The notes beneath the pieces are model-generated. The model ran no database searches, was not told the DNA's origin, and worked only from the letters and a program-made list of their open reading frames with translations. From Bacillaceae bacterium (GTDB taxonomy: Bacteria; Bacillota; Bacilli; JACDOE01): a stretch of DNA of 64,000 nucleotides. Both the position numbers and the translations under genes were made by a program. The stretch is from positions 310,001 through 374,000 of the forward strand of contig JACDOE010000001.1 of NCBI GenBank assembly GCA_017656255.1, read 5' to 3'. This document shows, piece after piece, positions 1-64,000 of the stretch. How positions within the stretch are numbered: position 1 is the stretch's first letter; each line of letters begins with the position of its first letter.

Positions 1-88
1 GTGACTGTTTTTCCTGTAAGTAACGTAGTGGAAGTTGGCGTTGTCGATTGCCTGGAGCATAATCAGAACAAGGAGGAAGTTAATTTAT

Positions 89-1438
89 ATGTATTCGTCT
101 GAATCAGACCCCGAGTCTAAAAAACAGATGATCTGGGAGAAAGTAAAAGAAAAGAACATTCAATTTATCCGTCTTCAATTTACCGACATCTTTGGATTTG
201 CCAAGAATGTGGCCATCACGCCGGACGAACTTGATAAAGCCCTTGATGGTGAACTGATGTTTGATGGATCATCCGTCGATGGTTTTGCCAGAGTGGAAGA
301 ATCGGACATGTATCTGAAGCCTGATCTGGATACGTTTCGTACCATCACGTGGCGTCCGGATGAGCACGGGGTCGGATATATGTACTGTGACGTTTACACC
401 ACGGAAGGAGAACCCTTTGAAGGGTGTCCGAGGAATACGCTGAAACGGACGCTGAAGGAAGCGGAAGAGATGGGCTTTTCGCTTAATGTAGGACCCGAAG
501 GTGAATTTTTCCTTTTCTATACGGATGACAAAGGAAATCCGGTGTTTGATATCCATGATGAGGCCGGTTATTTTGACCTGTCCCCGGTTGACCGGGGGGA
601 AGATGCCCGCCGTGACATTATTTTGACGATGAGAAAACTGGGCTTTTCCATTGAAGCGTCCCACCATGAAGTAGCGCCCGGACAGCATGAAGTGGATTTC
701 AAATACGATGAAGCACTCAAGATGGCAGACAAGTGGATGACCTTTAAACAGATTGTCAAAAACATCGCCAGTTCTCATGGCCTGTATGCCTCTTTCATTC
801 CGAAACCATTTGCCCGACAAAACGGGAATGCTATGCACTGCAATCAGTCTCTGGTCCGGGATGGGGAAAATGTTTTTTCCGATCCTGAGGATGAATATGG
901 ACTCAGTGACCTCGCGAAATATTATATCGGCGGATTGCTGAAGCACGCCAGAGGAATGGCCGCCATCTGTAATCCGACCATCAACTCCTATAAAAGACTG
1001 CTCCCCGGTTATGAAGCACCTACCAATATCGCCTGGTCCGCATCGAATCGCACGGCCCTGATTCGAATCCCCAATGCCAATGGAAAAGCGACACGAATAG
1101 AGCTCAGGAATCCCGATCCCACAGCCAATCCCTATCTGGTTTATGCCGTGATGCTGAAAGCAGGATTAAAAGGTATCAAGGAAAAAATCACGCCGCCGCC
1201 GGAAGTCGACAAGAATATTTTTGATCTGACGGAATCGGAGCGGAATGATTATCAGATCGGCAGATTCCCGCGTAACCTGCAGGAAGCGCTGGATGAGATG
1301 GAGAAGGATGACCTGGTTCGTGAAACACTCGGGGATCATGGTTTCGAATCCTTCCTGAAAGCGAAGCGAAAAGAATGGGACGATTATGCGGAACAGGTTC
1401 ATACCTGGGAGATAAAAAAATATCTCAAACAATATTAA
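89..1438 (+). CDS. glnA: Glutamine synthetase, type I (GlnA)
   Basis: This enzyme condenses glutamate and ammonia to glutamine using ATP and is the main entry point for ammonium in the cytoplasm. The 449-residue product matches the Bacillus type I-alpha enzyme (about 444 residues) along its whole length. The beta-grasp N-terminus carries RLQFTDIFG and MFDGSSVDGF, and the catalytic domain carries EGEFFLF, NPTINSYKRLLPGYEAP and RNPDPTANPYL. An upstream in-frame ATG at 35 exists, but AGGAGG at 71-76 lies 12 bases before ATG 89, and conserved sequence begins after it. In Bacillus glnA follows glnR; only 88 bases lie upstream here, too few to see that gene or a GlnR operator. A hairpin terminator follows. 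Confidence 0.96.
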   Translation: MYSSESDPESKKQMIWEKVKEKNIQFIRLQFTDIFGFAKNVAITPDELDKALDGELMFDGSSVDGFARVEESDMYLKPDLDTFRTITWRPDEHGVGYMYCDVYTTEGEPFEGCPRNTLKRTLKEAEEMGFSLNVGPEGEFFLFYTDDKGNPVFDIHDEAGYFDLSPVDRGEDARRDIILTMRKLGFSIEASHHEVAPGQHEVDFKYDEALKMADKWMTFKQIVKNIASSHGLYASFIPKPFARQNGNAMHCNQSLVRDGENVFSDPEDEYGLSDLAKYYIGGLLKHARGMAAICNPTINSYKRLLPGYEAPTNIAWSASNRTALIRIPNANGKATRIELRNPDPTANPYLVYAVMLKAGLKGIKEKITPPPEVDKNIFDLTESERNDYQIGRFPRNLQEALDEMEKDDLVRETLGDHGFESFLKAKRKEWDDYAEQVHTWEIKKYLKQY

Positions 1439-1455
1439 TGATATTCATATTTTGA

Positions 1456-1482
1456 AACGGATCCTTTGCGGGATCCGTTTTT
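1456..1482 (+). terminator. Rho-independent terminator of glnA
   Basis: A 9-bp perfect stem (AACGGATCC with GGATCCGTT) closes a 6-base loop and runs into a T tract, 17 bases after the glnA stop codon. It also lies just downstream of the convergent thioredoxin-like gene. Confidence 0.85.
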
Positions 1483-1490
1483 AACAGGAC

Positions 1491-1802
1491 TTATAAATAA
1501 GACTTGATCGTGTAATATAAATCATCCGGTGTGCGTACGCCGAACAGGGTATGGACTTGCTCCCCTTCTTTGAACAGCTTCAGGCAGGGGATACTGCTGA
1601 TGTGATATTTTTCCGCCAGTTCCCCCGAATCCTGAGTGTTATATTTGTAGATGGAAAATGGGGGAAGGGACGGTAAAATCTGTTGCAGATTACGCTCCAG
1701 CATCGTACAATAGCCACAGGCAGGCGAAGAAAACAGAATGGCTACCAGATTTTTTTCCGACTCAATTGCCTGTTCAATCGTTTGCTGATCACAGTATTCC
1801 AT
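1491..1802 (-). CDS. Thioredoxin-like protein with CGYC redox motif
   Basis: The product is a 103-residue thioredoxin-fold protein, probably a cytoplasmic thiol-disulfide oxidoreductase. It has a CGYC active site at residues 29-32 after the typical beta strand (VAILFSSPA), and the conserved cis-proline region (SSIPCLKLF) lies 40-50 residues later. A longer reading would add nine residues, but GGGAGGG seven bases before ATG 1802 decides the start. There is no signal peptide. It diverges from the phospholipase-C-like gene with only 48 bases between start codons. The dipeptide between the cysteines is Gly-Tyr rather than the Gly-Pro of classical thioredoxin, so the partner may differ. The substrate is unknown. 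Confidence 0.85.
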   Translation of the reverse strand: MEYCDQQTIEQAIESEKNLVAILFSSPACGYCTMLERNLQQILPSLPPFSIYKYNTQDSGELAEKYHISSIPCLKLFKEGEQVHTLFGVRTPDDLYYTIKSYL

Positions 1803-1850
1803 GTTTAAACCCTCCCGTTCCTTTTTCATATTACCTCAAAGGAGGCTATC

Positions 1851-2789
1851 ATGCCAAACATCTGGACACATATTTTATATGGTGAAAAATTGTTGGAATC
1901 TCTTGATATCAAGTTCGACAACCCGGATGAGCGGCAACTTTTTCGACTGGGGACACAGGGACCGGATTTCTTTTTTTATCACCGTTTCTGGCCGTGGATG
2001 AAGGATAAGAAGGGGCCGATTGTCGGGGAAATGCTGCACAAGCAAAACTGCGGCCCGTTTTTGATGGAGATGGCGGACTATGTCAGGCATGAAGGATGCC
2101 CAACACAACTGAGCTCTTATACCATCGGTTTTTTGACCCATCATATCCTCGATCGTACCGCGCACCCCTACATCTTTTACAAATCCGGTCTTGAAGGGAA
2201 CAAGCATCAGGAGTTTGAAATCATCATCGATACGCTGCTTCTTGAAAAATGGCGGGGGATCAAGGCCTGGAAGACACCGGTTTACAAACAGTTGCAGATC
2301 GGAAAATCCCTTACGGATGAGATCGTTGAGATGTTTCAGACGTTGATCGGGAAGGTTTATCCGGAATATCAGGAAACGGTCGACAGAGAACTGATCCGGG
2401 CGTCTTACCGGGATATGATGAGAGCCTTAAGAGTTTTGTATGATCCCACTGGCCTCAAGAACAAAATACTGGGGGGCCTGATCTCTTCCTTCAGTTACCG
2501 GAGGAATATCGACCGCCGTGTGGATTATTTAAACAACAACAGACAACCTTGGATTCATCCGGCTGTCAAAGAAGAAGTGCGAACGGACAGTTTTGAAGAC
2601 CTTCTGGAAAACGCTCTGGAAGAAGGAAAACAGGTCCTGTCCGCTCTGATTCATTACTGGGACTCGTCCGATTCTGATTCTGCCAGGGCGAGAGAGAGGC
2701 TGGAGCAGCTGATCGGAAATGTTTCTTACGATCTCGGACAACCGTGTGAGCATCGGCTGGAAATGAAATATTTTGATGTTGTCATTTAA
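1851..2789 (+). CDS. Zinc-dependent phospholipase C family protein
   Basis: The 312-residue product resembles the zinc-dependent phospholipase C / S1-P1 nuclease-like superfamily widespread in Firmicutes. An N-terminal Trp/His-rich start (MPNIWTHILYGE) is followed by GTQGPDFFFYHRFWPW, and a central helix carries HHILDRTAHPY, whose His and Asp residues are the likely metal ligands. No signal peptide is visible, so unlike secreted PLCs it should stay in the cytoplasm and may not act on extracellular lipids. AAAGGAGG precedes the ATG. The real substrate of this intracellular branch is not known. It ends 22 bases from the convergent transporter gene. Confidence 0.8.
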   Translation: MPNIWTHILYGEKLLESLDIKFDNPDERQLFRLGTQGPDFFFYHRFWPWMKDKKGPIVGEMLHKQNCGPFLMEMADYVRHEGCPTQLSSYTIGFLTHHILDRTAHPYIFYKSGLEGNKHQEFEIIIDTLLLEKWRGIKAWKTPVYKQLQIGKSLTDEIVEMFQTLIGKVYPEYQETVDRELIRASYRDMMRALRVLYDPTGLKNKILGGLISSFSYRRNIDRRVDYLNNNRQPWIHPAVKEEVRTDSFEDLLENALEEGKQVLSALIHYWDSSDSDSARARERLEQLIGNVSYDLGQPCEHRLEMKYFDVVI

Positions 2790-2811
2790 CGGGGCCTGAT
2801 AAGGTGTAAAA

Positions 2812-4086
2812 TCAGGACACGGTTTGGGCTTCCCTGCGCCCTTTCTGGATATCCACCCGGGTCAGCATAATCATCCCGAGGATGAAAAAAAGTATGAGCG
2901 AGAGAATCGCACTTCGGCTGGAATCCGTCCACTGGGCGATGACCCCGAATAACAGCGGGCCCAGAATAGCGGAGAATTTGCTGGAAATGCCGTAGAAACC
3001 GTAAAATTCTGACGTTCGGTTGACGGGAATCATGATCCCGTAGATAGACCGGCTTAAGGCCTGGCTGCCTCCCTGTACCATCCCCACCGCAATCGCCAGC
3101 AGGTAAAAATGCAGGGCAGACGTCATAAAATACCCCAGGATGGTAATCAGGATGTAAACGGACAGAGCCAGATACAGCCCGTTTTTCGCCCCGATTCTCC
3201 CGGCAAGAGTTCCGAATAAAAAAGCGAAAGGAAATCCGACGAACTGGGTGATTAAAAGAGCCGTAATCAGATCGGTGGTCCCGATCCCGATCTCTCTTCC
3301 ATAGATGGTGGCCATTTTGATGATGGTGCTGATACCGTCATTAAACAAGAAATAAGCGATTAAAAATTTGGCCAGTTCCCGATAGTGTTTCATGTGTTTC
3401 AGCGTTGAGTATATTCGGGAAAAACTGATCTGGAGATAGGACCATCTGGAAGGAAGGGGTTCACCGGCCTGTGACCTGTTCTCCGGTACATTCCGAAACA
3501 TCGGGATGGAAAAAACGAACCACCAGAGGCCAACGGTTACAAACGCAATGCGGGTGGCGGTTTCTGTGTCGGGGATTCCAAATAAATGAGGCTTCATAAT
3601 CATCATGAGGTCGATCAGCAGAAGAATGCCCCCGCCCAGATATCCCAGGGCAAATCCCCGCGCCGATACCTGGTCGATCCGGTCAGGACCCGCGATTTCG
3701 GGGAGAAACCCGTCATAAAAGACATTTCCGGCCGAAAATCCAATCGTTCCGAGGATGACGAGTAGGGATGCGAGCAGATAATCACCCTGGCCGACAAAAA
3801 AGAGAAGAATGGATGAGAGGGCACCCATGTAAGCAAAAAACATAAGAAACTTTTTTTTGGAACGGGAGTAATCGGAGACAGCTCCCAGTACCGGAGCCAG
3901 AACAGCAATAATCAGCATGGCGATCGACTGGGTATAGCCCCAGTAGGCTGTGGCCGTGGAAGAGGGTAGTGTTTCGGCAGCGACGTCACGGTAAAAGATC
4001 GGCATCACGGCTGCCATGATTACCGTTACAAAGGCTGAATTGGCCCAGTCATACATGGTCCATCCGAACACGGCTCTTTTATTCAT
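2812..4086 (-). CDS. MFS transporter, UMF1/Atg22-like family
   Basis: The product is a 424-residue integral membrane protein with about 12 hydrophobic helices. Its opening (GWTMYDWANSAFVTV) is the hallmark of the Atg22/UMF1 branch of the major facilitator superfamily. The conserved loop between helices 2 and 3 appears as GAVSDYSRSKKKF. Yeast Atg22 exports amino acids from the vacuole, but bacterial members are uncharacterised, so the substrate is not predictable. AAAGGAGG sits upstream of the ATG. The gene is monocistronic between a convergent gene and the AbrB pair. Confidence 0.85.
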   Translation of the reverse strand: MNKRAVFGWTMYDWANSAFVTVIMAAVMPIFYRDVAAETLPSSTATAYWGYTQSIAMLIIAVLAPVLGAVSDYSRSKKKFLMFFAYMGALSSILLFFVGQGDYLLASLLVILGTIGFSAGNVFYDGFLPEIAGPDRIDQVSARGFALGYLGGGILLLIDLMMIMKPHLFGIPDTETATRIAFVTVGLWWFVFSIPMFRNVPENRSQAGEPLPSRWSYLQISFSRIYSTLKHMKHYRELAKFLIAYFLFNDGISTIIKMATIYGREIGIGTTDLITALLITQFVGFPFAFLFGTLAGRIGAKNGLYLALSVYILITILGYFMTSALHFYLLAIAVGMVQGGSQALSRSIYGIMIPVNRTSEFYGFYGISSKFSAILGPLLFGVIAQWTDSSRSAILSLILFFILGMIMLTRVDIQKGRREAQTVS

Positions 4087-4151
4087 AAATGTCCTCCTTT
4101 AAAGGAATCTTCTGTTAATTCTATTTTAGCAGGAAATGGGACCGTTGAAAT

Positions 4152-4187
4152 CATAAAAAAAACCGGAGACAATACGTATCTCCGGTT
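4152..4187 (-). terminator. Terminator of the AbrB-like operon
   Basis: On the minus strand a 9-bp stem (AACCGGAGA with TCTCCGGTT) with a 9-base loop is followed by eight T residues, 18 bases beyond the stop of the 95-residue hypothetical gene. Confidence 0.85.
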
Positions 4188-4204
4188 GGAATCATTTCAT
4201 GAAA

Positions 4205-4492
4205 TTACAGCAGGCGTTCCCTGGCTGTCTGATAATCCATGTCCAGTTCAAAAATCATTTTGAGATTGGTTTGAAATTGAATCCGTTGCTTCATCGACTG
4301 AAACAGAACAGGTTTTTCATTTTTCAGGACCGTAACCATTTCCACGATGGGAGGCGGGGTATCATCGTTTCTGCGCATGACCTCATCGATAAATTGAAGC
4401 CCTTTTTCAACCTCGCTGATTTCATCCCGGACCTGCTTTAAGAACGTCCAGAAATCCGTTTTGACGTTTTCATTCGTTTTGGATGGATTCAT
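4205..4492 (-). CDS. Hypothetical protein coupled to AbrB-like regulator
   Basis: This 95-residue soluble, charged protein is not recognised. It looks mostly alpha-helical, with no cysteines, signal peptide or membrane segment. Its start codon overlaps the stop of the upstream AbrB-like gene in an ATGA arrangement, so the two are probably translationally coupled. A strong terminator follows, making a two-gene operon. The coupling suggests it acts with or modulates the regulator; that is inference from position only. Confidence 0.7.
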   Translation of the reverse strand: MNPSKTNENVKTDFWTFLKQVRDEISEVEKGLQFIDEVMRRNDDTPPPIVEMVTVLKNEKPVLFQSMKQRIQFQTNLKMIFELDMDYQTARERLL

Positions 4493-4764
4493 GTCAACAC
4501 CTTCTCGGGTTCTTCTGTTTTAAACTGCTGTTTCACATCTTCGGAACAGCTTTTGCAAATAATCTTATCTTTAAAAAGCAACAAATCTTCCGTACCCTGA
4601 CAAAAACAGCAGGTGGGATCGTATTTCTCCAGGATGATTTTATCTTTATCCACATAGATTTCTACGGGATCATGAACATTTATATTTAAATGCTTGCGTA
4701 TTTCTTTGGGTATGACAATTCGACCGAATTGATCCAGTTGTCTGGTGATACCGACGGTTTTCAT
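4489..4764 (-). CDS. AbrB/MazE-type transition-state regulator with cysteine-pair tail
   Basis: This is a 91-residue DNA-binding protein. Residues 1-50 form an AbrB swapped-hairpin domain (TRQLDQFGRIVIPKEIRKHL, then DPVEIYVDKDKIILEKY), very close to B. subtilis AbrB and Abh. The C-terminal half differs: in place of the usual AbrB oligomerisation domain it has two cysteine pairs (CCFC near residue 54 and CKSC near residue 74) that could bind zinc or form disulfides. AbrB-family proteins repress post-exponential genes. The downstream gene overlaps by four bases. Which paralogue this corresponds to is uncertain. Confidence 0.85.
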   Translation of the reverse strand: MKTVGITRQLDQFGRIVIPKEIRKHLNINVHDPVEIYVDKDKIILEKYDPTCCFCQGTEDLLLFKDKIICKSCSEDVKQQFKTEEPEKVLT

Positions 4765-4842
4765 GAAAATTCTCCCCTCCCCGATATGATTAAAATTTCT
4801 CCATCATATTAATACGAATTTTGACACCTTTTTCTGTCCGTC

Positions 4843-4893
4843 AAAATAAAAAACCGGGGTCAAACGCACCTACCTGGTGGCTCGACCTCCGGT
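4843..4893 (-). terminator. Terminator of the isocitrate-dehydrogenase-like gene
   Basis: On the minus strand ACCGGAGGTC pairs imperfectly with GACCCCGGT, enclosing a small inner hairpin (CACC with GGTG). A T-rich run follows, 36 bases past the stop codon. Confidence 0.6.
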
Positions 4894-4928
4894 ATTCATA
4901 AAATATTTTATTTTCATCAGGTATCTGC

Positions 4929-6011
4929 CTAGAAATTCTGCATGGTAGACCAGACATCCAGTTTGGTTTGAATTTTCTTGATCACTTCATCCGTGAACTG
5001 GCTGGTTGTCGCGCTCCCCCCCAGATCGGCTGTACGGACGCCTTCCCGGACGCATTCGATGGTGGATTCATAAATGGCACGGGAAGCCAGGCTCGCCTGC
5101 CTGTCTTCAAAATAAGTAAGCAGGGAGGCACAGGCCAGTATCATGGCCATCGGATTAGCGATGTTCTTTCCTTCCAGTGTCGGGGCTGTTCCGTGTGGTG
5201 CCTCGGCCATCACCGTTTTAATGTTGAAATCATCATCAAAACTTAACAGCACAGATTCGGCTCCGGCAATGGAACCAAACATCTGTAACACCATGTCACT
5301 TAAACAATCCCCGTCACGGTTAAGAGCCGGGATGACCATCGGGTCTCCTGCTGAATTCAACAGCAGGGCATAGGTGGCATCGATCAATTGCGGCTCATAG
5401 GACACATCGGGATATCGCTTACTCGCTTCATCCATTTCTTCTTTCAGCATACCTTCATATACCGGGCTGACGGTATATTTGGGTCCGCCAAAAACTTTCC
5501 CGTTTAATTTGCGGGCATGCTGAAATGAAAATTCAGCCACGGCCCGGCAAGTTTTACGGTCGATTTTCTCCGTTCGGAAGGCGATTTCCTCAACGCCGTC
5601 ACCTTCTCTCCACTCCTCGGCTCCATAGGCATCTCCCACGGCCATTCTGACAACGGAGATCGGGGCGTAGGCTCCGGCGACAGGGCGAATTCCCGGAATT
5701 CTTCGACCGGTCCGAACAATTACTTTTCCGTCGATTTCATTACGCAAGATGGCATTGGGGCTTCCTACATCTCCCTTTGCTTCAGGCGTAATGGTCGCCG
5801 CTTTGATTCCGAATCCTGTTCTGGCCATTGCCTGCGCGGCTTCATAGACCACCTGGTTGTCTGTCTTTCTGCGGTTCTCAAGGCTGAGATCATAGGTTTC
5901 AAACTGAATGTCAAACCCGATCACGTCCGGTTGAAGGACACGAATCGCTTCATCCAGTAGTTCCTGTCCTGTTTGATCTCCTTGCATAACCACAACCGTT
6001 TTAGCGGCCAT
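4929..6011 (-). CDS. Isocitrate/isopropylmalate dehydrogenase family enzyme
   Basis: This is a short-type (360 residue) member of the beta-decarboxylating dehydrogenases, which oxidise a 2-hydroxyacid and decarboxylate it with NAD or NADP. Visible landmarks are an N-terminal QGDQTGQE (family norm GDGIGPE), the metal-binding segment DGDCLSDMVLQMFGSIAG and the cofactor loop APHGTAPTLEGKNIANP. It is much shorter than the usual Bacillus isocitrate dehydrogenase Icd (about 420 residues) and is not obviously LeuB. Isocitrate is the likeliest substrate; homoisocitrate or tartrate-like acids remain possible. ATG 6011 is preferred over GTG 6020, because the GTG is part of the AGAGGTG ribosome binding site. 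Confidence 0.85.
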   Translation of the reverse strand: MAAKTVVVMQGDQTGQELLDEAIRVLQPDVIGFDIQFETYDLSLENRRKTDNQVVYEAAQAMARTGFGIKAATITPEAKGDVGSPNAILRNEIDGKVIVRTGRRIPGIRPVAGAYAPISVVRMAVGDAYGAEEWREGDGVEEIAFRTEKIDRKTCRAVAEFSFQHARKLNGKVFGGPKYTVSPVYEGMLKEEMDEASKRYPDVSYEPQLIDATYALLLNSAGDPMVIPALNRDGDCLSDMVLQMFGSIAGAESVLLSFDDDFNIKTVMAEAPHGTAPTLEGKNIANPMAMILACASLLTYFEDRQASLASRAIYESTIECVREGVRTADLGGSATTSQFTDEVIKKIQTKLDVWSTMQNF

Positions 6012-6159
6012 TCTCATCACCTCTTATAACGATAGTATGATTTCTCTTTTTAATCTTATCCGCTAGTCATTATAACCCTAACAGGTAAAAAAAGAAAATA
6101 TAAATTGGCATAACCCGGAATATGACGAGAAAAGATAAGAACGGAGGTGGTTTTTTCAA

Positions 6160-6387
6160 ATGGTGGACAAAGCGACCATGCAACCTTTAACAACCCGAGA
6201 GCTGGTTGATATCACCAGTCTGCTCACAACGGAAGATCTGTTGACCAAAAAGTATGCCCAGGCGGCTTCTCAGTTAACGGAACAGAAATTGCAACAGTTT
6301 TGTCTGGAGATGGCGGAACGGCACAGGCGCAATTTCAATGAATTATTTCAATCTCTTAACCAGCATTATCCAGACCCATTAAAATAG
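6160..6387 (+). CDS. Small CotF-like spore coat protein, first of pair
   Basis: This 75-residue helical protein resembles the first half of CotF-type (ferritin-like fold) coat proteins: a helix with LVDITSLLTTEDLLTKKY, then a second helix ending MAERHRRNFNELFQ. GGAGGTGG precedes the ATG, and the next gene starts 12 bases downstream. The pair looks like a split coat protein made as two small subunits. A spore-coat role is inferred from family resemblance; no clear sigma-K promoter was found upstream. Confidence 0.75.
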   Translation: MVDKATMQPLTTRELVDITSLLTTEDLLTKKYAQAASQLTEQKLQQFCLEMAERHRRNFNELFQSLNQHYPDPLK

Positions 6388-6398
6388 GAGGCGGTAAT

Positions 6399-6719
6399 AT
6401 GAGTTTTCAGGATCAAGATATAATGGAAGATTTGAAACAGGATGAGACTGCTCTGGTTAAAACCTATGCCTCAGTTTTGACGGGAACCAATTGTCCGGTA
6501 TTGCAGGAGGACCTGACGCAGTTGTTCAACAATTGTTTACAAAATGTGTCCCTTGTCTCTCAGCAAATGAGTGATTATAATTGGATAACCCCGCAATTTG
6601 CCCCTGAAAGCAGTGTGGAGCAGGCTGTGATGACATACAAACTTAAAAAGAATCAGCTTGAACAAATGGCTGTCGTCGATATACAATCAAAAAAACAACC
6701 CGGCGTCCAGGCCACTTGA
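6399..6719 (+). CDS. CotF-like spore coat protein
   Basis: The 106-residue product has a typical CotF-family helix pair: DIMEDLKQDETALVKTYA near the N-terminus and LTQLFNNCLQNVSLVSQQM in the middle. These align with the four-helix coat/ferritin-like proteins of Bacillales spores. It is preceded by AGGAGG and forms a two-gene operon with the shorter CotF-like gene. No membrane segment or export signal is present, as expected for proteins assembled on the forespore surface from the mother cell. Confidence 0.8.
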   Translation: MSFQDQDIMEDLKQDETALVKTYASVLTGTNCPVLQEDLTQLFNNCLQNVSLVSQQMSDYNWITPQFAPESSVEQAVMTYKLKKNQLEQMAVVDIQSKKQPGVQAT

Positions 6720-6760
6720 TAAAAAAGAAAAAATATTTTAACAATTTTCCGCTTTAAAGG

Positions 6761-6789
6761 GTGACAATAAAATTGGAATCCGTTATAAT
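6761..6789 (+). promoter_or_regulatory. Sigma-A promoter of aroA
   Basis: GTGACA (6761-6766) and a perfect TATAAT (6784-6789) are separated by 17 bases. The element lies about 45 bases before the aroA start in an intergenic AT-rich stretch. Confidence 0.75.
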
Positions 6790-6834
6790 AACACTTAATA
6801 TTTTCAAGAGTAAATATGGGAGAGGTGGAGAGAG

Positions 6835-7926
6835 ATGAGCAATACCCAATTACAAGAGTTGAGGGATCAGGTCGATCGCATCAACCTGCAGATCCTGGAA
6901 TTGATCAATGAAAGAGCCAGACTGGTTCAGGAAATCGGAAATGTCAAGATCAAACAAGGTATTAACCGTTTTGACCCCGAGCGCGAAAGAGAAATGCTGG
7001 ACAAGTTAATCCAGAAAAATGAAGGCCCCTTTAAGAACAGCACGATCCAGCATCTGTTCAAACAAATTTTCAGCGCATCTCTGGAACTGCAGAAAGATGA
7101 CAATCGCAAAGAACTGCTGGTCAGCCGCAAGAAGAAAAAAGAAGACACCGTGGTCGACATCAAAGGTGTCGAAGTGGGTAACGGTGAACCGGTTCTGATG
7201 GCCGGACCCTGTTCAGTCGAAAGCCTGGAACAGGTCAGAAAAGTGGCGGAAAATCACAAAAAACAGGGACTGAAATTGTTGCGTGGTGGCGCTTTTAAAC
7301 CGCGTACCTCCCCTTATGACTTTCAGGGACTGGGTGTGGAAGGCCTGAAGATTCTGCGTGAGGTTGGCGATGAATTCGGACTCAGAGTCATCAGTGAAAT
7401 TGTGGATCCGGGTGACATTGACACCGCTGTGGAATATCTGGACGTTATTCAAATCGGGGCTCGCAACATGCAAAACTTCTCTCTCTTGAAAGCAGTCGGA
7501 AAAACAGATAAACCCGTCCTTCTCAAAAGAGGCCTGTCTGCGACTATCGAAGAATTTATCTATGCGGCGGAATACATCGTATCCAGCGGAAATCCCAATG
7601 TGATGCTCTGTGAACGGGGAATTCGTACTTATGAAAAAGCAACACGCAATACCCTGGATATTTCAGCCGTTCCCATTTTGAAAGGCGAAACACACCTGCC
7701 CGTCATCGTGGATGTGACTCATTCAACGGGTAGAAGAGATCTTCTCTTGCCCATGGCCAAGGCGGCGCTGGCATGCGGTGCAAATGGCGTCATGATTGAA
7801 GTTCATCCGGATCCGGATGTCGCACTGTCTGATGCCAAACAGCAAATCAACATTGAACAGTTTAATGATTTTCTGGAAGGATTGTATCAATCCGGCTTGT
7901 TTCCAAAACCGGAAATCACGGTTTAA
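6835..7926 (+). CDS. aroA: Bifunctional chorismate mutase / DAHP synthase
   Basis: The enzyme catalyses the first step of aromatic amino acid synthesis, condensing phosphoenolpyruvate and erythrose-4-phosphate. Its N-terminal AroQ-type chorismate mutase domain (residues 1-90, [20 protein letters not shown]) mediates feedback inhibition in Bacillus. The DAHP synthase type I-beta domain follows a basic linker at 100-105 and shows [33 protein letters not shown] and [11 protein letters not shown]. The length of 363 matches B. subtilis AroA (358). The gene lies two genes upstream of ccpA, as in Bacillus, where aroA adjoins ccpA. Confidence 0.96.
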
Positions 7927-8011
7927 TAACTTTATAAACCAGGGGATGCGGTGTTATAATAGCTAATGAAGCTTCAAACGGATAATGATACAGATAAGGA
8001 TGACAACGCAG

Positions 8012-8281
8012 ATGAATATGACCGCATTTCTCATCAGTCTTTTGGCTTTCGTGGCCAACGTTCCACTCGGCATGTGGCGGGAGACAACCCGAAAATTTTC
8101 ATTAAAATGGTTCATCGCCATACACGCCTCAATTCCATTGATTATCTATTTACGGGTCCTGTTTGAAATTTCAATATGGTGGATCCCGGTCAACATTGCG
8201 CTTGCCGTATTGGGTCAATGGATGGGGGCACGATTTCATCACAGGCGAATTCAACTCATCAGTCAAGATCAACCGGAATAG
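8012..8281 (+). CDS. Small membrane protein of unknown function
   Basis: This is an approximately 89-residue protein with about three hydrophobic segments (TAFLISLLAFVANVPLG, WFIAIHASIPLIIYL, IPVNIALAVLGQWMGA) joined by basic loops (MWRETTRKFS). The start is uncertain: the frame opens at ATG 7985, but an AAGGA lies 12 bases before ATG 8012, where the first hydrophobic helix begins naturally. TATAAT at 7955-7960 may be its -10 element. A strong terminator follows immediately. The family is unknown, but the membrane topology and the terminator argue that it is a real gene. Confidence 0.65.
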   Translation: MNMTAFLISLLAFVANVPLGMWRETTRKFSLKWFIAIHASIPLIIYLRVLFEISIWWIPVNIALAVLGQWMGARFHHRRIQLISQDQPE

Positions 8282-8309
8282 GGCCATCAGAGATGGCCTT
8301 ATTTTTTAT
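8282..8309 (+). terminator. Terminator after small membrane protein
   Basis: A 7-bp GGCCATC/GATGGCC stem with a 3-base loop is followed by TTATTTTTT, directly after the stop codon. Confidence 0.85.
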
Positions 8310-8385
8310 GTGATTTTGATCACGTCGTTTACCCGTCTGGACAGGGTATGATAGAATGAACAATAAAAGGAAAGAGTGATGTCGG

Positions 8386-8823
8386 ATGGCAGTGATCTAT
8401 TCAAGGATTCTAGTGGCTTATGACGGATCCGAACTGGCGGAGAAGGCACTGGAAACGGCAAAAAATTTTGCAGAACAGGACCCGAATGTATCGATTGATG
8501 TCGTGACGGTTCAGGAGCCGTTCAAACTTTACGGTTATCACATTGAACTCTCCTATGAACAGATTCAGAAACAGTATGAACAGGACCTGAAAGAGATGAT
8601 GAATGAAGTGAGGGAGAAGTTGGCCGATCTTCCGAATCAGACACAGATGGTTGAGTTAAAGGGGTATCCGGCAAGAGAAATTATTGAATATGCTGAAAAA
8701 AACGACATTGATCTGATTGTCATGGGAAGCAGAGGCCTGGGTAATATCAAGGAACTGTTTTTGGGAAGTGTCAGCCACAATGTTGTGCAACACTCCCCAA
8801 AACCTGTCCTGATTGTCAAATAA
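8386..8823 (+). CDS. Universal stress protein, UspA family
   Basis: This 145-residue single-domain Usp opens with the beta-strand signature ILVAYDGSELAEKAL. It keeps the ATP-binding loop G-2x-G-9x-G-S near the C-terminus (GSRGLGNIKELFLGSVS), so it should bind ATP. Such proteins form cytoplasmic dimers and protect against stress by poorly defined means. The gene is a single transcription unit bounded by terminators on both sides. TAGAAT at 8352-8357 is a weak possible -10 element. Confidence 0.93.
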   Translation: MAVIYSRILVAYDGSELAEKALETAKNFAEQDPNVSIDVVTVQEPFKLYGYHIELSYEQIQKQYEQDLKEMMNEVREKLADLPNQTQMVELKGYPAREIIEYAEKNDIDLIVMGSRGLGNIKELFLGSVSHNVVQHSPKPVLIVK

Positions 8824-8837
8824 AATAAGAAACTGAG

Positions 8838-8866
8838 GAGGTGCAAAATTTTTTGCACCTCTTTTT
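8838..8866 (+). terminator. Terminator of the usp gene
   Basis: An 11-bp perfect stem (GAGGTGCAAAA with its complement) with a 2-base loop is followed by five T residues. Confidence 0.9.
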
Positions 8867-9004
8867 ATTTGTCTGTTCCCGGTGTCAGCGGGTATTTATA
8901 ATCGATAAAACACAGGAAAACAGGGCAATCATAGACGATGAATTTATCTGTCATGTGTCCTGGTCCTGGTTAAAAAACGTTAAACTTTTTTCCGGCGGAA
9001 TATA

Positions 9005-9033
9005 TTGCGAGACTAAGATTTTTGTCGTATGAT
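9005..9033 (+). promoter_or_regulatory. Sigma-A promoter of ccpA
   Basis: TTGCGA (9005-9010) and TATGAT (9028-9033) are separated by 17 bases, 70 bases before the ccpA start. The rest of the 237-base gap between the usp terminator and ccpA holds no supported gene. Confidence 0.6.
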
Positions 9034-9046
9034 TACAATAAATTTA

Positions 9047-9060
9047 TGAAAACGATTTTG
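9047..9060 (+). promoter_or_regulatory. Possible cre site in the ccpA leader
   Basis: TGAAAACGATTTTG matches 12 of 14 positions of the catabolite-responsive element consensus TGWAANCGNTNWCA, with mismatches at the last two bases. It is a partial palindrome just downstream of the predicted transcription start, a position compatible with autorepression by CcpA. Confidence 0.35.
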
Positions 9061-9103
9061 AAAACCAAAATATAGGAAATTTAAAAAGAAAGAGGGATAT
9101 CTC

Positions 9104-10132
9104 ATGCCGGTTACGATTTATGATGTTGCCCGTGAAGCGGGTGTATCCATGGCGACCGTTTCCCGTGTTGTAAACGGGAATCCCAACGTTAAACCCGCTA
9201 CACGTAAAAAGGTCCTGGATGTGATTGAAAAACTGGGTTATCGTCCCAATGCGGTGGCGCGCGGACTCGCCAGTAAACGGACGACCACGGTAGGAGTCGT
9301 CATCCCCGATATATCCAGTCCGTTGTTTGCAGAACTGGCCCGGGGGATTGATGATATCGCCAATATGTATAAATACAATATCATTCTGGGGGATTCGGAT
9401 CAGAATGTGGAAAAAGAAATCAGTCTGATCAATACCCTTCTGGAAAAACAGGTAGATGGCATGGTTTTTATGGGGGGTGCGATCACACCGGAGCACACCC
9501 GGACGTTTACGACATCTTCTGTCCCGATCGTCCTAGCCGGGACACGGGATCCGGAAGGGAAACTTCCCTCGGTCAACATCGATCATTTTCAGGGAGCTTA
9601 TGATGCGACAACCCGCTTGATCAATGGCGGACATCAAAAAGTGGCCATGATAACAGGACCACTGGAAAATCCCCTTCGAGGCAGAGAGCGTTATGAAGGA
9701 TACCTTCAGGCCCTCAAAGATGCGGGAATTACACCCCGTGAGGAATGGATCCGTTCCGGCGAATTTCGATATGAATCCGGTCTGGAACTGGCTCAGTATT
9801 TTCTTGATCTGGATGAAGACCTGCGACCCACAGCGATTTTTGCCGGCAGTGATGCCCTCGGCATCGGTGCTATCCATGCCGTTCAGGATCGAGGATTGTC
9901 CGTCCCGGATGATATTGAGGTCATGGGGTTTGATAATATCAGACTGGCGGAGATGGTTCGTCCGCGACTGACAACGGTTGTACAACCGATATACGATATC
10001 GGGGCTGTCGCCATGAGGCTGTTGACCAAATTAATGAATGGAGAAGACGTGGAGCAGGATGATGTTGTGCTACCCCATCGTATCGAAGAAAGAAACTCAA
10101 CCAGACCGTTGTCATCTTCCGCAAACAAATGA
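9104..10132 (+). CDS. ccpA: Catabolite control protein A
   Basis: CcpA is a LacI/GalR-family regulator that, with Ser46-phosphorylated HPr, binds cre sites and controls carbon catabolite repression. The 342-residue protein begins with the LacI helix-turn-helix and hinge ([22 protein letters not shown], then [25 protein letters not shown]). The periplasmic-binding-protein-like core follows ([21 protein letters not shown], and [19 protein letters not shown] near the end). AGAGGGA precedes the ATG. Position before motPS and acsA reproduces the Bacillus ccpA locus, which separates it from the many ribose/maltose LacI paralogues. Confidence 0.95.
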
Positions 10133-10157
10133 CAAAATATACTAACATGTATATAAT
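10129..10157 (+). promoter_or_regulatory. Sigma-A promoter of motPS
   Basis: ATGACA (10129-10134) and TATAAT (10152-10157) have 17-base spacing. The -35 element overlaps the ccpA stop codon, so motPS can be transcribed separately from ccpA. Confidence 0.7.
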
Positions 10158-10195
10158 AAGAACAAATATCGACAAAGCTGCGGAGGAGAATGTAT

Positions 10196-11038
10196 ATGAC
10201 GCGTTTTAATTTCTGGTCACCGGTGGGAATCGGGATCGGTCTGATCATGGTTGCCCTTGCCATTGTGATCGGCGGAGGATTTAGCGGGGCGAAAGGGTTT
10301 ATCAGCATTGCCTCTTTTATTACGGTCTTTGGTGGTTTATCCTGTGCGTTGCTTGTTCATTTCAATCCGGGAGAGTTTAAACAGTCGTTGAGCCTGCTCA
10401 GGGAGATCATGGGCACCTCCTCTTCCCGGATGGGAGTCAAGGAACTGACAGAAACATTTGTCATGCTCTCCCAGAAAGCGCGACGGGACGGACTACTTTC
10501 CCTTGAGGATGAAGCGGATGAACTGGAAGAAACATTTATTAAAAAAGGCATTTTACTGGCGGTCGACGGTGTGGAATCCGAAATGATAAAAGAAATTTTG
10601 CTGGCCGAAATCTATTCTGAGGAAGAAAGAAAAAGAAGAGGGTTGCAGATTTTTGAAAAAGCGGGCGAATGGGCCCCGGCGTGGGGAATGATCGGAACCC
10701 TGATCGGTCTGGTGCTGATGCTGCAATCGCTCAACAATCCGGCTACACTCGGTCCTCAGATGGCCATCGCCCTGATTACCACGTTTTATGGGGTTGTCAT
10801 GGCCAATCTGGTGTTTCACCCGCTGGCTGGAAAGATATCCAATGCCATTGATGAAGAAATGAAGCGTAAAAAAATCATGATCGAGGGGATTGTCGGCATT
10901 CAGTCCGGACAGAACCCGATGATCCTCGAAGAGAAGATGTCTGCCTTTTTGGCTCCTGAAGAGAAAGTCAGTGTCCCGCATTCCAGATTAGAAGAAAAGT
11001 CATTCACATTTGAAGGAGGAAGGGAGAATGCTCTTTAA
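10196..11038 (+). CDS. motP: Flagellar stator subunit MotP (MotA-type)
   Basis: This is the ion-channel subunit of the second flagellar stator of Bacillus, in the plasma membrane. The 280-residue protein has the four-helix MotA/TolQ/ExbB layout: two N-terminal helices (residues 8-50), a long charged cytoplasmic loop holding LLSLEDEADELEE, and two helices after the conserved EKAGEWAPAWGMIGTLIGLV. ATG 10196 is chosen over ATG 10190 because GGAGGAG ends seven bases before it. motS follows with an 11-base overlap. In characterised Bacillus species MotPS is sodium-driven. No acu genes follow, unlike B. subtilis. Confidence 0.93.
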   Translation: MTRFNFWSPVGIGIGLIMVALAIVIGGGFSGAKGFISIASFITVFGGLSCALLVHFNPGEFKQSLSLLREIMGTSSSRMGVKELTETFVMLSQKARRDGLLSLEDEADELEETFIKKGILLAVDGVESEMIKEILLAEIYSEEERKRRGLQIFEKAGEWAPAWGMIGTLIGLVLMLQSLNNPATLGPQMAIALITTFYGVVMANLVFHPLAGKISNAIDEEMKRKKIMIEGIVGIQSGQNPMILEEKMSAFLAPEEKVSVPHSRLEEKSFTFEGGRENAL

Positions 11039-11807
11039 TAAACGGAGCAGGCCGAATCAGAGGCCAAAACGGGGCGCTCCCATGTGGATGACAACCTATT
11101 CCGATATGATGACGCTGATCCTGGTATTTTTTATTTTGCTTTATGCATTTTCAGAAGTAGATATCTCAAAATTCAAGGCTATTTCCTATTCCTTTGAGAA
11201 CCGTCCGATCTTTGAATATCGCTCATCCGTGATTCCCATGGAGTACAATATGTCTGTCCCGGGACGGCAGCAGGGAAAAGGGGTCATGGAACAGGATCGG
11301 AATGAGGACATCGAGCGTTTGGGGCAGGAGGCACTTAGAAATCAGCAGCGGTTAAATGAAGTTTTGCGAGTCGTGAATCAATTCCTTGAAAGCAATCACA
11401 TGCAGCATGCCGTTTCCGCCACACGGGATGAAAGGGGGATTGTGCTCGTCTTACAGGATCGGGTTCTTTTCAATTCCGGGGAGGCTGAGATTCTGGACGG
11501 TGCCCTTCCGTTTCTGAATAAAGTGGCTGATCTGATTGAAGCTCTTCCCAACCAGGTTGAGATTCAGGGACATACAGACAATGTTCCGATTTCCAGTTTT
11601 CGATATCCGTCCAACTGGGAACTTTCCACGGCCAGAGCCAGTCGTGTCGTCCGTTATTTTGTCGAAGAGAAAGGACTGGATCCCTCACGCTTTGTTGCTG
11701 TCGGATATGGGGAATATAAACCCGTTGCCTCCAATGACACGGAAGCCGGCAGACAAAAAAACAGGAGGGTAGAGATTGTTATCAATAACCTTGAAGAGCC
11801 TGAATAA
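11028..11807 (+). CDS. motS: Flagellar stator subunit MotS (MotB-type)
   Basis: This peptidoglycan-anchoring partner of MotP has 259 residues. The single transmembrane helix carries the ion-binding Asp in TYSDMMTLILVFFILLYAFS, and the C-terminal OmpA-like domain has the cell-wall binding motif (VEIQGHTDNVP, NWELSTARASRV, GYGEYKPVASN, NRRVEIVI). The valine after the LIL run resembles sodium-type MotS helices; that assignment is by family knowledge. AGGAGGAAGGGAG before ATG 11028 fixes the start inside the end of motP, indicating coupled translation. A terminator follows. Confidence 0.94.
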   Translation: MLFNKRSRPNQRPKRGAPMWMTTYSDMMTLILVFFILLYAFSEVDISKFKAISYSFENRPIFEYRSSVIPMEYNMSVPGRQQGKGVMEQDRNEDIERLGQEALRNQQRLNEVLRVVNQFLESNHMQHAVSATRDERGIVLVLQDRVLFNSGEAEILDGALPFLNKVADLIEALPNQVEIQGHTDNVPISSFRYPSNWELSTARASRVVRYFVEEKGLDPSRFVAVGYGEYKPVASNDTEAGRQKNRRVEIVINNLEEPE

Positions 11808-11813
11808 TGTTAT

Positions 11814-11852
11814 CCTGTTTTCGCCCGTTGATGGGGAAACAGGGTATTTTTT
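11814..11852 (+). terminator. Terminator of motPS
   Basis: CCTGTTTTC and its complement GGAAACAGG form the stem, extended by an inner CCC/GGG pairing, and are followed by TATTTTTT. A TATAAT at 11856-11861 just after may be the -10 element of mtnN. Confidence 0.75.
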
Positions 11853-11901
11853 CTGTATAATAAAATAATCAAGAGCGTTTACACAGAAGGAGGATATGAA
11901 C

Positions 11902-12600
11902 ATGCCTGTCGGAATCATAGGAGCTATGGATGAAGAAATTGAACAGTACTTGAACGGTATGGAAATTGATGACCAGATCAATATTGCAGGGGTTGACTAT
12001 CACCGTGGCAAACTGGCGCAAAAAGATGTGGTCGTTTGCAAATCCGGTGTCGGCAAAGTAAACGCAGCCATTACCTGCCAGATCATGATTGATCATTTTA
12101 AGCCGAATTACATTGTGTTTACCGGTGTGGCGGGTGCCGTGGACCCCGAACTGGATATCGGAGACATCGTGGTATCCTCTGAGGCTCAATACCATGATAT
12201 GGATGCGTCTGCGCTGGGATTCAAGCGTGGGGAAATCCCTTTCGCCGATGTCTCTGTATTTAAAGCGGATGCATATCTGGTGAACCTCGCCTATCAGGCG
12301 AGTCTGGAAAATACAGAAGGGAAAAGTGTCACGGGCAAAATTCTGTCCGGGGATCAATTTATTGCAGACCGGGACAGGGTTCACGAACTTTATACCTTTT
12401 TTAAAGGAAGTTGCACCGAGATGGAAGGGGCAGCAGTGGCTCATGTCTGCTACAAGCACCGGGTTCCGTTTGTCATTGTTCGCAGTATGTCCGACCGCGC
12501 TGACGGGAAAGCCCACGTCAATTTTGCAGAATTTACGAAAATGGCGGCGGAACGTTCCTATCAGATTGTACAACGCATGATGCAACGGATAACCGAATAA
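11902..12600 (+). CDS. mtnN: 5'-methylthioadenosine/S-adenosylhomocysteine nucleosidase
   Basis: The enzyme hydrolyses MTA and SAH to adenine plus the thioribosyl moiety, clearing products of SAM-dependent reactions. The 232-residue product shows the family start (VGIIGAMDEEIEQ, with the catalytic Glu), GVGKVNAAI, VFTGVAGAVDPEL, EMEGAAVAHV and RSMSDRAD with the catalytic Asp. ATG 11902 lies eight bases after AAGGAGG; the earlier ATG 11896 is only two bases away and is unlikely. It sits where B. subtilis has acuCBA between motS and acsA. Confidence 0.93.
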   Translation: MPVGIIGAMDEEIEQYLNGMEIDDQINIAGVDYHRGKLAQKDVVVCKSGVGKVNAAITCQIMIDHFKPNYIVFTGVAGAVDPELDIGDIVVSSEAQYHDMDASALGFKRGEIPFADVSVFKADAYLVNLAYQASLENTEGKSVTGKILSGDQFIADRDRVHELYTFFKGSCTEMEGAAVAHVCYKHRVPFVIVRSMSDRADGKAHVNFAEFTKMAAERSYQIVQRMMQRITE

Positions 12601-12635
12601 AGATGAAAAAAGATTAATATTTTTTAGAAATAAAA

Positions 12636-12664
12636 TTGCGAATATTCAAGACTATCGTTATAAT
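12636..12664 (+). promoter_or_regulatory. Sigma-A promoter of acsA
   Basis: TTGCGA (12636-12641) and TATAAT (12659-12664) are 17 bases apart, 60 bases before the acsA start. No good cre site was seen next to it, although acsA is CcpA-controlled in B. subtilis. Confidence 0.75.
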
Positions 12665-12724
12665 GATGAAAGAGTACTCATAGGAGAGACCTTTTTATAA
12701 AAAAATAGGAAGGGGAGAAAGAGT

Positions 12725-14446
12725 ATGCAAGACGTAGAAAAAATTCCTGTACAACCTGGTCATTTTAATCTGAAAGACTACGAAGAAGCTTACAAGAATT
12801 TCAAATGGGAAGACGTCGAAAAAGAATTTACATGGTATGAAACCGGAAAAGTAAACATGGCGCATGAAGCGATTGACCGCCATGCCGATACCTGGAGAAA
12901 AAATAAAGTTGCCCTCTATTACAGTGATGAACAAAGAGACGAGAAATATACGTTCCTGGAAATGAAACGGCTTACAAATAAATTCGGAAATGTTTTGCGC
13001 AATCTGGGGATTCAAAAAGGAGATCGTGTCTTTATCTTCATGCCCCGTACGCCTGAATTATATGTAAGCGTTCTCGGAACGATCAAAATCGGTGCCATTG
13101 TCGGGCCGTTGTTTGAAGCCTTTATGGAAGGAGCCGTTCGTGATCGCCTTGAAGACAGTGAAGCCGTGGCGATCGTCACGACTCCCCAGCTGCTTCCGCG
13201 GGTTCCGGTTGATGAATTGCCGGCATTGAAACATGTCATTCTGGTTTCTGATGAAGATATCGATCTGCAAGAAGGTCAGGTTGATTATCATAAAGAAATG
13301 GAAAAAGCGTCTGAGGATCTGGATATCGAGTGGGTGGACCGTGAGGATGGATTGATTCTTCACTATACATCCGGTTCTACAGGTAAGCCGAAAGGTGTCC
13401 TGCATGTTCACAATGCCATGATCCAGCATTATCAGACAGCCAAATGGATTCTTGACCTTCAGGAAGAAGATATCTACTGGTGTACGGCTGACCCCGGCTG
13501 GGTGACCGGAACCTCTTACGGTATTTTTGGACCGTGGCTCAACGGGGCATCCAATGTGATCCGCGGCGGACGATTCAGCCCGGAAGACTGGTATGCCACG
13601 ATTGAAAAATATCAAGTAACGGTCTGGTACAGTGCACCGACTGCATTCCGTATGTTGATGGGTGCCGGGGAAGATCTGGTGAAGAAATTCGACCTTTCAT
13701 CCCTGCGTCATATTCTCAGTGTCGGTGAACCGCTGAATCCGGAAGTTGTGCACTGGGGTATGAAAGTATTTAATCTGCGGATCCATGACAACTGGTGGAT
13801 GACGGAAACCGGCGGACAGCTGATTTCCAACTACAAGTGCATGGACATCAAACCGGGATCCATGGGTAAACCTTTCCCTGGAATTGAAGCCGCTATCCTG
13901 GATGATGAAGGGAATAAACTACCTCCCAATACGATGGGTAACCTGGCGATTAAAGCCGGCTGGCCGTCGATGATGAGAAAAATCTGGAAGAATGAAGAAA
14001 AGTATAATGAGTACTTCCGGATTAAAGGATGGTACATTTCCGGTGATACAGCGTACATGGATGAGGATGGATACTTCTGGTTCCAGGGTCGTATCGACGA
14101 TGTCATCAATACATCCGGTGAACGTGTCGGACCGTTTGAAGTTGAAAGTAAACTGGTTGAGCACCCTGCGGTGGCTGAAGCCGGCGTCATCGGAAAACCC
14201 GATCCGGTTCGAGGCCAGATCATCAAAGCGTTCATCTCTCTGAGAGAAGGCTATGAACCGTCTGATGAGCTGCTTGAAGATATTCGTCAGTTTGTTAAAA
14301 AAGGACTGGCAGCACACGCTGCACCCCGTGAATTTGAGATCAAGGACAAACTGCCGAAAACACGTTCCGGTAAAATCATGCGTCGCGTTCTGAAGGCCTG
14401 GGAGCTGGGACTGCCGACCGGTGACCTGTCCACAATGGAAGACTAA
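12725..14446 (+). CDS. acsA: Acetyl-CoA synthetase
   Basis: The enzyme activates acetate to acetyl-CoA through acetyl-AMP, allowing growth on acetate. The 573-residue length matches B. subtilis AcsA (572). The adenylate-forming motifs are present: P-loop YTSGSTGKPKGVLHVH, DNWWMTETGG, the hinge GRIDDVINTSGERVGP and the C-terminal catalytic lysine in TRSGKIMRRVLK. In Bacillus that lysine is acetylated by AcuA to switch the enzyme off, but the acuABC genes normally next door are absent from this locus. RBS AGGGGAG precedes the ATG. Confidence 0.96.
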   Translation: MQDVEKIPVQPGHFNLKDYEEAYKNFKWEDVEKEFTWYETGKVNMAHEAIDRHADTWRKNKVALYYSDEQRDEKYTFLEMKRLTNKFGNVLRNLGIQKGDRVFIFMPRTPELYVSVLGTIKIGAIVGPLFEAFMEGAVRDRLEDSEAVAIVTTPQLLPRVPVDELPALKHVILVSDEDIDLQEGQVDYHKEMEKASEDLDIEWVDREDGLILHYTSGSTGKPKGVLHVHNAMIQHYQTAKWILDLQEEDIYWCTADPGWVTGTSYGIFGPWLNGASNVIRGGRFSPEDWYATIEKYQVTVWYSAPTAFRMLMGAGEDLVKKFDLSSLRHILSVGEPLNPEVVHWGMKVFNLRIHDNWWMTETGGQLISNYKCMDIKPGSMGKPFPGIEAAILDDEGNKLPPNTMGNLAIKAGWPSMMRKIWKNEEKYNEYFRIKGWYISGDTAYMDEDGYFWFQGRIDDVINTSGERVGPFEVESKLVEHPAVAEAGVIGKPDPVRGQIIKAFISLREGYEPSDELLEDIRQFVKKGLAAHAAPREFEIKDKLPKTRSGKIMRRVLKAWELGLPTGDLSTMED

Positions 14447-14463
14447 TAAGCTATCAAACGTTA

Positions 14464-14499
14464 AAAGGCATGCTTCCGAGAGAAGCATGCCTTTTTATA
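14464..14499 (+). terminator. Bidirectional terminator between acsA and the PBP gene
   Basis: A 13-bp stem (AAAGGCATGCTTC with GAAGCATGCCTTT) and a 5-base loop are flanked by A and T runs, so it can stop both acsA and the convergent penicillin-binding-protein gene. Confidence 0.9.
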
Positions 14500-14528
14500 A
14501 TGGAAGAGGGAAAATTATCCCCTCCTGA

Positions 14529-17500
14529 TTAATCCTGATTCGCTTGTGAATCCTCGGGTTCCTGAGCAGCACTGTTGTGCCACTCAACCGGGTCACCGGG
14601 CTTCGATTCACCCGTCTTGTTGACGGCGGTTATCTGGAACCATCCGGACTTACTGACGGCCCGTGTGGTAAAAGAGGTGGAGGACGTACTGCCGATCAGC
14701 TGAAAACCGTCGGCCAAATCCTCAGTAAAATAAATGTTGTATTGCTCCACGTTTTCGATTTCAGGATTGGCGGACCAGGTCAGGGTGACCTGATCGCCCT
14801 CCTGTTTAAGGGAAACTCCCTCAGGTGTGGACGGAATTACATCCTCCCGCTGATCGGGTTCACCGGGTTGATCCGGATCGGGCTCATCGTCACCCGGAAT
14901 TCCTGGAATGTTATCTCCGGGTGGGTAGGGGAAAGGATTTTCCCACGGATTTCCAGGATCCGGCTGGTTGGTCCGGTTAACGATGACCATTTTGGAAGGA
15001 GCTGATTCATTTCCGGCTACATCAACCGCCGTGACATAATAACCGTATATATTTCCTGGATAGGCTCCGGCTTCGGTAAATTCTTTCGGATCATTCAGCT
15101 TGATGACCCCGATTTTTTTGAAATTATTCTCACCGTTTAGACCGCGATAAAAACGGTATCCGACAATATCAGCTTCTGTATTATCCTGCCAGGTGAAATG
15201 AAACTTGCCGGGTTCTACTTCTGTCACACTGAATCCCGAAGGGGGAGCGGGAACCTTGCCGTCATCTTCCCGCGGATCCTCTTCTTCCGGAAGCGTTTGA
15301 TCCCAGTCCAGTGGCAGATAGTAGGATTTCGGTTTACCTGTATTCTCCGGAATGACCAGCGGTTCGGGTCGTTTAAAGAAAATACCTTCTTCCACCATAT
15401 CATCCGGGGTGGTTTCCTTTGCCAGATATCTTTCTTCATCAATTTCGACCACTCTTGCTTCCTGCAGGGAGTCATCCGTTTCCGTCGGTACAAATTTTCG
15501 GTTGAATATTTCCGTAATCACATAGCCGGCTTCTTCACACAATTCAGATGGCAATTTGCCGGACTTGCTGCAGATGGATCGGGTGACGATGCCATCCGGT
15601 CTCTCAAAGTTGGCGTTCGGGTCAGACAGCTCGGGATATTCATCAAAGATCCGTTGCATGATTTTACCCCAGATGTTGATCGAATTTGTCTTGGAGTTCC
15701 AGGGCAGGGTATAAGGTTCGTCATAACCGATCCAGACACCCATGGAGACTTCCGGTGTGTAGGCGACAAACCAGGAGTCCCGGTCATAGTTGGTGGTTCC
15801 CGTTTTACCGGCGATATCCACATTCCATCCCACATAATTACGGACGCCGATACCGGTCGCTCCACTTTCACTGACGACGGTACGCATCATATCCGTCATC
15901 AGATAGGCAGTCTGCTCAGAGAACACTGGAACCGGATCCGATTCATGCTGATAAATCAATTGACCATTGTTATCTTCAATTCTTTCAATCATGTAGGCAT
16001 CCACAAACGTTCCCTGATTGGCGAAAGTTGAATAGGCATTGGTAATCTCTTCAACGGTCAGGCCATAACTGAGTCCGCCGATAACCCCGGTAGATGCATG
16101 ATAATCGGCTTCAACCAGCGTAGTCACGCCCATTTTTTCAACATAATCCAGCGCCTTTGGAATCCCGACTTCCAAATAAGCCTTGATCGCCGGAATATTG
16201 TAGGACCGCTTCAGCGCTTCCCGCGCCGTAATCAGGCCATGGAACTTGTTGTTCCAGTTGGCCGGAATATGTCTGCCGTGGGTTCCGTCCGGAAGGACCA
16301 CAGGGACGTCGTCAATCACCGAACCGGGTTGCAAAATACCTTCCTCAAAAGCAGGACCATAAGCAGCAAGAGGTTTCATGGCAGAACCCGGCTGGCGGGG
16401 AGCCGTGGCATGGTTTGTCTGCTCCACATTGAAATCCCTTCCGCCGATCATACCAAGAATAGCACCGGTATCGTTATCGATCAGCATGCTGCCCACTTCT
16501 TCCAGGGCATTTTCAATCGTTTTTCCCTTGACTGTGTAAGTCCGGTTGGGACCGAAATTTTCCGGATTTGTTGCAATTTCATTCATTATTTCATGTACAC
16601 GTTTATCGATGGTGGTATGGATGTGATAGCCGTTACGCAGGATCTCTTTTCGTTTTTCCTCCACGAGACTGTAGTATTCATCGTCACTTAAATCTGCACG
16701 GGTCTGGTTGTTTTCTTTCAGGTATTGATTAACCAGAGCCTCGGCGGCACGCTGTTCGATCTCCATCATCAGAAACGGATATCTGGCGTAGGCCCGTTTT
16801 TCAGGCTGGGCCAGGTTGCCTTTAATATCATATTCCAGCGCTTCATTGTACTGGTCGCGGGTAATGTATCCCTGCTCAAGCATGTTGTCAAGGACCAGTT
16901 TCATCCGCTTTTTACCTTCTTTGAGACCTTCATCGGTAAACGGGGAATATGTAATCGGGCTCTGGGGCATACCCGCCAGATATGCCGACTCCGCCAGATT
17001 CAATTCGCTTGCCCGTTTATCAAAAATCCCTTTGGCCGCAGCTTCAATGCCATAGATATTGGAGCCATTAGCGTTTTTACCGAAGTAGATTTCATTCAGA
17101 TAGGCTTCGAGAATCTGATCTTTGGAAAACATCCGTTCGATCCTCAGCGCGAGGAAGATCTCTTTGGCTTTCCGTTTATAGGAAACTTCCGGGGTGAGGA
17201 TCGTGTTTTTGATCAACTGCTGGGTCAGGGTACTGCCTCCCGTCTGTACCGGGCTGTTGGTCAAATCCTGAATGGCAGCCCGGATGATAGACTTCGGCAC
17301 AATACCGTTATGCTCTTCAAAATATTTGTCTTCGGTTGCAATAACGGCGTTGATTAAATGATCGGATATTTCGTCGAGATGGACCAGGCGGCGGTCTTCT
17401 TCAGCACGAAGTTGTCCGATTAATGTATCATCTTTAAAATAGGCAAAACCCGTCAGATAATTGGTAAAGATTTTATCATAGATTTCATCATAAGAACGTA

Positions 17501-17687
17501 CAGGGTCATCTTTGACCAGAGATGCGACAAAGCCGGCACCTGCCGCCCCGACGAAAAACACGCCCATCAGTCCCAGAACAAATAAAATAATAAATGCATT
17601 TCCAAGCCATTTGAGAAAACGAGTTCTCTTTTTGTTGGGCTTTTTACCGGTACCATTCTGTCGACCCCGGTTTTGTTCGCGTTCCAT
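14529..17687 (-). CDS. Class A penicillin-binding protein (PBP1A family) with fibronectin-like tail
   Basis: This bifunctional peptidoglycan synthase has 1052 residues. A basic cytoplasmic start and one membrane helix (about 30-55) precede the GT51 glycosyltransferase domain (EDKYFEEHNG near residue 119, TLTQQLIKN). The transpeptidase follows, with catalytic Ser435 (SAMK), SYN around 490 and KTG at 628-630. After it come two fibronectin-type-III-like domains (roughly 812-900 and 954-1040) joined by a Pro/Asp/Glu-rich linker. Typical Bacillus PBP1 has about 914 residues. It occupies the space between acsA and tyrS, which are close neighbours in B. subtilis. The tail probably binds wall polymers or partners; that is inference. 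Confidence 0.93.
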   Translation of the reverse strand: MEREQNRGRQNGTGKKPNKKRTRFLKWLGNAFIILFVLGLMGVFFVGAAGAGFVASLVKDDPVRSYDEIYDKIFTNYLTGFAYFKDDTLIGQLRAEEDRRLVHLDEISDHLINAVIATEDKYFEEHNGIVPKSIIRAAIQDLTNSPVQTGGSTLTQQLIKNTILTPEVSYKRKAKEIFLALRIERMFSKDQILEAYLNEIYFGKNANGSNIYGIEAAAKGIFDKRASELNLAESAYLAGMPQSPITYSPFTDEGLKEGKKRMKLVLDNMLEQGYITRDQYNEALEYDIKGNLAQPEKRAYARYPFLMMEIEQRAAEALVNQYLKENNQTRADLSDDEYYSLVEEKRKEILRNGYHIHTTIDKRVHEIMNEIATNPENFGPNRTYTVKGKTIENALEEVGSMLIDNDTGAILGMIGGRDFNVEQTNHATAPRQPGSAMKPLAAYGPAFEEGILQPGSVIDDVPVVLPDGTHGRHIPANWNNKFHGLITAREALKRSYNIPAIKAYLEVGIPKALDYVEKMGVTTLVEADYHASTGVIGGLSYGLTVEEITNAYSTFANQGTFVDAYMIERIEDNNGQLIYQHESDPVPVFSEQTAYLMTDMMRTVVSESGATGIGVRNYVGWNVDIAGKTGTTNYDRDSWFVAYTPEVSMGVWIGYDEPYTLPWNSKTNSINIWGKIMQRIFDEYPELSDPNANFERPDGIVTRSICSKSGKLPSELCEEAGYVITEIFNRKFVPTETDDSLQEARVVEIDEERYLAKETTPDDMVEEGIFFKRPEPLVIPENTGKPKSYYLPLDWDQTLPEEEDPREDDGKVPAPPSGFSVTEVEPGKFHFTWQDNTEADIVGYRFYRGLNGENNFKKIGVIKLNDPKEFTEAGAYPGNIYGYYVTAVDVAGNESAPSKMVIVNRTNQPDPGNPWENPFPYPPGDNIPGIPGDDEPDPDQPGEPDQREDVIPSTPEGVSLKQEGDQVTLTWSANPEIENVEQYNIYFTEDLADGFQLIGSTSSTSFTTRAVSKSGWFQITAVNKTGESKPGDPVEWHNSAAQEPEDSQANQD

Positions 17688-17797
17688 CTGTATCCCCCCT
17701 AAAAATACAGATATTATTATAGCATAAAAATGGTGGTAGATAATATGTTATCTCATATAGACGCCTGTGTATCCGTTTTTGTTTCACATATTATTTC

Positions 17798-17826
17798 TTG
17801 AAAATTTTCAATAAATGTGGTAAAGA
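17798..17826 (+). promoter_or_regulatory. Promoter of the tyrS T-box transcript
   Basis: TTGAAA (17798-17803) and TAAAGA (17821-17826) are 17 bases apart, with an extended -10 TGG immediately upstream. They are positioned to start transcription just ahead of the T-box leader. Confidence 0.5.
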
Positions 17827-17835
17827 TAGAAAAAG

Positions 17836-18110
17836 GACAAACGCACAGGATTATAAGTGACAGGCGAAGACAGGAACCAGTAGCAGGTATCCGTGTAAAA
17901 GATGGAAAGAGAGCCGGTGGTGGGTGAAAACCGGCACACGGACCCATGTGAATTACCTCCTTGAGCTGGTCTGGTGAATGGATGGAGTAGCCGGACCCGG
18001 GCAACCGTTATCGGAGAATGAGAGGGAGAAGGGGGAATCCCTTTTTCCAAAAAGGGTGGTACCGCGAGCAGAACAACTCGTCCCTTTAACGGGATGCAGT
18101 TGTTTTTTTA
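17836..18110 (+). promoter_or_regulatory. T-box leader (tRNA-Tyr responsive) of tyrS
   Basis: The canonical T-box AGGGTGGTACCGCG is at 18053-18066, where its bulge pairs with the uncharged tRNA acceptor end. Just after it a terminator (18072-18109; AACAACT and GTCCC paired with GGGAT and AGTTGTT, then a T run) is the alternative to the antiterminator. Upstream lie Stem I pairings: ATCCGTGT with ACACGGAC, and an apical GCCGGT/ACCGGC. TAC at 17954-17956 lies in the expected specifier loop and encodes tyrosine. When charged tRNA-Tyr is scarce, read-through into tyrS is favoured. It fills the 508-base gap between the PBP and tyrS genes. Confidence 0.93.
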
Positions 18111-18195
18111 TTGGTCACATCCAGACTGCACCAGGTATTACTTCTGGAAGGTGCAGCTGTCCAAATTGAAAAAATACTGTGTAGAGGTGATCCAG

Positions 18196-19470
18196 ATGTC
18201 AACGATTCAGGATAAAGAAACCGATTTGACCCTGAATGAAACGGAGAAGAAGGAACTTGAGCGCCAGCTGTCCGTCATCCAACGGGGAGCAGCAGAAATT
18301 GTACCGGAAGAAGACCTCAGAAAGAAAATCATCAAATCCGTCAAAACGGGAAAACCGCTTAAAATTAAACTGGGCCTGGACCCGTCTGCTCCGGACATTC
18401 ATGTGGGACACACCGTCGTCCTTCACAAAATGAGACAGTTTCAAGAACTCGGCCATCGCATTCAACTGGTGATCGGGGATTTTACCGGTCGTATCGGGGA
18501 CCCCACCGGTAAATCGGAAACCCGGAAGCAATTAACGGAAGAGGAAGTCAAAAGAAATGCGGAAACTTATGTGGAACAATTCAGCAAAATCCTGGATATG
18601 GACAACATCGATATTTTCTATAACAGTAAATGGCTGGCGTCCATGAACTTCAGTGATGTGATCCAACTGGCTTCCAAAACGACCGTGGCCCGGATGCTGG
18701 AGCGGGATGATTTTGAAAAACGGTTTAAATCCAATCAGGCCATCAGTCTCCATGAATTTTTCTACCCGTTGATGCAGGGATACGATTCGGTTGCCATGGA
18801 AACAGATATTGAGCTGGGGGGTACCGACCAGAAGTTCAATCTGCTGATGGGACGGCAACTGCAGCGAGAGTTCGGACAGGAGCAACAGGTGGCCATCATG
18901 ATGCCGCTTCTGGAAGGACTGGATGGAACACAGAAAATGAGTAAGAGTCTGGGCAATTACATCGGTATCGATGAGTCCCCCAACGATATTTTCGGAAAAA
19001 CCATGTCTATCCCGGACGAGTTGATGATCAAATACTTTGAACTGGCTACCGACATTTCCGGTGATGAACTGGACAGGCTTAAAAAAGATCTGGATGAAGG
19101 CTCCGTACACCCGAGGGATATGAAAATGAAACTGGCTCAAAAATTTGTGACCATGTTTCATGGGGAAAACGCGGCCGAAGAGGCTGAGAAACACTTTAAA
19201 ACGGTTTTTCAGAAAAGAGCCCTGCCGGAAGACATTCAGGCCGTGGAGATCAAGGCGGATCAGCTCGAAGAGGGAAGAATGTGGATCGTCAGCCTGATTG
19301 TTGAACTGGGATTGTGTTCGTCCAACAGTGAAGCACGACGTATGGTCCAGCAGGGGGCCGTTAAAATTGACGAGCAAAAAGTGCAGGATGTGCAGGCGCA
19401 GGTTGACGTTGAACCTGACATGGTGGTTCAGGTCGGCAAACGGAAATTTGCCAGAGTCCGGCTCGTTTAG
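18196..19470 (+). CDS. tyrS: Tyrosyl-tRNA synthetase, TyrZ-like type
   Basis: The enzyme charges tRNA-Tyr. The 424-residue class I synthetase has a HIGH-type signature (PDIHVGHT), QKMSKSLGN as KMSKS motif, and a C-terminal S4-like RNA-binding domain (SNSEARRMVQQGAVKID). Its N-terminal sequence (LKIKLGLDPSAPDIHVGH) belongs to the TyrZ-like subgroup rather than the classical B. subtilis TyrS type. ATG 18196 follows AGAGGTGATC; the reading frame stays open upstream into the leader, but that part has no conserved sequence. Expression is controlled by the T-box leader. A terminator follows. Confidence 0.95.
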   Translation: MSTIQDKETDLTLNETEKKELERQLSVIQRGAAEIVPEEDLRKKIIKSVKTGKPLKIKLGLDPSAPDIHVGHTVVLHKMRQFQELGHRIQLVIGDFTGRIGDPTGKSETRKQLTEEEVKRNAETYVEQFSKILDMDNIDIFYNSKWLASMNFSDVIQLASKTTVARMLERDDFEKRFKSNQAISLHEFFYPLMQGYDSVAMETDIELGGTDQKFNLLMGRQLQREFGQEQQVAIMMPLLEGLDGTQKMSKSLGNYIGIDESPNDIFGKTMSIPDELMIKYFELATDISGDELDRLKKDLDEGSVHPRDMKMKLAQKFVTMFHGENAAEEAEKHFKTVFQKRALPEDIQAVEIKADQLEEGRMWIVSLIVELGLCSSNSEARRMVQQGAVKIDEQKVQDVQAQVDVEPDMVVQVGKRKFARVRLV

Positions 19471-19482
19471 GATAAAATGAAG

Positions 19483-19520
19483 AGCACCGGTCTCCCGTAA
19501 GGGGAAACCGGTGCTTTTTT
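19483..19520 (+). terminator. Terminator of tyrS
   Basis: AGCACCGGT pairs with ACCGGTGCT, extended inward by TCCC/GGGG, and ends in six T residues. Confidence 0.9.
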
Positions 19521-19563
19521 AGCATTGATGGTGCCTGATTGCTTTTATGTCAGTTAAAAAACC

Positions 19564-19815
19564 TTAAAAACCAAATTCTTTCTTGATCAACTGTGGAACT
19601 TCACCGGGTTCGGCGTGCCGTTCCGTCTGCTTTTTTGAAAAGACAAGTTTGTCATTAACCGTCACTTCGAACACGCCTCCACCGGAGGGAATCAGCTTGA
19701 TTTCACTGACATCGTAACGATACTGTTCCATGATTTCTTCCGTCACACGGACGGCTCTGGGAAAGTAGTTTCACTTGTTGCAGTATTCAATCTCAATTTT
19801 AAACGGCTGGCTCAT
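19564..19815 (-). CDS. SelW/Rdx-family protein with in-frame UGA (probable selenoprotein)
   Basis: Read from ATG 19815, the frame gives MSQPFKIEIEYCNK, then TGA at 19773-19771, then NYFPRAVRVTEEIMEQ to TTT TAA at 19564: 83 residues if UGA is decoded. The Rdx family (SelW, SelT, SelH; thioredoxin-like redox proteins) has a CxxC or CxxU motif exactly here, after a short beta strand, and later a conserved GGVFEV strand, which is present. UGA therefore falls on the second redox residue (Cys12-Asn-Lys-Sec15). GAGAGGTGAT precedes the ATG. An ordinary call would begin at GTG 19746 and lose the active site. A nonsense mutation is the alternative, but position and hairpin argue for selenocysteine. Confidence 0.82.
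19734..19764 (-). promoter_or_regulatory. Candidate bacterial SECIS element
   Basis: Immediately downstream of the UGA, the mRNA can fold CCGUC (19754-19750) with GACGG (19744-19740), capped by a CGUGU loop and supported by a lower UUUC/GAAA pairing. The apical loop begins 22 nucleotides after the UGA and has G as its second base, fitting the general bacterial SECIS description (loop guanosine 16-37 nucleotides downstream, among the first two loop bases). Confidence 0.6.
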
Positions 19816-19882
19816 CGCACGATCACCTCTCAGTTTATTTCTAAATTCTATTATATAATGGACTGCCGTCTTTTTCCAAAAT

Positions 19883-19919
19883 AAAAAGCCTGTGGATGAT
19901 CCACAGGCCTTGTTTTTGT
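19883..19919 (-). terminator. Terminator of rpsD
   Basis: On the minus strand GCCTGTGGAT pairs with ATCCACAGGC, followed by TTTTTATTTT, just past the rpsD stop codon. Confidence 0.9.
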
Positions 19920-19925
19920 TTAGTT

Positions 19926-20522
19926 TTACCGTGAGTAGAACTCGACGATGAGGGTTTCGTTGATTTCGGAAGGCAACTCTTCCCGGGACGGCAGTCTGAC
20001 CAGTTTTCCGGTCATCTGCTGGTCGTCCACTTCAAGATACTCCGGCAGATAGCTGCGTGCTTCGAGGGAACCCTTGATCAGTTCCATGTCTCTGCTTTTT
20101 TCTCTCACACTGATGATATCGCCGACGCTAACGCGGTAAGAAGGGATGTCTACCTTTTTGCCGTTAACCTGAATGTGTCCGTGGGATACCAGCTGGCGAG
20201 CAGCGGGTCTGGTGGGAGCAAAGCCCATACGGAACACCAGGTTGTCAAGACGGCGTTCTAAGAGAATCATGAAATTCTCACCGGATACACCGGGCATTTT
20301 GGTCGCTTCATTAAACGTGCGACGGAATTGTTTTTCGTTAACGCCATACATATGACGCAGTTTTTGTTTTTCCTGAAGCTGCAGTCCGTATTCACTCAGT
20401 TTACGGCGAGCATGTCCGTGCTGCCCCGGAGGATAGTTACGCTTCAGATCTTTTCCGGTTCCGTCAAGGGAAATTCCCAGGCGACGGGCAATTTTGTGAC
20501 GAGGTCCAGTATAACGAGCCAT
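19926..20522 (-). CDS. rpsD: 30S ribosomal protein S4
   Basis: S4 is a primary 16S rRNA-binding protein that nucleates small-subunit assembly, and in Bacillus it represses its own synthesis. The 198-residue product opens with [15 protein letters not shown], carries [16 protein letters not shown], and contains the S4 RNA-binding domain ([28 protein letters not shown]). It is monocistronic, with a structured leader and a strong promoter. tyrS and rpsD are also neighbours in B. subtilis; here the SelW-like gene lies between them. Confidence 0.98.
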
Positions 20523-20573
20523 TCTTCATTTCTCCTTTTTAGTAAGATTTTTAGGTGTTTACTTCCAGTATGC

Positions 20574-20670
20574 AAGTTCCATCTTTATCTACACGTCCTT
20601 CGGACGGTAGCGTTTCCGCAACGTGCACCGCACCGATAAATCCCAGCCGCTGATCGGTGGGGTGGAACTT
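20574..20670 (-). promoter_or_regulatory. Structured rpsD leader (S4 autoregulatory element)
   Basis: The transcript between promoter and rpsD can form a long-range stem (AAGTTCCA with TGGAACTT), a CACCGAT/ATCGGTG hairpin and a CGTCC-GAA-GGACG hairpin. Bacillus rpsD is known to be repressed by S4 binding to a leader of this kind. The match here is structural; no covariance-model comparison was possible. Confidence 0.65.
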
Positions 20671-20733
20671 GGAGGGTGACATACTGTTTTTACCTAAAAT
20701 CATTGCTACCCTTAGCATACATACATGACCAAT

Positions 20734-20761
20734 ATTATAATGAACTCGGGACAGATGTCAA
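20734..20761 (-). promoter_or_regulatory. Sigma-A promoter of rpsD
   Basis: On the minus strand a perfect TTGACA (20761-20756) and a perfect TATAAT (20739-20734) are separated by 16 bases, ahead of the structured leader. Confidence 0.85.
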
Positions 20762-20877
20762 GGTTTACCGGCGGAGAAATGCAGTTACCGGCATGGTAAT
20801 ACGCAACATGTCGGGGACATGGTAAAATAGAGTCGTAACGTTATACCGGATTATGGATGAGAAAGGGATGAGGAACC

Positions 20878-21513
20878 ATTTTATATCTGGTGAGACATGG
20901 GGAAACAGACTGGAATCGTCGACGCCGAATTCAGGGTCACAGTGACATTCCGTTGAATGAACAGGGGAAATGGCAGGCCGAACGACTGGCAAGGCGCCTT
21001 CAGTCCCTGGAGCTGGATGCGATTTATGCCAGTGATTTACAACGGGCCTACAAGACGGCTCAGGTAGTGGGAGAAGCCCTCGGGCTTGAGGTGAGGACCT
21101 GTCCGATGCTACGCGAGCGTTGTTTTGGTCAACTTGAGGGGTTGACGCCGGATGAGATAAGAAGTAAATATGAAAGTTTTCCGATCGATCCCGCTCTTTC
21201 AGGAAAATTCGGAATCGAAACAATGGAACAGATGCAGAAGCGTCTTGTTGCACGCCTGGAACAACTGGTGACTGAACATCATCCGGGACGTATTCTGGTG
21301 GTGAGCCACGGTGGAGCGATCAATGCTTTCATTCAACATGTTGCCGGTGAAGGAATGGAGAAAGTCAGATTAGCCAATACCGCCATCAGCCATTTTGATT
21401 ATCAGGATGGCAACTGGAAAATAAACTATTTAAACGATGCCTCCCATCTGGGGGAAAGCCCGTTCGAGATCGGCCAGGTTAATCGGAAACAGCAGGGAGA
21501 TTCCAGTGCATAA
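20878..21513 (+). CDS. Histidine phosphatase family protein (unusual start)
   Basis: This is a phosphoglycerate-mutase-like phosphatase with the phospho-histidine motif LVRHGETDWN and the second catalytic His in VVSHGGAINAFI. About 210 residues is normal for the family (alpha-ribazole phosphatase, GpmB or PhoE type). The substrate is not predictable. The start is problematic: GTG 20890 would begin at V-R-H and delete the first beta strand. The family N-terminus (ILYLVRHGE) is encoded from ATT 20878, and a stop lies just upstream in frame. An ATG at 20868 is one base out of frame. Either ATT initiates or a one-base frameshift exists. Confidence 0.85.
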   Translation: MLYLVRHGETDWNRRRRIQGHSDIPLNEQGKWQAERLARRLQSLELDAIYASDLQRAYKTAQVVGEALGLEVRTCPMLRERCFGQLEGLTPDEIRSKYESFPIDPALSGKFGIETMEQMQKRLVARLEQLVTEHHPGRILVVSHGGAINAFIQHVAGEGMEKVRLANTAISHFDYQDGNWKINYLNDASHLGESPFEIGQVNRKQQGDSSA

Positions 21514-21574
21514 AAATCCCTGATAATGGTAAACATAATCCCATCTTCCTCATTATAAAAAGGGAGGCATGGGA

Positions 21575-22468
21575 TTGAAACGCCTAAATCTGATACTGGT
21601 TCTTGTGATCATGATCATGACAGCCCTGACAGGGTGTAATTTCCAGAATGACGGACAATCAGCTGAAGAGATCTATCAGACATCTCTGGAGAATTTTCTC
21701 GATCAAGACCGTTATTATTTTGACGGTTCTGCCCAGTTAAGAAGCGATTCCTTGCTGGAGCGTAACATGGTGGTCTTCAACGGCCGTGTCGCCGACCGAC
21801 GGAATGTCTGGATGAATCTGCAACTTTCCTTTCCTGATCAGGGAAGTGTGGATGAGATGCAAGTAGCGTCCAGGGGAGAACAGTTATATACACGTTTTTC
21901 CAGGGATCAGGAATGGAACCGGGTTGATGGCAATGACAGGGTCTGGAACGATGAATTCAACAACTGGAATCCTGTTTTTCATTTCAACCGGATGCAGTCT
22001 CTGAAACAGCAGGTGGAAACAGTTCGTGATCCCAACCCGGATGACGACCTGGTTCTGATACGCGTGGTGCTTGACCCGGATCTTTTAAAAAAACAGGCGG
22101 TGACCGAACTGAAGAATCAGTCCGCCGGAGAGATCAATCAACTGGAACTGAAACGACTGGGACAGAAGTTACAGATTGATGACCGGCAACAATTGAAGGA
22201 ATTCTCGCAATCATTACAGAAGCAGTCCCGTGAAACTGAGCAAATGATTGCGGATATGGCAAATACCCTGAAGACAGAAGGTGAATATATCCTCGCCATA
22301 GATACCACCAGTTATTTGCCGAAAAAGATGGAACTTCACCTTGATACCCGTTATGTTTTGGAGGGGGAGCAGGTTCATGAGAATATGAGGGTGGAGATGT
22401 ATCTGCGTGACTATAATGCGAACGTAGACATGCCGGATATTTTACAACCCGGTAATCGAAGTGAATAG
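21575..22468 (+). CDS. Predicted lipoprotein, unknown function
   Basis: The 297-residue protein has a lipoprotein signal: a basic start, a hydrophobic run (LILVLVIMIMTALTGC) and the lipobox LTGC, so it should be anchored to the outer face of the membrane. The mature part has the look of the LolA/DUF6612-like Bacillus lipoproteins (FYFDGSAQLR near the start, and IDTTSYLPKKMELHLDTRY near the end), but the match is only by feel. TTG 21575 is preferred because GGGAGG ends seven bases before it; ATG 21569 is one base from it. It lies between the phosphatase and refZ. Confidence 0.75.
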   Translation: MKRLNLILVLVIMIMTALTGCNFQNDGQSAEEIYQTSLENFLDQDRYYFDGSAQLRSDSLLERNMVVFNGRVADRRNVWMNLQLSFPDQGSVDEMQVASRGEQLYTRFSRDQEWNRVDGNDRVWNDEFNNWNPVFHFNRMQSLKQQVETVRDPNPDDDLVLIRVVLDPDLLKKQAVTELKNQSAGEINQLELKRLGQKLQIDDRQQLKEFSQSLQKQSRETEQMIADMANTLKTEGEYILAIDTTSYLPKKMELHLDTRYVLEGEQVHENMRVEMYLRDYNANVDMPDILQPGNRSE

Positions 22469-22606
22469 CAAAAGACCAAGGAGGGGGCGCCGGCTCCCTC
22501 TTTTATTATTTTTTACTGAATATTTACATGATTTCGTCCGGTGTCCGGTAAGATATGTTAAAATAATGTAGACTGCCGAACAAAAATGGGTCATGGAGGG
22601 AACAGT

Positions 22607-23227
22607 GTGAGGGCACCGGGAGAAAAATCCGAACAAAAAATCTTTCGGGCTGCGGTTAAATTGTTTGATATCAATGGTTACCATGGTACGACACTTCGGG
22701 AAATTGCCCGTGAAGCCGGTGTCAACGTTGCCCTGATTTCCTATTATTTTAAAAACAAGAAAGGGCTGCTGGAATATTTGATGATCCGGTATTTTGAGCC
22801 ACTTTTTGAACAGATGGAACAAGAAAGCCGAAATACGGATTTGCCGGTTGAAGAACAGTTGACCCGGATGCTGTTGATTCTGATCCGTTACCAGAGCCGA
22901 CATACGCAGATTACACGCATTATCCAGAGAGAATTAAGTGTGGAATCGATTCTGGCCAGAGAAATCATGAGTGTTTATCTGACTCGGCAAAAACACTTCT
23001 TTGTATCTGTTCTGGAGAGGTCAGTTGAAGCGGGCCATTTGCGGAACCTGGACATTGAATTGACTGTCATGACACTCTTGAGCATCGTTCATTATCCCTA
23101 TCTGAATGCCCAGTGGGTCAGAGAAGTGTTTTATCTGGAGCCGATGTCCGATCAGTTTGCAGCACAATTTTCAACTTACTTGAAAGAAATGGTGCTATCG
23201 CTGATTAAAAAAAATGAAGAAAAATGA
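22607..23227 (+). CDS. refZ: TetR-family regulator RefZ
   Basis: RefZ binds specific chromosomal sites near the origin and tunes Z-ring placement at the onset of sporulation in B. subtilis. The 206-residue product has a TetR helix-turn-helix at 10-55 (IFRAAVKLFDINGYHGTTLREIAREAGVN split across helices, then LISYYFKNKKGLLEYL) and an all-helical C-terminal domain. GTG 22607 is chosen because GGAGG lies seven bases upstream. Position next to an ezrA-type gene and close to rpsD reproduces the B. subtilis rpsD-refZ-ezrA neighbourhood, the main reason for choosing this name. Confidence 0.8.
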   Translation: MRAPGEKSEQKIFRAAVKLFDINGYHGTTLREIAREAGVNVALISYYFKNKKGLLEYLMIRYFEPLFEQMEQESRNTDLPVEEQLTRMLLILIRYQSRHTQITRIIQRELSVESILAREIMSVYLTRQKHFFVSVLERSVEAGHLRNLDIELTVMTLLSIVHYPYLNAQWVREVFYLEPMSDQFAAQFSTYLKEMVLSLIKKNEEK

Positions 23228-23234
23228 CGAAAAA

Positions 23235-23264
23235 AGTTCCTGTCTGGCAGGAAGTTTTTCTTTT
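23235..23264 (+). terminator. Terminator of refZ
   Basis: TTCCTG pairs with CAGGAA around a 5-base loop and is followed by GTTTTTCTTTT, eight bases past the refZ stop. Confidence 0.65.
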
Positions 23265-23317
23265 GCAGTAAAATAATATAGATAGAACGGGATTTGAAAG
23301 AAAAAGGAGATTTTATA

Positions 23318-25561
23318 ATGAATCGGATAGATATCATACATAAAATAGGGTTTGCGTTTGTTTTGTTTATGTTTTTGACCCTGACGCCGTACGGGGTGAT
23401 TGCAGCACCTTTTCCAGAGGCAAAAGAGAAACTGATTCAGGATGAGGCCGATTTACTGGATGAAACAGTCATCCGTGATCTTTCTGAACAACTGCAGGCG
23501 TATGGAGAAACCTACAAAATTGTGATCGTTGAGTCTTTTTCTCCTCTTTCCGACACGGATTATGCCCGTAGTCTGTTTGATCATTTCGAACTGGGTGAAC
23601 AATCCATTCTTTTCGTGCTGTCTGCTGAATCGAATACACTGGCTTTTGCAGCGGGATCCTCATATGACAGCGATGAGGTCAATGAGATGATTGGGGATAA
23701 AATTGAACATTATTTTGACCCTTATGCCCTGCAGCAGGAATATGGACGCGGGATTTTGCTGACGGTTCAGCAAGTTCATGAAGGACTGGCCGTTTCAGGG
23801 GAACGTACAGGCGTCTCTGTCTCTGCGGAAACCGGTGTACAGGAAGATTCATCCGCAACTTCGCTTCCATGGTGGCTGATGCTTTTATTTGTCATTCTGG
23901 CAGGATTGATTATCTATGCTGTTTACAGTTTTATTCAGCGGAGGCGTTTGTTGCAGGAGATCGATCAGGTTGATGAATGGAAAGAACAATTGAACCAGAA
24001 GTTGCTGGATTTTCAGTCTCATCCTGAGAATAAACAGCGTTTTCAACAGATTGGAAAAGCCTATGCATCGATGAAGAAAGAGCTGGATCGCATGTCCGGA
24101 ACAGATCTGTCAGAAGTGGAAGTGTTGCTGGTGGACGCAGAAGATTACTGTGACCGTCTTCGTTATAGAAAAGGGTGGGCAGCTCTCCAGCAGGCAGAGG
24201 ACATTCTGCAACAGATCGAAACCAATCTGGAAGCCCTTTATCGAAAACTGGAAAAATCAACAAATCTTCTTGAAAAGAATGTAACACTCCTTGAGGAAGC
24301 GCAACAGGTCTATGCCACCTGTGAACGTTTGCTTTCGGAGTATCGTTTTACCTACAGTCAGTCTTTTCATGAACTGAAGGACAGGCTGAATCAACTGGGA
24401 GAAAGAGTGGAATCTCTGAACAACCGGGAATCAGAGGGGGAAGACCCGGATTCCCAGTACGAGGTGTTGAATCATCTGCTTCAATCTGCTGAGCAGTTAA
24501 AAAAAGATATCCAGGATATTCCCGCTATCCGTAAAGAACTTGAAGAAGGGATTATGCGGGATATTCAACAATTGCATGATGATATTTCGACGTTTTATGA
24601 GCAGGGATTTCATCATGATGAAGATTTCAAAGAAGTACCGGGTACACTTCATGAAACGTTGCATACCTTGCGACCGTTATTTGAAGAAGGGAAAATGGCG
24701 GACGTCAGGGAACGGATGACCTCAATCAGGGATACGATTGAACATGTCTATGACCTGATGGAAGAAGCCGTCAGCCTCAAAAAAGAGACAGAGGCGTATC
24801 AGAAGTCTCTTCGGACAAAACTTAGACAGCTTGCAGAAGAAAAAGAGAAATTGGAACAACAGGTGGAATTGCTGTCTCACCACTATAATATGGACGGTCA
24901 GGACGTTAAGGAATATCTGGAGGAAGTCGCCACGGCCAGCGAAAAACTGGAAGAACAGTATCACCAGGCTGAAAAGTGGTCACAGGAGGAAAAACCTGAT
25001 TTTGAACAAGCCCTCCGTCTTTACCGGGAGATCCATGAACAAATTGAGAACGTTCTCGGTAGGAAAGAAGCCATGCTTGAAGAACTGAACCGGTGGCAGG
25101 GCGGAGAAGAGCAGGCCAGAGAAACGTGGAAACAGCTTAACGCCAGTCTGGTTAAAGCCAGACAGACATGCAGGCGTCACAATCTTCCCGGTATTCCTGA
25201 AGAACTGCGAAACAGCTTCCTGATTGCCCGATCTGCACTTGACGAAGTGAAAAAATACCTAAATGAGTCGCCGTTGCCTATGAATAAAATTGAGCATTAT
25301 TTGGAAGAAGCCCGTGAGCGGGTAGAATCGTATGTTAAAGGTGTCGAACAGGCCATATTTCACAGTGAAGAAACAGAGAAGATCATTCAGATGACAAACC
25401 GCTATCGTAGCCGTTATCCTGAAATAGAGGATCTATTATTAAAATCGGAAGAGGCCTTCCGTTCGCTTCAATACGAAGAAGCTTATCGCCTTGCCAGAGA
25501 AGCTCAGGAACGTGTTGGAAAACTTGCCGGATCGAACAAAAAGAAGTGGCTGAAAAAATAG
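23318..25561 (+). CDS. ezrA: EzrA-like septation regulator fused to extracellular TPM domain
   Basis: The 747-residue protein has a signal peptide (1-30, ending VIAA) and a TPM domain at about 36-157 (QDEADLLDETVIRDL, QSILFVLSAESNTLAFAAG, YGRGILLTVQQVHEGLA). One membrane helix (185-205) follows, then a long cytoplasmic helical region (207-747). The last part matches EzrA architecture: basic RRR after the helix, DAEDYCDRLRYRKG, LLSEYRFTYSQSFHEL and spectrin-like repeats to the end. EzrA is a division protein that restrains FtsZ at the membrane. Standard EzrA (about 562 residues) has only a few residues outside the membrane. ATG 23318 follows AAAGGAG. The refZ neighbour supports the EzrA identity. 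Confidence 0.8.
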   Translation: MNRIDIIHKIGFAFVLFMFLTLTPYGVIAAPFPEAKEKLIQDEADLLDETVIRDLSEQLQAYGETYKIVIVESFSPLSDTDYARSLFDHFELGEQSILFVLSAESNTLAFAAGSSYDSDEVNEMIGDKIEHYFDPYALQQEYGRGILLTVQQVHEGLAVSGERTGVSVSAETGVQEDSSATSLPWWLMLLFVILAGLIIYAVYSFIQRRRLLQEIDQVDEWKEQLNQKLLDFQSHPENKQRFQQIGKAYASMKKELDRMSGTDLSEVEVLLVDAEDYCDRLRYRKGWAALQQAEDILQQIETNLEALYRKLEKSTNLLEKNVTLLEEAQQVYATCERLLSEYRFTYSQSFHELKDRLNQLGERVESLNNRESEGEDPDSQYEVLNHLLQSAEQLKKDIQDIPAIRKELEEGIMRDIQQLHDDISTFYEQGFHHDEDFKEVPGTLHETLHTLRPLFEEGKMADVRERMTSIRDTIEHVYDLMEEAVSLKKETEAYQKSLRTKLRQLAEEKEKLEQQVELLSHHYNMDGQDVKEYLEEVATASEKLEEQYHQAEKWSQEEKPDFEQALRLYREIHEQIENVLGRKEAMLEELNRWQGGEEQARETWKQLNASLVKARQTCRRHNLPGIPEELRNSFLIARSALDEVKKYLNESPLPMNKIEHYLEEARERVESYVKGVEQAIFHSEETEKIIQMTNRYRSRYPEIEDLLLKSEEAFRSLQYEEAYRLAREAQERVGKLAGSNKKKWLKK

Positions 25562-25573
25562 GAGGGTCATCGT

Positions 25574-26059
25574 TTGACAGCACCAGTGTTTAGCTTTGTG
25601 GGATATTCGGGGAGCGGAAAGACAACTTTGTTGTGCCGGGTAGTCAGTCAGTTGAAGAAAAGAGGGTATCGTGTGGGGACATTAAAGCATGATGCCCATC
25701 GTTTTGAAATGGATAAACCGGGTAAAGATACATGGAAACATGCTCAGGCAGGAGCGGATGTCGTGGCGATTTCATCTGACGACAAGTTTGCCTTGATCGA
25801 GAAACCGGTCAGAGAACTTCAATTGGAGGATATTTTAAAACGTATTGAAGGGGTGGATGTGATTCTGATTGAAGGTTACAAACGGGAATTACCACCCAAA
25901 ATTCTGGTGGTTCGTTACCCGGAACACTTGTCCCTGTTGGATGAATTACCGGATGTTATTGCTGTTGCAACCCCACTCTCTCTTCAGGAGGTCCCGGTTC
26001 CTGTTTTTTCCTCCGAAGATGTTGATGCGATCACTTCCTTTATCGAATCCCGAATGTAG
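25574..26059 (+). CDS. mobB: Molybdopterin-guanine dinucleotide biosynthesis protein MobB
   Basis: The product is a 161-residue P-loop GTPase that assists MobA in attaching GMP to molybdopterin. It has Walker A GYSGSGKTTL at residues 10-19, TLKHDAHRFEMDKPGKDTWKHAQAGAD spread over residues 36-62, and the Walker B-like VILIEGYKRE. TTG is the start, eight bases after GGAGGG. It follows the EzrA-like gene by 12 bases and may be co-transcribed. The rest of the molybdenum cofactor pathway is not in the window. Its presence implies molybdoenzymes, some of which (formate dehydrogenases) are selenoproteins elsewhere. Confidence 0.92.
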   Translation: MTAPVFSFVGYSGSGKTTLLCRVVSQLKKRGYRVGTLKHDAHRFEMDKPGKDTWKHAQAGADVVAISSDDKFALIEKPVRELQLEDILKRIEGVDVILIEGYKRELPPKILVVRYPEHLSLLDELPDVIAVATPLSLQEVPVPVFSSEDVDAITSFIESRM

Positions 26060-26061
26060 AT

Positions 26062-27288
26062 TTACCGGTTATCGGGTGAGATGTCCGATTCTTTACGGGT
26101 GATAGCCGGTAACTTGACCGTGATCGTGGTTCCTTTTTCTTCACTGGACTCGATATCAATGTCACCATGGTGGGCGTCGATGATATGCTTGCATATAGAC
26201 AGGCCCAGACCTGTTCCTGTTGACTTTAATGAAATGAAAGGTTCAAATATTTGATCGATCATATCGGATGGAATTGTATCGCCTGTGTTGAAGATGGAAA
26301 TAATAACCTGGTTGTTCTCATCATTGCGGGCTTTCAGGGAAACCCGTTTTTCTTTATGATTCTGAACGGCTTCAAATGAATTTTTGAGCAAGTTCAGAAA
26401 AACCTGCTCCAATTCAGCTTCACTCGCATAGACAGGAAGCAAGTTTTCTTCCACGTCGGTTTTAAAATCGATCGAGCGATAGAGAACTTCGAACTGTATA
26501 AATTCTATCATTTTATCCAGAATATGGTTTATTGATACAGCCTTTCTCTCCGTTTCATCGGAATCATTTCGACGGGCCAGGGTCAAAAAATGGTTCAGCA
26601 GAACATGAAGCCGGTCAAATTCCTTGGAGATGATATCAAAATAGGACTGGACCCGTTCAGGATGTGAATGCTCTTTAAAAATCAACTGCAGAAATCCTTT
26701 AATCGAGGTGAGCGGATTTCTCAACTCATGAGCCATTCCTGCCGCCAGCTGGCCGATGACCTCCAGTTTCTGTTCATGCATTTGCCTGATTTTCTGTTCT
26801 TTCAGTTTCTGCTCTTCCTGAAGATTTTGAATCGTTTTCTGGCTGCATTTAAATTTTGCTTTTAATTCTTTGTCATAGTAAACGGTACACCAGTAAAATA
26901 AATCATCCAGTATATGATTGATTTTAATGCCGTAATCATATGTATCCTGACCGTTTCTTCTCGGCAATTCAATACTTTCCTTGATTTTCGTCCACATAAT
27001 GCGACGAAAAATTTTGAAATTCATAAAAATATCTGAAACACTCAATTGAGCATCAGCGAATTTTGTTCCCATCTTTTTGGCCAAGGCCTTTAATTTCTGA
27101 TTGTCATCGTGTTGAAATTCATAAATGATCACCTCAATCATGTCTTGACAGAGGGATGAGATTTCTTCTTTAGAAGAATGGCTCATTTCCGAGCATTCTT
27201 CATACCAGGATCGGACAATCTCTTCCTTTTTGGTTTCAAGAACATGGACAATTTTTTCCTTAAAGTTGTTCACATGCTCACGCTCCAT
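26062..27288 (-). CDS. Soluble sensor histidine kinase, sporulation-kinase type
   Basis: The 408-residue kinase has no membrane segments. The N-terminal 170 residues are helical (VLETKKEEIVRSWYEEC) and resemble the RsbRD-type N-terminal domain found in stressosome-related and kinase proteins. A coiled-coil linker (150-180) leads to the H-box AAGMAHELRNPLTSIKGF with His187, then the ATPase domain with NLLKNSFEAV (N-box), IFEPFISLKSTGTGLGLSICKHI and a closing beta strand. The H-box is the KinA/KinB style that phosphorylates Spo0F. No response regulator is adjacent, so it is an orphan kinase, plausibly feeding the sporulation phosphorelay. Confidence 0.87.
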   Translation of the reverse strand: MEREHVNNFKEKIVHVLETKKEEIVRSWYEECSEMSHSSKEEISSLCQDMIEVIIYEFQHDDNQKLKALAKKMGTKFADAQLSVSDIFMNFKIFRRIMWTKIKESIELPRRNGQDTYDYGIKINHILDDLFYWCTVYYDKELKAKFKCSQKTIQNLQEEQKLKEQKIRQMHEQKLEVIGQLAAGMAHELRNPLTSIKGFLQLIFKEHSHPERVQSYFDIISKEFDRLHVLLNHFLTLARRNDSDETERKAVSINHILDKMIEFIQFEVLYRSIDFKTDVEENLLPVYASEAELEQVFLNLLKNSFEAVQNHKEKRVSLKARNDENNQVIISIFNTGDTIPSDMIDQIFEPFISLKSTGTGLGLSICKHIIDAHHGDIDIESSEEKGTTITVKLPAITRKESDISPDNR

Positions 27289-27530
27289 TTTCTTGAGTTT
27301 AAAGTTTGTCCTTTTAAAACATTATAATGAAAACGGAACAATTCTTCTATAAAATAGAAAAAAAAGACACAATTATACAAAAGTTTTAAGTTTTCGATAG
27401 TGCCTGTGCGAAGGATTGGAATTGAAGTGCTAACTTAAAGAAAAAGAGGAGCATGGAGGACCGGACGAACAGGCCCCTGTGAAGAATGTCGAAAAACGAA
27501 AAGGAGAGCAGATGGCTCGTGTTAAATTGT

Positions 27531-27623
27531 CTAATAGAAGAATCCAGCTGTCATGATCAATGTAGACAGAACCATGGAAATGACGACAATATAAACAACG
27601 GTTTTGATTAATCGCTGTGACAT
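27531..27623 (-). CDS. prli42: Stressosome-associated membrane miniprotein Prli42
   Basis: This is a 30-residue protein: a short basic start (MSQRLIKT), one membrane helix (VVYIVVISMVLSTLIMTAGFF) and a terminal tyrosine. That matches the size and pattern of Listeria and Bacillus Prli42, which anchors the stressosome to the membrane. AGGAGG lies seven bases upstream of ATG 27623. It is too short for usual ORF calling. The 497-base gap between the kinase and the peptidase holds this gene and otherwise only AT-rich spacer. Confidence 0.8.
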   Translation of the reverse strand: MSQRLIKTVVYIVVISMVLSTLIMTAGFFY

Positions 27624-27785
27624 AGGTTACCTCCTGCGTTTTTTTTGCCAGAGTATCTCTATTGTACAAAAATAATTTTACCCTGTGCAACATTCACGTA
27701 TCATTATAAAATAAAAAAGTGCCTGTAAAACTAGTATAAGATTTGATTACACATGTATCGATTAAAAAAGATGGAGGTCAAATAC

Positions 27786-28898
27786 ATGATTCATCAGGAC
27801 CGACTACTGGAAGAATTCCTACAACTGGTACAGGTGGACAGTGAAACCGGAGAAGAACGAGACATATGTGACCTGCTTAAACATAAATTCAGCGAATTGG
27901 GACTGGAAGTGGTGGAAGACAATGCGGCTGAGAAAACGGGACATGGATCAGGAAATCTGATTATGACCTTGCCCGGAACAACAAAGGGTCCTACCATTCT
28001 ATTCACATCTCACATGGATACCGTCTCCCCGGGTAAAGGTATAAAACCACAGGTCAAAGATGGATATGTCGTCAGTGATGGAACGACCATTCTCGGAAGT
28101 GATGACAAAGCCGGGCTGGCTGCTATTCTTGAGGGAATCCGGGTAATCAAAGAAAATCACATGAAACATCCGACATTGCAGGTGGTTATCACGGTGGGTG
28201 AAGAGTCTGGTCTGGTTGGATCCCGGGCACTTGATCCATCCATGTTACAGGCGGATTTTGGTTATGCTCTGGACAGTAATGGGAAAGTAGGAGACATTAT
28301 GACGGCGGCACCAACACAGGCCAGGATTAAGGCTGTTGTATACGGGAAAGCTGCCCATGCCGGGGTAAATCCCGAAGACGGCATCAGTGCGATTCAGGTG
28401 GCAAGCCGGGCCATCAGCCGTATGCCGCTTGGGCGGATTGACCGGGAGACAACGGCTAACATCGGACGCTTTGAAGGCGGAAAAGCAACCAACATTGTCC
28501 CGGACCGTGTCGACATTCTGGCAGAAGCAAGAAGCCTGGACGCATTCAAAATGCAGCAGCAGGTCAAACGAATGAAAGAAGCTTTTGAGAGTGCTGCCCG
28601 GGAAGCAGGAACCCGTGCCGATGTCGAGGTGGAAATCATGTATCCCGGTTACCGGTTTGATGAATCGGAACCTGTTGTCCAAAAAGCGGCAGATGCGTTG
28701 AAAAAGGTGGGGAGAAAGCCCAGGCTGCTCAGGAGCGGCGGTGGAAGTGATGCTAATGTATTTAGTGGATATGGCATTCCGACGGTTAACCTGGCCGTTG
28801 GATATGAAAACATCCACACGACTGACGAGAAAATGCCGCTGGAAGAGTTGTATAAAACTGCGGAGCTTGTGGTTGAATTGATGAAATCGGAAAAGTGA
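27786..28898 (+). CDS. M20-family metallopeptidase, peptidase T-like
   Basis: This cytoplasmic zinc exopeptidase of about 370 residues is close to the B. subtilis YqjE/PepT-like group, probably an aminotripeptidase or dipeptidase. It shows SHMDTVSPG (first metal His/Asp), ILGSDDKAGLAAILE (bridging Asp), VGEESGLVGS (catalytic Glu plus metal Glu), a dimerisation lid domain with GKAAHAGVNPEDG, and the final SGGGSDANVF and YENIHTTDE metal-binding His. ATG 27786 follows GGAGG by eight bases. It stands alone between prli42 and the sdpRI operon. Confidence 0.92.
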   Translation: MIHQDRLLEEFLQLVQVDSETGEERDICDLLKHKFSELGLEVVEDNAAEKTGHGSGNLIMTLPGTTKGPTILFTSHMDTVSPGKGIKPQVKDGYVVSDGTTILGSDDKAGLAAILEGIRVIKENHMKHPTLQVVITVGEESGLVGSRALDPSMLQADFGYALDSNGKVGDIMTAAPTQARIKAVVYGKAAHAGVNPEDGISAIQVASRAISRMPLGRIDRETTANIGRFEGGKATNIVPDRVDILAEARSLDAFKMQQQVKRMKEAFESAAREAGTRADVEVEIMYPGYRFDESEPVVQKAADALKKVGRKPRLLRSGGGSDANVFSGYGIPTVNLAVGYENIHTTDEKMPLEELYKTAELVVELMKSEK

Positions 28899-28913
28899 AT
28901 CTTAATGAACGAA

Positions 28914-28949
28914 AAGCCCTGCACTGGTTTTAATTAACTGTTGCAGGGC
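28914..28949 (-). terminator. Terminator of sdpRI
   Basis: GCCCTGCA and TGCAGGGC form an 8-bp stem with an 18-base loop. On the minus strand TTTT follows, so it most likely ends sdpI. On the plus strand there is no T tract, although it could shield the peptidase mRNA. Confidence 0.6.
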
Positions 28950-28961
28950 AAATTTGCTCCA

Positions 28962-29618
28962 TCAGCGCCTTTTTTTAAAAATGAAATAAGAATAGACCGA
29001 AGGGATAAATGCAGCCAGCAGGATGCTGGAAATCACGACAATAAACCGTATCATGCCGGGAAAAACCGGACTGATCAGAGATATGATACCGGCGAGAACA
29101 AACAGCCAGCCCCCCAGTCGGTGTGTTTTTTTCCACACGGTTTCATCTTCGAGGGTCCAGGGAGTCCGAATACCGAAAAAATAGGTCCGGCGGGCGCGGG
29201 TTAAATAATTTCCGATCACCACAAACAGAATGCCCATTAAGAGAGGAGTCACGACGGAAACATCCAGTACCGGCCAGTTTTTAATGGGGGCGTATGCCTG
29301 GTAAAGCATCAACTGATGAATTAATGTCAAGAAAAGGACAATCCCCCAGCGTGAGATGCGGTATACTTTGTCAAATCGTTTATAATTGTCACGTCCCGGG
29401 TCCAGTCGCGGGACGAGAAACATCGCGAAGTAAATGATCAGGTTGATTATCGGCAGACCGAATACGCCAAATTCCTTGCTGCTGTAATTATCAGGTTCTC
29501 CTGCTACATTCCAGTGTGTGGGGATCTGATCGGGAAGTGAAGGATAGATCAGCACGCCCGTCAACATACCGGCCAGTATGATTATCAGCAAAACAACGTC
29601 ACTTTTTTTAAAAGTCAT
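28962..29618 (-). CDS. sdpI: SdpI-family immunity-like membrane protein
   Basis: The 218-residue protein has six predicted membrane helices. The N-terminal part (LIYPSLPDQIPTHWNVAGEPDNYSS over residues 23-47) is the DUF1648 signature, and the C-terminal part (YFFGIRTPWTLEDETVWKKTHRLGG over residues 145-169) is the SdpI signature. In B. subtilis SdpI gives immunity to the SdpC cannibalism toxin and sequesters the repressor SdpR. Here the start overlaps the sdpR-like stop by four bases. No sdpABC toxin genes are in the window. Confidence 0.9.
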   Translation of the reverse strand: MTFKKSDVVLLIIILAGMLTGVLIYPSLPDQIPTHWNVAGEPDNYSSKEFGVFGLPIINLIIYFAMFLVPRLDPGRDNYKRFDKVYRISRWGIVLFLTLIHQLMLYQAYAPIKNWPVLDVSVVTPLLMGILFVVIGNYLTRARRTYFFGIRTPWTLEDETVWKKTHRLGGWLFVLAGIISLISPVFPGMIRFIVVISSILLAAFIPSVYSYFIFKKRR

Positions 29619-29917
29619 TCTTTTTCCTCTCCTTTATCCCCTTTATTGGAATCATCATCTGTAAAATGGGTGATCCAGTACAAAAGTTCCTGAAAAACCG
29701 TGGTATTTAATGAATAAAACACATACTGTCCTTTTTTTTCATCCTGAATCATGTACGCCTGCTTCAAAATATTCAGGTGATGTGAAATACTCGGTTTTTT
29801 CATTTGGAAATGTTCGGCGATTTCTCCCGCTGTCATGTCTTTCTGTTTCAACAGCTCTATGATTTTACGCCGTGTCGGATCCATCAGTGCTTTAAATGTG
29901 ACATTTAGTTGCTTCAC
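29615..29917 (-). CDS. sdpR: ArsR-family autorepressor SdpR-like
   Basis: This is a 100-residue winged-helix repressor: FKALMDPTRRKIIELLKQKD, then the recognition helix region MKKPSISHHLNILKQA and the wing YVFYSLNT. The C-terminus is acidic and Lys-rich. There are no metal-binding cysteines, so it is not a metal sensor. In B. subtilis SdpR represses sdpRI until SdpI, occupied by toxin, recruits it to the membrane. An inverted repeat upstream is the likely operator. Confidence 0.9.
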   Translation of the reverse strand: MKQLNVTFKALMDPTRRKIIELLKQKDMTAGEIAEHFQMKKPSISHHLNILKQAYMIQDEKKGQYVFYSLNTTVFQELLYWITHFTDDDSNKGDKGEEKE

Positions 29918-29950
29918 TCAACCACCTTCTTTTTTAACCGTTCAATTAGA

Positions 29951-29970
29951 AGATAATTAGAAAATTATCT
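29951..29970 (-). promoter_or_regulatory. Operator-like inverted repeat upstream of sdpR
   Basis: AGATAATT and AATTATCT form a perfect 8-bp inverted repeat around AGAA, 34 bases before the sdpR start. It suits a dimeric ArsR-type autorepressor. Confidence 0.6.
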
Positions 29971-30057
29971 AAATATCTACTTTAAATGTATCATAACGAA
30001 TCGCGTTATTCAACACATAAAAAATGGCCGCTAAGATAAGCAGCCACATCCGGGTTT

Positions 30058-30555
30058 TTAAGATTCCTCGCTATTTTCTTCCATCATTTTTTCGTAGGAA
30101 TCCAGCACATACGGTTCAATCAATTCATAGTCTCCGTAACCAATATTGGGATCAATGATGGCGTTTTGATCGACGAGATCTCCTTCTATGGCTCCGTTTC
30201 GCTCATACAGAGATCGGGGAGCGACATCTTCTGCGCCCCATTCCCTGTCATCGAGGGGATAATCGGAATGACTTGTATCGCCATCCATCTGTACTGGAAT
30301 GAACTCCAGGGCCTGATAGGCAGGTGGGAAATTATCTTCGGGATTGTCATACGTGTTTGTGGCCAATCGAGCGCCGTAACTGTTGAGTATTTCATAGGCG
30401 GCAATTTGCTCTCCGTTATGGACATCTAATTCAACATGATACCGGTTTTGCTCCGGGTATAAACGGATCTGATCATACCCGTTATGTTGCAACGCGTCCC
30501 TGGCAAGCCGGGCGATCTCTTCATCCTGAAAAACGGCACGGATTTTTTGAGGCAT
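30058..30555 (-). CDS. Hypothetical acidic protein
   Basis: The 165-residue protein is soluble and strongly acidic, with no export signal. Its first 70 residues (IRAVFQDEEIARLARDALQHNGY) have the beta-alpha-beta feel of a general-stress YflT-like domain that reads distances between helix and strand. The C-terminal half is Asp/Glu/Tyr-rich and looks disordered. AGGAGG precedes the ATG. The gene stands alone; a weak hairpin lies downstream near 30020-30050. The function is unknown. Confidence 0.65.
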   Translation of the reverse strand: MPQKIRAVFQDEEIARLARDALQHNGYDQIRLYPEQNRYHVELDVHNGEQIAAYEILNSYGARLATNTYDNPEDNFPPAYQALEFIPVQMDGDTSHSDYPLDDREWGAEDVAPRSLYERNGAIEGDLVDQNAIIDPNIGYGDYELIEPYVLDSYEKMMEENSEES

Positions 30556-30655
30556 TCGTTCATATCCTCCTTAATAGTGGACGTTATATTTTCAATTTAC
30601 CCGATTCAATCTCTCTTTAAACACGAACATCAGGTGACCAGGGGGTGGGGACAGC

Positions 30656-31834
30656 ATGATTGAATGGGCGGAAGGGAAAGTTGTGGATATCCTGAAGCAT
30701 GATAAACATTTGCAGGAAATTCGGGTTGAAGTAGAGGGGAAAGGAAAGGAACTGGCGTATAACTACCCGGATTTAACAGGTGAAGTAGAGCCAGGTGATA
30801 CGGTCGTGCTGAATGTGACCGCAGTTCGGCTGGGTCTTGGAACCGGAGGCAGGCACTTTGTTTCCTCGGTCCGGAAATCATCTGTGGAAACAGGCATTAA
30901 CCATCCGGGCCATATTATGAAATTGAGATATACACCCTATCAGCTGGCCGTATTAAGCTGTGAAGAAGAAGCAAGTCCGTATCATCACATTTTACGGAAA
31001 GAGGATTCCGAACAGGATCTTCACAACCTGCTGGAGCGAACACCGGTGGTGATTACCGAACTTCACAGTATGCTGCCGATCATTGTCACCTGCCTGGTAC
31101 ACCTTGCTCGTCAGGACAGACAATCATTACGAATTGTTTATGTCATGACCGACGGGGCGGCGCTTCCCATTTTTCTCAGTAAACATGTGGCCCGGTTGAA
31201 AAAATGGGGGTGGCTTCACCTTTCAATTACGACGGGACATGCATTCGGTGGGGATCTGGAAGCCGTTAATGCATACAGCGGGCTTCAGGCCGCAAGGCAG
31301 GTTGGCCGGGCAGATATCATCGTGACAGGGATGGGACCGGGAATCGTTGGAACCCGAACACCCCTGGGAACAACGGCCATGGAACTGGGCGAAATGGTCA
31401 ATCGGGTTAACACGCTGGGGGGAATCCCTATTGTTGCCCCGAGAATCAGCCTTGCCGACGAGCGAATCCGGCACCGGGGCATCAGTCATCATACGTTGAA
31501 TACTCTACGGATTGCGGCCTGCACACCGGCTGTCATCCCGTATCCGGCGGGAAATCCTGTCCTTGATCATCAAATGTGGCAACTGAAAGAACACATCATC
31601 GTGAAAAAGGAGGCTGTGAATCTGGAGGAACTCTCTGCTATTCTTGCGACATATCCCGTTGAAATTAAAACAATGGGCAGAACCCTGTCGGACGATCCGC
31701 TTTTTTTTCAGACGGGGGCCCTGGCGGCCGACCTTGCCTATGCGCTGTGGAAGCATGTGCAAAATAAAAACCGTCCTGTTACGGACGGGGAACGCGTTGA
31801 TCTAGAAAACTTTTTAAAGTCATGGGGTGCCTAG
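30656..31834 (+). CDS. DUF3866 family protein
   Basis: This 392-residue protein of unknown function is conserved in spore formers and actinobacteria. Features include an N-terminal beta-rich part (GKVVDILKHDKHLQEIRVEVEG spread over residues 7-28), glycine-rich segments GLGTGGRHF and GMGPGIVGTRTPLGTTAMELGE, and a nucleotide-binding-like TTGHAFGGDLEAVNAYSGL region. No membrane helix is evident. GGGGTGGGG precedes the ATG. Its last 56 bases overlap the oppositely oriented mciZ gene. Confidence 0.85.
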   Translation: MIEWAEGKVVDILKHDKHLQEIRVEVEGKGKELAYNYPDLTGEVEPGDTVVLNVTAVRLGLGTGGRHFVSSVRKSSVETGINHPGHIMKLRYTPYQLAVLSCEEEASPYHHILRKEDSEQDLHNLLERTPVVITELHSMLPIIVTCLVHLARQDRQSLRIVYVMTDGAALPIFLSKHVARLKKWGWLHLSITTGHAFGGDLEAVNAYSGLQAARQVGRADIIVTGMGPGIVGTRTPLGTTAMELGEMVNRVNTLGGIPIVAPRISLADERIRHRGISHHTLNTLRIAACTPAVIPYPAGNPVLDHQMWQLKEHIIVKKEAVNLEELSAILATYPVEIKTMGRTLSDDPLFFQTGALAADLAYALWKHVQNKNRPVTDGERVDLENFLKSWGA

Positions 31835-31913
31835 CCCATTCCCGCAACTTGTTTTTTATTTCCCAGCCTTTTCCTACCAGGCGAAGTTGATTAAAATGAT
31901 AATAGGCTTTCAT
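31779..31913 (-). CDS. mciZ: Z-ring inhibitor peptide MciZ
   Basis: This 44-residue peptide matches B. subtilis MciZ (40 residues) across its core: LVGKGWEIKNKLREWAR here against LVGKAWEIRAKLKEYGR. MciZ caps FtsZ filaments in the mother cell during sporulation and stops a second division. AGGAGG lies eight bases before ATG 31913. The peptide has a longer tail (DQRVPRP) and its 3' end is antisense to the end of the DUF3866 gene. The nudF neighbour is shared with B. subtilis. It was below the size limit of ordinary calling. Confidence 0.85.
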   Translation of the reverse strand: MKAYYHFNQLRLVGKGWEIKNKLREWARHPMTLKSFLDQRVPRP

Positions 31914-32002
31914 TGTGGAAACCTCCTGTATGTTTGGATTTGTTACTAACCTATGAAAGAATCGGACAGGCTAGAACCAGAATATAAAAAGAGGTGTTAT
32001 CA

Positions 32003-32566
32003 TTGTCCCAGAAAAAATCACAGGACTTTACAGAAAAAACGATATCGAGCGAAGTTATTTATGACGGCAAAATCATCCGGGTCCAGGTGGATGATGTGGA
32101 ACTTCCCAGTGGCAAGACGGCAAAAAGAGAGATCGTACGCCATTCCGGTGCGGTAGCGGTCATGCCGATTACAGATGATAACCGGCTCGTGATGGTCCGG
32201 CAATTTCGCAAACCACTGGACAGGGAATTGCTTGAAATCCCCGCCGGAAAACTGGAACCGGACGAAGACCCTCTGGATTGTGCCAGAAGAGAATTAAAAG
32301 AAGAAACCGGGTTTACAGCAGACAGCCTGCACCATATTGCGTCTTTTTATACGTCTCCTGGATTTGCCGACGAAATCATTCATATGTACCGGACGGAAGG
32401 GTTAAGCGCAGGGGAAGCACAACCGGATGACGATGAATTTGTAGAAATGGTGACTTTAACGCTTGAAGAGGCTTTTTCCAGGATCGAGTCGGGAGATATA
32501 CGGGATGCCAAAACGATCATGGCGGTTTATGTCTGGGAGAACATGCAACTGAAAACGAAAAAATAA
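32003..32566 (+). CDS. nudF: ADP-ribose pyrophosphatase (Nudix)
   Basis: The enzyme hydrolyses ADP-ribose to AMP and ribose-5-phosphate, a house-cleaning role. The 187-residue Nudix protein has the full box G-x5-E-x7-REUxEExGU at GKLEPDEDPLDCARRELKEE plus TGF. The N-terminal swapped beta region (SEVIYDGKIIRVQVDDVELP) and the downstream YTSPGFADE are typical of ADP-ribose pyrophosphatases. TTG 32003 follows AGAGGTG by six bases. Next to mciZ and upstream of spoIIM, as in Bacillus. Confidence 0.92.
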   Translation: MSQKKSQDFTEKTISSEVIYDGKIIRVQVDDVELPSGKTAKREIVRHSGAVAVMPITDDNRLVMVRQFRKPLDRELLEIPAGKLEPDEDPLDCARRELKEETGFTADSLHHIASFYTSPGFADEIIHMYRTEGLSAGEAQPDDDEFVEMVTLTLEEAFSRIESGDIRDAKTIMAVYVWENMQLKTKK

Positions 32567-32586
32567 TCGAATCCTCACCCTCTCTT

Positions 32587-32616
32587 TTCATAATCTATAT
32601 TGTTGCATCATATAAT
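32587..32616 (+). promoter_or_regulatory. Candidate sigma-E promoter of spoIIM
   Basis: TTCATAAT (32587-32594) and CATATAAT (32609-32616) are 14 bases apart, matching the mother-cell sigma-E pattern (-35 like GTCATATT, -10 CATAnnnT). The site lies 30 bases before spoIIM, which is sigma-E dependent in B. subtilis. Confidence 0.6.
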
Positions 32617-32645
32617 GGGGACAAGTTGATAAGGGAGGGTCCGGG

Positions 32646-33302
32646 ATGAAAAAGAGGTTCGCACTGACACTGAAATCCTACATGCATGAACACATTTCTC
32701 TCTATATATTTGCGATTGTGTTGTTGGCCATGGGCGTCATCTTCGGAGCTGTTGTAGTCAATTCGCTGACACTGAACCAGAAACAGGACCTGCTTCAGTA
32801 TGTGAGCGGTTTTTTCCTCGAAATGAGGGAGGGAGATGGATTTCATTCCACAGCAGCCTTTCAACAGTCTCTGGGACATTATCTGAAATATATCGGTTTT
32901 ATGTGGATACTCGGGTTATCGATCATCGGGCTTCCATTGATTTTGATATTATTATTCTTAAAAGGGCTGGTCGTCGGATTTACGGTGGGGTTTCTGGTAC
33001 ATCAACTGCAGTGGAAAGGACTTCTGTATGCCTTTGTTTCCGTGGTACCGCAAAATTTACTGGTGATTCCGGCGATGATTGTGGTCGGTGTAGCCGGAAT
33101 TTCCTTCTCCATGAAATTGATCCAGAGCCGCTTTTTACAAAAGGGAGAGCGGATTTTCCCGTATTTTGTTTCCTATTCATCCCTGGTCCTGTTCATGTCC
33201 GGCATATTTGTGATCGCATCGTTATTTGAAGCATTCGTATCTCCGGTACTGCTCAAAAAGGTAACCGCCACCGTTCACTTATTAATAATAACTATTATCT
33301 AA
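32646..33302 (+). CDS. spoIIM: Stage II sporulation protein M
   Basis: SpoIIM is the scaffold of the DMP complex (SpoIID, SpoIIM, SpoIIP) that hydrolyses septal peptidoglycan during engulfment. The 218-residue product has about five membrane helices, beginning LYIFAIVLLAMGVIFGAVVV after a short basic cytoplasmic N-terminus. The conserved segment FLKGLVVGFTVGFLV precedes the VPQNLLVIPAM loop typical of SpoIIM. It lies between nudF and fur, as in Bacillus. AAGGGAGG precedes the ATG. Confidence 0.93.
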   Translation: MKKRFALTLKSYMHEHISLYIFAIVLLAMGVIFGAVVVNSLTLNQKQDLLQYVSGFFLEMREGDGFHSTAAFQQSLGHYLKYIGFMWILGLSIIGLPLILILLFLKGLVVGFTVGFLVHQLQWKGLLYAFVSVVPQNLLVIPAMIVVGVAGISFSMKLIQSRFLQKGERIFPYFVSYSSLVLFMSGIFVIASLFEAFVSPVLLKKVTATVHLLIITII

Positions 33303-33314
33303 TAATAAATTTAT

Positions 33315-33344
33315 TTGACTTTAATCCTCGGCCTCTTCTATAAT
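33315..33344 (+). promoter_or_regulatory. Sigma-A promoter of fur
   Basis: TTGACT (33315-33320) and TATAAT (33339-33344) are 18 bases apart, 37 bases before the fur start. No convincing Fur box was seen around it. Confidence 0.7.
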
Positions 33345-33381
33345 AATGACAGTATGAGTCGTGTGACGGGGAGGGGTCCAA

Positions 33382-33858
33382 TTGAAGGAGCGGCTTGAGC
33401 GCATTAAGCAGCAACTGCATTCACACAATTACAAGTTGACACCGCAGCGCGAATCGACGGTAATGGTTCTGCTAGAAAATGAAGAAGATCATCTGAGTGC
33501 TGAAGATGTTTACATGCTTGTAAAGGAAAAATCCCCGGAAATCGGACTGGCTACCGTTTATCGTACCCTTGAACTTTTAAGTGATTTGAAAATTATCCAT
33601 AAGATTAATTTTGGAGATGGCGTCGCCCGATATGAATTTCGTGCGGAAGATGCCGAACATCATCACCATCATCTGGTATGTCTCAACTGTGGTTCGGTGG
33701 ATGAGATTATGGAGGACCTGCTTGGCGAGGTTGAAAAGCAAGTGGAACACGATTTTGATTTTAAAATTGTAGATCACCGGCTTACGTTTCACGGAATTTG
33801 CCACCGATGCAAAGATAAAGTCAGTTCTGAGGATGTCAAAGTGAAAATTTCAGAATAA
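33382..33858 (+). CDS. fur: Ferric uptake regulator Fur
   Basis: Fur is a metal-dependent repressor. The 158-residue product has the winged helix with TPQRESTVMVL and GLATVYRTLELL, a histidine-rich hinge (EHHHHHLVCLNCG) and a second cysteine pair (CHRC) that completes the structural zinc site. Fur, PerR and Zur are close relatives; Fur is preferred because the spoIIM-fur-yqzK order is conserved in Bacillus. TTG is the start, after GGGGAGGGG. Confidence 0.92.
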   Translation: MKERLERIKQQLHSHNYKLTPQRESTVMVLLENEEDHLSAEDVYMLVKEKSPEIGLATVYRTLELLSDLKIIHKINFGDGVARYEFRAEDAEHHHHHLVCLNCGSVDEIMEDLLGEVEKQVEHDFDFKIVDHRLTFHGICHRCKDKVSSEDVKVKISE

Positions 33859-33871
33859 AATTGCTTTTTTT

Positions 33872-33897
33872 ACTTCCGTTATTCGGAAGTTTTTTTT
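33872..33897 (+). terminator. Terminator of fur
   Basis: ACTTCCG and CGGAAGT pair around a 5-base loop, followed by eight T residues. Confidence 0.9.
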
Positions 33898-33972
33898 GTT
33901 ACATGTCAAGTAAAAAGTGGTAAGATAATAAAGGCAAGTGACAATGTCATTTTTTAGGGAGGTTATTATATC

Positions 33973-35094
33973 ATGATCATCGGGGTACCGAGAGAAATTA
34001 AAGATAACGAAAACCGAGTCGCATTATCACCTGCCGGGGTTGAAACATTGACACAGGCGGGTCACACGATCTACATAGAAGATGGCGCCGGTTTGGGAAG
34101 CGGTTTCACCAATGAAAATTTCGAACAGGCCGGTGCACATATACTTCCCACGGCAAGAGAAGTCTGGGAAAAGGCGGATATGGTAATGAAAGTAAAAGAA
34201 CCGCTTCCGCCTGAATATGACTATTTCAGGGAAAATTTAATCCTGTTTACCTACCTTCATCTGGCACCGGAACCCGAGTTGACCCGTGCCCTGATGGACA
34301 GGAAAGTGGTGGCAGTTGCCTATGAAACGATCCAGCTTGATGACGGTTCTCTTCCGTTATTAACCCCTATGAGTGAAGTTGCCGGTCGAATGGCTGTTCA
34401 AATCGGTTCGCAGTTTCTGGAAAAGCATTACGGCGGGAAGGGTGTTCTACTCGGTGGCGTGCCTGGGGTTCTGCCCGCCAATGTGGTCATCATCGGTGGG
34501 GGAACCGTCGGAACCAATGCGGCCAAAATGGCAATGGGAATGGGGGCCAATGTCACCATTCTAGACATTAATCCGGCCCGGCTGCGGGAACTGGATGACC
34601 TTTACGGGGGACGCATCCGTACACTGGTTTCCAACAGTTATAACATTGCTGCCCAGGTTGAACAGGCCGATCTGCTTATTGGAGCCGTTCTGATACCGGG
34701 ATCCCGTGCACCCAAACTGGTGACGGAAGAGATGGTCAAGTCAATGAGTAAAGGATCAGTCATAGTTGACGTTGCCATCGACCAGGGTGGATCTATTGAA
34801 ACCATTGACCGCATCACCACTCACTCTAATCCGACGTATGAAAAACACGGCGTTGTCCATTATGCTGTCGCCAACATGCCGGGAGCTGTGCCGCGTACTT
34901 CAACCCTTGCGCTGACCAATGTCACAATTCCGTATGCCCTGCAGCTGGCGAACAAGGGCTGGCAGCAAGCCATCGAAGAAAGTAAACCGCTGGCACGCGG
35001 CGTCAATGTCATCAATGGACAAGTTACCTATGAAGCCGTGGCTCATGCCCTTGAACTACCGTACACGCCTCTGAGAGAAGCATTGAAAGTTTGA
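33973..35094 (+). CDS. ald: Alanine dehydrogenase
   Basis: The enzyme oxidatively deaminates L-alanine to pyruvate with NAD. In B. subtilis it is needed for growth on alanine and for normal sporulation. The 373-residue length is standard. Motifs: [20 protein letters not shown], the [11 protein letters not shown] region (catalytic Lys), YLHLAPE (catalytic His), the Rossmann loop [19 protein letters not shown] and [18 protein letters not shown] near the C-terminus. GGAGG lies upstream of the ATG. It is inserted between fur and yqzK, an order not seen in B. subtilis. Confidence 0.97.
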
Positions 35095-35165
35095 TCGGAT
35101 TGTATGAATAATTTGTTATTGTCATATCATGGGTACTAAGAACACATGTACAGGGTGGGGTGCCC

Positions 35166-35408
35166 ATGATTATTTCCATCAAAAAATTATGGGAAGGGTT
35201 AAAACTTCTTCTGCTATTCATCGTATTTACGCTGATTTTTTACAGTATTGTTTCTTTCTTTGCGGAAGTCATCCAGCCTTCCGATCCTTACCGCAAACCG
35301 GAAGGGCGTGCGGTAAAAGTAGACGGAGAGGCCATAGAAGAACAGGCCAATTCAGAATGGGAAACTTTCAAACAGCGTTTGATGCTCTTCTACTGGTATG
35401 GAGAGTAG
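35166..35408 (+). CDS. yqzK: YqzK/DUF4227 family small membrane protein
   Basis: The 80-residue protein has one N-terminal membrane helix (LLLLFIVFTLIFYSIVSFFA) followed by a polar region (QPSDPYRKPEGRAVKV) and an aromatic C-terminus (LMLFYWYGE). This is the B. subtilis YqzK pattern, and that gene also lies just after fur. ATG 35166 follows the GGGTGGGG site. The function is unknown. The xerD gene that follows yqzK in B. subtilis is missing here; deoB comes directly. Confidence 0.85.
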   Translation: MIISIKKLWEGLKLLLLFIVFTLIFYSIVSFFAEVIQPSDPYRKPEGRAVKVDGEAIEEQANSEWETFKQRLMLFYWYGE

Positions 35409-35428
35409 GCAAGCAGATTGACAGACCC

Positions 35429-35474
35429 GCCCTGCGGCATACCGTTTACCCGTGCTGCAGGGCTGTTTTCTTTT
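35429..35474 (+). terminator. Terminator between yqzK and deoB
   Basis: GCCCTGC and GCAGGGC form a 7-bp stem with a 21-base, partly structured loop, followed by TGTTTTCTTTT. Confidence 0.75.
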
Positions 35475-35525
35475 AAAGATGTACCCTGTTATGGTGTCTG
35501 TTTATTAAAAAGGAGGATTTTTCAT

Positions 35526-36704
35526 ATGCGTCCTTTTCAGCGAATATTTTTAATGGTAATGGATAGTGTTGGAATCGGAGCCATGCCGGATGCTGATCAG
35601 TTTGATGACCGGGGAGCGAACACGCTTGGTCACATTGCCGAACATATGAATGGACTGGATATGCCTCATATGGCAAAATTGGGGCTCGGTAATATTGAAC
35701 CATTAAAAGGGATTCAACCGGTTGCGTCCCCTGTGTCCCATTTTGGTAAAATGAAAGAAGCCTCCATGGGAAAGGATACGACGACCGGACACTGGGAAAT
35801 CATGGGGCTCAGGATTGAGAAACCTTTTAAAACCTGGCCGAACGGCTTCCCGGATACCTTGATCAAACCGCTGGAACAGCGAACCGGACGAAAAGTCATC
35901 GGGAACAAACCGGCTTCGGGAACTGAAATTATAAAAGAACTGGGCGAAAAACATATAAAGACCGGAGATATCATCGTCTATACCTCAGCTGACAGTGTCT
36001 TGCAGATCGCCGCCCATGAAGAGGTGATCCCGCTGGATGAACTGTACCGCATCTGTGAGATTGCCCGTGAACTGACACTTGATCCGGAACATGCCGTGGT
36101 TCGCGTGATTGCCAGACCTTTTGTCGGCACACCCGGCCAGTTTGAACGCACGCCAAACCGAAAAGATTTTTCGATCAGTCCGCCGGCTCCCACCGTGATG
36201 AACCGGCTGGTTGATCAGGGATACGACTCGATTGCCATTGGCAAAATCTCTGATATCTATAATGGGGAAGGCGTTTCACAATCAATCAAAACGACATCCA
36301 ATATGGATGGGGTGGATCGCTTCATTGAAACAATGAGACAGGATTTTACCGGGCTCAGTTTTGTCAATCTGGTTGACTTTGATGCCAAATACGGACATCG
36401 CCGAAATCCGAAGGGGTACGGGGAAGCCCTTCAGGAACTGGATCGTCGGATTCCGGAGCTTTTGGACGCTCTTCAGAATGAAGACTTGTTGATCATCACC
36501 GCCGACCACGGGAATGATCCGACCCATCACGGAACGGATCATACCCGGGAGTATGTACCGCTGCTGGTTTATCACAACCACATTCGTGAAGCAGTCAATC
36601 TGGGTGTCCGGGACACCTTTTCAGATGTCGGTGCAACCATTGCTGATAATTTCGATGTAGACAGGCCACCATATGGGACCAGTTTTTTGCATGAGATTAC
36701 ATAA
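35526..36704 (+). CDS. deoB: Phosphopentomutase
   Basis: The enzyme interconverts ribose-1-phosphate (or deoxyribose-1-phosphate) and the 5-phosphate, feeding sugars freed by the phosphorylases into central metabolism. The 392-residue product of the alkaline-phosphatase superfamily shows [13 protein letters not shown] with the metal Asp, [13 protein letters not shown] with the nucleophilic Thr, and [19 protein letters not shown] with the C-terminal metal His/Asp set. The frame stays open upstream, but AAGGAGG before ATG 35526 fixes the start. First gene of the nucleoside salvage run deoB-PNP-PNP-pdp. Confidence 0.97.
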
Positions 36705-36718
36705 GAGGGGGAATCGAT

Positions 36719-37531
36719 TTGAAACAGGCTGTACAGGAAGCCAAAACATTTATTGAAAAAAAGGTGGATCTCCGGCCGGAAATCGGACTGGTGCTGGGGT
36801 CGGGACTGGGTGTACTGGCAGAAGAAATTGAAGACCCTGTTGTGATCAAATATCCGGATATTCCTCATTTTCCGGTTTCCACTGTGGAAGGTCATGCCGG
36901 TCAACTGGTTGTCGGCATGTTAAAAGGAAAAAAAGTGGTGGCGATGCAGGGGCGTTTTCATTACTATGAAGGATATGATTTAAAAGAAGTCACCTTTCCG
37001 ATCCGGGTGATGAAAGCGCTCGGGATCGAAAAATTAATCGTCACCAATGCGTCCGGCGGAATCAACGAAGACTTCGAGCCGGGTGATTTAATGCTGATTC
37101 AGGATCACATTAATATGACGTTTCGCAATCCGCTGATCGGGCCCAATGAAGACGAATGGGGCGTCCGTTTTCCCGATATGTCATCCGCCTATTCACCTGA
37201 ATTGCGGGAACTGGCCCGCAGGGTTGCGGACAGGCAGGGACTTTCATTAAGAGAAGGGATCTATGTTGGCTTGATCGGTCCCAGCTATGAAACGCCGGCT
37301 GAAATCCGTATGCTTCGAAAACTGGGTGGAGATGCGGTCGGCATGTCGACCGTGCCGGAGGTGATTGTGGCCCGGCATGCCGGAATTGAGGTGCTGGGCA
37401 TCTCCTGTATCAGCAATATGGCAGCGGGTATTCTTCCACAACCGCTTTCCCATGAAGAAGTCATGGAAACCACAGAGAGAGTTAAGTCACAGTTTCTCAC
37501 GCTCGTTCGAGGTATCATAGAAGCGATGTAG
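36719..37531 (+). CDS. Purine nucleoside phosphorylase (trimeric type), paralogue 1
   Basis: This PunA/PupG-type enzyme cleaves guanosine and inosine with phosphate. The 270-residue product has the phosphate loop LGSGLGVLAEEI, HAGQLVVGMLKGKKVVAMQGRFHYYEGY spread over residues 59-86, NASGGIN and GMSTVPEVIVARH. The base-contacting residues of 6-oxopurine enzymes are conserved: Glu191 in GPSYETP (human Glu201) and Asn233 in CISNMA (human Asn243). Start is TTG after GGGGG. The second copy begins 13 bases after its stop. Confidence 0.94.
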   Translation: MKQAVQEAKTFIEKKVDLRPEIGLVLGSGLGVLAEEIEDPVVIKYPDIPHFPVSTVEGHAGQLVVGMLKGKKVVAMQGRFHYYEGYDLKEVTFPIRVMKALGIEKLIVTNASGGINEDFEPGDLMLIQDHINMTFRNPLIGPNEDEWGVRFPDMSSAYSPELRELARRVADRQGLSLREGIYVGLIGPSYETPAEIRMLRKLGGDAVGMSTVPEVIVARHAGIEVLGISCISNMAAGILPQPLSHEEVMETTERVKSQFLTLVRGIIEAM

Positions 37532-37543
37532 GGGGTGTCAGGA

Positions 37544-38368
37544 ATGGAAAACAAGGTTAAAAAGATTGAAGAAGCAGCCTCATATATTCGGGACCATCTC
37601 TCATTTCTACCGGAGGTTGGTCTGATTCTCGGATCCGGCCTCGGTGTTCTGGCCGATGAAATTGAAGACGCCGTCAAACTGGACTATGAGGATATTCCTC
37701 ACTTTCCGGTGTCGACCGTGGAAGGCCATGCCGGAAAACTTGTTATCGGTCATCTGAACGGTAAAAAAGTGGTGGCGATGCAGGGACGTTTCCACTATTA
37801 TGAGGGCTACTCCATGAGTGAAGTGACATTTCCGTTATACGTGATGAAGGAATTGGGTGTCAGGGCGATGATTATCACCAATGCCGCCGGGGGGATGAAC
37901 CGCAATTTTTCCCCGGGAGACCTGATGATTATCACGGATCATATCAATTTTACCGGTAACAACCCTTTAATCGGACCCAATCCTGACAAATACGGTCCCC
38001 GGTTTCCGGATATGTCCCGTGCCTATACCCCGGAACTGGTTCAAGTCGCTGAACAGGCAGCGCAAAAAGAAGGCCTTCAGGTGCAAAAGGGGGTTTATGC
38101 CGGTATCAGTGGTCCTTCCTTTATGACACCTGCGGAATTGATTATGCTTCGCAACCTGGGTGCGGATGCCCTCGGCATGTCTACCGTACCGGAAGTAATC
38201 GCAGCCAGTCACTGTGGCTTGAAAGTTCTGGGAATATCCTGCATCACGGACATGGCAATCGGAGAAGAATTGGAACCCCTGACCCACGAACAGGTGATGG
38301 AAGTAGCGGAAAAGACAAAGCCCCGTTTTATCAAGCTGGTCAAATCGGCAATCCGGGGAGTGTCGTAG
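37544..38368 (+). CDS. Purine nucleoside phosphorylase family, paralogue 2 with altered base site
   Basis: This 274-residue tandem paralogue of the preceding gene keeps the phosphate and ribose motifs (LGSGLGVLADEI, GRFHYYEGYSM, NAAGGMN, GMSTVPEVIAASH). At the two positions that read the purine, however, it has Met194 (GPSFMTP) where human PNP has Glu201, and Asp236 (CITDMA) where human PNP has Asn243. 5'-methylthioadenosine phosphorylase has Ser and Asp there and accepts 6-aminopurines, so this enzyme may prefer adenosine-type substrates. ATG 37544 follows AGGGGGTG; GTG 37535 overlaps that site. Confidence 0.92.
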   Translation: MENKVKKIEEAASYIRDHLSFLPEVGLILGSGLGVLADEIEDAVKLDYEDIPHFPVSTVEGHAGKLVIGHLNGKKVVAMQGRFHYYEGYSMSEVTFPLYVMKELGVRAMIITNAAGGMNRNFSPGDLMIITDHINFTGNNPLIGPNPDKYGPRFPDMSRAYTPELVQVAEQAAQKEGLQVQKGVYAGISGPSFMTPAELIMLRNLGADALGMSTVPEVIAASHCGLKVLGISCITDMAIGEELEPLTHEQVMEVAEKTKPRFIKLVKSAIRGVS

Positions 38369-38371
38369 ACG

Positions 38372-39679
38372 ATGAGAATGGTCGATATCATCCATAAAAA
38401 AAGAAATGGAAAGACGCTCACCGAAGATGAAATCCGGTTTATGATTGAGGGATTTACCCGTGATGAAATCCCCGATTATCAGATGTCTGCCTGGGCGATG
38501 GCCGTTTATTTTCGAGGGATGACCGACGAAGAGACGGCTTATCTGACCCGTGCCATGGTCGAATCGGGAGATCAGGTGGATCTGTCGGCCATTGAAGGAA
38601 TCAAAGTGGATAAGCACAGTACCGGTGGCGTGGGAGATACCACAACCCTGGTACTGGCACCTCTTGTTGCCTCGGCCGGCGTACCGGTGGCCAAAATGTC
38701 GGGAAGAGGACTGGGCCATACCGGAGGAACCATCGACAAACTGGAATCAATTCCTGGCTTTCAGGTGGAATTGAGTCAAAATCAATTTGTTGATCGTGTC
38801 AATCGCCATAAAATTGCGGTGGTCGGACAAAGTGCCGACCTGACGCCGGCTGATAAAAAATTGTATGCGTTAAGGGATGTTACGGCAACGGTTGAATCCA
38901 TCCCCCTGATTGCCAGTTCTATTATGAGTAAAAAAATTGCAGCAGGTGCTGATGCGATTGTACTGGATGTGAAAACGGGAAACGGTGCTTTTATGAAAAC
39001 ACCGGAAAAATCAGAGGAATTGGCCCGTGCCATGGTGGCGATTGGAAAAAAGATCGGCAGGAAAACCGTCGCCGTTATCAGTGATATGAACCAGCCACTT
39101 GGACGCGCCATCGGGAATGCCCTTGAAGTCAAAGAAGCAATAGCCACCCTTAAAGGCCGTGGACCGGCGGACCTGACTGAACTTTGCCTGATCCTGGGAG
39201 CCCAGATGCTGGTTTTAGGGGGACGTGCCGATTCAGAAGCAGAAGCACGTAGGATTCTTGAGAACAGTATTCAATCGGGAAAAGCGGTGGAAACCTTCAG
39301 GCAATTTGTTCAAGGACAGGGAGGAAATCCTGACGTCGTGGATAATCCTGAACTGTTACCTTCTGCCCGGTATATCCGGGAAGTAACATCCGAACAGGCG
39401 GGTGTCATTCAACAGATTGATACAGAAGCACTCGGAACCCTGGCCATGAAACTGGGGGCAGGCCGTGAAACCAGAGATTCGAAGATTGACCAGGCGGCCG
39501 GTATTGAAATGTGTAAAAAAATAAATGATCGGGTGAATAAAGGAGAAACAATCGCCATCTTGCACTCGAATTATGTCGAAATAAACGATAATTTGATTAA
39601 TGAAACGAGAACGGCTTTCCGTTTTTCTGAACAGGGGAGAAAGGAAATAGAATTAATATACAAAATCATTCATGATTGA
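38372..39679 (+). CDS. pdp: Pyrimidine-nucleoside phosphorylase
   Basis: The enzyme phosphorolyses uridine, thymidine and deoxyuridine. The 435-residue product has the family signature [20 protein letters not shown] spread over residues 108-128, the N-terminal [18 protein letters not shown] helix, [13 protein letters not shown] (phosphate loop) and the C-terminal beta-alpha domain. It completes the salvage run with deoB and the two PNPs, starting three bases after the second PNP stop. In B. subtilis pdp lies in the separate dra-nupC-pdp operon, so its place here is a rearrangement. Confidence 0.96.
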
Positions 39680-39898
39680 TGGGTGATATTAATTTCGATA
39701 ATCATTTATTGAAATGAGGGTTTAACAAAAATTAACCGCAGACTTTTAATATACATGAAAATTTATTTTTATTCTAAAACTCCCTATTTCATTAAAAAAA
39801 ATAAAAAAAGTCACGTTTTTCGTAGAAATTTTAAAAAAAAATGATATAATCATATTAGTGTGTATGGGATTTATGATATAGTTTAGAAGGAGTAGAGC
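39680..39898. other. AT-rich intergenic region before lrp
   Basis: No gene was seen. TGAAATGAGGG (39713-39723) and CCCTATTTCA (39782-39791) could pair imperfectly over a long loop. TATAAT at 39844-39849 could be the -10 element of the Lrp gene, but there is no good -35 element. Confidence 0.4.
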
Positions 39899-40378
39899 AT
39901 GAAGAAGTTAGATAAGCTGGATTATCACATTATCGAATTATTACAGGAAGATGGCCGCCGTACATATTCGGACATGGCCGGCAAACTGGGGGTTAGTGAA
40001 GGAACGATTCGTTCCCGCATTAACCGGATGTTGAATGATAAAGTCTTTGAATTTATCATTCACACGGACCCTGAGAAGGTCGGACTTCAGGTTCAGGCGA
40101 TCATCGGGCTTTCTACCCAGCTGGGCAAACAGGAAAAAGTGGCGGAACAGCTCGGTCGTTACCCCGAAGTTCGGTTTATCGGAGCTTTTTCCGGCAAGCA
40201 CGACTTAATTCTGCAGGCCTATTTTCGTTCTAATGAAGATCTCGTTCATTTTGTTAACCGGGCGCTTTCCAGAATCGACGGAATCGTTTCCGCAGATGTA
40301 TCACTGGAACTGAAACAATATAAAGACTCATTTTCATATGTCGTTCTGAATGAAAAAACTGTTGAAGAACAGGCTTAA
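39899..40378 (+). CDS. Lrp/AsnC family transcriptional regulator
   Basis: The 159-residue regulator has an N-terminal helix-turn-helix (LDYHIIELLQEDGRRTYSDMA, then LGVSEGTIRSRINRM) and a C-terminal RAM/ACT-like ligand domain (VQAIIGLSTQLGKQEKVAEQL, then GAFSGKHDLILQAYF). Such proteins sense amino acids or other small molecules. GAAGGAGTAGAGC precedes the ATG. It sits directly upstream of the opp operon in the same direction, so it may control peptide uptake; that is inference from position. Confidence 0.93.
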   Translation: MKKLDKLDYHIIELLQEDGRRTYSDMAGKLGVSEGTIRSRINRMLNDKVFEFIIHTDPEKVGLQVQAIIGLSTQLGKQEKVAEQLGRYPEVRFIGAFSGKHDLILQAYFRSNEDLVHFVNRALSRIDGIVSADVSLELKQYKDSFSYVVLNEKTVEEQA

Positions 40379-40401
40379 AAGGATCCGGCAGTTTGAAAAG
40401 A

Positions 40402-40415
40402 AGAAAGCGCTTTAA
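40402..40415 (+). promoter_or_regulatory. Candidate cre site upstream of oppA
   Basis: AGAAAGCGCTTTAA contains the perfect palindrome AAAGCGCTTT and matches 12 of 14 positions of the CcpA operator consensus. It abuts the predicted oppA -35 element on the upstream side. Confidence 0.5.
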
Positions 40416-40418
40416 TCG

Positions 40419-40447
40419 TTGTGTTTTTGAAAATATTTGTATAAAAT
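40419..40447 (+). promoter_or_regulatory. Probable promoter of the opp operon
   Basis: TTGTGT (40419-40424) and TAAAAT (40442-40447) are 17 bases apart, leaving about a 110-base AT-rich leader before oppA. Confidence 0.45.
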
Positions 40448-40561
40448 CAAGATTAAGAAAAAGTTAGTGTTAAAATTTTCAAAAAAATTACATTACTTTT
40501 ATTCTGTTTTTTGGTTTTCAATTTTTCTTTAAATAAATTATTTTAATAGGGGGTTTTGATC

Positions 40562-42358
40562 TTGAAGAAGAAGTCTTTTCTGTTGCTTCTGTCTGTGGTC
40601 ATGGTTCTCAGTGTGGCACTGGCAGGCTGTGGTGGCGGTACTGAGAATACAGCCACAAACGGCGAAGGAAGCAAGCCGACTGAAGACCAGAGTACTGCCA
40701 AGCAAAATGTGAGCTCCGGAGGTGACGAAGGGGAGGCTCAACTGGATGCCGAGCAAGTTCTTCATGTCTATGAAGGTGCCGAACCGCCGGAGTTGGATTC
40801 AGCCAAATCAACCGATGCTGTCTCTTTTGAGGTCCTGAATGCTGTAATGGCAGGATTGACCCGTATTGATGAGACTGGTAATCCGGTACCCGAAATGGCT
40901 GAAGACTGGGACGTTTCCGATGACGGAAAAACCTATACGTTCCATCTGCGTGATGCAAAATGGAGTAATGGTGAACCTGTAACGGCAAATGATTTTAAAT
41001 TTGCCTGGATGCGTGCGATCAACGCTGAAAATGCGTCTCAGTATGCTTTTATCTTCACTGATTACATTAAGAATGCAGAGGGATACTTCAACTGGACTGC
41101 CTATCAGTTAGATCCTGACAAGTATATGGAAGACCATGATGAAGTACCGGAAGAAGTGAAGGCTGAAGATGTCGGAATTAAAGTTATTGACGACAAGACG
41201 CTTGAGGTAGAGCTTGTAGCTCCGACTCCTTACTTTACTTCTCTTACCGCGTTCCCGGTTTACCTGCCGATTAATGAAGATTTCTTCACTCAGGCAGGAG
41301 ACAAATATGGAACAGAAGATGATCAGTTGATTTATAACGGTCCGTTCCTGTTGACCGAATGGCAGCATGAAAAAGGTTGGGTATATAAGAAGAACCCGGA
41401 TTACTGGGATGCTGATACTGTTAAACTTGAGAAAGTGATTGTAGATGTTATCAAAGATCCGAATACAGCTCTGAACCTGTATGAAGCTGGAGACCTTGAT
41501 CTGGCACCGGTTCCGCCGGAGCAGGTTCCGCTTTATCAAGAAGATCCGAACTACTTCACCTGGACCGATCTGGCTCATTTCTACCTTGTCTTTAACCAGG
41601 ATATCAACAACTATCAGGGACCGAATCCTGAAGTTATCAAAGCACTCGCCAACGCGAAAGTACGCAAGGCGATCTCCCTTGCACTGGACCGTCAGGGACA
41701 TGCTGACATCGTTCTGAACAACGGATCTCTTCCGGCTTATGGATTTGTTCCTTATGGAATCAGAGGGTTCCGCGAAGCCAATGGAGACCTGTTCCAGGAT
41801 GATCCTGAACAAGCCAAGCAATTGCTTGAAGAAGGTCTGCAAGAAGCCGGTGTGGCTGTTGAAGACTTCAAGACGATCCGTTATCTGACTGGAGATTCAG
41901 AAAGCGCTCGTAAAACAGCTGAATTCCTGAAAGAGAATCTGAGATCTACTCTCGGAATTGAACTTGACATTCAGCAGGTTACATTCCAGGAACGTCTGAA
42001 GCGTTCACGTGAAGGTAACTTCGACCTTGTATTAAGTGGATGGGGTCCGGACTATAACGATCCGATGACATTCATGGATCTGTTTGTAACCGATGGACCT
42101 TACAATGATGGTGGATACTCCAACCAGGAATTTGATGACTTGATTAAAAATGCAAAAGTAGAGTCCGATCCAGAAAAACGGATGCAGATGATGATGGATG
42201 CTGAAAAAATCCTGATCGCTGAAGACATGGCAGTGGCTCCGCTGTACTTCCGTGCCAATGCGAATCTGCTTCGTCCTTATGTGAAAGAGCTTCACTTCCA
42301 TGGTATCGGACCGTCTCGTGAATACAAGTGGACTTACATTTCCGGTAAGAACCAGTAA
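40562..42358 (+). CDS. oppA: Oligopeptide ABC transporter, substrate-binding lipoprotein
   Basis: This 598-residue solute-binding protein of family 5 is anchored outside the membrane by its lipobox (LSVALAGC). It shows ADPEL-equivalent PPELDSAKSTDAVSFEVLNAV (spread over residues 78-98), AEDWDVSDDGKTYTFHLRDAKWSNGEPV (spread over residues 119-146) and the C-terminal LVLSGWGPDYNDPMTFMDLF region. TTG 40562 is preferred, eight bases after AGGGGG; TTG 40556 is too close. It captures oligopeptides for the following OppBCDF pump. In Bacillus such systems also import signalling peptides that feed sporulation and competence. Confidence 0.95.
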   Translation: MKKKSFLLLLSVVMVLSVALAGCGGGTENTATNGEGSKPTEDQSTAKQNVSSGGDEGEAQLDAEQVLHVYEGAEPPELDSAKSTDAVSFEVLNAVMAGLTRIDETGNPVPEMAEDWDVSDDGKTYTFHLRDAKWSNGEPVTANDFKFAWMRAINAENASQYAFIFTDYIKNAEGYFNWTAYQLDPDKYMEDHDEVPEEVKAEDVGIKVIDDKTLEVELVAPTPYFTSLTAFPVYLPINEDFFTQAGDKYGTEDDQLIYNGPFLLTEWQHEKGWVYKKNPDYWDADTVKLEKVIVDVIKDPNTALNLYEAGDLDLAPVPPEQVPLYQEDPNYFTWTDLAHFYLVFNQDINNYQGPNPEVIKALANAKVRKAISLALDRQGHADIVLNNGSLPAYGFVPYGIRGFREANGDLFQDDPEQAKQLLEEGLQEAGVAVEDFKTIRYLTGDSESARKTAEFLKENLRSTLGIELDIQQVTFQERLKRSREGNFDLVLSGWGPDYNDPMTFMDLFVTDGPYNDGGYSNQEFDDLIKNAKVESDPEKRMQMMMDAEKILIAEDMAVAPLYFRANANLLRPYVKELHFHGIGPSREYKWTYISGKNQ

Positions 42359-42396
42359 TCGCATTACAAGTTGATCAGTTATGGCTTAAGGTAGAA

Positions 42397-42454
42397 GGTA
42401 TAGGTGTGGATACAGGTATGAAGCCTGTATCCATACCGATTTATACCTTTTCTT
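42397..42454 (+). terminator. Hairpin between oppA and oppB
   Basis: GGATACAGG pairs with CCTGTATCC, with an outer GGTATA/TATACC, followed by TTTTCTTT. Partial termination here would give more binding protein than permease. TATAAT at 42571-42576 may add a second promoter for oppB, but its -35 is poor. Confidence 0.75.
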
Positions 42455-42608
42455 TATGTGAGATCATCTTTTCAGGCAATTATTTATATCTTTATTTTTT
42501 TTTGTAATTTTATCGAAAATAATCGAAGTGTTTCATACACCTGTAGCGAAAGGTTGTCAAACACTTTTGATATAATAGTATAAACCAGAAAGGTATGGGG
42601 GGAGAAAG

Positions 42609-43538
42609 GTGTTAAAGTATACATTAAAACGATTTGTCTATATGGTCATGACGTTGTTTGTCATCGCTTCAATCACTTTTTTTCTGATGAAATTGCTCCC
42701 CGGTGGTCCCTATCAGAATCCGGAAAGGATTACACCCGAAGTTAAAGCGGCGTTTGATGCCAAGTATGGACTGGATGATCCGATACCGGTGCAATATGTC
42801 AACTTTATCAAAAACCTCCTTCAAGGGGACCTTGGCATGTCCTTCAAATATGCTAACCGCCAGGTAACCGACATCATCGCCGATACATTTCCCAATTCAG
42901 CTTTAATCGGATTTGAAGCGGTTATTTTTGGTACGGTGTTTGGATTGTTATTTGGTATCATTGCCGCTTTAAAACGCGGAAGCTTTATTGACTATTCGGT
43001 TATCATCATTGCGACAATCGGTGTAGCGGTCCCTTCATTTGTTCTGGGAGCCATTTTACAGTATGTGTTTGGTGTTCAATTAAAGATTCTACCGGTCGCA
43101 ACCTGGGGATCATTCGCCCATACCGTTTTGCCAAGTTTGACACTGGGAGCACTTGTTGTCGCAACGATTGCGCGTTTGATGAGAACCTCCATGCTTGATG
43201 TGTTAAGTTCTGATTTCTTGAAAACTGCCAAATCCAAAGGACTAAATACGGGAACGATTATCTGGAGGCACGCCATTCGGAATGCCTTAATCCCTGTGGT
43301 AACCATTCTGGCTACCCTGACAATGGCTTTGATTACCGGATCGCTGGTTGTTGAAAGAATTTTTGCCGTACCCGGTATGGGAGATTACTTTGTTACAACC
43401 ATTTATACCAATGACTATACCCTCACAATGGGAATCACACTCTTTTACAGTGCGCTATATATATTCTCCATTTTTCTTACCGATGTGGCATACGGATTGA
43501 TTGATCCCCGCATTCGGGTGGCAGGCAGAAAGGAGTAG
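42609..43538 (+). CDS. oppB: Oligopeptide ABC transporter permease OppB
   Basis: This 309-residue membrane subunit has six predicted helices. The N-terminus (YTLKRFVYMVMTLFVIASITF) and LLPGGPY are typical of OppB/DppB, and the EAA loop is ALIPVVTILATLTMALITGSLVVERIF spread near residues 225-251 with the G in the usual position. Start is GTG after a GGGGGGAGAAAG site. It forms the translocation channel with OppC. The 250-base gap from oppA holds only a hairpin. Confidence 0.94.
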   Translation: MLKYTLKRFVYMVMTLFVIASITFFLMKLLPGGPYQNPERITPEVKAAFDAKYGLDDPIPVQYVNFIKNLLQGDLGMSFKYANRQVTDIIADTFPNSALIGFEAVIFGTVFGLLFGIIAALKRGSFIDYSVIIIATIGVAVPSFVLGAILQYVFGVQLKILPVATWGSFAHTVLPSLTLGALVVATIARLMRTSMLDVLSSDFLKTAKSKGLNTGTIIWRHAIRNALIPVVTILATLTMALITGSLVVERIFAVPGMGDYFVTTIYTNDYTLTMGITLFYSALYIFSIFLTDVAYGLIDPRIRVAGRKE

Positions 43539-43543
43539 GATGA

Positions 43544-44470
43544 ATGAGTAATCTATCACAGGATATGTTTCAACCCGTTACGGTAGCAGAACGTAAAGCA
43601 CTGGACAGCGAACGAATTGTTGGAGAAAGTCTTTCTTTCTGGCAGGATGCCTGGCGCCGTTTAAAAAATAATAAAGCCGCTATGGTATCGCTTTTTACTG
43701 TCATTGCCATTGTCTTGCTGGCCATTTTTGCACCAATGCTCAGTTCCTATACTTATAATGAAATGAATACGACGGTGAGAAACCAGGCTCCCAGTATGGA
43801 ACACTGGCTGGGAACGGATCACTTCGGACGTGATCTTTGGGTGCGAGTCTGGGAAGGGGCCCGAATTTCCCTGTTTATTGCGGCTACAGCGGCTCTTGCA
43901 GACCTGCTGATCGGTGTTGTATACGGTGTGATTGCCGGTTATGTCGGGGGAAGAGTCGACAATATCATGATGCGGATTATTGAGATCCTGGTCGGTATTC
44001 CCAACCTTATCTTAATCATCCTCTTGATTATGGTCATGGGAGCCGGCATATGGACCATGATTTTGGCGATGATTATAACGGGATGGGTCAATATGGCCCG
44101 TCTGGTTCGGGGACAGGTTCTGCAACTGAAAAACCAGGAATTTGTTCTGGCATCCCGTACTCTGGGTGCACAATCGAGACGGGTGATGTTTAAACATTTG
44201 ATTCCCAATGCACTGGGTATCATCATTGTTCATTTGACGATCACGATTCCGAACAATATCTTTCTCGAGGCGATTCTGACCTTTATTGGTATTGGGCTTG
44301 AACCTCCGATTGCCAGCTGGGGTGTTCTGGTTCATGAAGGATTCCGTATGATTAAATTGTATTTCTGGCAGTTCTTTTTCCCTTCTCTGGCGATTGCCAT
44401 TACAACATTAGCTTTCAATATTCTTGGAGACGGGTTGCGTGATGCTTTCGACCCGAAATTAAGACAATAG
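43544..44470 (+). CDS. oppC: Oligopeptide ABC transporter permease OppC
   Basis: This 308-residue partner of OppB has a long cytoplasmic N-terminus (about 45 residues with WQDAWRRLKNNKAAMVS). Six helices follow, with the signature LGTDHFGRDLWVRVWEGARISL and an EAA loop at HLIPNALGIIIVHLTITIPNNIFLEA spread over residues 216-241. It starts five bases after the oppB stop, with AGGAG upstream. Confidence 0.94.
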   Translation: MSNLSQDMFQPVTVAERKALDSERIVGESLSFWQDAWRRLKNNKAAMVSLFTVIAIVLLAIFAPMLSSYTYNEMNTTVRNQAPSMEHWLGTDHFGRDLWVRVWEGARISLFIAATAALADLLIGVVYGVIAGYVGGRVDNIMMRIIEILVGIPNLILIILLIMVMGAGIWTMILAMIITGWVNMARLVRGQVLQLKNQEFVLASRTLGAQSRRVMFKHLIPNALGIIIVHLTITIPNNIFLEAILTFIGIGLEPPIASWGVLVHEGFRMIKLYFWQFFFPSLAIAITTLAFNILGDGLRDAFDPKLRQ

Positions 44471-44483
44471 GGGGGTGGAACCA

Positions 44484-45499
<1,016 letters not shown>

Positions 45500-45503
<4 letters not shown>

Positions 45504-46468
45504 CCAGGCAGAGCAACGAAAAATTAGTTGAAGTAAAAAACCTCAAGAAATATTTTCGTCTTTCACGAAATCAATATGTTAAAGCCGTCGATAATGTCAC
45601 ATTTGACATTAAACAGGGCGAGACTTTCGGTCTGGTAGGGGAATCGGGTTGCGGAAAATCCACGACCGGACGCACCATCATTCGGCTTTATGATGCAACA
45701 GATGGACAGGTTATTTTCGACGGAAAAGATGTTCATCAGTTGAATCGAAAAGAAATGTTTGATTTTAATAAAGACGTACAAATGATCTTTCAGGACCCTT
45801 ATGCATCTCTAAATCCAAGAATGACGGTTGAAGATATTATTGCAGAGGGACTGGATATTCACGGGCTTGTTGCAAATCAAAAAGAACGCCGTGACAGGGT
45901 TGTAGAGTTATTGGAAACGGTAGGTCTGAATAAAGATCACGCCGTACGCTTCCCCCATGAATTTAGCGGGGGACAGAGACAGAGAATCGGAATTGCCAGA
46001 GCGCTGGCCCTCGATCCCAAATTTATTATTGCGGACGAGCCGATATCTGCCCTGGATGTGTCGATTCAGGCCCAGGTCGTCAATCTGCTCAAACAATTAC
46101 AGCAAGATAAAGGGTTGACTTATTTGTTTATCGCCCATGATATCTCCATGGTCAAGTATATTTCCGACCGAATCGGTGTTATGTACCTGGGGAATCTGGT
46201 CGAAATGACGGAAAGTGAGAAGCTGATAGAAGATCCGCTTCATCCTTATACCCAGGCGCTTCTCTCAGCGGTTCCCATTGCCGATCCGCATACGGAAAGA
46301 AGTCGCGAACGTATTATTTTGAAAGGCGATGTTCCCAGTCCCATTGATCCGCCCAGCGGATGCCGGTTCCGCACACGTTGTGCACATGCAAAACCCGAAT
46401 GTGCCGAAATCGTACCGGAATGGAAAGAGGTTCATAAGGGACACTGGGTGGCCTGCCATCTCTATTAA
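45500..46468 (+). CDS. oppF: Oligopeptide ABC transporter ATP-binding protein OppF
   Basis: This 322-residue second ATPase has Walker [11 protein letters not shown]-loop [15 protein letters not shown], signature [14 protein letters not shown], Walker [15 protein letters not shown] and the H-loop IAHDISMV. The C-terminal cysteine motif ([17 protein letters not shown]) resembles that of OppD. It starts inside the oppD stop codon. A terminator closes the operon. Confidence 0.95.
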
Positions 46469-46482
46469 AACATGCCGACAGA

Positions 46483-46513
46483 AAAAAGCTGACCACAACG
46501 GTCAGCTTTTTCT
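46483..46513 (+). terminator. Terminator of the opp operon
   Basis: AGCTGACC and GGTCAGCT pair around a 5-base loop, flanked by A6 and T5 runs, so it may also serve the convergent small membrane gene. Confidence 0.9.
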
Positions 46514-46546
46514 ATGTGAAAATATAATTCAATCAAACCGGCGGGA

Positions 46547-46897
46547 TTACCCATAATACATAAAAACATAAAGAAAAGAAAGGATAATGAACATGATTCC
46601 GGGAATCCCGGTCCATTTAATGAAGGTTTGATATGTTGACGAGCGATGATCAGAGCCCTCTTTTTCTCCATTTTCCAGTCTCTTTTTAAATTTTTCACGG
46701 AAAGAGGAACTGAAAACAGTCATTTGAATATCAAAAAAGCCTCCATTAATGACAATTGCCACAATTGAAGAAAGTAATAATAACATCCCGGTGTAAAAGA
46801 AAATATTAATGATCATTTCTACCGTTGACTGTGACATCCAATTTCCTGCGAGAGTCAGTCCCACAATGACGAAGGTTAAACATAGAATTTTTTTCAT
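46547..46897 (-). CDS. DUF3899-like small membrane protein
   Basis: The 116-residue protein has three or four hydrophobic segments: residues 3-19, 27-50 (NIFFYTGMLLLLSSIVAIVING) and 96-115. Between the last two lies a cytoplasmic basic loop (SSSFREKFKKRLENGEKEG). The GGFFDI after helix two recalls DUF3899 proteins. The function is unknown. It stands alone, convergent with opp. Confidence 0.65.
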   Translation of the reverse strand: MKKILCLTFVIVGLTLAGNWMSQSTVEMIINIFFYTGMLLLLSSIVAIVINGGFFDIQMTVFSSSFREKFKKRLENGEKEGSDHRSSTYQTFIKWTGIPGIMFIILSFLYVFMYYG

Positions 46898-47032
46898 TTG
46901 CTATACACCCGATTACGTCATCTTTTTTATAATTCCCTAAAATATCTTACTAAAAGTCCCGTTTTATCACAACATTCTTGAATAATTCACCTCCAGTTGG
47001 TTCACAATAATATTGAGAATGGAGGGAGTATG

Positions 47033-48223
47033 ATGATCAAAAAATGGCTTTACATATCTATAGCCGTGATGCTTTTTGTATCAACTGCCGGAACCGCTTT
47101 TGCCGCCGAAAAGAAACCGAACGAGCAAATCAAAACGGAAGCCAATCTGGCACCGGAAGCTAAGTCTGCCATTCTGATGGATTATGATACCGGTACCATT
47201 ATTTATGAAAAAGATGCACATAAAAAATTGCCTCCGGCCAGTATCACCAAAATTATGACAATGTTACTCATTATGGAAGCCCTGGATCAGGGAAAAATCA
47301 AACTGTCGGATCGTGTACGAACCAGTGAACATGCGGCATCCATGGGTGGATCCCAGATCTTTCTCGAGGTCGGGGAAGAAATGACCGTCGAGGAAATGTT
47401 AAAAGGGATCGCGATCGCCTCTGCAAATGATGCATCGGTTGCCATGGCTGAACATATTGCGGGAACGGAAGAAGCCTTTGTTAAACGGATGAACGAAAAG
47501 GCAAAAGAACTGGGACTGGAAAATACCCATTTTGTTAATTGTAACGGACTGCCCGCCGAAAACCATTACACCACTGCCTATGACATCGCCATTATGTCCC
47601 GGGAACTTTTAAAATATGACCTGATCACCAAATATACCGGGATCTATCAGGATTATCTCAGAAAAGACACGGACAACCCGTTCTGGCTTGTGAATACCAA
47701 CCGCCTGGTCCGATTCTATGAAGGGGTAGACGGTTTAAAAACCGGCTATACCAGCGAAGCCAAATTCTGTCTGGCCACCACAGCCAAACGGAACAATATG
47801 AGAACGATTGCCGTCGTCATGGGGGAACCTTCCTCCAAAGTACGTAACCAGGAAGTTTCCCGAATGCTTGATTATGCGTTTAATCATTACGAAACGCATC
47901 CTTTATACAAAAAAGGAGAGGTGATTCAGACCATTCCCGTGGATAAAGGGAAAGAACAACAGGTTAATCTGGTCACCGCTCAGCAATTGAGCATATTGAC
48001 GAAAAAAGGTGAAAATGTCGATCAATTTGATAAGCAAATAAAGATTAAGGATATGGTTCCTGCTCCTGTAGCCAGAGGTGACGTATTTGGTGAAATTGTC
48101 ATCACGGCGGAAGGCAACGTCCTGTCAAAAGTCGATCTGATTGCGGAAAATAATGTGGAGAAGGCCGGTTTATGGGATTTGATGAAACGGACAACAAGAA
48201 ATATGATTACACATAATCAGTAA
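47033..48223 (+). CDS. dacF: D-alanyl-D-alanine carboxypeptidase DacF
   Basis: This penicillin-binding carboxypeptidase trims pentapeptides of spore peptidoglycan from the forespore side. The 396-residue product has a signal peptide ending AFAA, the acyl-serine motif SITK, SAN in IASANDASVAMAE, KTG in DGLKTGYTS, and a C-terminal beta domain with a membrane-binding amphipathic end. dacF directly upstream of spoIIA is the Bacillus arrangement and separates it from other paralogues. ATG 47033 lies seven bases from GGAGG; ATG 47030 is also possible. A terminator follows, so spoIIA has its own promoter. Confidence 0.93.
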   Translation: MIKKWLYISIAVMLFVSTAGTAFAAEKKPNEQIKTEANLAPEAKSAILMDYDTGTIIYEKDAHKKLPPASITKIMTMLLIMEALDQGKIKLSDRVRTSEHAASMGGSQIFLEVGEEMTVEEMLKGIAIASANDASVAMAEHIAGTEEAFVKRMNEKAKELGLENTHFVNCNGLPAENHYTTAYDIAIMSRELLKYDLITKYTGIYQDYLRKDTDNPFWLVNTNRLVRFYEGVDGLKTGYTSEAKFCLATTAKRNNMRTIAVVMGEPSSKVRNQEVSRMLDYAFNHYETHPLYKKGEVIQTIPVDKGKEQQVNLVTAQQLSILTKKGENVDQFDKQIKIKDMVPAPVARGDVFGEIVITAEGNVLSKVDLIAENNVEKAGLWDLMKRTTRNMITHNQ

Positions 48224-48246
48224 CAGACACCCCCCTCATTCTAACC

Positions 48247-48289
48247 AAAATCGAGATGCCGCCTTTTGACAGGCCTTCTCGATTTTTTT
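48247..48289 (+). terminator. Terminator of dacF
   Basis: AAATCGAGA pairs with TCTCGATTT, with an inner GCC/GGC pairing, followed by seven T residues. Confidence 0.85.
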
Positions 48290-48305
48290 GTTCTTTTGTC
48301 AACCG

Positions 48306-48333
48306 GCAGGATAAAACAGATGTTATGTAGAAA
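48306..48333 (+). promoter_or_regulatory. Candidate sigma-H promoter of spoIIA
   Basis: GCAGGATAA (48306-48314) fits the sigma-H -35 pattern RnAGGAwww. GTAGAAA (48327-48333) fits the -10 RnnGAAT with one mismatch, at 12-base spacing. The spoIIA operon is sigma-H dependent in B. subtilis. Confidence 0.55.
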
Positions 48334-48368
48334 TGCGTATCTTACAAAATGGGAAGGAGTGAACACAT

Positions 48369-48719
48369 TTGAGTCTGGAAATTGATCTTGAACAAAGAGA
48401 TCGTATTCTCATCGTTCGACTAAAAGGGGAACTGGATCATCATACTTCCGATGAATTGAAAAAGCAGCTTGAATCCGCCATTGAAGAAGCTGATATTCAA
48501 CACATTATTTTAAGTCTTAAAAATTTGCAATTTATGGACAGTTCAGGTATTGGTGTCATTCTGGGCCGCTATAAAAAAATTTCTCAGAAGCAGGGGGAAA
48601 TGGTCGTTTGTTCGATAAATCCGACAATCAAAAGGTTGTTTGAATTGTCTGGATTATTCAAGATATTAAAATTGAAAGAATCCGAGGAAGATGCATTACA
48701 CATGCTGGGGGTGGCCTAA
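48369..48719 (+). CDS. spoIIAA: Anti-sigma-F factor antagonist SpoIIAA
   Basis: This 116-residue STAS-domain protein frees sigma-F by binding SpoIIAB. The strand-turn-helix with the regulatory serine (FMDSSGIGVILGRYK) is intact; SpoIIAB phosphorylates this serine and SpoIIE dephosphorylates it in the forespore. TTG is the start after GGGAAGGAG. First gene of spoIIA; spoIIAB begins directly after its stop. Confidence 0.96.
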   Translation: MSLEIDLEQRDRILIVRLKGELDHHTSDELKKQLESAIEEADIQHIILSLKNLQFMDSSGIGVILGRYKKISQKQGEMVVCSINPTIKRLFELSGLFKILKLKESEEDALHMLGVA

Positions 48720-49169
48720 TTGACCAATAAGGGAAGTAATTATATGGAATTATCTTTCTCCGCGCGAAGTGAAAATGAAGCATTTGCCCGTGTCGCCGTT
48801 GCTTCTTTTATTTCCCATCTGGATTTGACTGTAGAAGAAATGGAAGAAATCAAGACCGTTGTATCGGAAGCGGTGACCAACGCCATTATTCATGGTTACG
48901 AACAGGACCCGGAACAGATGGTCTACGTTTCAACGCGAATTGAGGGTGAACAGATAGAAATCGTAGTCGAGGATAAAGGCGTGGGAATCGAAAATCTGGA
49001 CGAGGCCAGACAACCTCTTTTCACAACAAAGCCGGAACTGGAACGTTCCGGGATGGGTTTTACCATTATGGAAAACTTTATGGATTCGGTTGAAGTCACG
49101 ACAGGAACAGGTCAGGGAACACGGATCAGAATGATTAAGAAAGTATCCCCCAATAAAATTTACAGCTAG
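48720..49169 (+). CDS. spoIIAB: Anti-sigma-F factor / kinase SpoIIAB
   Basis: The 149-residue GHKL-type serine kinase holds sigma-F inactive and phosphorylates SpoIIAA. It has the N-box [20 protein letters not shown]1 box VEDKGVGI and G2 region [21 protein letters not shown] split over residues 90-110, nearly identical to B. subtilis. TTG 48720, just after the spoIIAA stop with GGGGGTGG upstream, is used; ATG 48744 would still leave the whole fold intact. Confidence 0.96.
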
Positions 49170-49180
49170 GGGTGAAAGGA

Positions 49181-49936
49181 ATGGATGCGGACGTAAAAAA
49201 TGAAGGTCATCCCTATCTGGACGACTCGGAAATACGGGAATTGATAGCCAGAAGTCAGGAAGGGGACAGTGTTGCCAGGGATGAACTGGTGAACAGTAAT
49301 CTCCGTCTGGTCTGGTCAGTGGTCCAGAGATTTTTGAATCGTGGCTATGAAGCCGATGATCTTTTTCAAATCGGTTGTATCGGGCTTTTAAAGGCAATCG
49401 ATAAATTCAACCTCGACTTTGATGTCAAGTTTTCAACCTACGCGGTTCCCATGATCATTGGAGAAATTCAGCGTTTTCTGCGGGATGACGGGACGATCAA
49501 AGTAAGTCGCTCCTTAAAGGAGATGGCGCATAAAATCCGGAAAACACGTGATGAGTTATCCAAAAAGCTGGGCCGACATCCGACCATCATTGAAATTGCA
49601 GACGAACTGGGGGTTAGTCCGGAAGAGGTTGTGTTTGCTCAGGAAGCAAATCGCAATCCCTCCTCCATCCATGAAACCGTCTATGAAAATGATGGGGATC
49701 CGATTACGCTGATGGATCAGATTGCCGGTGATGAGGAAGAAAAATGGTTTGATCGACTGGCTGTTAAAGATGCCATCCGAAAATTGTCTGAGCGGGAACA
49801 GTTGATTGTCTACCTGCGATATTATAAAGATCAAACACAATCGGAAGTAGCGAGGAGACTGGGTATATCCCAGGTGCAGGTGTCGAGGCTGGAAAAGAAA
49901 ATCCTCCGTTTAATCAAAAATCAGATGGAACTTTGA
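49181..49936 (+). CDS. sigF: RNA polymerase sigma-F factor
   Basis: Sigma-F is the first forespore-specific sigma factor. The 251-residue product has region 2 (LVWSVVQRFLNRGYEADDLFQIG split, KFNLDFDVKFSTYAVPMIIGEIQRFLRDD split), region 3 (GRHPTIIEIADELGVSPEEV) and the region 4 helix-turn-helix (QSEVARRLGISQVQVSRLEKKIL). ATG 49181 is preferred; GTG 49172 overlaps the AGGGGTG site. In B. subtilis spoVA and lysA follow, as here. Confidence 0.96.
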   Translation: MDADVKNEGHPYLDDSEIRELIARSQEGDSVARDELVNSNLRLVWSVVQRFLNRGYEADDLFQIGCIGLLKAIDKFNLDFDVKFSTYAVPMIIGEIQRFLRDDGTIKVSRSLKEMAHKIRKTRDELSKKLGRHPTIIEIADELGVSPEEVVFAQEANRNPSSIHETVYENDGDPITLMDQIAGDEEEKWFDRLAVKDAIRKLSEREQLIVYLRYYKDQTQSEVARRLGISQVQVSRLEKKILRLIKNQMEL

Positions 49937-49957
49937 TTTCAGGTGATATACATAGAT

Positions 49958-49992
49958 CAGTCTGTCATAAACGGCAGGCTGTTTTGTTTTTT
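49958..49992 (+). terminator. Terminator of spoIIA
   Basis: CAGTCTG pairs with CAGGCTG (one G-U pair) around a 10-base loop, followed by TTTTGTTTTTT. No convincing sigma-G promoter for spoVA was found between here and 50083. Confidence 0.7.
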
Positions 49993-50082
49993 ATGGTAAA
50001 AACCGTTACTCATACGTTCGCACGGTTGAGGGAAAATGAATAATAAAACAATGTTGATGGAAAAGAGGGGGAATCAACTGAT

Positions 50083-50577
50083 ATGGCTGGCAGTTCAACC
50101 AGACAACAGATCCAGTTGCAAATTCAGCAGGAAAAATATAAACAACTCAGCAAAAAATATGTTCCCCGTCCGCGTTATTTTTACAATGTCTTTAAAGCAT
50201 TTATGGTCGGTGGATTTATTTGTATGTTGGGACAGGGGATACAAAATCTCTACATAGCCTTTTTCGGGTTTACGGAGAAGACAGCGGGTAATCCGACGGT
50301 GGCCACCCTGATTTTCATCTCCGTTCTCTTAACGGGACTGGGTGTTTATGATCGGATCGGCCAGTGGGCCGGAGCCGGATCAGCCGTTCCGGTAACAGGT
50401 TTTGCAAATTCAGTCGCCTCGGCAGCCCTGGAACACAGAAGTGAGGGATACGTACTGGGTGTGGGCGGCAATATGTTTAAACTTGCCGGGTCTGTCATTG
50501 TTTTCGGTGTCGTTGCCGCCTTTCTGGCAGCCTTGCTTAAGACGTTGATTCAATTGTTTCTGGGAGGCGTATCATGA
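50083..50577 (+). CDS. spoVAC: Stage V sporulation protein AC
   Basis: SpoVAC is a membrane component of the channel that moves Ca-dipicolinate into the forespore and out during germination; in B. subtilis it behaves as a mechanosensitive channel. The 164-residue product has a basic N-terminus (KQLSKKYVPRPRYFYNVFKAF split) and about four helices with the conserved GFANSVASAALEHRSEG. GGGGGAATC precedes the ATG. It overlaps spoVAD by four bases. No spoVAA or spoVAB lies upstream. Confidence 0.96.
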   Translation: MAGSSTRQQIQLQIQQEKYKQLSKKYVPRPRYFYNVFKAFMVGGFICMLGQGIQNLYIAFFGFTEKTAGNPTVATLIFISVLLTGLGVYDRIGQWAGAGSAVPVTGFANSVASAALEHRSEGYVLGVGGNMFKLAGSVIVFGVVAAFLAALLKTLIQLFLGGVS

Positions 50578-51599
50578 GCGGAGGAAAAAGACTGAGCCGG
50601 CAGACCTGGCAGTACGACAAGGACATTCGAATCCTCGGCAGTGCTGTTTCGGTAGGGCCAAAAGAGGGCGAAGGCCCACTGGCTGACCAGTTTGATAAAA
50701 TCCACGACAGTTTATACTGTGGACGTGATTCCTGGGAGAAAGCTGAACGTCAGTTGCTGGAAGATGCGATTCAACTGGCGCTGCAAAAAAGTAACCGGGT
50801 TCAGGATGAAATAGATGTGATTCTGGCTGGTGATCTTCTAAATCAGACCATCACATCCAATTTTGCAGCCAGTAAAATGCAGATCCCCTTTATCGGCATG
50901 TTCGGGGCCTGTTCTACCTCGATGGAAACCCTGTCCATGGCCGCAGCGCTCGTTGACGCAGGCTTTTCCCGATATACGATGGCAGCCTGCAGCAGTCATA
51001 ACGCTTCCGCAGAAAGGCAGTTTCGTTATCCAACCGAATACGGGGGACAAAAACCGGAGTCTGCCCAGTGGACGGTGACGGGGGCCGGTGGCGCTGTTGT
51101 CGGCAGGGGAACTACCGGACCGTGCATAACCCACGCCACCATTGGAAAGGTAATTGACATGGGGATCAAAAATCCATTTGAACTGGGACCCGCAATGGCC
51201 CCTGCAGCCGCAGATACCCTCTCCACCCATTTTCGCGATCTGGGAAGATCCCCGCAGGATTATGATTTAATTGTAACCGGAGATCTGGCCCGTATCGGAT
51301 ATAAAATACTCATTGATTTAATGAATGATCTGGATTATGATATAGCACCTGTTTACAATGATTGCGGTATCATGATCTATTCGGAGGATCAGGAAGTTTT
51401 CTCCGGCGCCAGCGGCTGTGCATCAAGTGCTGTTGTCACATACAGTCATATTGTTAACGGTTTGAATCAGGGCAAATGGAACAGGGTTCTGGTGTGTGCG
51501 ACAGGTGCTCTGTTCAGCCCTGTCAGCTATCAACAGGGTGAATCCATCCCCTGTATTGCACACGCCGTGGCTCTGGAGAGAAAAGGGGACGATATGTGA
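50574..51599 (+). CDS. spoVAD: Stage V sporulation protein AD
   Basis: SpoVAD is the soluble thiolase-fold subunit that binds dipicolinic acid at the inner spore membrane. The 341-residue product shows [42 protein letters not shown] split over residues 139-159, and VTGAGGAVV. The start overlaps the spoVAC stop in ATGA and the end touches spoVAE, so the three are tightly coupled. Confidence 0.97.
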
Positions 51600-51949
51600 T
51601 GGAATATGTAATTGCATTTGTTGTAGGAGGAATCATTTGTGTGATCGGACAGTTGATGATGGACCTGACCAGCATGACCCCGGCTCATGTCTTGAGTACC
51701 CTGGTGGTAAGCGGTGTTGTTCTGGATAGTATTGGACTTTACGATCCCCTGATTGAATTTGCCGGTGCAGGGGCTACCGTTCCCATTACCAGTTTTGGTC
51801 ATTCCCTTTATCATGGTGCCATGGAAGAAATGAAACAACACGGGCTGATCGGTGTCATGACCGGTATTTTTGAGGTGACCAGTGCCGGTATTTCGGCAGC
51901 CATTGTTTTTGGATTTCTGGCTGCGGTCATCTTTAGACCGAAAGGTTAA
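51599..51949 (+). CDS. spoVAE: Stage V sporulation protein AE (SpoVAEb-type)
   Basis: This 116-residue membrane protein shares its fold with SpoVAC (about four helices, [22 protein letters not shown] split over residues 59-80) and is part of the dipicolinate channel. ATG 51599 overlaps the spoVAD stop by one base (TGATG); GTG 51596 is an alternative. Confidence 0.95.
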
Positions 51950-51967
51950 AATAAGGGAGTAATTAGA

Positions 51968-52531
51968 ATGGGTAAAAAACGAAGGGTGATCATGGTCTCA
52001 GACGGGGACAAGCAGGCTCGACTGGTGGTTGAATATGTGGCCAGTAAAATAGGAGGACGTACCATTTCCCTGTCCGCCGGCAACCCCACCCCGTTATCCG
52101 GCGAACAACTGGTGGATTTGATTCAACAGACCCCTTACGATCCTGTGTTTGTCATGTTTGACGATAATGGCCGGGAAAAAAAGGGGGCCGGTGAACAGGC
52201 GATGGAAATCGTGGCTCATCATCCTGATATTCAGGTGATCGGTGCGATTGCCGTCGCCTCCAATACCCGGTTAGTTGAAGGGGTCTGTGCTGATTATTAT
52301 GTTAACAATCGCGGTGAAGTGGTGACCTGTCCGGTCAATAAGTACGGGGAAGAAGTCAAGATTGAATCACGGATGACCGGGGATACCGTTGACATTTTAA
52401 ACCGCCTGGACATTCCGGTTATCGTCGGCATAGGTGATATCGGTAAAATGGAAGGACATGACCGGGTCACAGCCGGAGCTCCCATCACCACCCGGGCAGT
52501 CCAGATTATCATGGATAAACAGGCGGAATGA
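51968..52531 (+). CDS. spoVAEA: Stage V sporulation protein AE (SpoVAEa-type, soluble)
   Basis: This 187-residue soluble protein is encoded after spoVAEb in spoVA operons. It starts MGKKRRVIMVSDGDKQARL and has VFVMFDDNGREKKGAGEQAMEI split over residues 62-83 and a final VIVGIGDIGKMEGHDRV. It is needed for normal dipicolinate release in B. subtilis, by an unknown mechanism. spoVAF does not follow; lysA comes next, as at the end of the B. subtilis spoVA-lysA block. Confidence 0.93.
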   Translation: MGKKRRVIMVSDGDKQARLVVEYVASKIGGRTISLSAGNPTPLSGEQLVDLIQQTPYDPVFVMFDDNGREKKGAGEQAMEIVAHHPDIQVIGAIAVASNTRLVEGVCADYYVNNRGEVVTCPVNKYGEEVKIESRMTGDTVDILNRLDIPVIVGIGDIGKMEGHDRVTAGAPITTRAVQIIMDKQAE

Positions 52532-52556
52532 TAAACATAATGATTAAATCTTTTCG

Positions 52557-52585
52557 TTGTCAATCTCGCCGGGGTATGCTATATT
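52557..52585 (+). promoter_or_regulatory. Sigma-A promoter of lysA
   Basis: TTGTCA (52557-52562) and TATATT (52580-52585) are 17 bases apart. The 80-base leader is too short for a lysine riboswitch, and none was seen. Confidence 0.65.
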
Positions 52586-52664
52586 GTTTAACAATAAACA
52601 ATCTGCATTTTCATCATGAAAGATGGGCTTTTGTTCTTGATGAACACAGGGTGGGGAGAAACAA

Positions 52665-53987
52665 ATGTTTTTACATGGAACAAGCAAAATAAATGAAAAT
52701 GGTCATCTGGAAATCGGGGGTTGTGACACAGTAGAGTTGGCTGAACAATTCGGTACACCTCTGTATGTCTATGATGAACAATTGATTCGCGAGAAAGCGA
52801 GAGAATTTGTTCGCGCATTTGAAGAAAGCGGGTTCGCTTATCAAGTAGCTTATGCAAGCAAGGCATTCAGTACAATTGCCATGTGTGAACTGGCTGCTGA
52901 GGAAGGCCTCTCCCTCGATGTGGTTTCCGGTGGGGAACTCTACACTGCGTTGAAAGCCGGTTATCCTGCTGACAAGATCCATTTTCACGGCAATAACAAG
53001 TCTCAAGAAGAAATTGCCTTCGCCCTCGATGAAAATATCGGGTGTTTTGTCGTGGACAATTTTTTAGAACTGGAACTGCTTCATCAGATGGCAGCGGAAC
53101 GCAATCAGCAGGTTAATATTCTGCTGCGTCTCACTCCCGGTATCGAGGCTCACACGCATGAGTATATTTCAACCGGACAGGAAGATTCCAAGTTCGGGTT
53201 TACCTTATCCAACGGACATGCGCTGAAGGCGATTGAGACAGCCCTTGATAAGTCGTATTATCGCCTGCTTGGCATTCATTCTCATATCGGGTCGCAAATC
53301 TTTGATAGTGACGGTTTTATAGCGACCATTCATGTGTTGTTTCGCTTTTTAATGGAAGTTCGTGAAAAAACCGGGTTTGAGGCCGGTGTCCTCAATCTGG
53401 GAGGCGGATTTGGCATCCGGTATACGGAGGAAGATACGCCTCTACCCGTTTCCGAACACATCCAGGCCATGACAAAGACCATCCGGTCCTTATTTGAAGA
53501 GAATGACTATCCCCTTCCGGAAGTCTGGATCGAACCGGGGAGAAGTATCGTCGGTGAAGCGGGAACAACTCTGTACACCGTGGGTTCCATCAAGGACATT
53601 CCGGGTATTCGTAAATATGTGGCGGTGAATGGTGGCATGACGGATAATCTTCGTCCCGCCCTTTACCAGGCAAAGTATGAAGCCCTGCTGGCCAATCGCG
53701 CTGGTGAAGAGGCGACGGAACAGGTTTCGATTGCCGGCAGATGTTGTGAAACCGGTGATATGCTGATCCATGATATAGAATTGCCCGAGGTTCGTCACGG
53801 AGATATTCTGGCGGTACTTGCAACAGGTGCCTATGGCTATTCTATGTCCAATAATTACAATCGTTTCCGGCGTCCGGCCGTTGTATTTGTTAAAGATGGA
53901 CGTGCCGAACTGGTCGTAAAACGGGAGACCTACGATGACATCACGCGAAATGATTGCTCAATTAAAAATACCGTCTCTTCCAAATAA
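52665..53987 (+). CDS. lysA: Diaminopimelate decarboxylase
   Basis: The enzyme carries out the last step of lysine synthesis, decarboxylating meso-diaminopimelate with PLP. The 440-residue product has the PLP lysine in YASKAF, the HFHGNNKS segment, HSHIGSQI, the phosphate-binding GGGFGI, EPGRSIVGEAG and CCETGDM with the active-site Cys from the partner subunit. GGTGGGGAG precedes the ATG. It lies after spoVA, as in Bacillus. Confidence 0.97.
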   Translation: MFLHGTSKINENGHLEIGGCDTVELAEQFGTPLYVYDEQLIREKAREFVRAFEESGFAYQVAYASKAFSTIAMCELAAEEGLSLDVVSGGELYTALKAGYPADKIHFHGNNKSQEEIAFALDENIGCFVVDNFLELELLHQMAAERNQQVNILLRLTPGIEAHTHEYISTGQEDSKFGFTLSNGHALKAIETALDKSYYRLLGIHSHIGSQIFDSDGFIATIHVLFRFLMEVREKTGFEAGVLNLGGGFGIRYTEEDTPLPVSEHIQAMTKTIRSLFEENDYPLPEVWIEPGRSIVGEAGTTLYTVGSIKDIPGIRKYVAVNGGMTDNLRPALYQAKYEALLANRAGEEATEQVSIAGRCCETGDMLIHDIELPEVRHGDILAVLATGAYGYSMSNNYNRFRRPAVVFVKDGRAELVVKRETYDDITRNDCSIKNTVSSK

Positions 53988-54000
53988 ATTGTAAAGCCTT

Positions 54001-54029
54001 TGGACATTTTGCGACATAAATAGTAAAAT
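54001..54029 (+). promoter_or_regulatory. Promoter of the riboflavin operon
   Basis: TGGACA (54001-54006) and TAAAAT (54024-54029) are 17 bases apart, about 20 bases before the FMN riboswitch. Confidence 0.65.
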
Positions 54030-54054
54030 AAAAATGAAGTAAAATAGCATACAG

Positions 54055-54193
54055 ATTTCCTTCGGGGCAGGGTGAAATTCCCGACCGGCGGTGTTGGCTG
54101 TTCAAGCCTCAGTCCGTGAACCGATGTACCCTGTACACGGTGGATCCGGTGAGATTCCGGAGCCGACAGTTAAAGTCTGGATGGGAGAAGGAA
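54055..54193 (+). promoter_or_regulatory. FMN riboswitch (RFN element)
   Basis: All conserved blocks are present in order: TTCGGGGCAGGGTG, AAATTCCCGACCGGCGGT, AGTCCGTGA, GGATCCGGTGAGATTCCGGA, GCCGACAGTTAAAGTC and GGATGGGAGAAGGA. The first and last blocks pair (TCCTTC with GAAGGA). FMN binding promotes the downstream terminator and shuts the rib operon. Confidence 0.97.
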
Positions 54194-54265
54194 TACACGT
54201 AGGTAATCGGGTTTTTTATGCCTTTTTACCTCTATTTTCCTGTACACTTTTTTAGACAGTCGTAT

Positions 54266-54308
54266 GCCCCGGGAGGTATGTGCCATCTTCCCGGGGCTTC
54301 ATTTATTT
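54266..54308 (+). terminator. Riboswitch-controlled terminator before ribD
   Basis: GCCCCGGGA and TCCCGGGGC form a 9-bp stem with a 14-base loop, followed by TTCATTTATTT, between the FMN aptamer and ribD. Confidence 0.75.
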
Positions 54309-54323
54309 CTGGAGGGATTGCCT

Positions 54324-55421
54324 TTGTCAGATGATAGATTTATGAGAATGGCCCTGGAATTGGCCCGGGGATGCAAAGGTCAAACCAGTCCCAACCCGGT
54401 TGTGGGTGCGGTTGTGGTCAAAAACGGGGAAGTGGTGGGGGTTGGGACCCATCTGAAACCGGGTGAACCCCATGCCGAAGTCCATGCTCTTAACATGGCG
54501 GGTGAACAAGCGGAAGGCAGCACGGTTTACGTTACACTGGAACCTTGCAGCCATACGGGCCGAACTCCTCCCTGTGCGGATACGCTTGTCCGGCATCGCG
54601 TCGGGCGGGTTGTTATCGCCATGCTCGACCCCAATCCCCGTGTCGCCGGCAGAGGCGCAGAACGTTTGAAAAAGGCCGGTATCGAGGTGGACATCGGTTT
54701 ATTCAAGGAAGAAGCTGCCCGGTTAAATGAATCTTTTTGTAAATATATAGTCACCGGCATGCCTTTTGTGACCGTGAAAACGGCTTCCACACTGGACGGC
54801 AAGATCGCTACCGTGACTGGTGACAGTCGCTGGATTACGGGAGAGGAGGCACGCCGGGAAGTTCATCTGATGCGCCACGAACACGATGTGATTCTGGTCG
54901 GCGTCAATACGGTGATTCAGGATGACCCCCGTCTCACCACACGCCTCCCCGAAGGAGGAAAGAACCCTGTCAGAGTGGTGCTGGATTCCCGACTCCGTAT
55001 CCCCCTTGAATCACAGCTGATCCGGGACAGAGAAGCACCAACCTGGATTTTTACAACCGACCAGGCAGACCGGGAACGCATGCAGGAACTTGAGAAACAG
55101 GGCATCCGGGTTATTTCCACTGGATCCGATGAGAAAGTGGATATTTACCGGGTTTTGAAATGGCTCGGGGATAATCAGTTCTCTTCTGTGCTGGTGGAAG
55201 GAGGCAGTCAGGTCACCGCCTCATTTTTACAGGGGAAATTGATCGACAAAGTGGTGGCCTATGTTTCAGCTAAATTGATTGCCGGGGGAACCGCTCCCAC
55301 TTCCTATGGAGGAACGGGGATCGAAAAGATGCAGGATGCCATTGAACTCAAGGATATGGAGGTTCGTACCCTGGGACAGGATATCTGTATAACAGGGTAT
55401 CCTGAATACAAAGGAGGATAA
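54324..55421 (+). CDS. ribD: Bifunctional riboflavin deaminase/reductase RibD
   Basis: The enzyme deaminates and reduces the pyrimidine intermediates of riboflavin synthesis. The 365-residue product has a zinc deaminase domain (PHAEVHAL and PCSHTGRTPPCADTL) and a C-terminal dihydrofolate-reductase-like domain (TASTLDGKIAT, GDSRWITGEEAR, VLVEGGSQVTASFL). TTG 54324, eight bases after GGAGGG, is used; the open frame upstream runs through the terminator hairpin and is not conserved. First gene of the riboswitch-controlled operon ribD-ribE-ribBA-ribH. Confidence 0.96.
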   Translation: MSDDRFMRMALELARGCKGQTSPNPVVGAVVVKNGEVVGVGTHLKPGEPHAEVHALNMAGEQAEGSTVYVTLEPCSHTGRTPPCADTLVRHRVGRVVIAMLDPNPRVAGRGAERLKKAGIEVDIGLFKEEAARLNESFCKYIVTGMPFVTVKTASTLDGKIATVTGDSRWITGEEARREVHLMRHEHDVILVGVNTVIQDDPRLTTRLPEGGKNPVRVVLDSRLRIPLESQLIRDREAPTWIFTTDQADRERMQELEKQGIRVISTGSDEKVDIYRVLKWLGDNQFSSVLVEGGSQVTASFLQGKLIDKVVAYVSAKLIAGGTAPTSYGGTGIEKMQDAIELKDMEVRTLGQDICITGYPEYKGG

Positions 55422-55423
55422 AC

Positions 55424-56083
55424 GTGTTTACGGGTATCATTGAAGAGATCGGACACATTTCTTCTGTCCGGAGGGGATCAGAGTGGATTCAACTATATAT
55501 AGAGGGAAAAAAAGTACTTGAAGGTGTTCGAACCGGTGACAGTATCGCAGTAAACGGGATTTGTCTCACGGTGACCTCTTTTACAGAAAAAGGGTTTTCG
55601 GTCGATGTCATGCCTGAGACCCTCAAAAAAACAAGTCTGTCCCGGATTCAACCGGGCTCGCCAGTCAACCTGGAAAGGGCACTGGCTGCCGGAGATCGTT
55701 TCGGCGGTCATTTTGTGACCGGTCATGTGGATGGGACAGGCCGCGTCAAAAGGAGAGCACCCCTTGGCAATGCGATTGTTTTTGAGATTGAAGCAGATGA
55801 AACATTAACCCGTCAGATGATCCCGGGGGGATCCGTTGCCGTTGACGGGATCAGCCTGACGATTGTTTCAGTGGATAGAGAGGGGTTTTCGGTCTCTATT
55901 ATTCCCCATACACTGAGTGAGACGGTTCTTCAGTACCGACAACCGGGGGATATCGTTAATCTGGAAACCGATGTTATCGGCAAATATATCGAAAGATATA
56001 TGGAACGCCGTTTTGCTGACAGCCAGAGTAATGACAAAAGTCAAATAACCGAGTCTTTTTTAAGAGAGAACGGTTTTCTATAA
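55424..56083 (+). CDS. ribE: Riboflavin synthase alpha chain
   Basis: The enzyme dismutates two lumazines to riboflavin. The 219-residue product has two similar lumazine-binding barrels, beginning MFTGIIEEIG, each with a GHFVTGHVDG or SIIPHTLSETVL type motif, NGICLTVTSF and DGISLTIVSV. GTG is the start after AAAGGAGG. The end carries an acidic/polar tail after NLETDVIGKYIER. Confidence 0.96.
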   Translation: MFTGIIEEIGHISSVRRGSEWIQLYIEGKKVLEGVRTGDSIAVNGICLTVTSFTEKGFSVDVMPETLKKTSLSRIQPGSPVNLERALAAGDRFGGHFVTGHVDGTGRVKRRAPLGNAIVFEIEADETLTRQMIPGGSVAVDGISLTIVSVDREGFSVSIIPHTLSETVLQYRQPGDIVNLETDVIGKYIERYMERRFADSQSNDKSQITESFLRENGFL

Positions 56084-56101
56084 TTCAGGTGGTGAACAAC
56101 A

Positions 56102-57295
56102 ATGTTTAATACGATTGAAGAAGCAATTTATGATCTGATTCAGGGTAAACCCGTCATTGTCGTGGATGATGAGGATCGGGAGAACGAGGGGGATTTCATT
56201 GCCCTGGCTGAAAAAGTGACGCCGGAGACGGTCAATTTTATGATTACTTATGGCCGCGGGCTGGTCTGTGTGCCCATTACAGAGGAGCGTGCAGCCGAAT
56301 TAAACCTGGAGCCGATGGTGGACCACAATACCGATTCCCATCAGACGGCATTCACCGTATCCGTTGACGCTTCCGATACCCACACCGGGATTTCCGCCCA
56401 TGAGCGGGCCCGAACGATTCAGGCGTTAATTGATGCGGCATCTTCTGAAAAGGATTTCAAGCGGCCGGGGCATATTTTCCCGCTGGTAGCCAAGAAGGGA
56501 GGCGTTCTCCGGAGGGCGGGACATACTGAAGCGGCCATTGACCTTGCCCGGCTCTGTGGTTCCTATCCGGCGGGCGTCATTTGTGAGATTATTAAAGACG
56601 ACGGGACGATGGCCCGGGTTCCTGATCTGGTAGAGATCGCCCGGCAGCATGATCTAAAATTAATTACGATAGCCGATCTGATTCGATACCGGATTCAGAA
56701 GGAGCAACTGGTCAATCGGGAGGTCGAAGTCAGGCTGCCCACAGAATTCGGAGAATTTAAAGCTGTTGCCTACACCAACAGGGTGGATGACAAAGAACAT
56801 ATGGCACTGGTGAAAGGGACGATAGATCCGGATATTCCTGTACTCGTCCGTGTCCATTCCGAATGTCTGACGGGTGATGTATTTCATTCCCGCCGCTGTG
56901 ATTGCGGTCCCCAGTTGGCTGCCGCTCTGTCCCAAATCGAAGAGGATGGAAAAGGTGTTCTGCTCTATATGAGACAGGAAGGACGGGGAATCGGTCTGAT
57001 CAATAAGTTGAAAGCATACAAGCTTCAAGAAGAAGGATATGATACCGTCGAGGCCAATGAGAAACTGGGTTTTCCGCCGGACCTCCGGGATTACGGAATC
57101 GGTGCGCAAATTCTGCGGGATCTGGGAGTGAGAAAGATTAAATTGCTCACTAACAACCCCCGTAAGATCAAAGGTCTGGAAGGCTATGGCCTCGAAATTG
57201 TAGACCGTGTTCCGATTCAGATCGAACCGAACCGTGACAATGATCGTTATTTAAGAACCAAACAATCCAAACTGGGACACTATCTCAATCTGTAA
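56102..57295 (+). CDS. ribBA: Bifunctional DHBP synthase / GTP cyclohydrolase II
   Basis: The protein supplies both starting branches of riboflavin synthesis. The 397-residue product has the N-terminal 3,4-dihydroxy-2-butanone-4-phosphate synthase ([36 protein letters not shown]). The C-terminal GTP cyclohydrolase II shows zinc cysteines [15 protein letters not shown] and the RQEGRGIGL loop. AGGTGGTG precedes the ATG. A perfect 12-base tandem repeat overlaps its stop codon. Confidence 0.97.
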
Positions 57296-57348
57296 TTTAA
57301 TCTGTAATTTAATGAATTAAGTTTATCAGAACAGGGAGGACGAATGAT

Positions 57349-57816
57349 ATGGCCAAGATCTATGAAGGAAATCTGGTTGGAAAAGGGTTAAAAATGGGCA
57401 TTGTAGTAGGAAGGTTTAATGAATTTATCACGTCAAAGCTGTTGAGTGGTGCGCAGGATGCGTTGAAGCGGCATGGTGTTTCCGATGAGGATGTGGAAAT
57501 CGCCTGGGTTCCGGGTTCATTTGAAATTCCTCTTGTGGCCAGGAAAATGGCGGACAGCGGGAAATATGATGCGGTAATTACCCTGGGCGCGGTTATCAGA
57601 GGGGCCACACCCCATTTTGATTATGTTTCCAGTGAGGTAGCCAAAGGGGTAGCGGCGATCAATTACCAGACTGGCGTGCCAACTATTTTTGGTGTATTAA
57701 CGACGGACACTATTGAACAGGCGATTGAGCGGGCCGGTACAAAGGCCGGTAACAAAGGATGGGAAGCAGCGGTTTCGGCCATCGAAATGGCCAACCTGAA
57801 TAAGCAACTGGGGTAA
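57349..57816 (+). CDS. ribH: Lumazine synthase (riboflavin synthase beta chain)
   Basis: The enzyme condenses the two precursors to 6,7-dimethyl-8-ribityllumazine and forms a 60-subunit shell around RibE in Bacillus. The 155-residue product has [39 protein letters not shown] with the catalytic His, and [26 protein letters not shown] precedes the ATG. A small hairpin without a T tract follows at 57815-57831. Confidence 0.97.
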
Positions 57817-57829
57817 CGGATAACATCCG

Positions 57830-57859
57830 TTGCTGGCTCGTGAAACAGTATGGTATAAT
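57830..57859 (+). promoter_or_regulatory. Promoter of the M50 protease-scpAB genes
   Basis: TTGCTG (57830-57835) and TATAAT (57854-57859) are 18 bases apart, 32 bases before the M50 protease start. Confidence 0.55.
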
Positions 57860-57891
57860 TTAGGACAGTTTTATGTGGACGGAGGAATTTA

Positions 57892-58563
57892 ATGGGAGAG
57901 CTGTTTCATTTTAACCTTGACGACCTGTTATACCGGGTTGTCGCCTTTGTGCTCGCCTTTACGGTACATGAATGGGCACATGCCTACACGGCCTATAAAC
58001 TGGGGGATCTGACCGCCAAACGGCAGGGAAGGCTGACGCTCAATCCTTTACCGCATGTCGATCCGTTCGGACTTTTAATGATTCTGTTCGGTCCGTTCGG
58101 ATGGGCAAAGCCGGTACCGTTCAATCCGTTTATGTTCAAAGGTAACCGGAGACTGGGGATTGTGTTCGTCGCCTTTGCAGGACCTCTAACCAACCTGATT
58201 CTGGCTTTTTTATTTGCCTTTGTTTTTTCCTTAACTGTTAGTTCCGGCTGGTTTTTTAGCCTGTCGGAAACCTCACGTGTGGTACTGGGGAATATGCTCT
58301 TTTACATATTTTTTATCAATGCCGCGCTGTTTATCTTTAATCTATTGCCGGTTGCGCCCCTGGATGGATCCAAAATCGTTCGGTATTTATTGCCGTCCCG
58401 TTTTGATTCCTTCTTTGAGAACGTGGAACGATACGGCCCCTTCATACTGTTGTTAATCATCCTGGTTGATCCGATAGGGGATGCTGTTTTATGGCCGCTG
58501 TTTAACGGGGCGTTGCAATTGATTGCCAGTATCACGGGCATCAGCCATTTCTTCAGTTTTTAA
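57892..58563 (+). CDS. Site-2 protease family membrane metalloprotease (M50)
   Basis: This 223-residue intramembrane zinc protease homologue has HExxH in FTVHEWAHAY within the first helix, the conserved FGWAKPVPFNP loop, and the third ligand in NLLPVAPLDGSKI. It has about five helices and is close to the small rhomboid-neighbour type S2P (B. subtilis YwhC-like), whose substrates are unknown. GGAGG precedes the ATG. It is followed by scpA with 22 bases between. Confidence 0.92.
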   Translation: MGELFHFNLDDLLYRVVAFVLAFTVHEWAHAYTAYKLGDLTAKRQGRLTLNPLPHVDPFGLLMILFGPFGWAKPVPFNPFMFKGNRRLGIVFVAFAGPLTNLILAFLFAFVFSLTVSSGWFFSLSETSRVVLGNMLFYIFFINAALFIFNLLPVAPLDGSKIVRYLLPSRFDSFFENVERYGPFILLLIILVDPIGDAVLWPLFNGALQLIASITGISHFFSF

Positions 58564-58585
58564 TCTGTAACAGGGTGGGATGTGT

Positions 58586-59377
58586 GTGGGCTACGAAATC
58601 AAGCTGCCGGTCTTTGAAGGACCGCTTGATCTATTGTTACATTTGATTCAGAAAAATGAAATGGACATCTATGATATACCGATTGCCATGATTACGGAAC
58701 AGTATCTGGATTACCTTTATTACATGCAGCAATTGCAACTTGAAATTGCCAGTGAATTTCTGGTGATGGCATCCACCCTGTTGTCCATTAAAAGCAAAAT
58801 GTTACTTCCCCGCAGAGAGGAAACGGAATTTGACGAACTTGACGGGCTGGAATATGAAGAGGAGGACCCGCGTGAGGAGCTGATCCAGCGCCTGCTTGAG
58901 TACAAAAAATATAAGGAGATTGCGTCTCAGTTAAGGGAAAGAGAAGCGGAACGAAGTAAAGTTTATACCCGACCGGCGGAGGATTTGACGCCGTATATGA
59001 ACCAGAACGAGAATCCGGTCAGTGACGTTTCGTTGTATGATTTGATCGAAGCGTTTCAGAAAGTACTGTCGAGGGCCGATGAAAAGGATCCGGTCACTCG
59101 GATCGAGCGGGATGAGATATCAGTCCGGGATCGGATGAAAGAGATTTACGGACTACTGGAAGTGGCCGGTGGGACCATTGAGTTCAGCCGGATATTCAGC
59201 GGAAGGGTAACACGGGTTGAAATTGTGACCACGCTGTTATCTTTACTTGAGTTAATGAAAAATAAAGTGGTTTCATGTGAACAGCACAGGCTATTTGACG
59301 AAATTCTGATACATAAAACAGGAGACTTGACGGAAGACAAGCTTCAGGTTTCGATCGATGAAAATACCGTTCACTAA
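58586..59377 (+). CDS. scpA: Segregation and condensation protein A
   Basis: ScpA is the kleisin of the SMC-ScpAB condensin that compacts and separates chromosomes. The 263-residue product opens with the SMC-neck-binding domain (IKLPVFEGPLDLLLHLIQKNEMDIYDI split) and ends with the winged helix that caps the SMC head (TTLLSLLELMKNKVVSCEQ). GTG 58586, seven bases after GGGTGGG, is preferred; ATG 58580 touches that site. The end overlaps an ATG in the scpB frame. Confidence 0.94.
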   Translation: MGYEIKLPVFEGPLDLLLHLIQKNEMDIYDIPIAMITEQYLDYLYYMQQLQLEIASEFLVMASTLLSIKSKMLLPRREETEFDELDGLEYEEEDPREELIQRLLEYKKYKEIASQLREREAERSKVYTRPAEDLTPYMNQNENPVSDVSLYDLIEAFQKVLSRADEKDPVTRIERDEISVRDRMKEIYGLLEVAGGTIEFSRIFSGRVTRVEIVTTLLSLLELMKNKVVSCEQHRLFDEILIHKTGDLTEDKLQVSIDENTVH

Positions 59378-59408
59378 GACACCAGTCGTTTTCGGGGAGG
59401 GAGTAAAA

Positions 59409-60038
59409 CTGAATTTTGAACATATCAAATCGGTCATGGAAGGATTGTTGTTTGTTGCCGGAGACGAAGGGATCGAAGCCAAAGAACTGGCTGACGTGCT
59501 GGAAATTGATACGGACACGGTCATCGATCTGATTCATGACATGCAGGCAGATTTCAAACGACAGAAAAGGGGACTGCAAATCGTAGAAGTGGCTCAGGCT
59601 TTCCAGTTGACCACGTTGCCGGAACATGCTCCCTATTTTGAGAAACTGGCCTATTCACCGACATATAGTACTTTGTCCCAGGCGTCGCTGGAAACACTGG
59701 CGATCATTGCCTACCGGCAACCGATTACCCGGGCGGAAATCGAAGAAATCCGCGGTGTGAAATCTGACCGGGCCATCACCAATCTGACCAACAAGCAACT
59801 GATTCAGGAAATCGGAAGGGCTGAAGGGCCGGGTCGTCCGATTCTTTATGGGACATCCCGGGAATTTCTCGAATATTTTGGATTGAAAAGCATCAACGAC
59901 CTGCCTCCTGTCCCCGAACTGGATCCGGATCAGGACATTGAAAATGAAGCGGAGCTCCTGTTTTCCAAATTGAATGAAGCGGGTCAATCTGAACCCCCAC
60001 AGGAAGATAACGAAGAAACGGAAGAAACCCTGAAATAA
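59409..60038 (+). CDS. scpB: Segregation and condensation protein B
   Basis: This dimeric winged-helix partner binds the middle of ScpA. The product is about 209 residues, with SVMEGLLFVAGDEGI near the start and LETLAIIAYRQPITRAEIEEIRG in the centre (split by a turn). The start is unusual: ATG 59358, inside scpA, has no ribosome binding site, whereas GGGGAGGGAG lies five bases before CTG 59409, and the product from CTG matches the family N-terminus. The C-terminal 40 residues are acidic. A terminator overlaps its 3' end. Confidence 0.9.
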   Translation: MNFEHIKSVMEGLLFVAGDEGIEAKELADVLEIDTDTVIDLIHDMQADFKRQKRGLQIVEVAQAFQLTTLPEHAPYFEKLAYSPTYSTLSQASLETLAIIAYRQPITRAEIEEIRGVKSDRAITNLTNKQLIQEIGRAEGPGRPILYGTSREFLEYFGLKSINDLPPVPELDPDQDIENEAELLFSKLNEAGQSEPPQEDNEETEETLK

Positions 60039-60055
60039 GGGTTTCTTTTTTTTTT
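60024..60055 (+). terminator. Terminator of scpAB
   Basis: GAAACCC and GGGTTTC pair around an 8-base loop, followed by ten T residues. The upstream arm is inside the scpB coding end. Confidence 0.9.
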
Positions 60056-60077
60056 GTAAGGGGGTTCGTTCTTCCCA

Positions 60078-60106
60078 TTCATAACCTTCGGGAGGGCGCA
60101 TATATA
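60078..60106 (+). promoter_or_regulatory. Candidate sigma-E promoter of dacB-spmAB
   Basis: TTCATAAC (60078-60085) and CATATATA (60099-60106) are 13 bases apart, close to the sigma-E pattern and to the site found before spoIIM. dacB-spmAB is a sigma-E operon in B. subtilis. Confidence 0.5.
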
Positions 60107-60139
60107 TGATGGTAAAGGTTGTACCACGGGGAGGACAAC

Positions 60140-61306
60140 ATGGACCTTAAAAAAACAGTGATCACTTTATTTATAATCGTCATACTTTTACAACCTAACA
60201 ATTTTGTAATGGCAGATGGGGAGGAACCTCCTGAAATATCAGCCAGGGCGGCTGCCATGATCGATGTGGAATCCGGACGGATTCTCTATGATAAAAATGC
60301 GGATCAACCGCTTCCCATCGCCAGTATCACCAAAATTATGACCGCCATTGTTGCCCTTGAACAGGCGGATCCGGAAGAAACGGTTGTGGTTCCCCGTATT
60401 GCTGAAGGGGTTGAGGGCTCGTCCATATATATCAAAACGGGTGAAAAATACAAATTGCTGGACCTGTTATACGGATTGATGCTTCGCTCCGGAAATGATG
60501 CCGCTGTAGCCATCGCTTACCATGTGGGAGGGTCTGTTGATGGCTTTGTTTTTCTCATGAATCGAAAGGCCGAAGAGCTGGGGATGAAAAATACGCACTT
60601 TGTCAACCCGCATGGCTTACATGACGATGAACACTATTCATCTGCAAGGGATATGGCCATCCTCACATCCTACGCCCTGAAAAACCCCTTATTTCAGGAG
60701 ATTGTCAAAACCAGGGTCAAACACATTGACTGGCCGGGACAAGATTGGGATCGCCGTTTAATCAATAAAAATAAAATGCTCAAATATTATAAAGGTGCGG
60801 ATGGCGTCAAAACCGGATACACGCGTAAAGCTAAGAGAACCCTGGTTTCTTCCGCTACCCGGAACGGTGTACAGCTGGCGACGGTGACGCTGAATGACCC
60901 GGACGATTGGAACGATTCCATGAATCTGCTGGACTGGGGTTTTGAAACCTTTGAACATGTTGGGATCGTGGACCGTGACATCCCGGTTGAGGAACTGAAC
61001 ATACGCAACAAGAATGAAACCCTTGCCCTGTATCCGCTCAATCCCTTTCGTTATCCTTTGAAAGAGGGAGAAAAGGATCTCGTCTCCACACGCATTATCT
61101 GGAATGAAAATGTAAAAAAACACAGGGTCCATGAGGGGGAAATTGTGGGGCACATCAAAATATACCTGGATCAGGAACAGATTGGAAGTATCGGATTGAA
61201 AGCCAGATGGGAGGAACCTGCTGTTTCTGACCTTAGCGCCTCTGCTTCTTTCCCTTTTGATTATTATCTGAAAATGTTCTGGGAAATGTGGTTTGGAGGT
61301 ATTTGA
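60140..61306 (+). CDS. dacB: D-alanyl-D-alanine carboxypeptidase DacB (PBP5*)
   Basis: This mother-cell carboxypeptidase sets the cross-linking of the spore cortex. The 388-residue product has an N-terminal hydrophobic signal (TVITLFIIVILLQPNNFVMA), the acyl-serine motif SITK in PIASITKIM, SGN in LRSGNDAAVA and KTG in DGVKTGYTRK. The C-terminal domain ends with a short amphipathic segment. Its place before spmA-spmB identifies it as dacB rather than a dacF copy. ATG 60140 follows GGGGAGG. Confidence 0.93.
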   Translation: MDLKKTVITLFIIVILLQPNNFVMADGEEPPEISARAAAMIDVESGRILYDKNADQPLPIASITKIMTAIVALEQADPEETVVVPRIAEGVEGSSIYIKTGEKYKLLDLLYGLMLRSGNDAAVAIAYHVGGSVDGFVFLMNRKAEELGMKNTHFVNPHGLHDDEHYSSARDMAILTSYALKNPLFQEIVKTRVKHIDWPGQDWDRRLINKNKMLKYYKGADGVKTGYTRKAKRTLVSSATRNGVQLATVTLNDPDDWNDSMNLLDWGFETFEHVGIVDRDIPVEELNIRNKNETLALYPLNPFRYPLKEGEKDLVSTRIIWNENVKKHRVHEGEIVGHIKIYLDQEQIGSIGLKARWEEPAVSDLSASASFPFDYYLKMFWEMWFGGI

Positions 61307-61891
61307 ATGGTCAACTACATCTGGATGGGTTTGATCTTATCAGGCATTTTGGTGGCCGGGTTTAACGGAAATATTGAAGTGATCAACCGTGCGGCATTTG
61401 AAGGAGCCAAAACCGGGGTGACCGTTTGCTTCGGACTTATCAGTGTCCTGGTTTTCTGGCTGGGAATTATGAATGTTGCCGAAAAGTCTGGCCTTCTGGA
61501 TATCTTTTCACGTCTGTTGAGGCCGGTTGTTCGTTTTCTTTTTCCCGATGTACCGCCTGACCACAGGGCACAGGGCTATATCTTGTCCAATCTGACCGCC
61601 AATCTGTTCGGTCTGGGAAACGCAGCGACGCCGATGGGTATCAAAGCGATGCAGGAACTGGAAAAGTTAAATCCGGAACCGGGAAAGGCCAGTCCGGCGA
61701 TGTGTACATTGCTGGCCCTTAACACATCCAGTATCACATTGATTCCGACAACGATCATTGCTATTCGGATGAATTATGATTCAGCCAATCCGGTTGAGAT
61801 TGTCGGGACTACGATTATGGCCACGGCATTTTCCACGCTGACCGCAATTTTACTGGACCGGTACTACCGCTACAAATACAAGAGCAGCTAG
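61307..61891 (+). CDS. spmA: Spore maturation protein A
   Basis: SpmA is needed for proper spore core dehydration. The 194-residue membrane protein has about five helices and a nucleoside-recognition (Gate) domain: NRAAFEGAKTGVTVCFGLISVL split over residues 27-48, then NLTANLFGLGNAATPMGIKAMQEL. It begins directly after dacB, with GGAGG upstream in the dacB end, which implies one operon. Confidence 0.95.
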   Translation: MVNYIWMGLILSGILVAGFNGNIEVINRAAFEGAKTGVTVCFGLISVLVFWLGIMNVAEKSGLLDIFSRLLRPVVRFLFPDVPPDHRAQGYILSNLTANLFGLGNAATPMGIKAMQELEKLNPEPGKASPAMCTLLALNTSSITLIPTTIIAIRMNYDSANPVEIVGTTIMATAFSTLTAILLDRYYRYKYKSS

Positions 61892-61903
61892 GGGGAGAAA
61901 CCT

Positions 61904-62437
61904 GTGTATGGTTTGATTACGATGCTGTCACTCTGGATGATACCGGTATTGTTGTCGTTTATCCTGATTTATGCTGTGTATAAAAAGGTTCCCGTTTATG
62001 AAACATTTGTGGAGGGAGCGAAAGGCGGATTTGGAACAGCTGTCAAAATCATTCCACATTTGGTCGGGATGATGGTGGCCGTGACCATATTCAGGGAATC
62101 CGGAGCCCTGGATCTTTTTATTTCTTTCCTTCATCCGATATTACAGTTTTTTCATGTTCCCGGTGACATTGTTCCCCTTGCCCTGCTTCGTCCGATCAGT
62201 GGGACTGGAGCGCTTGCGGTTACCACGGATATCATAGCCCAGCACGGACCTGATTCTTTTCTGGGTCGGCTGGCATCCACCATGCAGGGGAGTACCGATA
62301 CCACGCTTTATGTGCTAACCGTTTATTTTGGTGCGGTCGGGGTTCGGAATGCCGTTTATTCATTGAAAGTTGGGTTATGGGCGGATCTTGCCGGGGCCAT
62401 CGCTTCAATTGTCATTGTCAGTCTTGTTTTTGGGTAA
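61904..62437 (+). CDS. spmB: Spore maturation protein B
   Basis: This partner of SpmA is also a Gate-domain membrane protein (177 residues, about five helices): VYETFVEGAKGGFGTAVKIIPHLVGMMVAV split over residues 30-59, LRPISGTGALAVTTDII and GSTDTTLYVLTVYFGAVG. GTG is the start, after AGGGGGAG. A terminator follows. Confidence 0.95.
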   Translation: MYGLITMLSLWMIPVLLSFILIYAVYKKVPVYETFVEGAKGGFGTAVKIIPHLVGMMVAVTIFRESGALDLFISFLHPILQFFHVPGDIVPLALLRPISGTGALAVTTDIIAQHGPDSFLGRLASTMQGSTDTTLYVLTVYFGAVGVRNAVYSLKVGLWADLAGAIASIVIVSLVFG

Positions 62438-62444
62438 TAGAGTT

Positions 62445-62476
62445 GAGAAGTGAGAAGTGAGAGGTGAGAGGTGGGA
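62445..62476 (+). repeat. Left tract of 7-base GTGAGAR repeats
   Basis: Four to five degenerate 7-base units (GTGAGAA, GTGAGAG, GTGAGAG, GTGGGAA) follow the spmB stop. The last units are also used as the first arm of the spmB terminator. Complementary units recur at 62741-62786. Confidence 0.65.
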
Positions 62477-62497
62477 AAAACTGCTCTCACCTTTTTT
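62463..62497 (+). terminator. Terminator of dacB-spmAB
   Basis: GGTGAGAG pairs with CTCTCACC around a 13-base loop, followed by six T residues. Confidence 0.85.
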
Positions 62498-62740
62498 GTT
62501 GTTTAGAACGATCGTTTTTGATACCTGTCCTAAATTGACAGGTCGTAATACATGAACATAGTTATAAATAGTGCGGTTATGATCAGAGACTTTAAATAAG
62601 GCATCTAAATGAACACTTCTCATGATATAAAAGGTACAACGTAATTTTTTCCGACATCCGAACTCTAACCTCCGACTGGCTCCAGCCCGGTCTTTTCACA
62701 GGAAATAAGGAGAATTTGTTACTCCCATCATTTTTCACGA

Positions 62741-62786
62741 TTCCCATCTCTCCCATCTCACCTCCCACATCTCACATCCCACCTCC
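62741..62786 (-). repeat. Right tract of 7-base repeats, inverted relative to the left
   Basis: Read on the minus strand the tract is a run of units GGTGGGA, TGTGAGA, TGTGGGA, GGTGAGA, TGGGAGA, GATGGGA. It is the inverse of the left tract. Confidence 0.6.
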
Positions 62787-62804
62787 AGTATTGTATTCTC
62801 ATCC

Positions 62805-62833
62805 TTGTGAAAGGGAAGGATGAAGATTATGAT
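62805..62833 (+). promoter_or_regulatory. Promoter of rluB
   Basis: TTGTGA (62805-62810) and TATGAT (62828-62833) are 17 bases apart, 22 bases before the rluB start. Confidence 0.6.
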
Positions 62834-62855
62834 GGTATAGGGGAGGGAAGCATAA

Positions 62856-63617
62856 ATGGAACGGTTGCAAAAAGTCATGGCTCACGCGGGAGTCGCTTCA
62901 CGGAGAAAATGCGAGCAATTGATACTGGACGGTAAAGTCAAGGTTAACGGGACGGTCGTCCGGGAACTGGGTATCCAGGTTGATCCTCGGAAAGATCTCA
63001 TTGAAGTGAATGGTAAACAGATACAGCTTGAACAGAAGAGCTACATCCTTTTATATAAACCGGTGGGTGTCATTACAAGCGTTCGTGATCCACGAGGAAG
63101 AAAGACCGTCATCGATTTGATCGGAAGCGTGCAGGAACGCGTATATCCGGTGGGAAGACTGGATTATGACACGTCCGGTTTGCTGCTGTTAACCAATGAC
63201 GGTGAACTGGCGTACCGGATTACTCATCCGCGTTATGAACTGGACAAAGTATATCAAGTGACCGTCAAGGGAATCCCGCATATTAAGACTATCGAACGAT
63301 TAAAAAATGGAGTAGAATTAGAAGATGGTGTGACCGCTCCCGCAAAAGTTCGGATTTTATCAAAAGATGTACAAAAGGGACAGGCCCTTCTGGAAATGAC
63401 AATACACGAAGGACGAAACAGGCAAATTCGCAGAATGTGTAAAGCCGTCGGGCATCCAGTGAAAAAATTAAAAAGGGTGCAAATTGCTTTTTTAACACTG
63501 GACGGTCTTAAACCAGGGGAATACAGGCATCTGGAGAAAAAAGAAGTGACTGAACTTAAAAAAATGGTGGGATCTGGCAGTGTCACACAATCTTCAAAAA
63601 ATCCGAACGATAACTGA
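62856..63617 (+). CDS. rluB: 23S rRNA pseudouridine synthase RluB
   Basis: The enzyme makes a pseudouridine in 23S rRNA helix 89/90. The 253-residue product has an N-terminal S4 domain (RLQKVMAHAGVASRRKCEQLI split over residues 3-23) and the RsuA-family catalytic motif GRLDYDTSGLLLLTNDGE with its Asp. The late motif is EGRNRQIRRMCKAVGHPVKKL. RsuA-type alternatives exist, but rluB lies between spmB and resA in B. subtilis, as here. Confidence 0.94.
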   Translation: MERLQKVMAHAGVASRRKCEQLILDGKVKVNGTVVRELGIQVDPRKDLIEVNGKQIQLEQKSYILLYKPVGVITSVRDPRGRKTVIDLIGSVQERVYPVGRLDYDTSGLLLLTNDGELAYRITHPRYELDKVYQVTVKGIPHIKTIERLKNGVELEDGVTAPAKVRILSKDVQKGQALLEMTIHEGRNRQIRRMCKAVGHPVKKLKRVQIAFLTLDGLKPGEYRHLEKKEVTELKKMVGSGSVTQSSKNPNDN

Positions 63618-63691
63618 CAAAAGTCCGTTTATAATATTTTATAAGTAATTATGTTTACAAATTTAAAAACCTCCGAAAGGAGTGTACACCT

Positions 63692-64000
63692 GTGAAAAAA
63701 TCTAAAACAGGTATGCGGATTCTCATCCTAGCCATATTATTTATAGCCGTTGTCGGTGCCATCTACAATACGGCTTTTACCGACAAGCAAGCGATTAAGG
63801 AAGGGGCAAAAGCGCCTGACTTTGTGCTTCCCGAATTAAGGGGCGGCACCATACAATTGAGTGATTTGAAAGGGAAAGGAGTCGTACTCAACTTCTGGGG
63901 TTCCTGGTGTCCTCCCTGTGTGGAAGAAATGCCGGCTCTCAACCGTGCCTATCACAAATATCAAGATGATGGCGTTGAAATCATCGGGATCAATATAAGT
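63692..64000 (+). CDS. resA: Thiol-disulfide oxidoreductase ResA (partial)
   Basis: ResA is a membrane-anchored thioredoxin that reduces apocytochrome c heme sites outside the cell. The 103 residues visible have an N-terminal membrane anchor (MRILILAILFIAVVGAIY), the typical APDFVLPEL start and the active site WCPPC in NFWGSWCPPCVEEMPAL. GTG 63692 follows AAAGGAGTG. The gene continues past the window edge, where resBCDE would be expected. Confidence 0.93.
   Translation, partial: MKKSKTGMRILILAILFIAVVGAIYNTAFTDKQAIKEGAKAPDFVLPELRGGTIQLSDLKGKGVVLNFWGSWCPPCVEEMPALNRAYHKYQDDGVEIIGINIS

Follow-up and report, generated by a model that had tools for sequence, protein, structure and literature searches.

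Does the in-frame TGA of a short minus-strand frame in a Bacillaceae genome mark a broken gene, or is it read as selenocysteine (Sec)? The frame lies in a window of 64,000 nucleotides, to which all coordinates refer unless another locus is named, and the draft assembly of the genome comprises 36 contigs (98.9% completeness). The initial annotation had proposed a new SelW/Rdx-like selenoprotein with UGA at its redox site. We examined the frame, the Sec machinery of the genome, the relatives of the gene and the RNA downstream of the UGA.

Gene structure and family assignment

A single frame of the Rdx/SelW type, 83 codons followed by TAA, runs on the minus strand from ATG 19815 to TAA 19566-19564. 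TGA 19773-19771 is its only internal stop; the frame is otherwise intact, as had been proposed, and the TGA falls on the U of a CxxU motif that follows the first strand. With TGA translated as U, the product is MSQPFKIEIEYCNKUNYFPRAVRVTEEIMEQYRYDVSEIKLIPSGGGVFEVTVNDKLVFSKKQTERHAEPGEVPQLIKKEFGF, in which YCNKU holds Cys12 and Sec15. Just ahead of ATG 19815, GAGGTGATC can be read directly; its 9 bases are complementary to the 3´ end of Bacillus 16S rRNA, and the good ribosome binding site claimed for this start is indeed present. The features of the locus are as follows.

19564 to 19815, minus strand: selW-like selenoprotein gene of the Rdx family, 83 codons and TAA, predicted from the frame and profiles, and kept in 57 distinct Sec-type relatives
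19771 to 19773, minus strand: TGA codon predicted to be read as Sec15, the U of CxxU (CNKU), from the frame and the same column in relatives
19740 to 19754, minus strand: predicted SECIS apical hairpin, stem CCGUC/GACGG, loop CGUGU, from the fold, the pairing in 57 sequences and covariation
19821 to 19829, minus strand: Shine-Dalgarno-like GAGGTGATC ahead of ATG 19815, read directly
19850 to 19879, minus strand: promoter-like TTGGAA-18 nt-TATAAT, 10 of 12 matches, a consensus match only
19483 to 19515, minus strand: terminator-like hairpin between selW and the convergent tyrS, 14 pairs, loop of 5, a consensus match only

Upstream of selW lies rpsD in the same orientation; a terminator-like hairpin (19911-19885) separates the two. 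Synteny of selW with rpsD or tyrS was sought in the flanks of the relatives and was not found.

For the profile searches, the TGA position was entered as Cys and curated cut-offs were applied. The full frame scores 80 bits against Pfam Rdx (PF10262; cut-off 22.6), 65.1 bits against TIGR02174 (CXXU_selWTH; cut-off 34.2) and 100 bits against NF041051 (SelTWH; cut-off 88). The nearest solved structures by sequence are bacterial SelW-related proteins (e.g. 2fa8), and mammalian SelW (2npb) matches more weakly. Family membership suggests that the product is probably a small protein with a thioredoxin-like fold, and the family and motif together indicate that Cys12 and Sec15 most likely work in the cytoplasm as a redox couple of the thiol/selenol-disulfide type.

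Standard ORF calling returns only the piece from GTG 19746 to 19564, a 60-residue fragment that has lost the catalytic motif, as the initial annotation had foreseen; the gene model is corrected here. A true start at this GTG, and hence a 60-residue protein lacking the redox motif, is the result of the mechanical ORF list, but it is highly improbable. No ribosome binding site of the above kind was found in the sequence ahead of GTG 19746, and the N-terminal strand and the CxxU motif are kept in the relatives. The GTG-started fragment scores 49 bits against Rdx and 42 bits against TIGR02174, and with 59 bits it falls below the NF041051 cut-off, which the full frame passes.

Selenocysteine machinery of the genome

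The four genes that the initial annotation had named as a check, selA (526 bits), selB (379 bits), the tRNA-Sec gene selC (68.8 bits) and selD (411 bits), are all present, and all parts of the bacterial Sec-insertion pathway were found in the genome. The four genes form one cluster of about 8 kb on contig C8, and ARAGORN assigns the tRNA-Sec the anticodon tca. Two further genes, including the fdhA suggested earlier, carry UGA codons of their own: selD has an in-frame TGA at SGUGCK, and the formate dehydrogenase alpha gene (FdhA, contig C9) has one at NRTUHAP. Hairpins are located 3´ of both codons, with the loop AGUUU in selD and GGUCU in fdhA.

Several other features of the cluster (locus L036, own coordinates) were observed. 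The tRNA-Sec gene (11442-11538, minus strand) lies between selA and selB on the strand opposite to them. A PhnCDE-like ABC transporter (6470-9779, minus strand) is located between selD and selA; the binding protein of this transporter scores 344 bits against TIGR04553 (‘putative selenate ABC transporter’; cut-off 250). The tRNA 2-selenouridine synthase MnmH (4170-5483, minus strand) is divergent from selD; with MnmH in the sel cluster, the selenouridine trait seems to accompany the Sec trait in this genome.

Distribution among Bacilli and co-occurrence with SelA

Of the 61 genomes examined first, 10 have a SelW relative, and all 10 bear the TGA; one of these genomes (G001) has an extra Cys-type copy beside the TGA-bearing one. 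Among 399 genomes sampled from the class Bacilli, SelW with an in-frame TGA occurs in 53. SelA, called by the TIGR00474 cut-off, occurs in 85 of the 399, including all 53 genomes with SelW-TGA (Fisher p = 5.6e-44, in a tally that treats the 399 genomes as independent, though they are related). With no exception in 53 genomes of many families, shared ancestry alone can hardly account for this co-occurrence. Of the 85 sampled genomes with SelA, 53 have a Sec-type SelW, which makes it common in Sec-decoding Bacilli, and the remark that selenoproteins are uncommon in Bacillales is too strong when extended to the class.

The TGA occupies the same column in the relatives that were read, which comprise 57 distinct Sec-type sequences with intact frames. 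These alignments agree with two expectations of the initial annotation, namely that close relatives would keep TGA or Cys at this codon and that the TGA is unlikely to have arisen by chance. Cys replaces Sec in a few homologues: TGC or TGT is found in loci L018 and L035, and Cys is found in genomes G289 and G124. G124 is outside the SelA-positive genomes, whereas G289 is SelA-positive, which indicates that Sec is non-obligatory in Sec-decoding relatives. Among the relatives with species names are Halalkalibacter okhensis, H. urbisdiaboli, H. alkaliphilus and Salinibacillus xinjiangensis; work on bacterial SelW function could draw on hosts from cultured genera, Halalkalibacter for one.

A single wrong base would suffice to turn a TGC, TGT or TGG codon into TGA. 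A sequencing error is nevertheless vanishingly unlikely, because the same TGA and the same hairpin (described below) recur in dozens of separately sequenced genomes.

A SECIS hairpin 3´ of the UGA

A hairpin that was absent from the initial annotation is located downstream of the UGA, and it co-varies among relatives. In the present gene, a 5-bp stem begins 16 nt past the UGA and closes a 5-nt loop, CGUGU, with G at loop position 2; a bacterial SECIS is expected to lie shortly 3´ of the UGA and to have a G at the first or second loop position. Folded alone, this sequence gives a hairpin of ordinary stability compared with shuffled sequences (z from -0.66 to -1.34), so the case for a SECIS rests on the comparative alignment.

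The 57 distinct Sec-type sequences were aligned from the UGA without gaps. Positions +16 to +20 pair with +26 to +30 across a loop of 5, and 98.6% of the cells are paired, compared with 26-59% when the partners are slid. Loop position 2 is G in 56 of the 57 sequences; in the exception, L084, a one-codon insertion shifts the register of the hairpin. In an alignment of 27 sequences, all cells (100%) are paired and four of the five pairs show changes on both sides, with 30 both-side-change cells against 6.6 in shuffled alignments; the covariation score is 0.643, and shuffling gives 0.251 on average. In pairs 20-32 and 23-29, two of the five, both bases fall on third codon positions. Watson-Crick pairing holds for each of the two in 56 of the 57 sequences (permutation means 40.8 and 30.0, respectively), and none of 20000 permutations reaches the observed counts, although kinship of the sequences may inflate these tests. 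Compensation at third codon positions indicates that the constraint acts on the RNA and not on the protein. The readable region of the Cys homologues L018 and L035 has no stem. By sequence and pairing, the selW hairpin is a textbook bacterial SECIS, and the 57-gene alignment provides a clean natural demonstration of protein-independent selection on such an element.

These observations bear on two further explanations. The standard ORF is truncated by one TGA, as expected of a pseudogene in which the catalytic Cys codon of a Cys-type SelW had turned nonsense. This origin is very unlikely, given that the TGA stands in the same column of 57 distinct, otherwise intact genes, that SelA is always present in genomes with SelW-TGA, and that downstream synonymous sites are constrained toward the hairpin. 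Low-level UGA read-through occurs in bacteria, and the codon might be decoded not as Sec but by a tRNA near-cognate to it, for Trp or another residue. The strict co-occurrence with SelA and the SECIS-type hairpin leave this reading with very little probability, and the alternative residue in homologues is Cys, not Trp.

Run against the genome, a covariance model built on the selW SECIS has selW itself as its only confident match (next E 0.75). The hairpins of selD and fdhA were missed since their spacing and sequence differ; a model that finds selW alone is therefore unfit to list the remaining selenoproteome.

Proposed mechanism

The gene is almost certainly a functional member of the SelW/Rdx family of selenoproteins, with UGA 19773-19771 predicted to be decoded as Sec via SelB and the hairpin; the frame, the machinery, the co-occurrence and the SECIS covariation all point to this reading at the sequence level. 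As summarised in the 2006 selenoproteome survey, a bacterial SECIS just 3´ of the UGA is bound by SelB, which brings Sec-tRNA(Sec); the latter is made by SelA with selenophosphate from SelD (PMC1794560). In the present gene, ribosomes would start at ATG 19815, SelB on the hairpin just 3´ of UGA 19773-19771 would deliver Sec-tRNA(Sec), and translation would run on past the UGA to TAA 19566-19564. The CxxU product is predicted from its family to act as a small thiol/selenol-disulfide oxidoreductase.

Context of selW in the sel cluster and UxxU variants

In 13 genomes (L062-L074), Sec-type selW adjoins selA within the sel cluster. In L062-L065, L072 and L073 a SelB-like frame precedes it, giving the order selB-selW-selA; in the remaining 7 loci its neighbour is a divergent SelD-like frame. 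The position of selW inside the selD/selB/selA cluster of these 13 genomes, about 6 of them with the order selB-selW-selA, raises the rather unlikely idea that SelW in Bacilli is tied to selenium handling. It might help to provide reduced selenium or to keep it protected, or its UGA and SECIS might respond to how much Sec is available and adjust the translation of selA downstream.

On the minus strand of L080 (G148, contig C30) and L082 (G169, contig C12), a second SelW was observed whose frame holds two TGAs, which form a UxxU motif (YUTGUGFLPKAV). The two host genomes belong to one genus, and the two genes differ by 29 synonymous and 18 non-synonymous codons. One SECIS-like hairpin is present, 3´ of the second UGA. 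The 2026 review gives SelW-like proteins as CxxU with one Sec only (PMC13188914), whereas these variants would carry two.

Comparison with known systems

SelW-like CxxU proteins are among the most abundant selenoproteins of marine metagenomes (PMC2398784) and are an accepted bacterial selenoprotein family in the reviews of 2022 (PMC9312934) and 2026 (PMC13188914). The proposal of a new selenoprotein holds for the gene, which is newly recognised, but not for the family, which was already established (PMC1794560, PMC2398784, PMC9312934). An earlier annotation of this gene as a selenoprotein is possible. Searches of the open-access literature for SelW in Bacilli and for selenocysteine in Salisediminibacterium returned nothing; the breadth of SelW in Bacilli, selW beside selA and the UxxU SelW were likewise not found there and may be known elsewhere.

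The selenoproteome table of the 2006 survey lists SelW-like proteins for Clostridia (Alkaliphilus, Desulfotomaculum), Deltaproteobacteria and Symbiobacterium, and it gives Bacillales 3 selenoproteins in 3 families (PMC1794560). In contrast, the present host belongs to the class Bacilli, where Sec-type SelW is much commoner than that survey could show. The common features of bacterial SelW-like (SELENOW-like; PF10262/TIGR02174) proteins, namely CxxU, the Rdx domain and UGA with an immediately downstream SECIS (PMC1794560, PMC2398784, PMC9312934, PMC13188914), are shared by the present gene. Its best NCBIfam match is NF041051 (SelTWH_Campy, SelT/SelW/SelH family (seleno)protein), a model named for Campylobacter-type proteins, whereas the gene comes from Bacilli. 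By sequence, the family also includes mammalian selenoprotein W (2npb) and the bacterial Rdx proteins (2fa8, 2p0g); the present protein, with 83 residues, is shorter than the chains of these solved structures (96-108). The eukaryotic SECIS sits in the 3´ UTR, whereas the present gene is predicted to use a bacterial SECIS placed in-frame.

Follow-up and report, generated by a model that had tools for sequence, protein, structure and literature searches.

A TPM domain outside the membrane in an EzrA orthologue of Bacilli, probably part of an older form of the division protein

The gene at 23318..25561 of the window (the whole 64,000-nucleotide stretch of DNA analyzed here) encodes an EzrA orthologue with a TPM domain ahead of its transmembrane helix, and we regard both this architecture and the orthology as virtually certain. 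Textbooks treat EzrA as a regulator on the inside only. Comparison across Bacilli, however, suggests that the two-sided protein, here called TPM-EzrA, is the older form. The explanation that we favor overall, with reasonable but not high confidence, is that the protein would be EzrA in this older form, with TPM as a docking module on the outside. The gene and its parts are as follows.

23304..23309, plus strand: AAGGAG ribosome-binding site of TPM-ezrA (read in the sequence)
23318..25561, plus strand: TPM-ezrA gene, 747 aa plus stop (ORF list, Pfam, AlphaFold2)
23318..23404, plus strand: signal peptide, residues 1-29, MNRIDIIHKIGFAFVLFMFLTLTPYGVIA / APFPE (sequence, hydropathy)
23405..23803, plus strand: TPM domain, residues 30-162, Pfam core 40-154 (Pfam, structure prediction, structure matches)
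23804..23866, plus strand: disordered linker, residues about 163-183 (pLDDT <50 at residues 162-184)
23867..23935, plus strand: transmembrane helix, residues about 184-206, N-out (hydropathy)
23936..25558, plus strand: EzrA spectrin-like cytoplasmic domain, residues 207-747 (Pfam, profile, AlphaFold2, structure matches)
25388..25408, plus strand: QNR motif, Q691..N694 R695 Y R697 (conserved in alignment A1 and across loci)

The gene starts at an ATG with AAGGAG 8 nt upstream; the program-made list of open reading frames instead begins the frame at a TTG at 23294. The signal peptide ends in V-I-A, a signal-peptidase-like site, and a similar site was found in 34 of 39 TPM-EzrAs by the loose pattern [AVSTG]-x-[AGS]. 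Residues 18-29 have low pLDDT in the AlphaFold2 model. RRR directly follows the transmembrane helix, in keeping with a positive inside, and W186 and R208 are nearly invariant in alignment A1. Hydropathy and AlphaFold2 place about 155 residues between the signal peptide and the helix, and TPM-EzrA is therefore a variant architecture rather than a textbook short EzrA. From hydropathy, we infer that the TPM domain lies outside and the rod inside, the orientation of known EzrA.

Both halves of the protein match curated families. Pfam matched EzrA (PF06160) at 1.3e-75 over residues 191-733 of 747 (profile 4-545 of 557) and TPM (PF04536) at 8.5e-9 over residues 40-154 (profile 1-123 of 125), and because both matches exceed the curated cut-offs, chance is excluded. 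In a profile built from 21 relatives, columns 214-746 matched 4uxv, a crystal structure of EzrA, at 2e-94; the profile also found the TPM protein BA41 (5anp), at 1.4e-4. Searching the PDB by phmmer with the TPM domain alone gave no significant match, whereas the profile and fold comparison did match. The NCBIfam EzrA equivalog models are narrower than PF06160, and TPM-EzrA, which reached at best 241.8 bits against a cut-off of 556 (NF003413), is not assigned to them; the TPM-EzrAs of Brevibacillus and of family f20 likewise fall under these cut-offs. Thus, surveys by name could miss TPM-EzrA.

Predicted folds agree with the domain matches. With relatives from named genomes included in the input, AlphaFold2 gave the full-length protein a pLDDT of 83, and the TPM domain alone a pLDDT of 91 and a pTM of 0.87. 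The TPM model aligned with BA41 (5anp) at Z 19.9 and rmsd 2.5 over 133 residues (VIA-align), and with 7tbr, TLP18.3, and Psb32 at Z 19.4, 17.0, and 16.8, respectively. Structure comparison found TPM-like folds in the mycobacterial respiratory supercomplex too. The rod model matched 4uxv at Z 13.6 over 498 residues with an rmsd of 14, the predicted arch being bent differently, and matched two repeats of Staphylococcus aureus EzrA (4uy3) at Z 12.0 over 189 residues with an rmsd of 3.2.

The locus is that of ezrA. Genes run in the order tyrS, rpsD, a histidine-phosphatase gene, a lipoprotein gene, refZ, TPM-ezrA, and mobB, with the following coordinates in the window.

19926..20522, minus strand: rpsD (ORF list, neighbor annotation)
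20890..21513, plus strand: histidine phosphatase-family (phosphoglycerate-mutase-like) gene (Pfam PF00300)
21569..22468, plus strand: lipoprotein gene, weak DUF6612 match (recurrent TPM-ezrA neighbor)
22586..23227, plus strand: refZ, directly upstream of TPM-ezrA (NCBIfam NF037937, 206 bits against a cut-off of 180)
23237..23253, plus strand: hairpin resembling a terminator, with a T tail, in the gap from refZ to ezrA (consensus match only)

Short ezrAs occupy the same rpsD/refZ locus. In family f20, refZ is followed by an apparently hisJ-like gene and then by TPM-ezrA. The genome is 98.9% complete and has one EzrA above the cut-off and one TPM gene, both of them TPM-ezrA itself; one ftsA is above the cut-off in the same genome. 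The first-pass annotation had taken the gene as likely the real ezrA of its lineage, located beside refZ and near rpsD, with an extracellular TPM domain and an EzrA-type spectrin-like rod. All of this is borne out: the cytoplasmic half matches EzrA by family, profile, and predicted structure, the adjacent refZ reaches its equivalog cut-off, the TPM domain is recovered by Pfam and by fold and is predicted to be extracytoplasmic, and no separate canonical ezrA was found.

Among the neighbors, the lipoprotein gene deserves comment. A lipoprotein gene with a weak DUF6612 match recurs beside TPM-ezrA in families f1, f2, f22, f24, and f25, and the flanks that were read around short ezrAs showed none. 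Besides the copy in the window, a lipoprotein gene lies near refZ and TPM-ezrA in L057, L062, and L072. We consider the neighboring lipoprotein a candidate extracytoplasmic partner of TPM-EzrA.

Among Bacilli outside the crown, TPM-EzrA is widely distributed. Of the 200 Bacilli genomes that were sampled, 38 have it, mostly at the same locus; these belong to nine other families, which makes ten with that of the source genome. A search of named genomes with a three-sequence alignment found it in Brevibacillus and Aneurinibacillus. Pfam detects the TPM domain in 17 of 21 aligned members. Three TPM domains of family f25 are highly divergent; they were identified by a custom profile and by position, and Pfam misses those tested. 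In a search of 199 genomes across the phylum, other classes gave short proteins that match only the TPM-helix part and no full EzrA match, and a single-protein scan of viral contigs for TPM-EzrA gave no match. The crown with short EzrA we take, from general knowledge of EzrA, to include Bacillus, Staphylococcus, and Streptococcus; B. subtilis and Lactococcus were above the EzrA cut-off or detected in the control search. A search of the literature outside subscription journals found no paper on an EzrA with a TPM domain.

Two further observations concern EzrA among these families. Families f7, f8, f18, and f19, some of them related to bearers of TPM-EzrA, have no EzrA above the Pfam cut-off, apparently through losses of the whole gene. 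In the Brevibacillaceae (L058-L071 and L094-L108), a long acidic stretch of low complexity takes the place of the middle of the rod (about profile 300-405) and splits the Pfam EzrA match in two; it seems that a spectrin repeat has disappeared or given way to other sequence.

Whether the TPM domain was gained or lost was judged from trees of the domain, the rod, and the hosts. The first-pass annotation had proposed that this lineage gained the domain, and here the evidence points the other way. EzrA-linked TPMs form a single clade (98/97) apart from stand-alone TPMs and YdjH-like proteins, so a single fusion suffices. Moreover, on an RpoB tree of 59 sampled genomes rooted with other classes, a single-gene species tree on which the loss counts rest, a TPM-bearing root requires five losses and no gains, and a TPM-less root requires 11 gains if loss is barred. 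The earliest-branching EzrA hosts on that tree have the TPM form. Family f20, whose members host TPM-EzrA, sits within the crown-side clade with short EzrAs (RpoB 100/100), and the EzrA rod tree likewise joins the f20 TPM-EzrAs with short EzrAs (98/96). Finally, one protein of the Aneurinibacillus family (L045:6588-8486, G191) begins with a signal peptide and the opening residues of TPM and then passes straight to the linker and helix, apparently a natural in-frame deletion of most of the domain, and L054 of the same family is without any part of the signal peptide or TPM.

A late gain, in which a stand-alone TPM protein was fused to an ordinary EzrA in one or a few lineages, is the alternative, and it has points in its favor. 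With equal cost for gain and loss on the RpoB tree, the TPM-bearing root needs five changes and the TPM-less root six, only one step worse. An AU test with all TPM-EzrAs on one side of a branch gave a p of 0.061, so a tree that holds them together is not rejected at the 5% level. Proteins with a signal peptide, a TPM domain, and a transmembrane segment also exist on their own and could have served as donors. Against late gain stand the presence of TPM-EzrA in ten families, a TPM clade that tracks the host groups, the TPM form in the earliest-branching hosts, and short forms nested inside TPM forms with one visible deletion remnant, and we think that late gain is unlikely. With TPM-EzrA widespread, its TPMs in one clade, and short forms placed among the TPM forms, loss is the better account of the short form. 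We conclude that TPM is very likely ancestral in EzrA and the short form derived. The best supported history puts the domain in the EzrA of the ancestor of EzrA-bearing Bacilli and has it lost towards Bacillus, Staphylococcus, and Streptococcus as well as on four or more further lines. Textbook EzrA, the short form, has probably been stripped of the domain.

What the TPM domain does in EzrA is less readily decided, and what we say of function is drawn from homology. In stand-alone TPMs, DNG, R, GYGLEG, and LPDG with the following D are nearly fixed. In EzrA-linked TPMs, these residues are mostly replaced, D42 and G113 are kept, and D42 is invariant; the catalytic and metal signature expected of TPM as an enzyme (DNG, GYGLEG, LPDG) is largely absent from TPM-EzrA. 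The first-pass annotation had thought of a sensory or wall-binding module, but published proposals for TPM domains concern the assembly of membrane-linked complexes rather than binding of the wall (PMC11237479, PMC12419801). Since the signature is largely lost and TPM is a proposed assembly factor, a docking role outside the membrane follows as an inference, and the TPM of EzrA may tentatively be read as a noncatalytic docking domain, at somewhat under even chances.

Two other roles are less probable. The domain might be an active phosphatase or nucleotidase that signals the state of the wall or of a metabolite to the ring; D42 is invariant, and activity has been reported for TLP18.3 and a Bizionia TPM protein, as cited in PMC13089150 and PMC11237479. 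The phosphatase activity of TPM is itself disputed (PMC12419801), however, and residues nearly fixed in stand-alone TPMs are mostly replaced in those of EzrA, so we give this role a small chance. Alternatively, TPM might be a vestigial passenger kept by inertia while the rod does all the work. On five or more occasions the domain has disappeared while EzrA itself apparently stayed, and in L045 it is partly deleted. The fold and core residues are nevertheless retained in highly diverged lineages, and the signal peptide is retained even in L045, all of which argues for selection on TPM and leaves a passenger about as improbable as an enzyme.

By sequence and predicted structure, the transmembrane helix of EzrA tethers a secreted TPM domain to the EzrA rod. 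The QNR motif in known EzrAs mediates FtsA binding and septal localization (PMC12288466, PMC4243239), and in TPM-EzrA, by analogy, this motif would meet FtsA and the rod repeats would meet FtsZ. On the docking reading, the TPM domain, without its catalytic and metal signature, would serve outside the membrane as a docking module that recruits or holds extracytoplasmic division proteins. Assembly of the ring inside would then be spatially coupled to the septal wall machinery outside. Perhaps EzrA originated within Bacilli from a secreted TPM-helix protein, a kind common in Bacillota, that gained a spectrin-like tail and became a coupler between docking outside and FtsA/FtsZ inside; the EzrA of model organisms would be what remains after reduction, its role outside the membrane either abandoned or passed to something else. 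We offer this origin as a conjecture, a little short of an even bet.

The inside-only picture of EzrA was drawn from species that probably lost the outside half. If the ancestral EzrA spans both sides of the membrane, Brevibacillus and Aneurinibacillus are culturable systems in which to study the link between the Z-ring and the septal wall, and one may ask what partner Bacillus, Staphylococcus, and Streptococcus have lost or replaced. Moreover, the TPM domain, its activity disputed, gains a concrete setting in cell division.

Three known systems bear comparison. TPM-EzrA shares with the YdjH-type partners of PspA a signal peptide, a TPM domain, one helix, and a long coiled cytoplasmic tail. 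A family of this outline, YdjH-like, was seen at L075, L078-L082, L089, L209, and L210, and L078, L079, and L089 adjoin a PspA-like gene as read from the sequence. Four members are above the Pfam EzrA cut-off, and some "EzrA" annotations in YdjH-like families are therefore probably wrong. The common outline and these Pfam scores might suggest that the protein studied here is itself a YdjH-like coiled-coil partner of PspA, not an EzrA. YdjH-like proteins, however, have a different tail that lacks the QNR motif, form a separate TPM clade (99/93), and in several cases are encoded next to a PspA-like gene, whereas TPM-ezrA adjoins refZ and has no PspA-like gene among its immediate neighbors. Moreover, two YdjH-like proteins that were tested had no NCBIfam EzrA match, and TPM-EzrA matches EzrA end to end. 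We consider a YdjH-like identity exceedingly improbable.

As TPM proteins (PF04536), BA41, Rhom172_1776, TLP18.3, and Psb32 share with TPM-EzrA the fold of the whole domain (Z 17-20) and an extracytoplasmic placement, but EzrA-linked TPMs form a clade of their own and are without most of the catalytic and metal signature. As an EzrA (PF06160; 4uxv, 4uy3), the protein resembles those of B. subtilis and S. aureus in its orthologous locus beside refZ, its single N-out helix, its spectrin-like rod of about 540 residues, and its QNR motif. It differs in what precedes the helix: the textbook EzrA begins almost at its transmembrane helix and has almost nothing outside, whereas TPM-EzrA has a signal peptide, a TPM domain, and a linker.

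Follow-up and report, generated by a model that had tools for sequence, protein, structure and literature searches.

A second, tandem purine nucleoside phosphorylase as a likely adenosine phosphorylase in Bacilli that lack DeoD

Two PNP genes in a nucleoside-catabolic operon

The window, a stretch of 64,000 nucleotides from a Bacillaceae bacterium, carries two purine nucleoside phosphorylase (PNP) genes in tandem, flanked by deoB and pdp. All four genes lie on one strand (+), with successive gaps of 14, 12, and 3 nt:

35526 to 36704, + strand: deoB/drm, phosphopentomutase (TIGR01696, 613 bits against a cut-off of 341)
36719 to 37531, + strand: PNP copy 1, trimeric family, Glu/Asn, inosine/guanosine type (open reading frame from TTG; TIGR01700, 388 bits)
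37544 to 38368, + strand: PNP copy 2, trimeric family, Asp type (Met/Asp), proposed adenosine/2'-deoxyadenosine phosphorylase (open reading frame; TIGR01700)
38372 to 39679, + strand: pdp, pyrimidine-nucleoside phosphorylase (NF004747, 662 bits against a cut-off of 559)

Copy 2 is an intact open reading frame of 274 amino acids, with its ATG at 37544, 12 nt downstream of the copy 1 stop codon that ends at 37531, and its own stop codon ending at 38368. The purine-rich ribosome site for copy 2 adjoins the copy 1 stop codon. Downstream of pdp, positions 39899 to 40378 of the window hold a gene for an Lrp/AsnC-type regulator.

Both PNP copies scored well above the cut-offs of NCBIfam PRK08202 and TIGR01700. 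Copy 2 reached 367 bits (cut-off, 293) with TIGR01700, the model for inosine/guanosine-specific PNP I, as well as 357 bits (cut-off, 197) and 409 bits (cut-off, 218) with the trimeric PNP profiles TIGR01697 and NF006054. An AlphaFold2 model of copy 2, built from 36 aligned sequences (mean pLDDT, 91; pTM, 0.91), superposed on solved PNPs with Z scores of 40 to 42; these included Clostridium perfringens 8swu (Z, 42.1; 1.1 Å) and Thermus thermophilus 6tk9 (Z, 41.5; 1.2 Å), matched over 267 to 271 residues, nearly the full length.

Active-site residues and the copy 2 lineage

For residue mapping, the copies were aligned to human PNP with MAFFT; the human sequence and its numbering were verified with PDB chains. 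Copy 2 keeps Ser31, Arg82, His84, Tyr86, Asn113, Ala114, Phe154, Tyr185, Met212, Ser213, and His248, the counterparts of human Ser33, Arg84, His86, Tyr88, Asn115, Ala116, Phe159, Tyr192, Met219, Ser220, and His257, respectively; the catalytic residues for phosphate and ribose (Ser33, Arg84, His86, Asn115, Tyr88, Phe159, Met219, Ser220, and His257) are identical in it. As judged by this alignment and the predicted structure, copy 2 is shown to share its fold, phosphate site, and ribose site with ordinary trimeric PNP. Three codons of interest were located from the alignment:

38123 to 38125, + strand: codon of Met194 (human Glu201)
38249 to 38251, + strand: codon of Asp236 (human Asn243, Asp220 of MTA phosphorylase [MTAP])
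38285 to 38287, + strand: codon of His248 (human His257; MTAP Val233), the 5'-OH site being kept

In the preliminary description, human Glu201/Asn243 had been matched to Glu191/Asn233 in copy 1 and to Met194/Asp236 in copy 2, and the alignment agreed, down to the residue numbers; the Met and the Asp might have lain off the base site, and both fall on it. Alignment to 1cb0 likewise bore out Ser/Asp as the pair that MTAP carries at these two positions. Glu201 and Asn243, by which 6-oxopurines are recognized, are kept in copy 1 and absent from copy 2, and the Asp at position 243 combined with loss of Glu201 that marks the T. thermophilus enzyme TthPNPII is found in copy 2.

Typing of 227 distinct relatives showed that the difference is no accident: 143 were Glu/Asn, and the other 84 had Asp as the second residue of the pair (42 Met/Asp, 23 Glu/Asp, 12 Leu/Asp, 4 Cys/Asp, 2 Ser/Asp, and 1 Gln/Asp). 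In every tandem pair read from Bacilli, copy 1 was Glu/Asn and copy 2 was X/Asp, where X was mostly Met, also Leu, Cys, Gln, or Ser, and rarely Glu. Within this class, Asp in copy 2 and Asn in copy 1 were without exception, and the phosphate and ribose sites were unchanged. At all 64 loci with the two copies, the Glu/Asn gene immediately precedes the Asp gene in the same orientation.

A tree of 172 rows placed 88 Glu/Asn relatives and two Glu/Asn structures, 8swu and 3la8, in a single clade of 90 rows with an SH-aLRT support of 99, and all Asp sequences fell outside it. Bacilli copy 2 sequences formed a group of 57 with a support of 92 (not starred); it takes in Met, Leu, Cys, Gln, and Ser forms together with two Glu variants. 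Because the Glu/Asn clade is separate from all Asp sequences, copy 2 is an old paralogue; the tree, which sets the two copies on opposite sides, ruled out a recent tandem duplication. The Met/Asp pair, offered at first as the purine-recognition pair of copy 2, did not hold as its defining mark: the position of Glu201 is occupied by Met, Leu, Cys, Gln, Ser, or Glu in the same clade, and Asp236 alone is diagnostic. From the sequences compared, then, Asp is the fixed mark of the copy 2 lineage, whereas the residue in place of Glu201 can vary freely, which may reflect release from recognition of the purine N1-H and 2-NH2 groups.

Human PNP and one long-branched Lachnospiraceae row also lay outside the Glu/Asn clade despite being Glu/Asn. 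The latter (L102:3968-4816) joins the Asp lineage in the tree, which might be explained by reversion to Asn or by an artefact of the tree. Tandem pairs were also seen in Clostridia (L057, L063, L085, L086, L094, and L097), where the second copy is Glu/Asp. Caloramator has no deoD above the cut-off, and Clostridium polynesiense has one.

Purine enzymes of the genome and distribution of deoD in Bacilli

The genome from which the window derives is estimated to be 98.9% complete and encodes four PF01048 proteins, namely, the two PNP copies, mtnN, and a divergent MTAP-like protein. The preliminary description had suggested a search for hexameric deoD and mtnP; deoD proved to be absent, and no mtnP was recognized: no protein genome-wide exceeded the TIGR00107 cut-off for DeoD, the best being mtnN (40 bits against 232), and no MTAP was found above its cut-off in this genome. 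The mtnN gene lies in the window itself:

11896 to 12600, + strand: mtnN, MTA/SAH nucleosidase (NF004079, 280 bits against a cut-off of 169)

Its product is predicted to handle 5'-methylthioadenosine without a phosphorylase. A search of the same genome for adenosine deaminase (PF00962) found none; APRT and a YlmD/LACC1-family protein (PF02578) are present. Relatives of the latter are reported to act both as purine nucleoside phosphorylases and as adenosine deaminases, and this protein could be another processor of adenosine; along with the breadth of specificity of copy 2, it is a main source of doubt about the role proposed below.

The relation between the Asp copy and deoD was surveyed in an evenly drawn set of 299 Bacilli genomes, each at least 95% complete. 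A trimeric-type PNP was present in 204 of them and deoD in 223. Asp copies were called by sequence where the sequence was obtained and by score in the remaining genomes. On this basis, 58 of the 204 genomes carried an Asp copy, with deoD absent from 52 and present in 6; of the 146 without one, 140 had deoD and 6 did not (Fisher P of ~1e-34). Shuffling within families gave no arrangement as extreme in 20,000, and shuffling within genera gave 11 in 20,000. The exclusion recurred inside families f4, f12, f18, and f22 and genera g4, g12, and g49. Only 5 independent pairs could be drawn on supported branches (3 in the same direction and none opposite), too few for a test, and stratified permutation and a likelihood test were therefore relied upon. 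With the copy 1 tree of 103 genomes as a stand-in for the species tree, a dependent model of evolution was preferred over an independent one (likelihood ratio, 53.9; 4 degrees of freedom; P = 5.5e-11), and fitted deoD loss was ~15.5 with the Asp copy versus 0.001 without it. We infer that deoD was lost almost solely where the Asp copy is present.

An Asp copy and no deoD above the cut-off were found in Cohnella caldifontis, Salibacterium qingdaonense, Polycladospora coralii, Baia soyae, Marininema halotolerans, and Paenibacillus sp. YN15. In contrast, deoD accompanies Glu/Asn PNP alone in Bacillus velezensis and B. spizizenii; L040 and L041 behave like the named genomes. Adenosine deaminase, present in 37 of the 299 genomes, is too rare in the class to explain the pattern. 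The six genomes in which an Asp copy coexists with a seemingly intact deoD are G030 (Gln/Asp), G064, G168, G179 (Aneurinibacillus tyrosinisolvens), G202, and G284 (Glu/Asp), of which G168 and G179 have 7 to 8% estimated contamination; in these six, the two enzymes may be redundant or may differ in substrate. A supposedly decaying deoD in G202 and in C. polynesiense was dropped from consideration, as the apparent internal stop is the normal end of the reading frame. Neither gene was detected in G018, G038, G020, G040, G051, and G093; G020 has adenosine deaminase.

Proposed substrate of copy 2 and division of work

It is highly likely, from its residues and its distribution, that copy 2 acts as an adenosine/2'-deoxyadenosine phosphorylase in place of hexameric DeoD. 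Asp236, in the position of Asn, would engage N7 and the 6-amino group of the adenine base as an acceptor and donor of hydrogen bonds, and with Glu201 lost there would be no anion to read the N1-H and 2-amino groups of hypoxanthine and guanine, as known PNP chemistry suggests. Copy 1, which keeps Glu/Asn, would take inosine and guanosine. Ribose-1-phosphate from both enzymes would go to the phosphopentomutase encoded in their operon, and adenine released by copy 2 would pass to APRT. Of the split of labor first put forward, with oxopurines for copy 1 and adenosine-type nucleosides for copy 2, the adenosine part is likely and the 5'-methylthioadenosine part is not; the absence of deoD here, its near exclusion by the Asp copy in Bacilli, and the Ala/Asp PNP of Thermus all point to the former, the genomic pattern being the strongest of the new evidence. 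Work is thus probably divided between the copies according to the base.

The specificity switch itself is already known from mutants, and the function is known from TthPNPII. Calf and human PNP with the N243D change cleave adenosine, as the preliminary description had stated for the human enzyme, and retain cleavage of guanosine and inosine beside it (PMC6274182). Human E201Q:N243D, altered at exactly the two positions that differ in copy 2, cleaves adenosine-based prodrugs, whereas the wild type does not (PMC2799393); unlike copy 2, it is engineered and eukaryotic and has Gln rather than Met. In T. thermophilus, TthPNPI acts on 6-oxopurines only and TthPNPII on 6-aminopurines only (PMC11430614). 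TthPNPII is a 179-kDa hexamer of 29.8-kDa subunits with 200 U/mg on adenosine, and TthPNPI has a mass of 153 kDa with 25.5 kDa per subunit (PMC8073115). PDB entry 6tk9, titled T. thermophilus PNP, comprises six chains of 271 residues and carries Ala/Asp (FAS.../ITD). Its subunit size fits TthPNPII and not TthPNPI, and so, from organism and size, 6tk9 is most likely TthPNPII (TT_RS00985). On that assignment, a natural X/Asp member of the family is very probably adenosine specific. TthPNPII and copy 2 have in common the trimeric-PNP fold, a subunit of ~30 kDa, Asp at human position 243, and loss of Glu201 (to Ala in TthPNPII), but TthPNPII lies far off in the tree and is reported to be a hexamer. 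Its partner TthPNPI is a DeoD-size enzyme of 25.5 kDa, whereas the partner of copy 2 is a tandem Glu/Asn trimeric-type PNP.

Among bacterial enzymes, the trimeric PNP I proteins PupG and PunA (TIGR01700) share 60 to 66% identity with copy 2, along with its fold, phosphate and ribose sites, and operon context, but have a Glu/Asn base site and form a separate clade. DeoD, which is hexameric and accepts adenosine, has the physiological role proposed for copy 2 but belongs to a different PNP subfamily, and it is absent where copy 2 occurs save in 6 of 58 genomes. The PNP of Bacteroides fragilis (8swt) and the second copies of Clostridia resemble copy 2 in having Asp at position 243 and in lying on the same side of the tree, but keep Glu at 201; Bacteroidota loci have a single copy. 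No kinetics for Bacteroides PNP were found in the limited literature searched. The Aneurinibacillus enzyme AmPNP prefers inosine and has some activity on adenosine (PMC6983109); its primer-derived ends match exactly neither of the two A. tyrosinisolvens copies.

Copy 2 could instead be a broad PNP that replaces DeoD, itself broad in many bacteria, by accepting adenosine as well as inosine and guanosine. The activity that mammalian N243D retains on inosine and guanosine means that copy 2 may be dual (PMC6274182), E. coli DeoD accepts both kinds of purine (PMC11430614), and the structure of the Glu/Asp enzyme 8swt contains the inosine-type analogue immucillin-H. We consider this possible but doubtful, as copy 2 is without Glu201, the reader of the N1-H and 2-amino groups, TthPNPII with Ala at that position is reported to use 6-aminopurines only (PMC11430614), and a Glu/Asn oxopurine copy always adjoins copy 2 in Bacilli. 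It is improbable that copy 2 is a second oxopurine PNP whose base-site change is neutral and whose link to deoD reflects shared ancestry alone. TIGR01700 does name both copies inosine/guanosine specific, the genomes are related, so that the counts are not independent, and just 5 independent pairs lie on supported branches; against this, the Asp is unchanged throughout the clade, the deoD link repeats within families, within genera, and in the tree likelihood test, and introducing this Asp by mutation confers activity on adenosine.

The wider reading that we favor, with somewhat less assurance than the assignment of copy 2 as an adenosine phosphorylase, is that copy 2 represents an old, misannotated subfamily of adenosine-specific trimeric-type PNP that has repeatedly displaced DeoD across Bacilli, the tandem pair (Glu/Asn plus X/Asp) covering both purine types with one fold. 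No paper describing a Bacilli-wide tandem pair with displacement of DeoD was found in the limited set of literature searched. Since Asp-type copies exceed the TIGR01700 cut-off (367 versus 293 bits for copy 2), annotation pipelines name both kinds alike. If the reading is correct, databases and metabolic models assign a wrong substrate to thousands of copy 2 genes, and genomes lacking deoD are mistakenly taken to have no means of cleaving adenosine. Base preference could then be predicted from a single codon, that for Asp or Asn at human position 243, copy 2 would be a natural counterpart of the switch engineered in human E201Q:N243D, and the subfamily would supply many candidate enzymes for the production of adenosine-type drugs, cladribine among them.

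The likeness of copy 2 to MTAP drawn in the preliminary description holds at the N7/C6 side of the base site, where both have Asp at 243 and a small or neutral residue at the 201 position, and fails at the sugar site. His257 in PNP and Val233 in MTAP separate 5'-OH from 5'-methylthio recognition, and copy 2 has His248 there; in place of Asp222, the second Asp of the MTAP base site, it has Ala238. Given these two residues and the presence of mtnN, 5'-methylthioadenosine is an unlikely substrate, and a function as MTA (or methylthioinosine) phosphorylase, to which X/Asp at MTAP Ser178/Asp220 would point, is very improbable and was rejected, as copy 2 belongs to another subfamily (TIGR01694, 98 bits against a cut-off of 275; PNP model TIGR01700, 367 bits) and its neighbors are nucleoside-catabolic genes.

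The divergent MTAP-like protein of the same genome has 291 amino acids and an MTAP fold (L004:1420-2295, - strand; contig C16, ~32.7 to 33.6 kb; 103 bits against 275), and its gene adjoins one for an HAD-type hydrolase. It shows the reversed pair, Glu/Asn, at the positions of human MTAP Ser178/Asp220, and its substrate, going by these residues, is perhaps a 6-oxopurine (thio)nucleoside.
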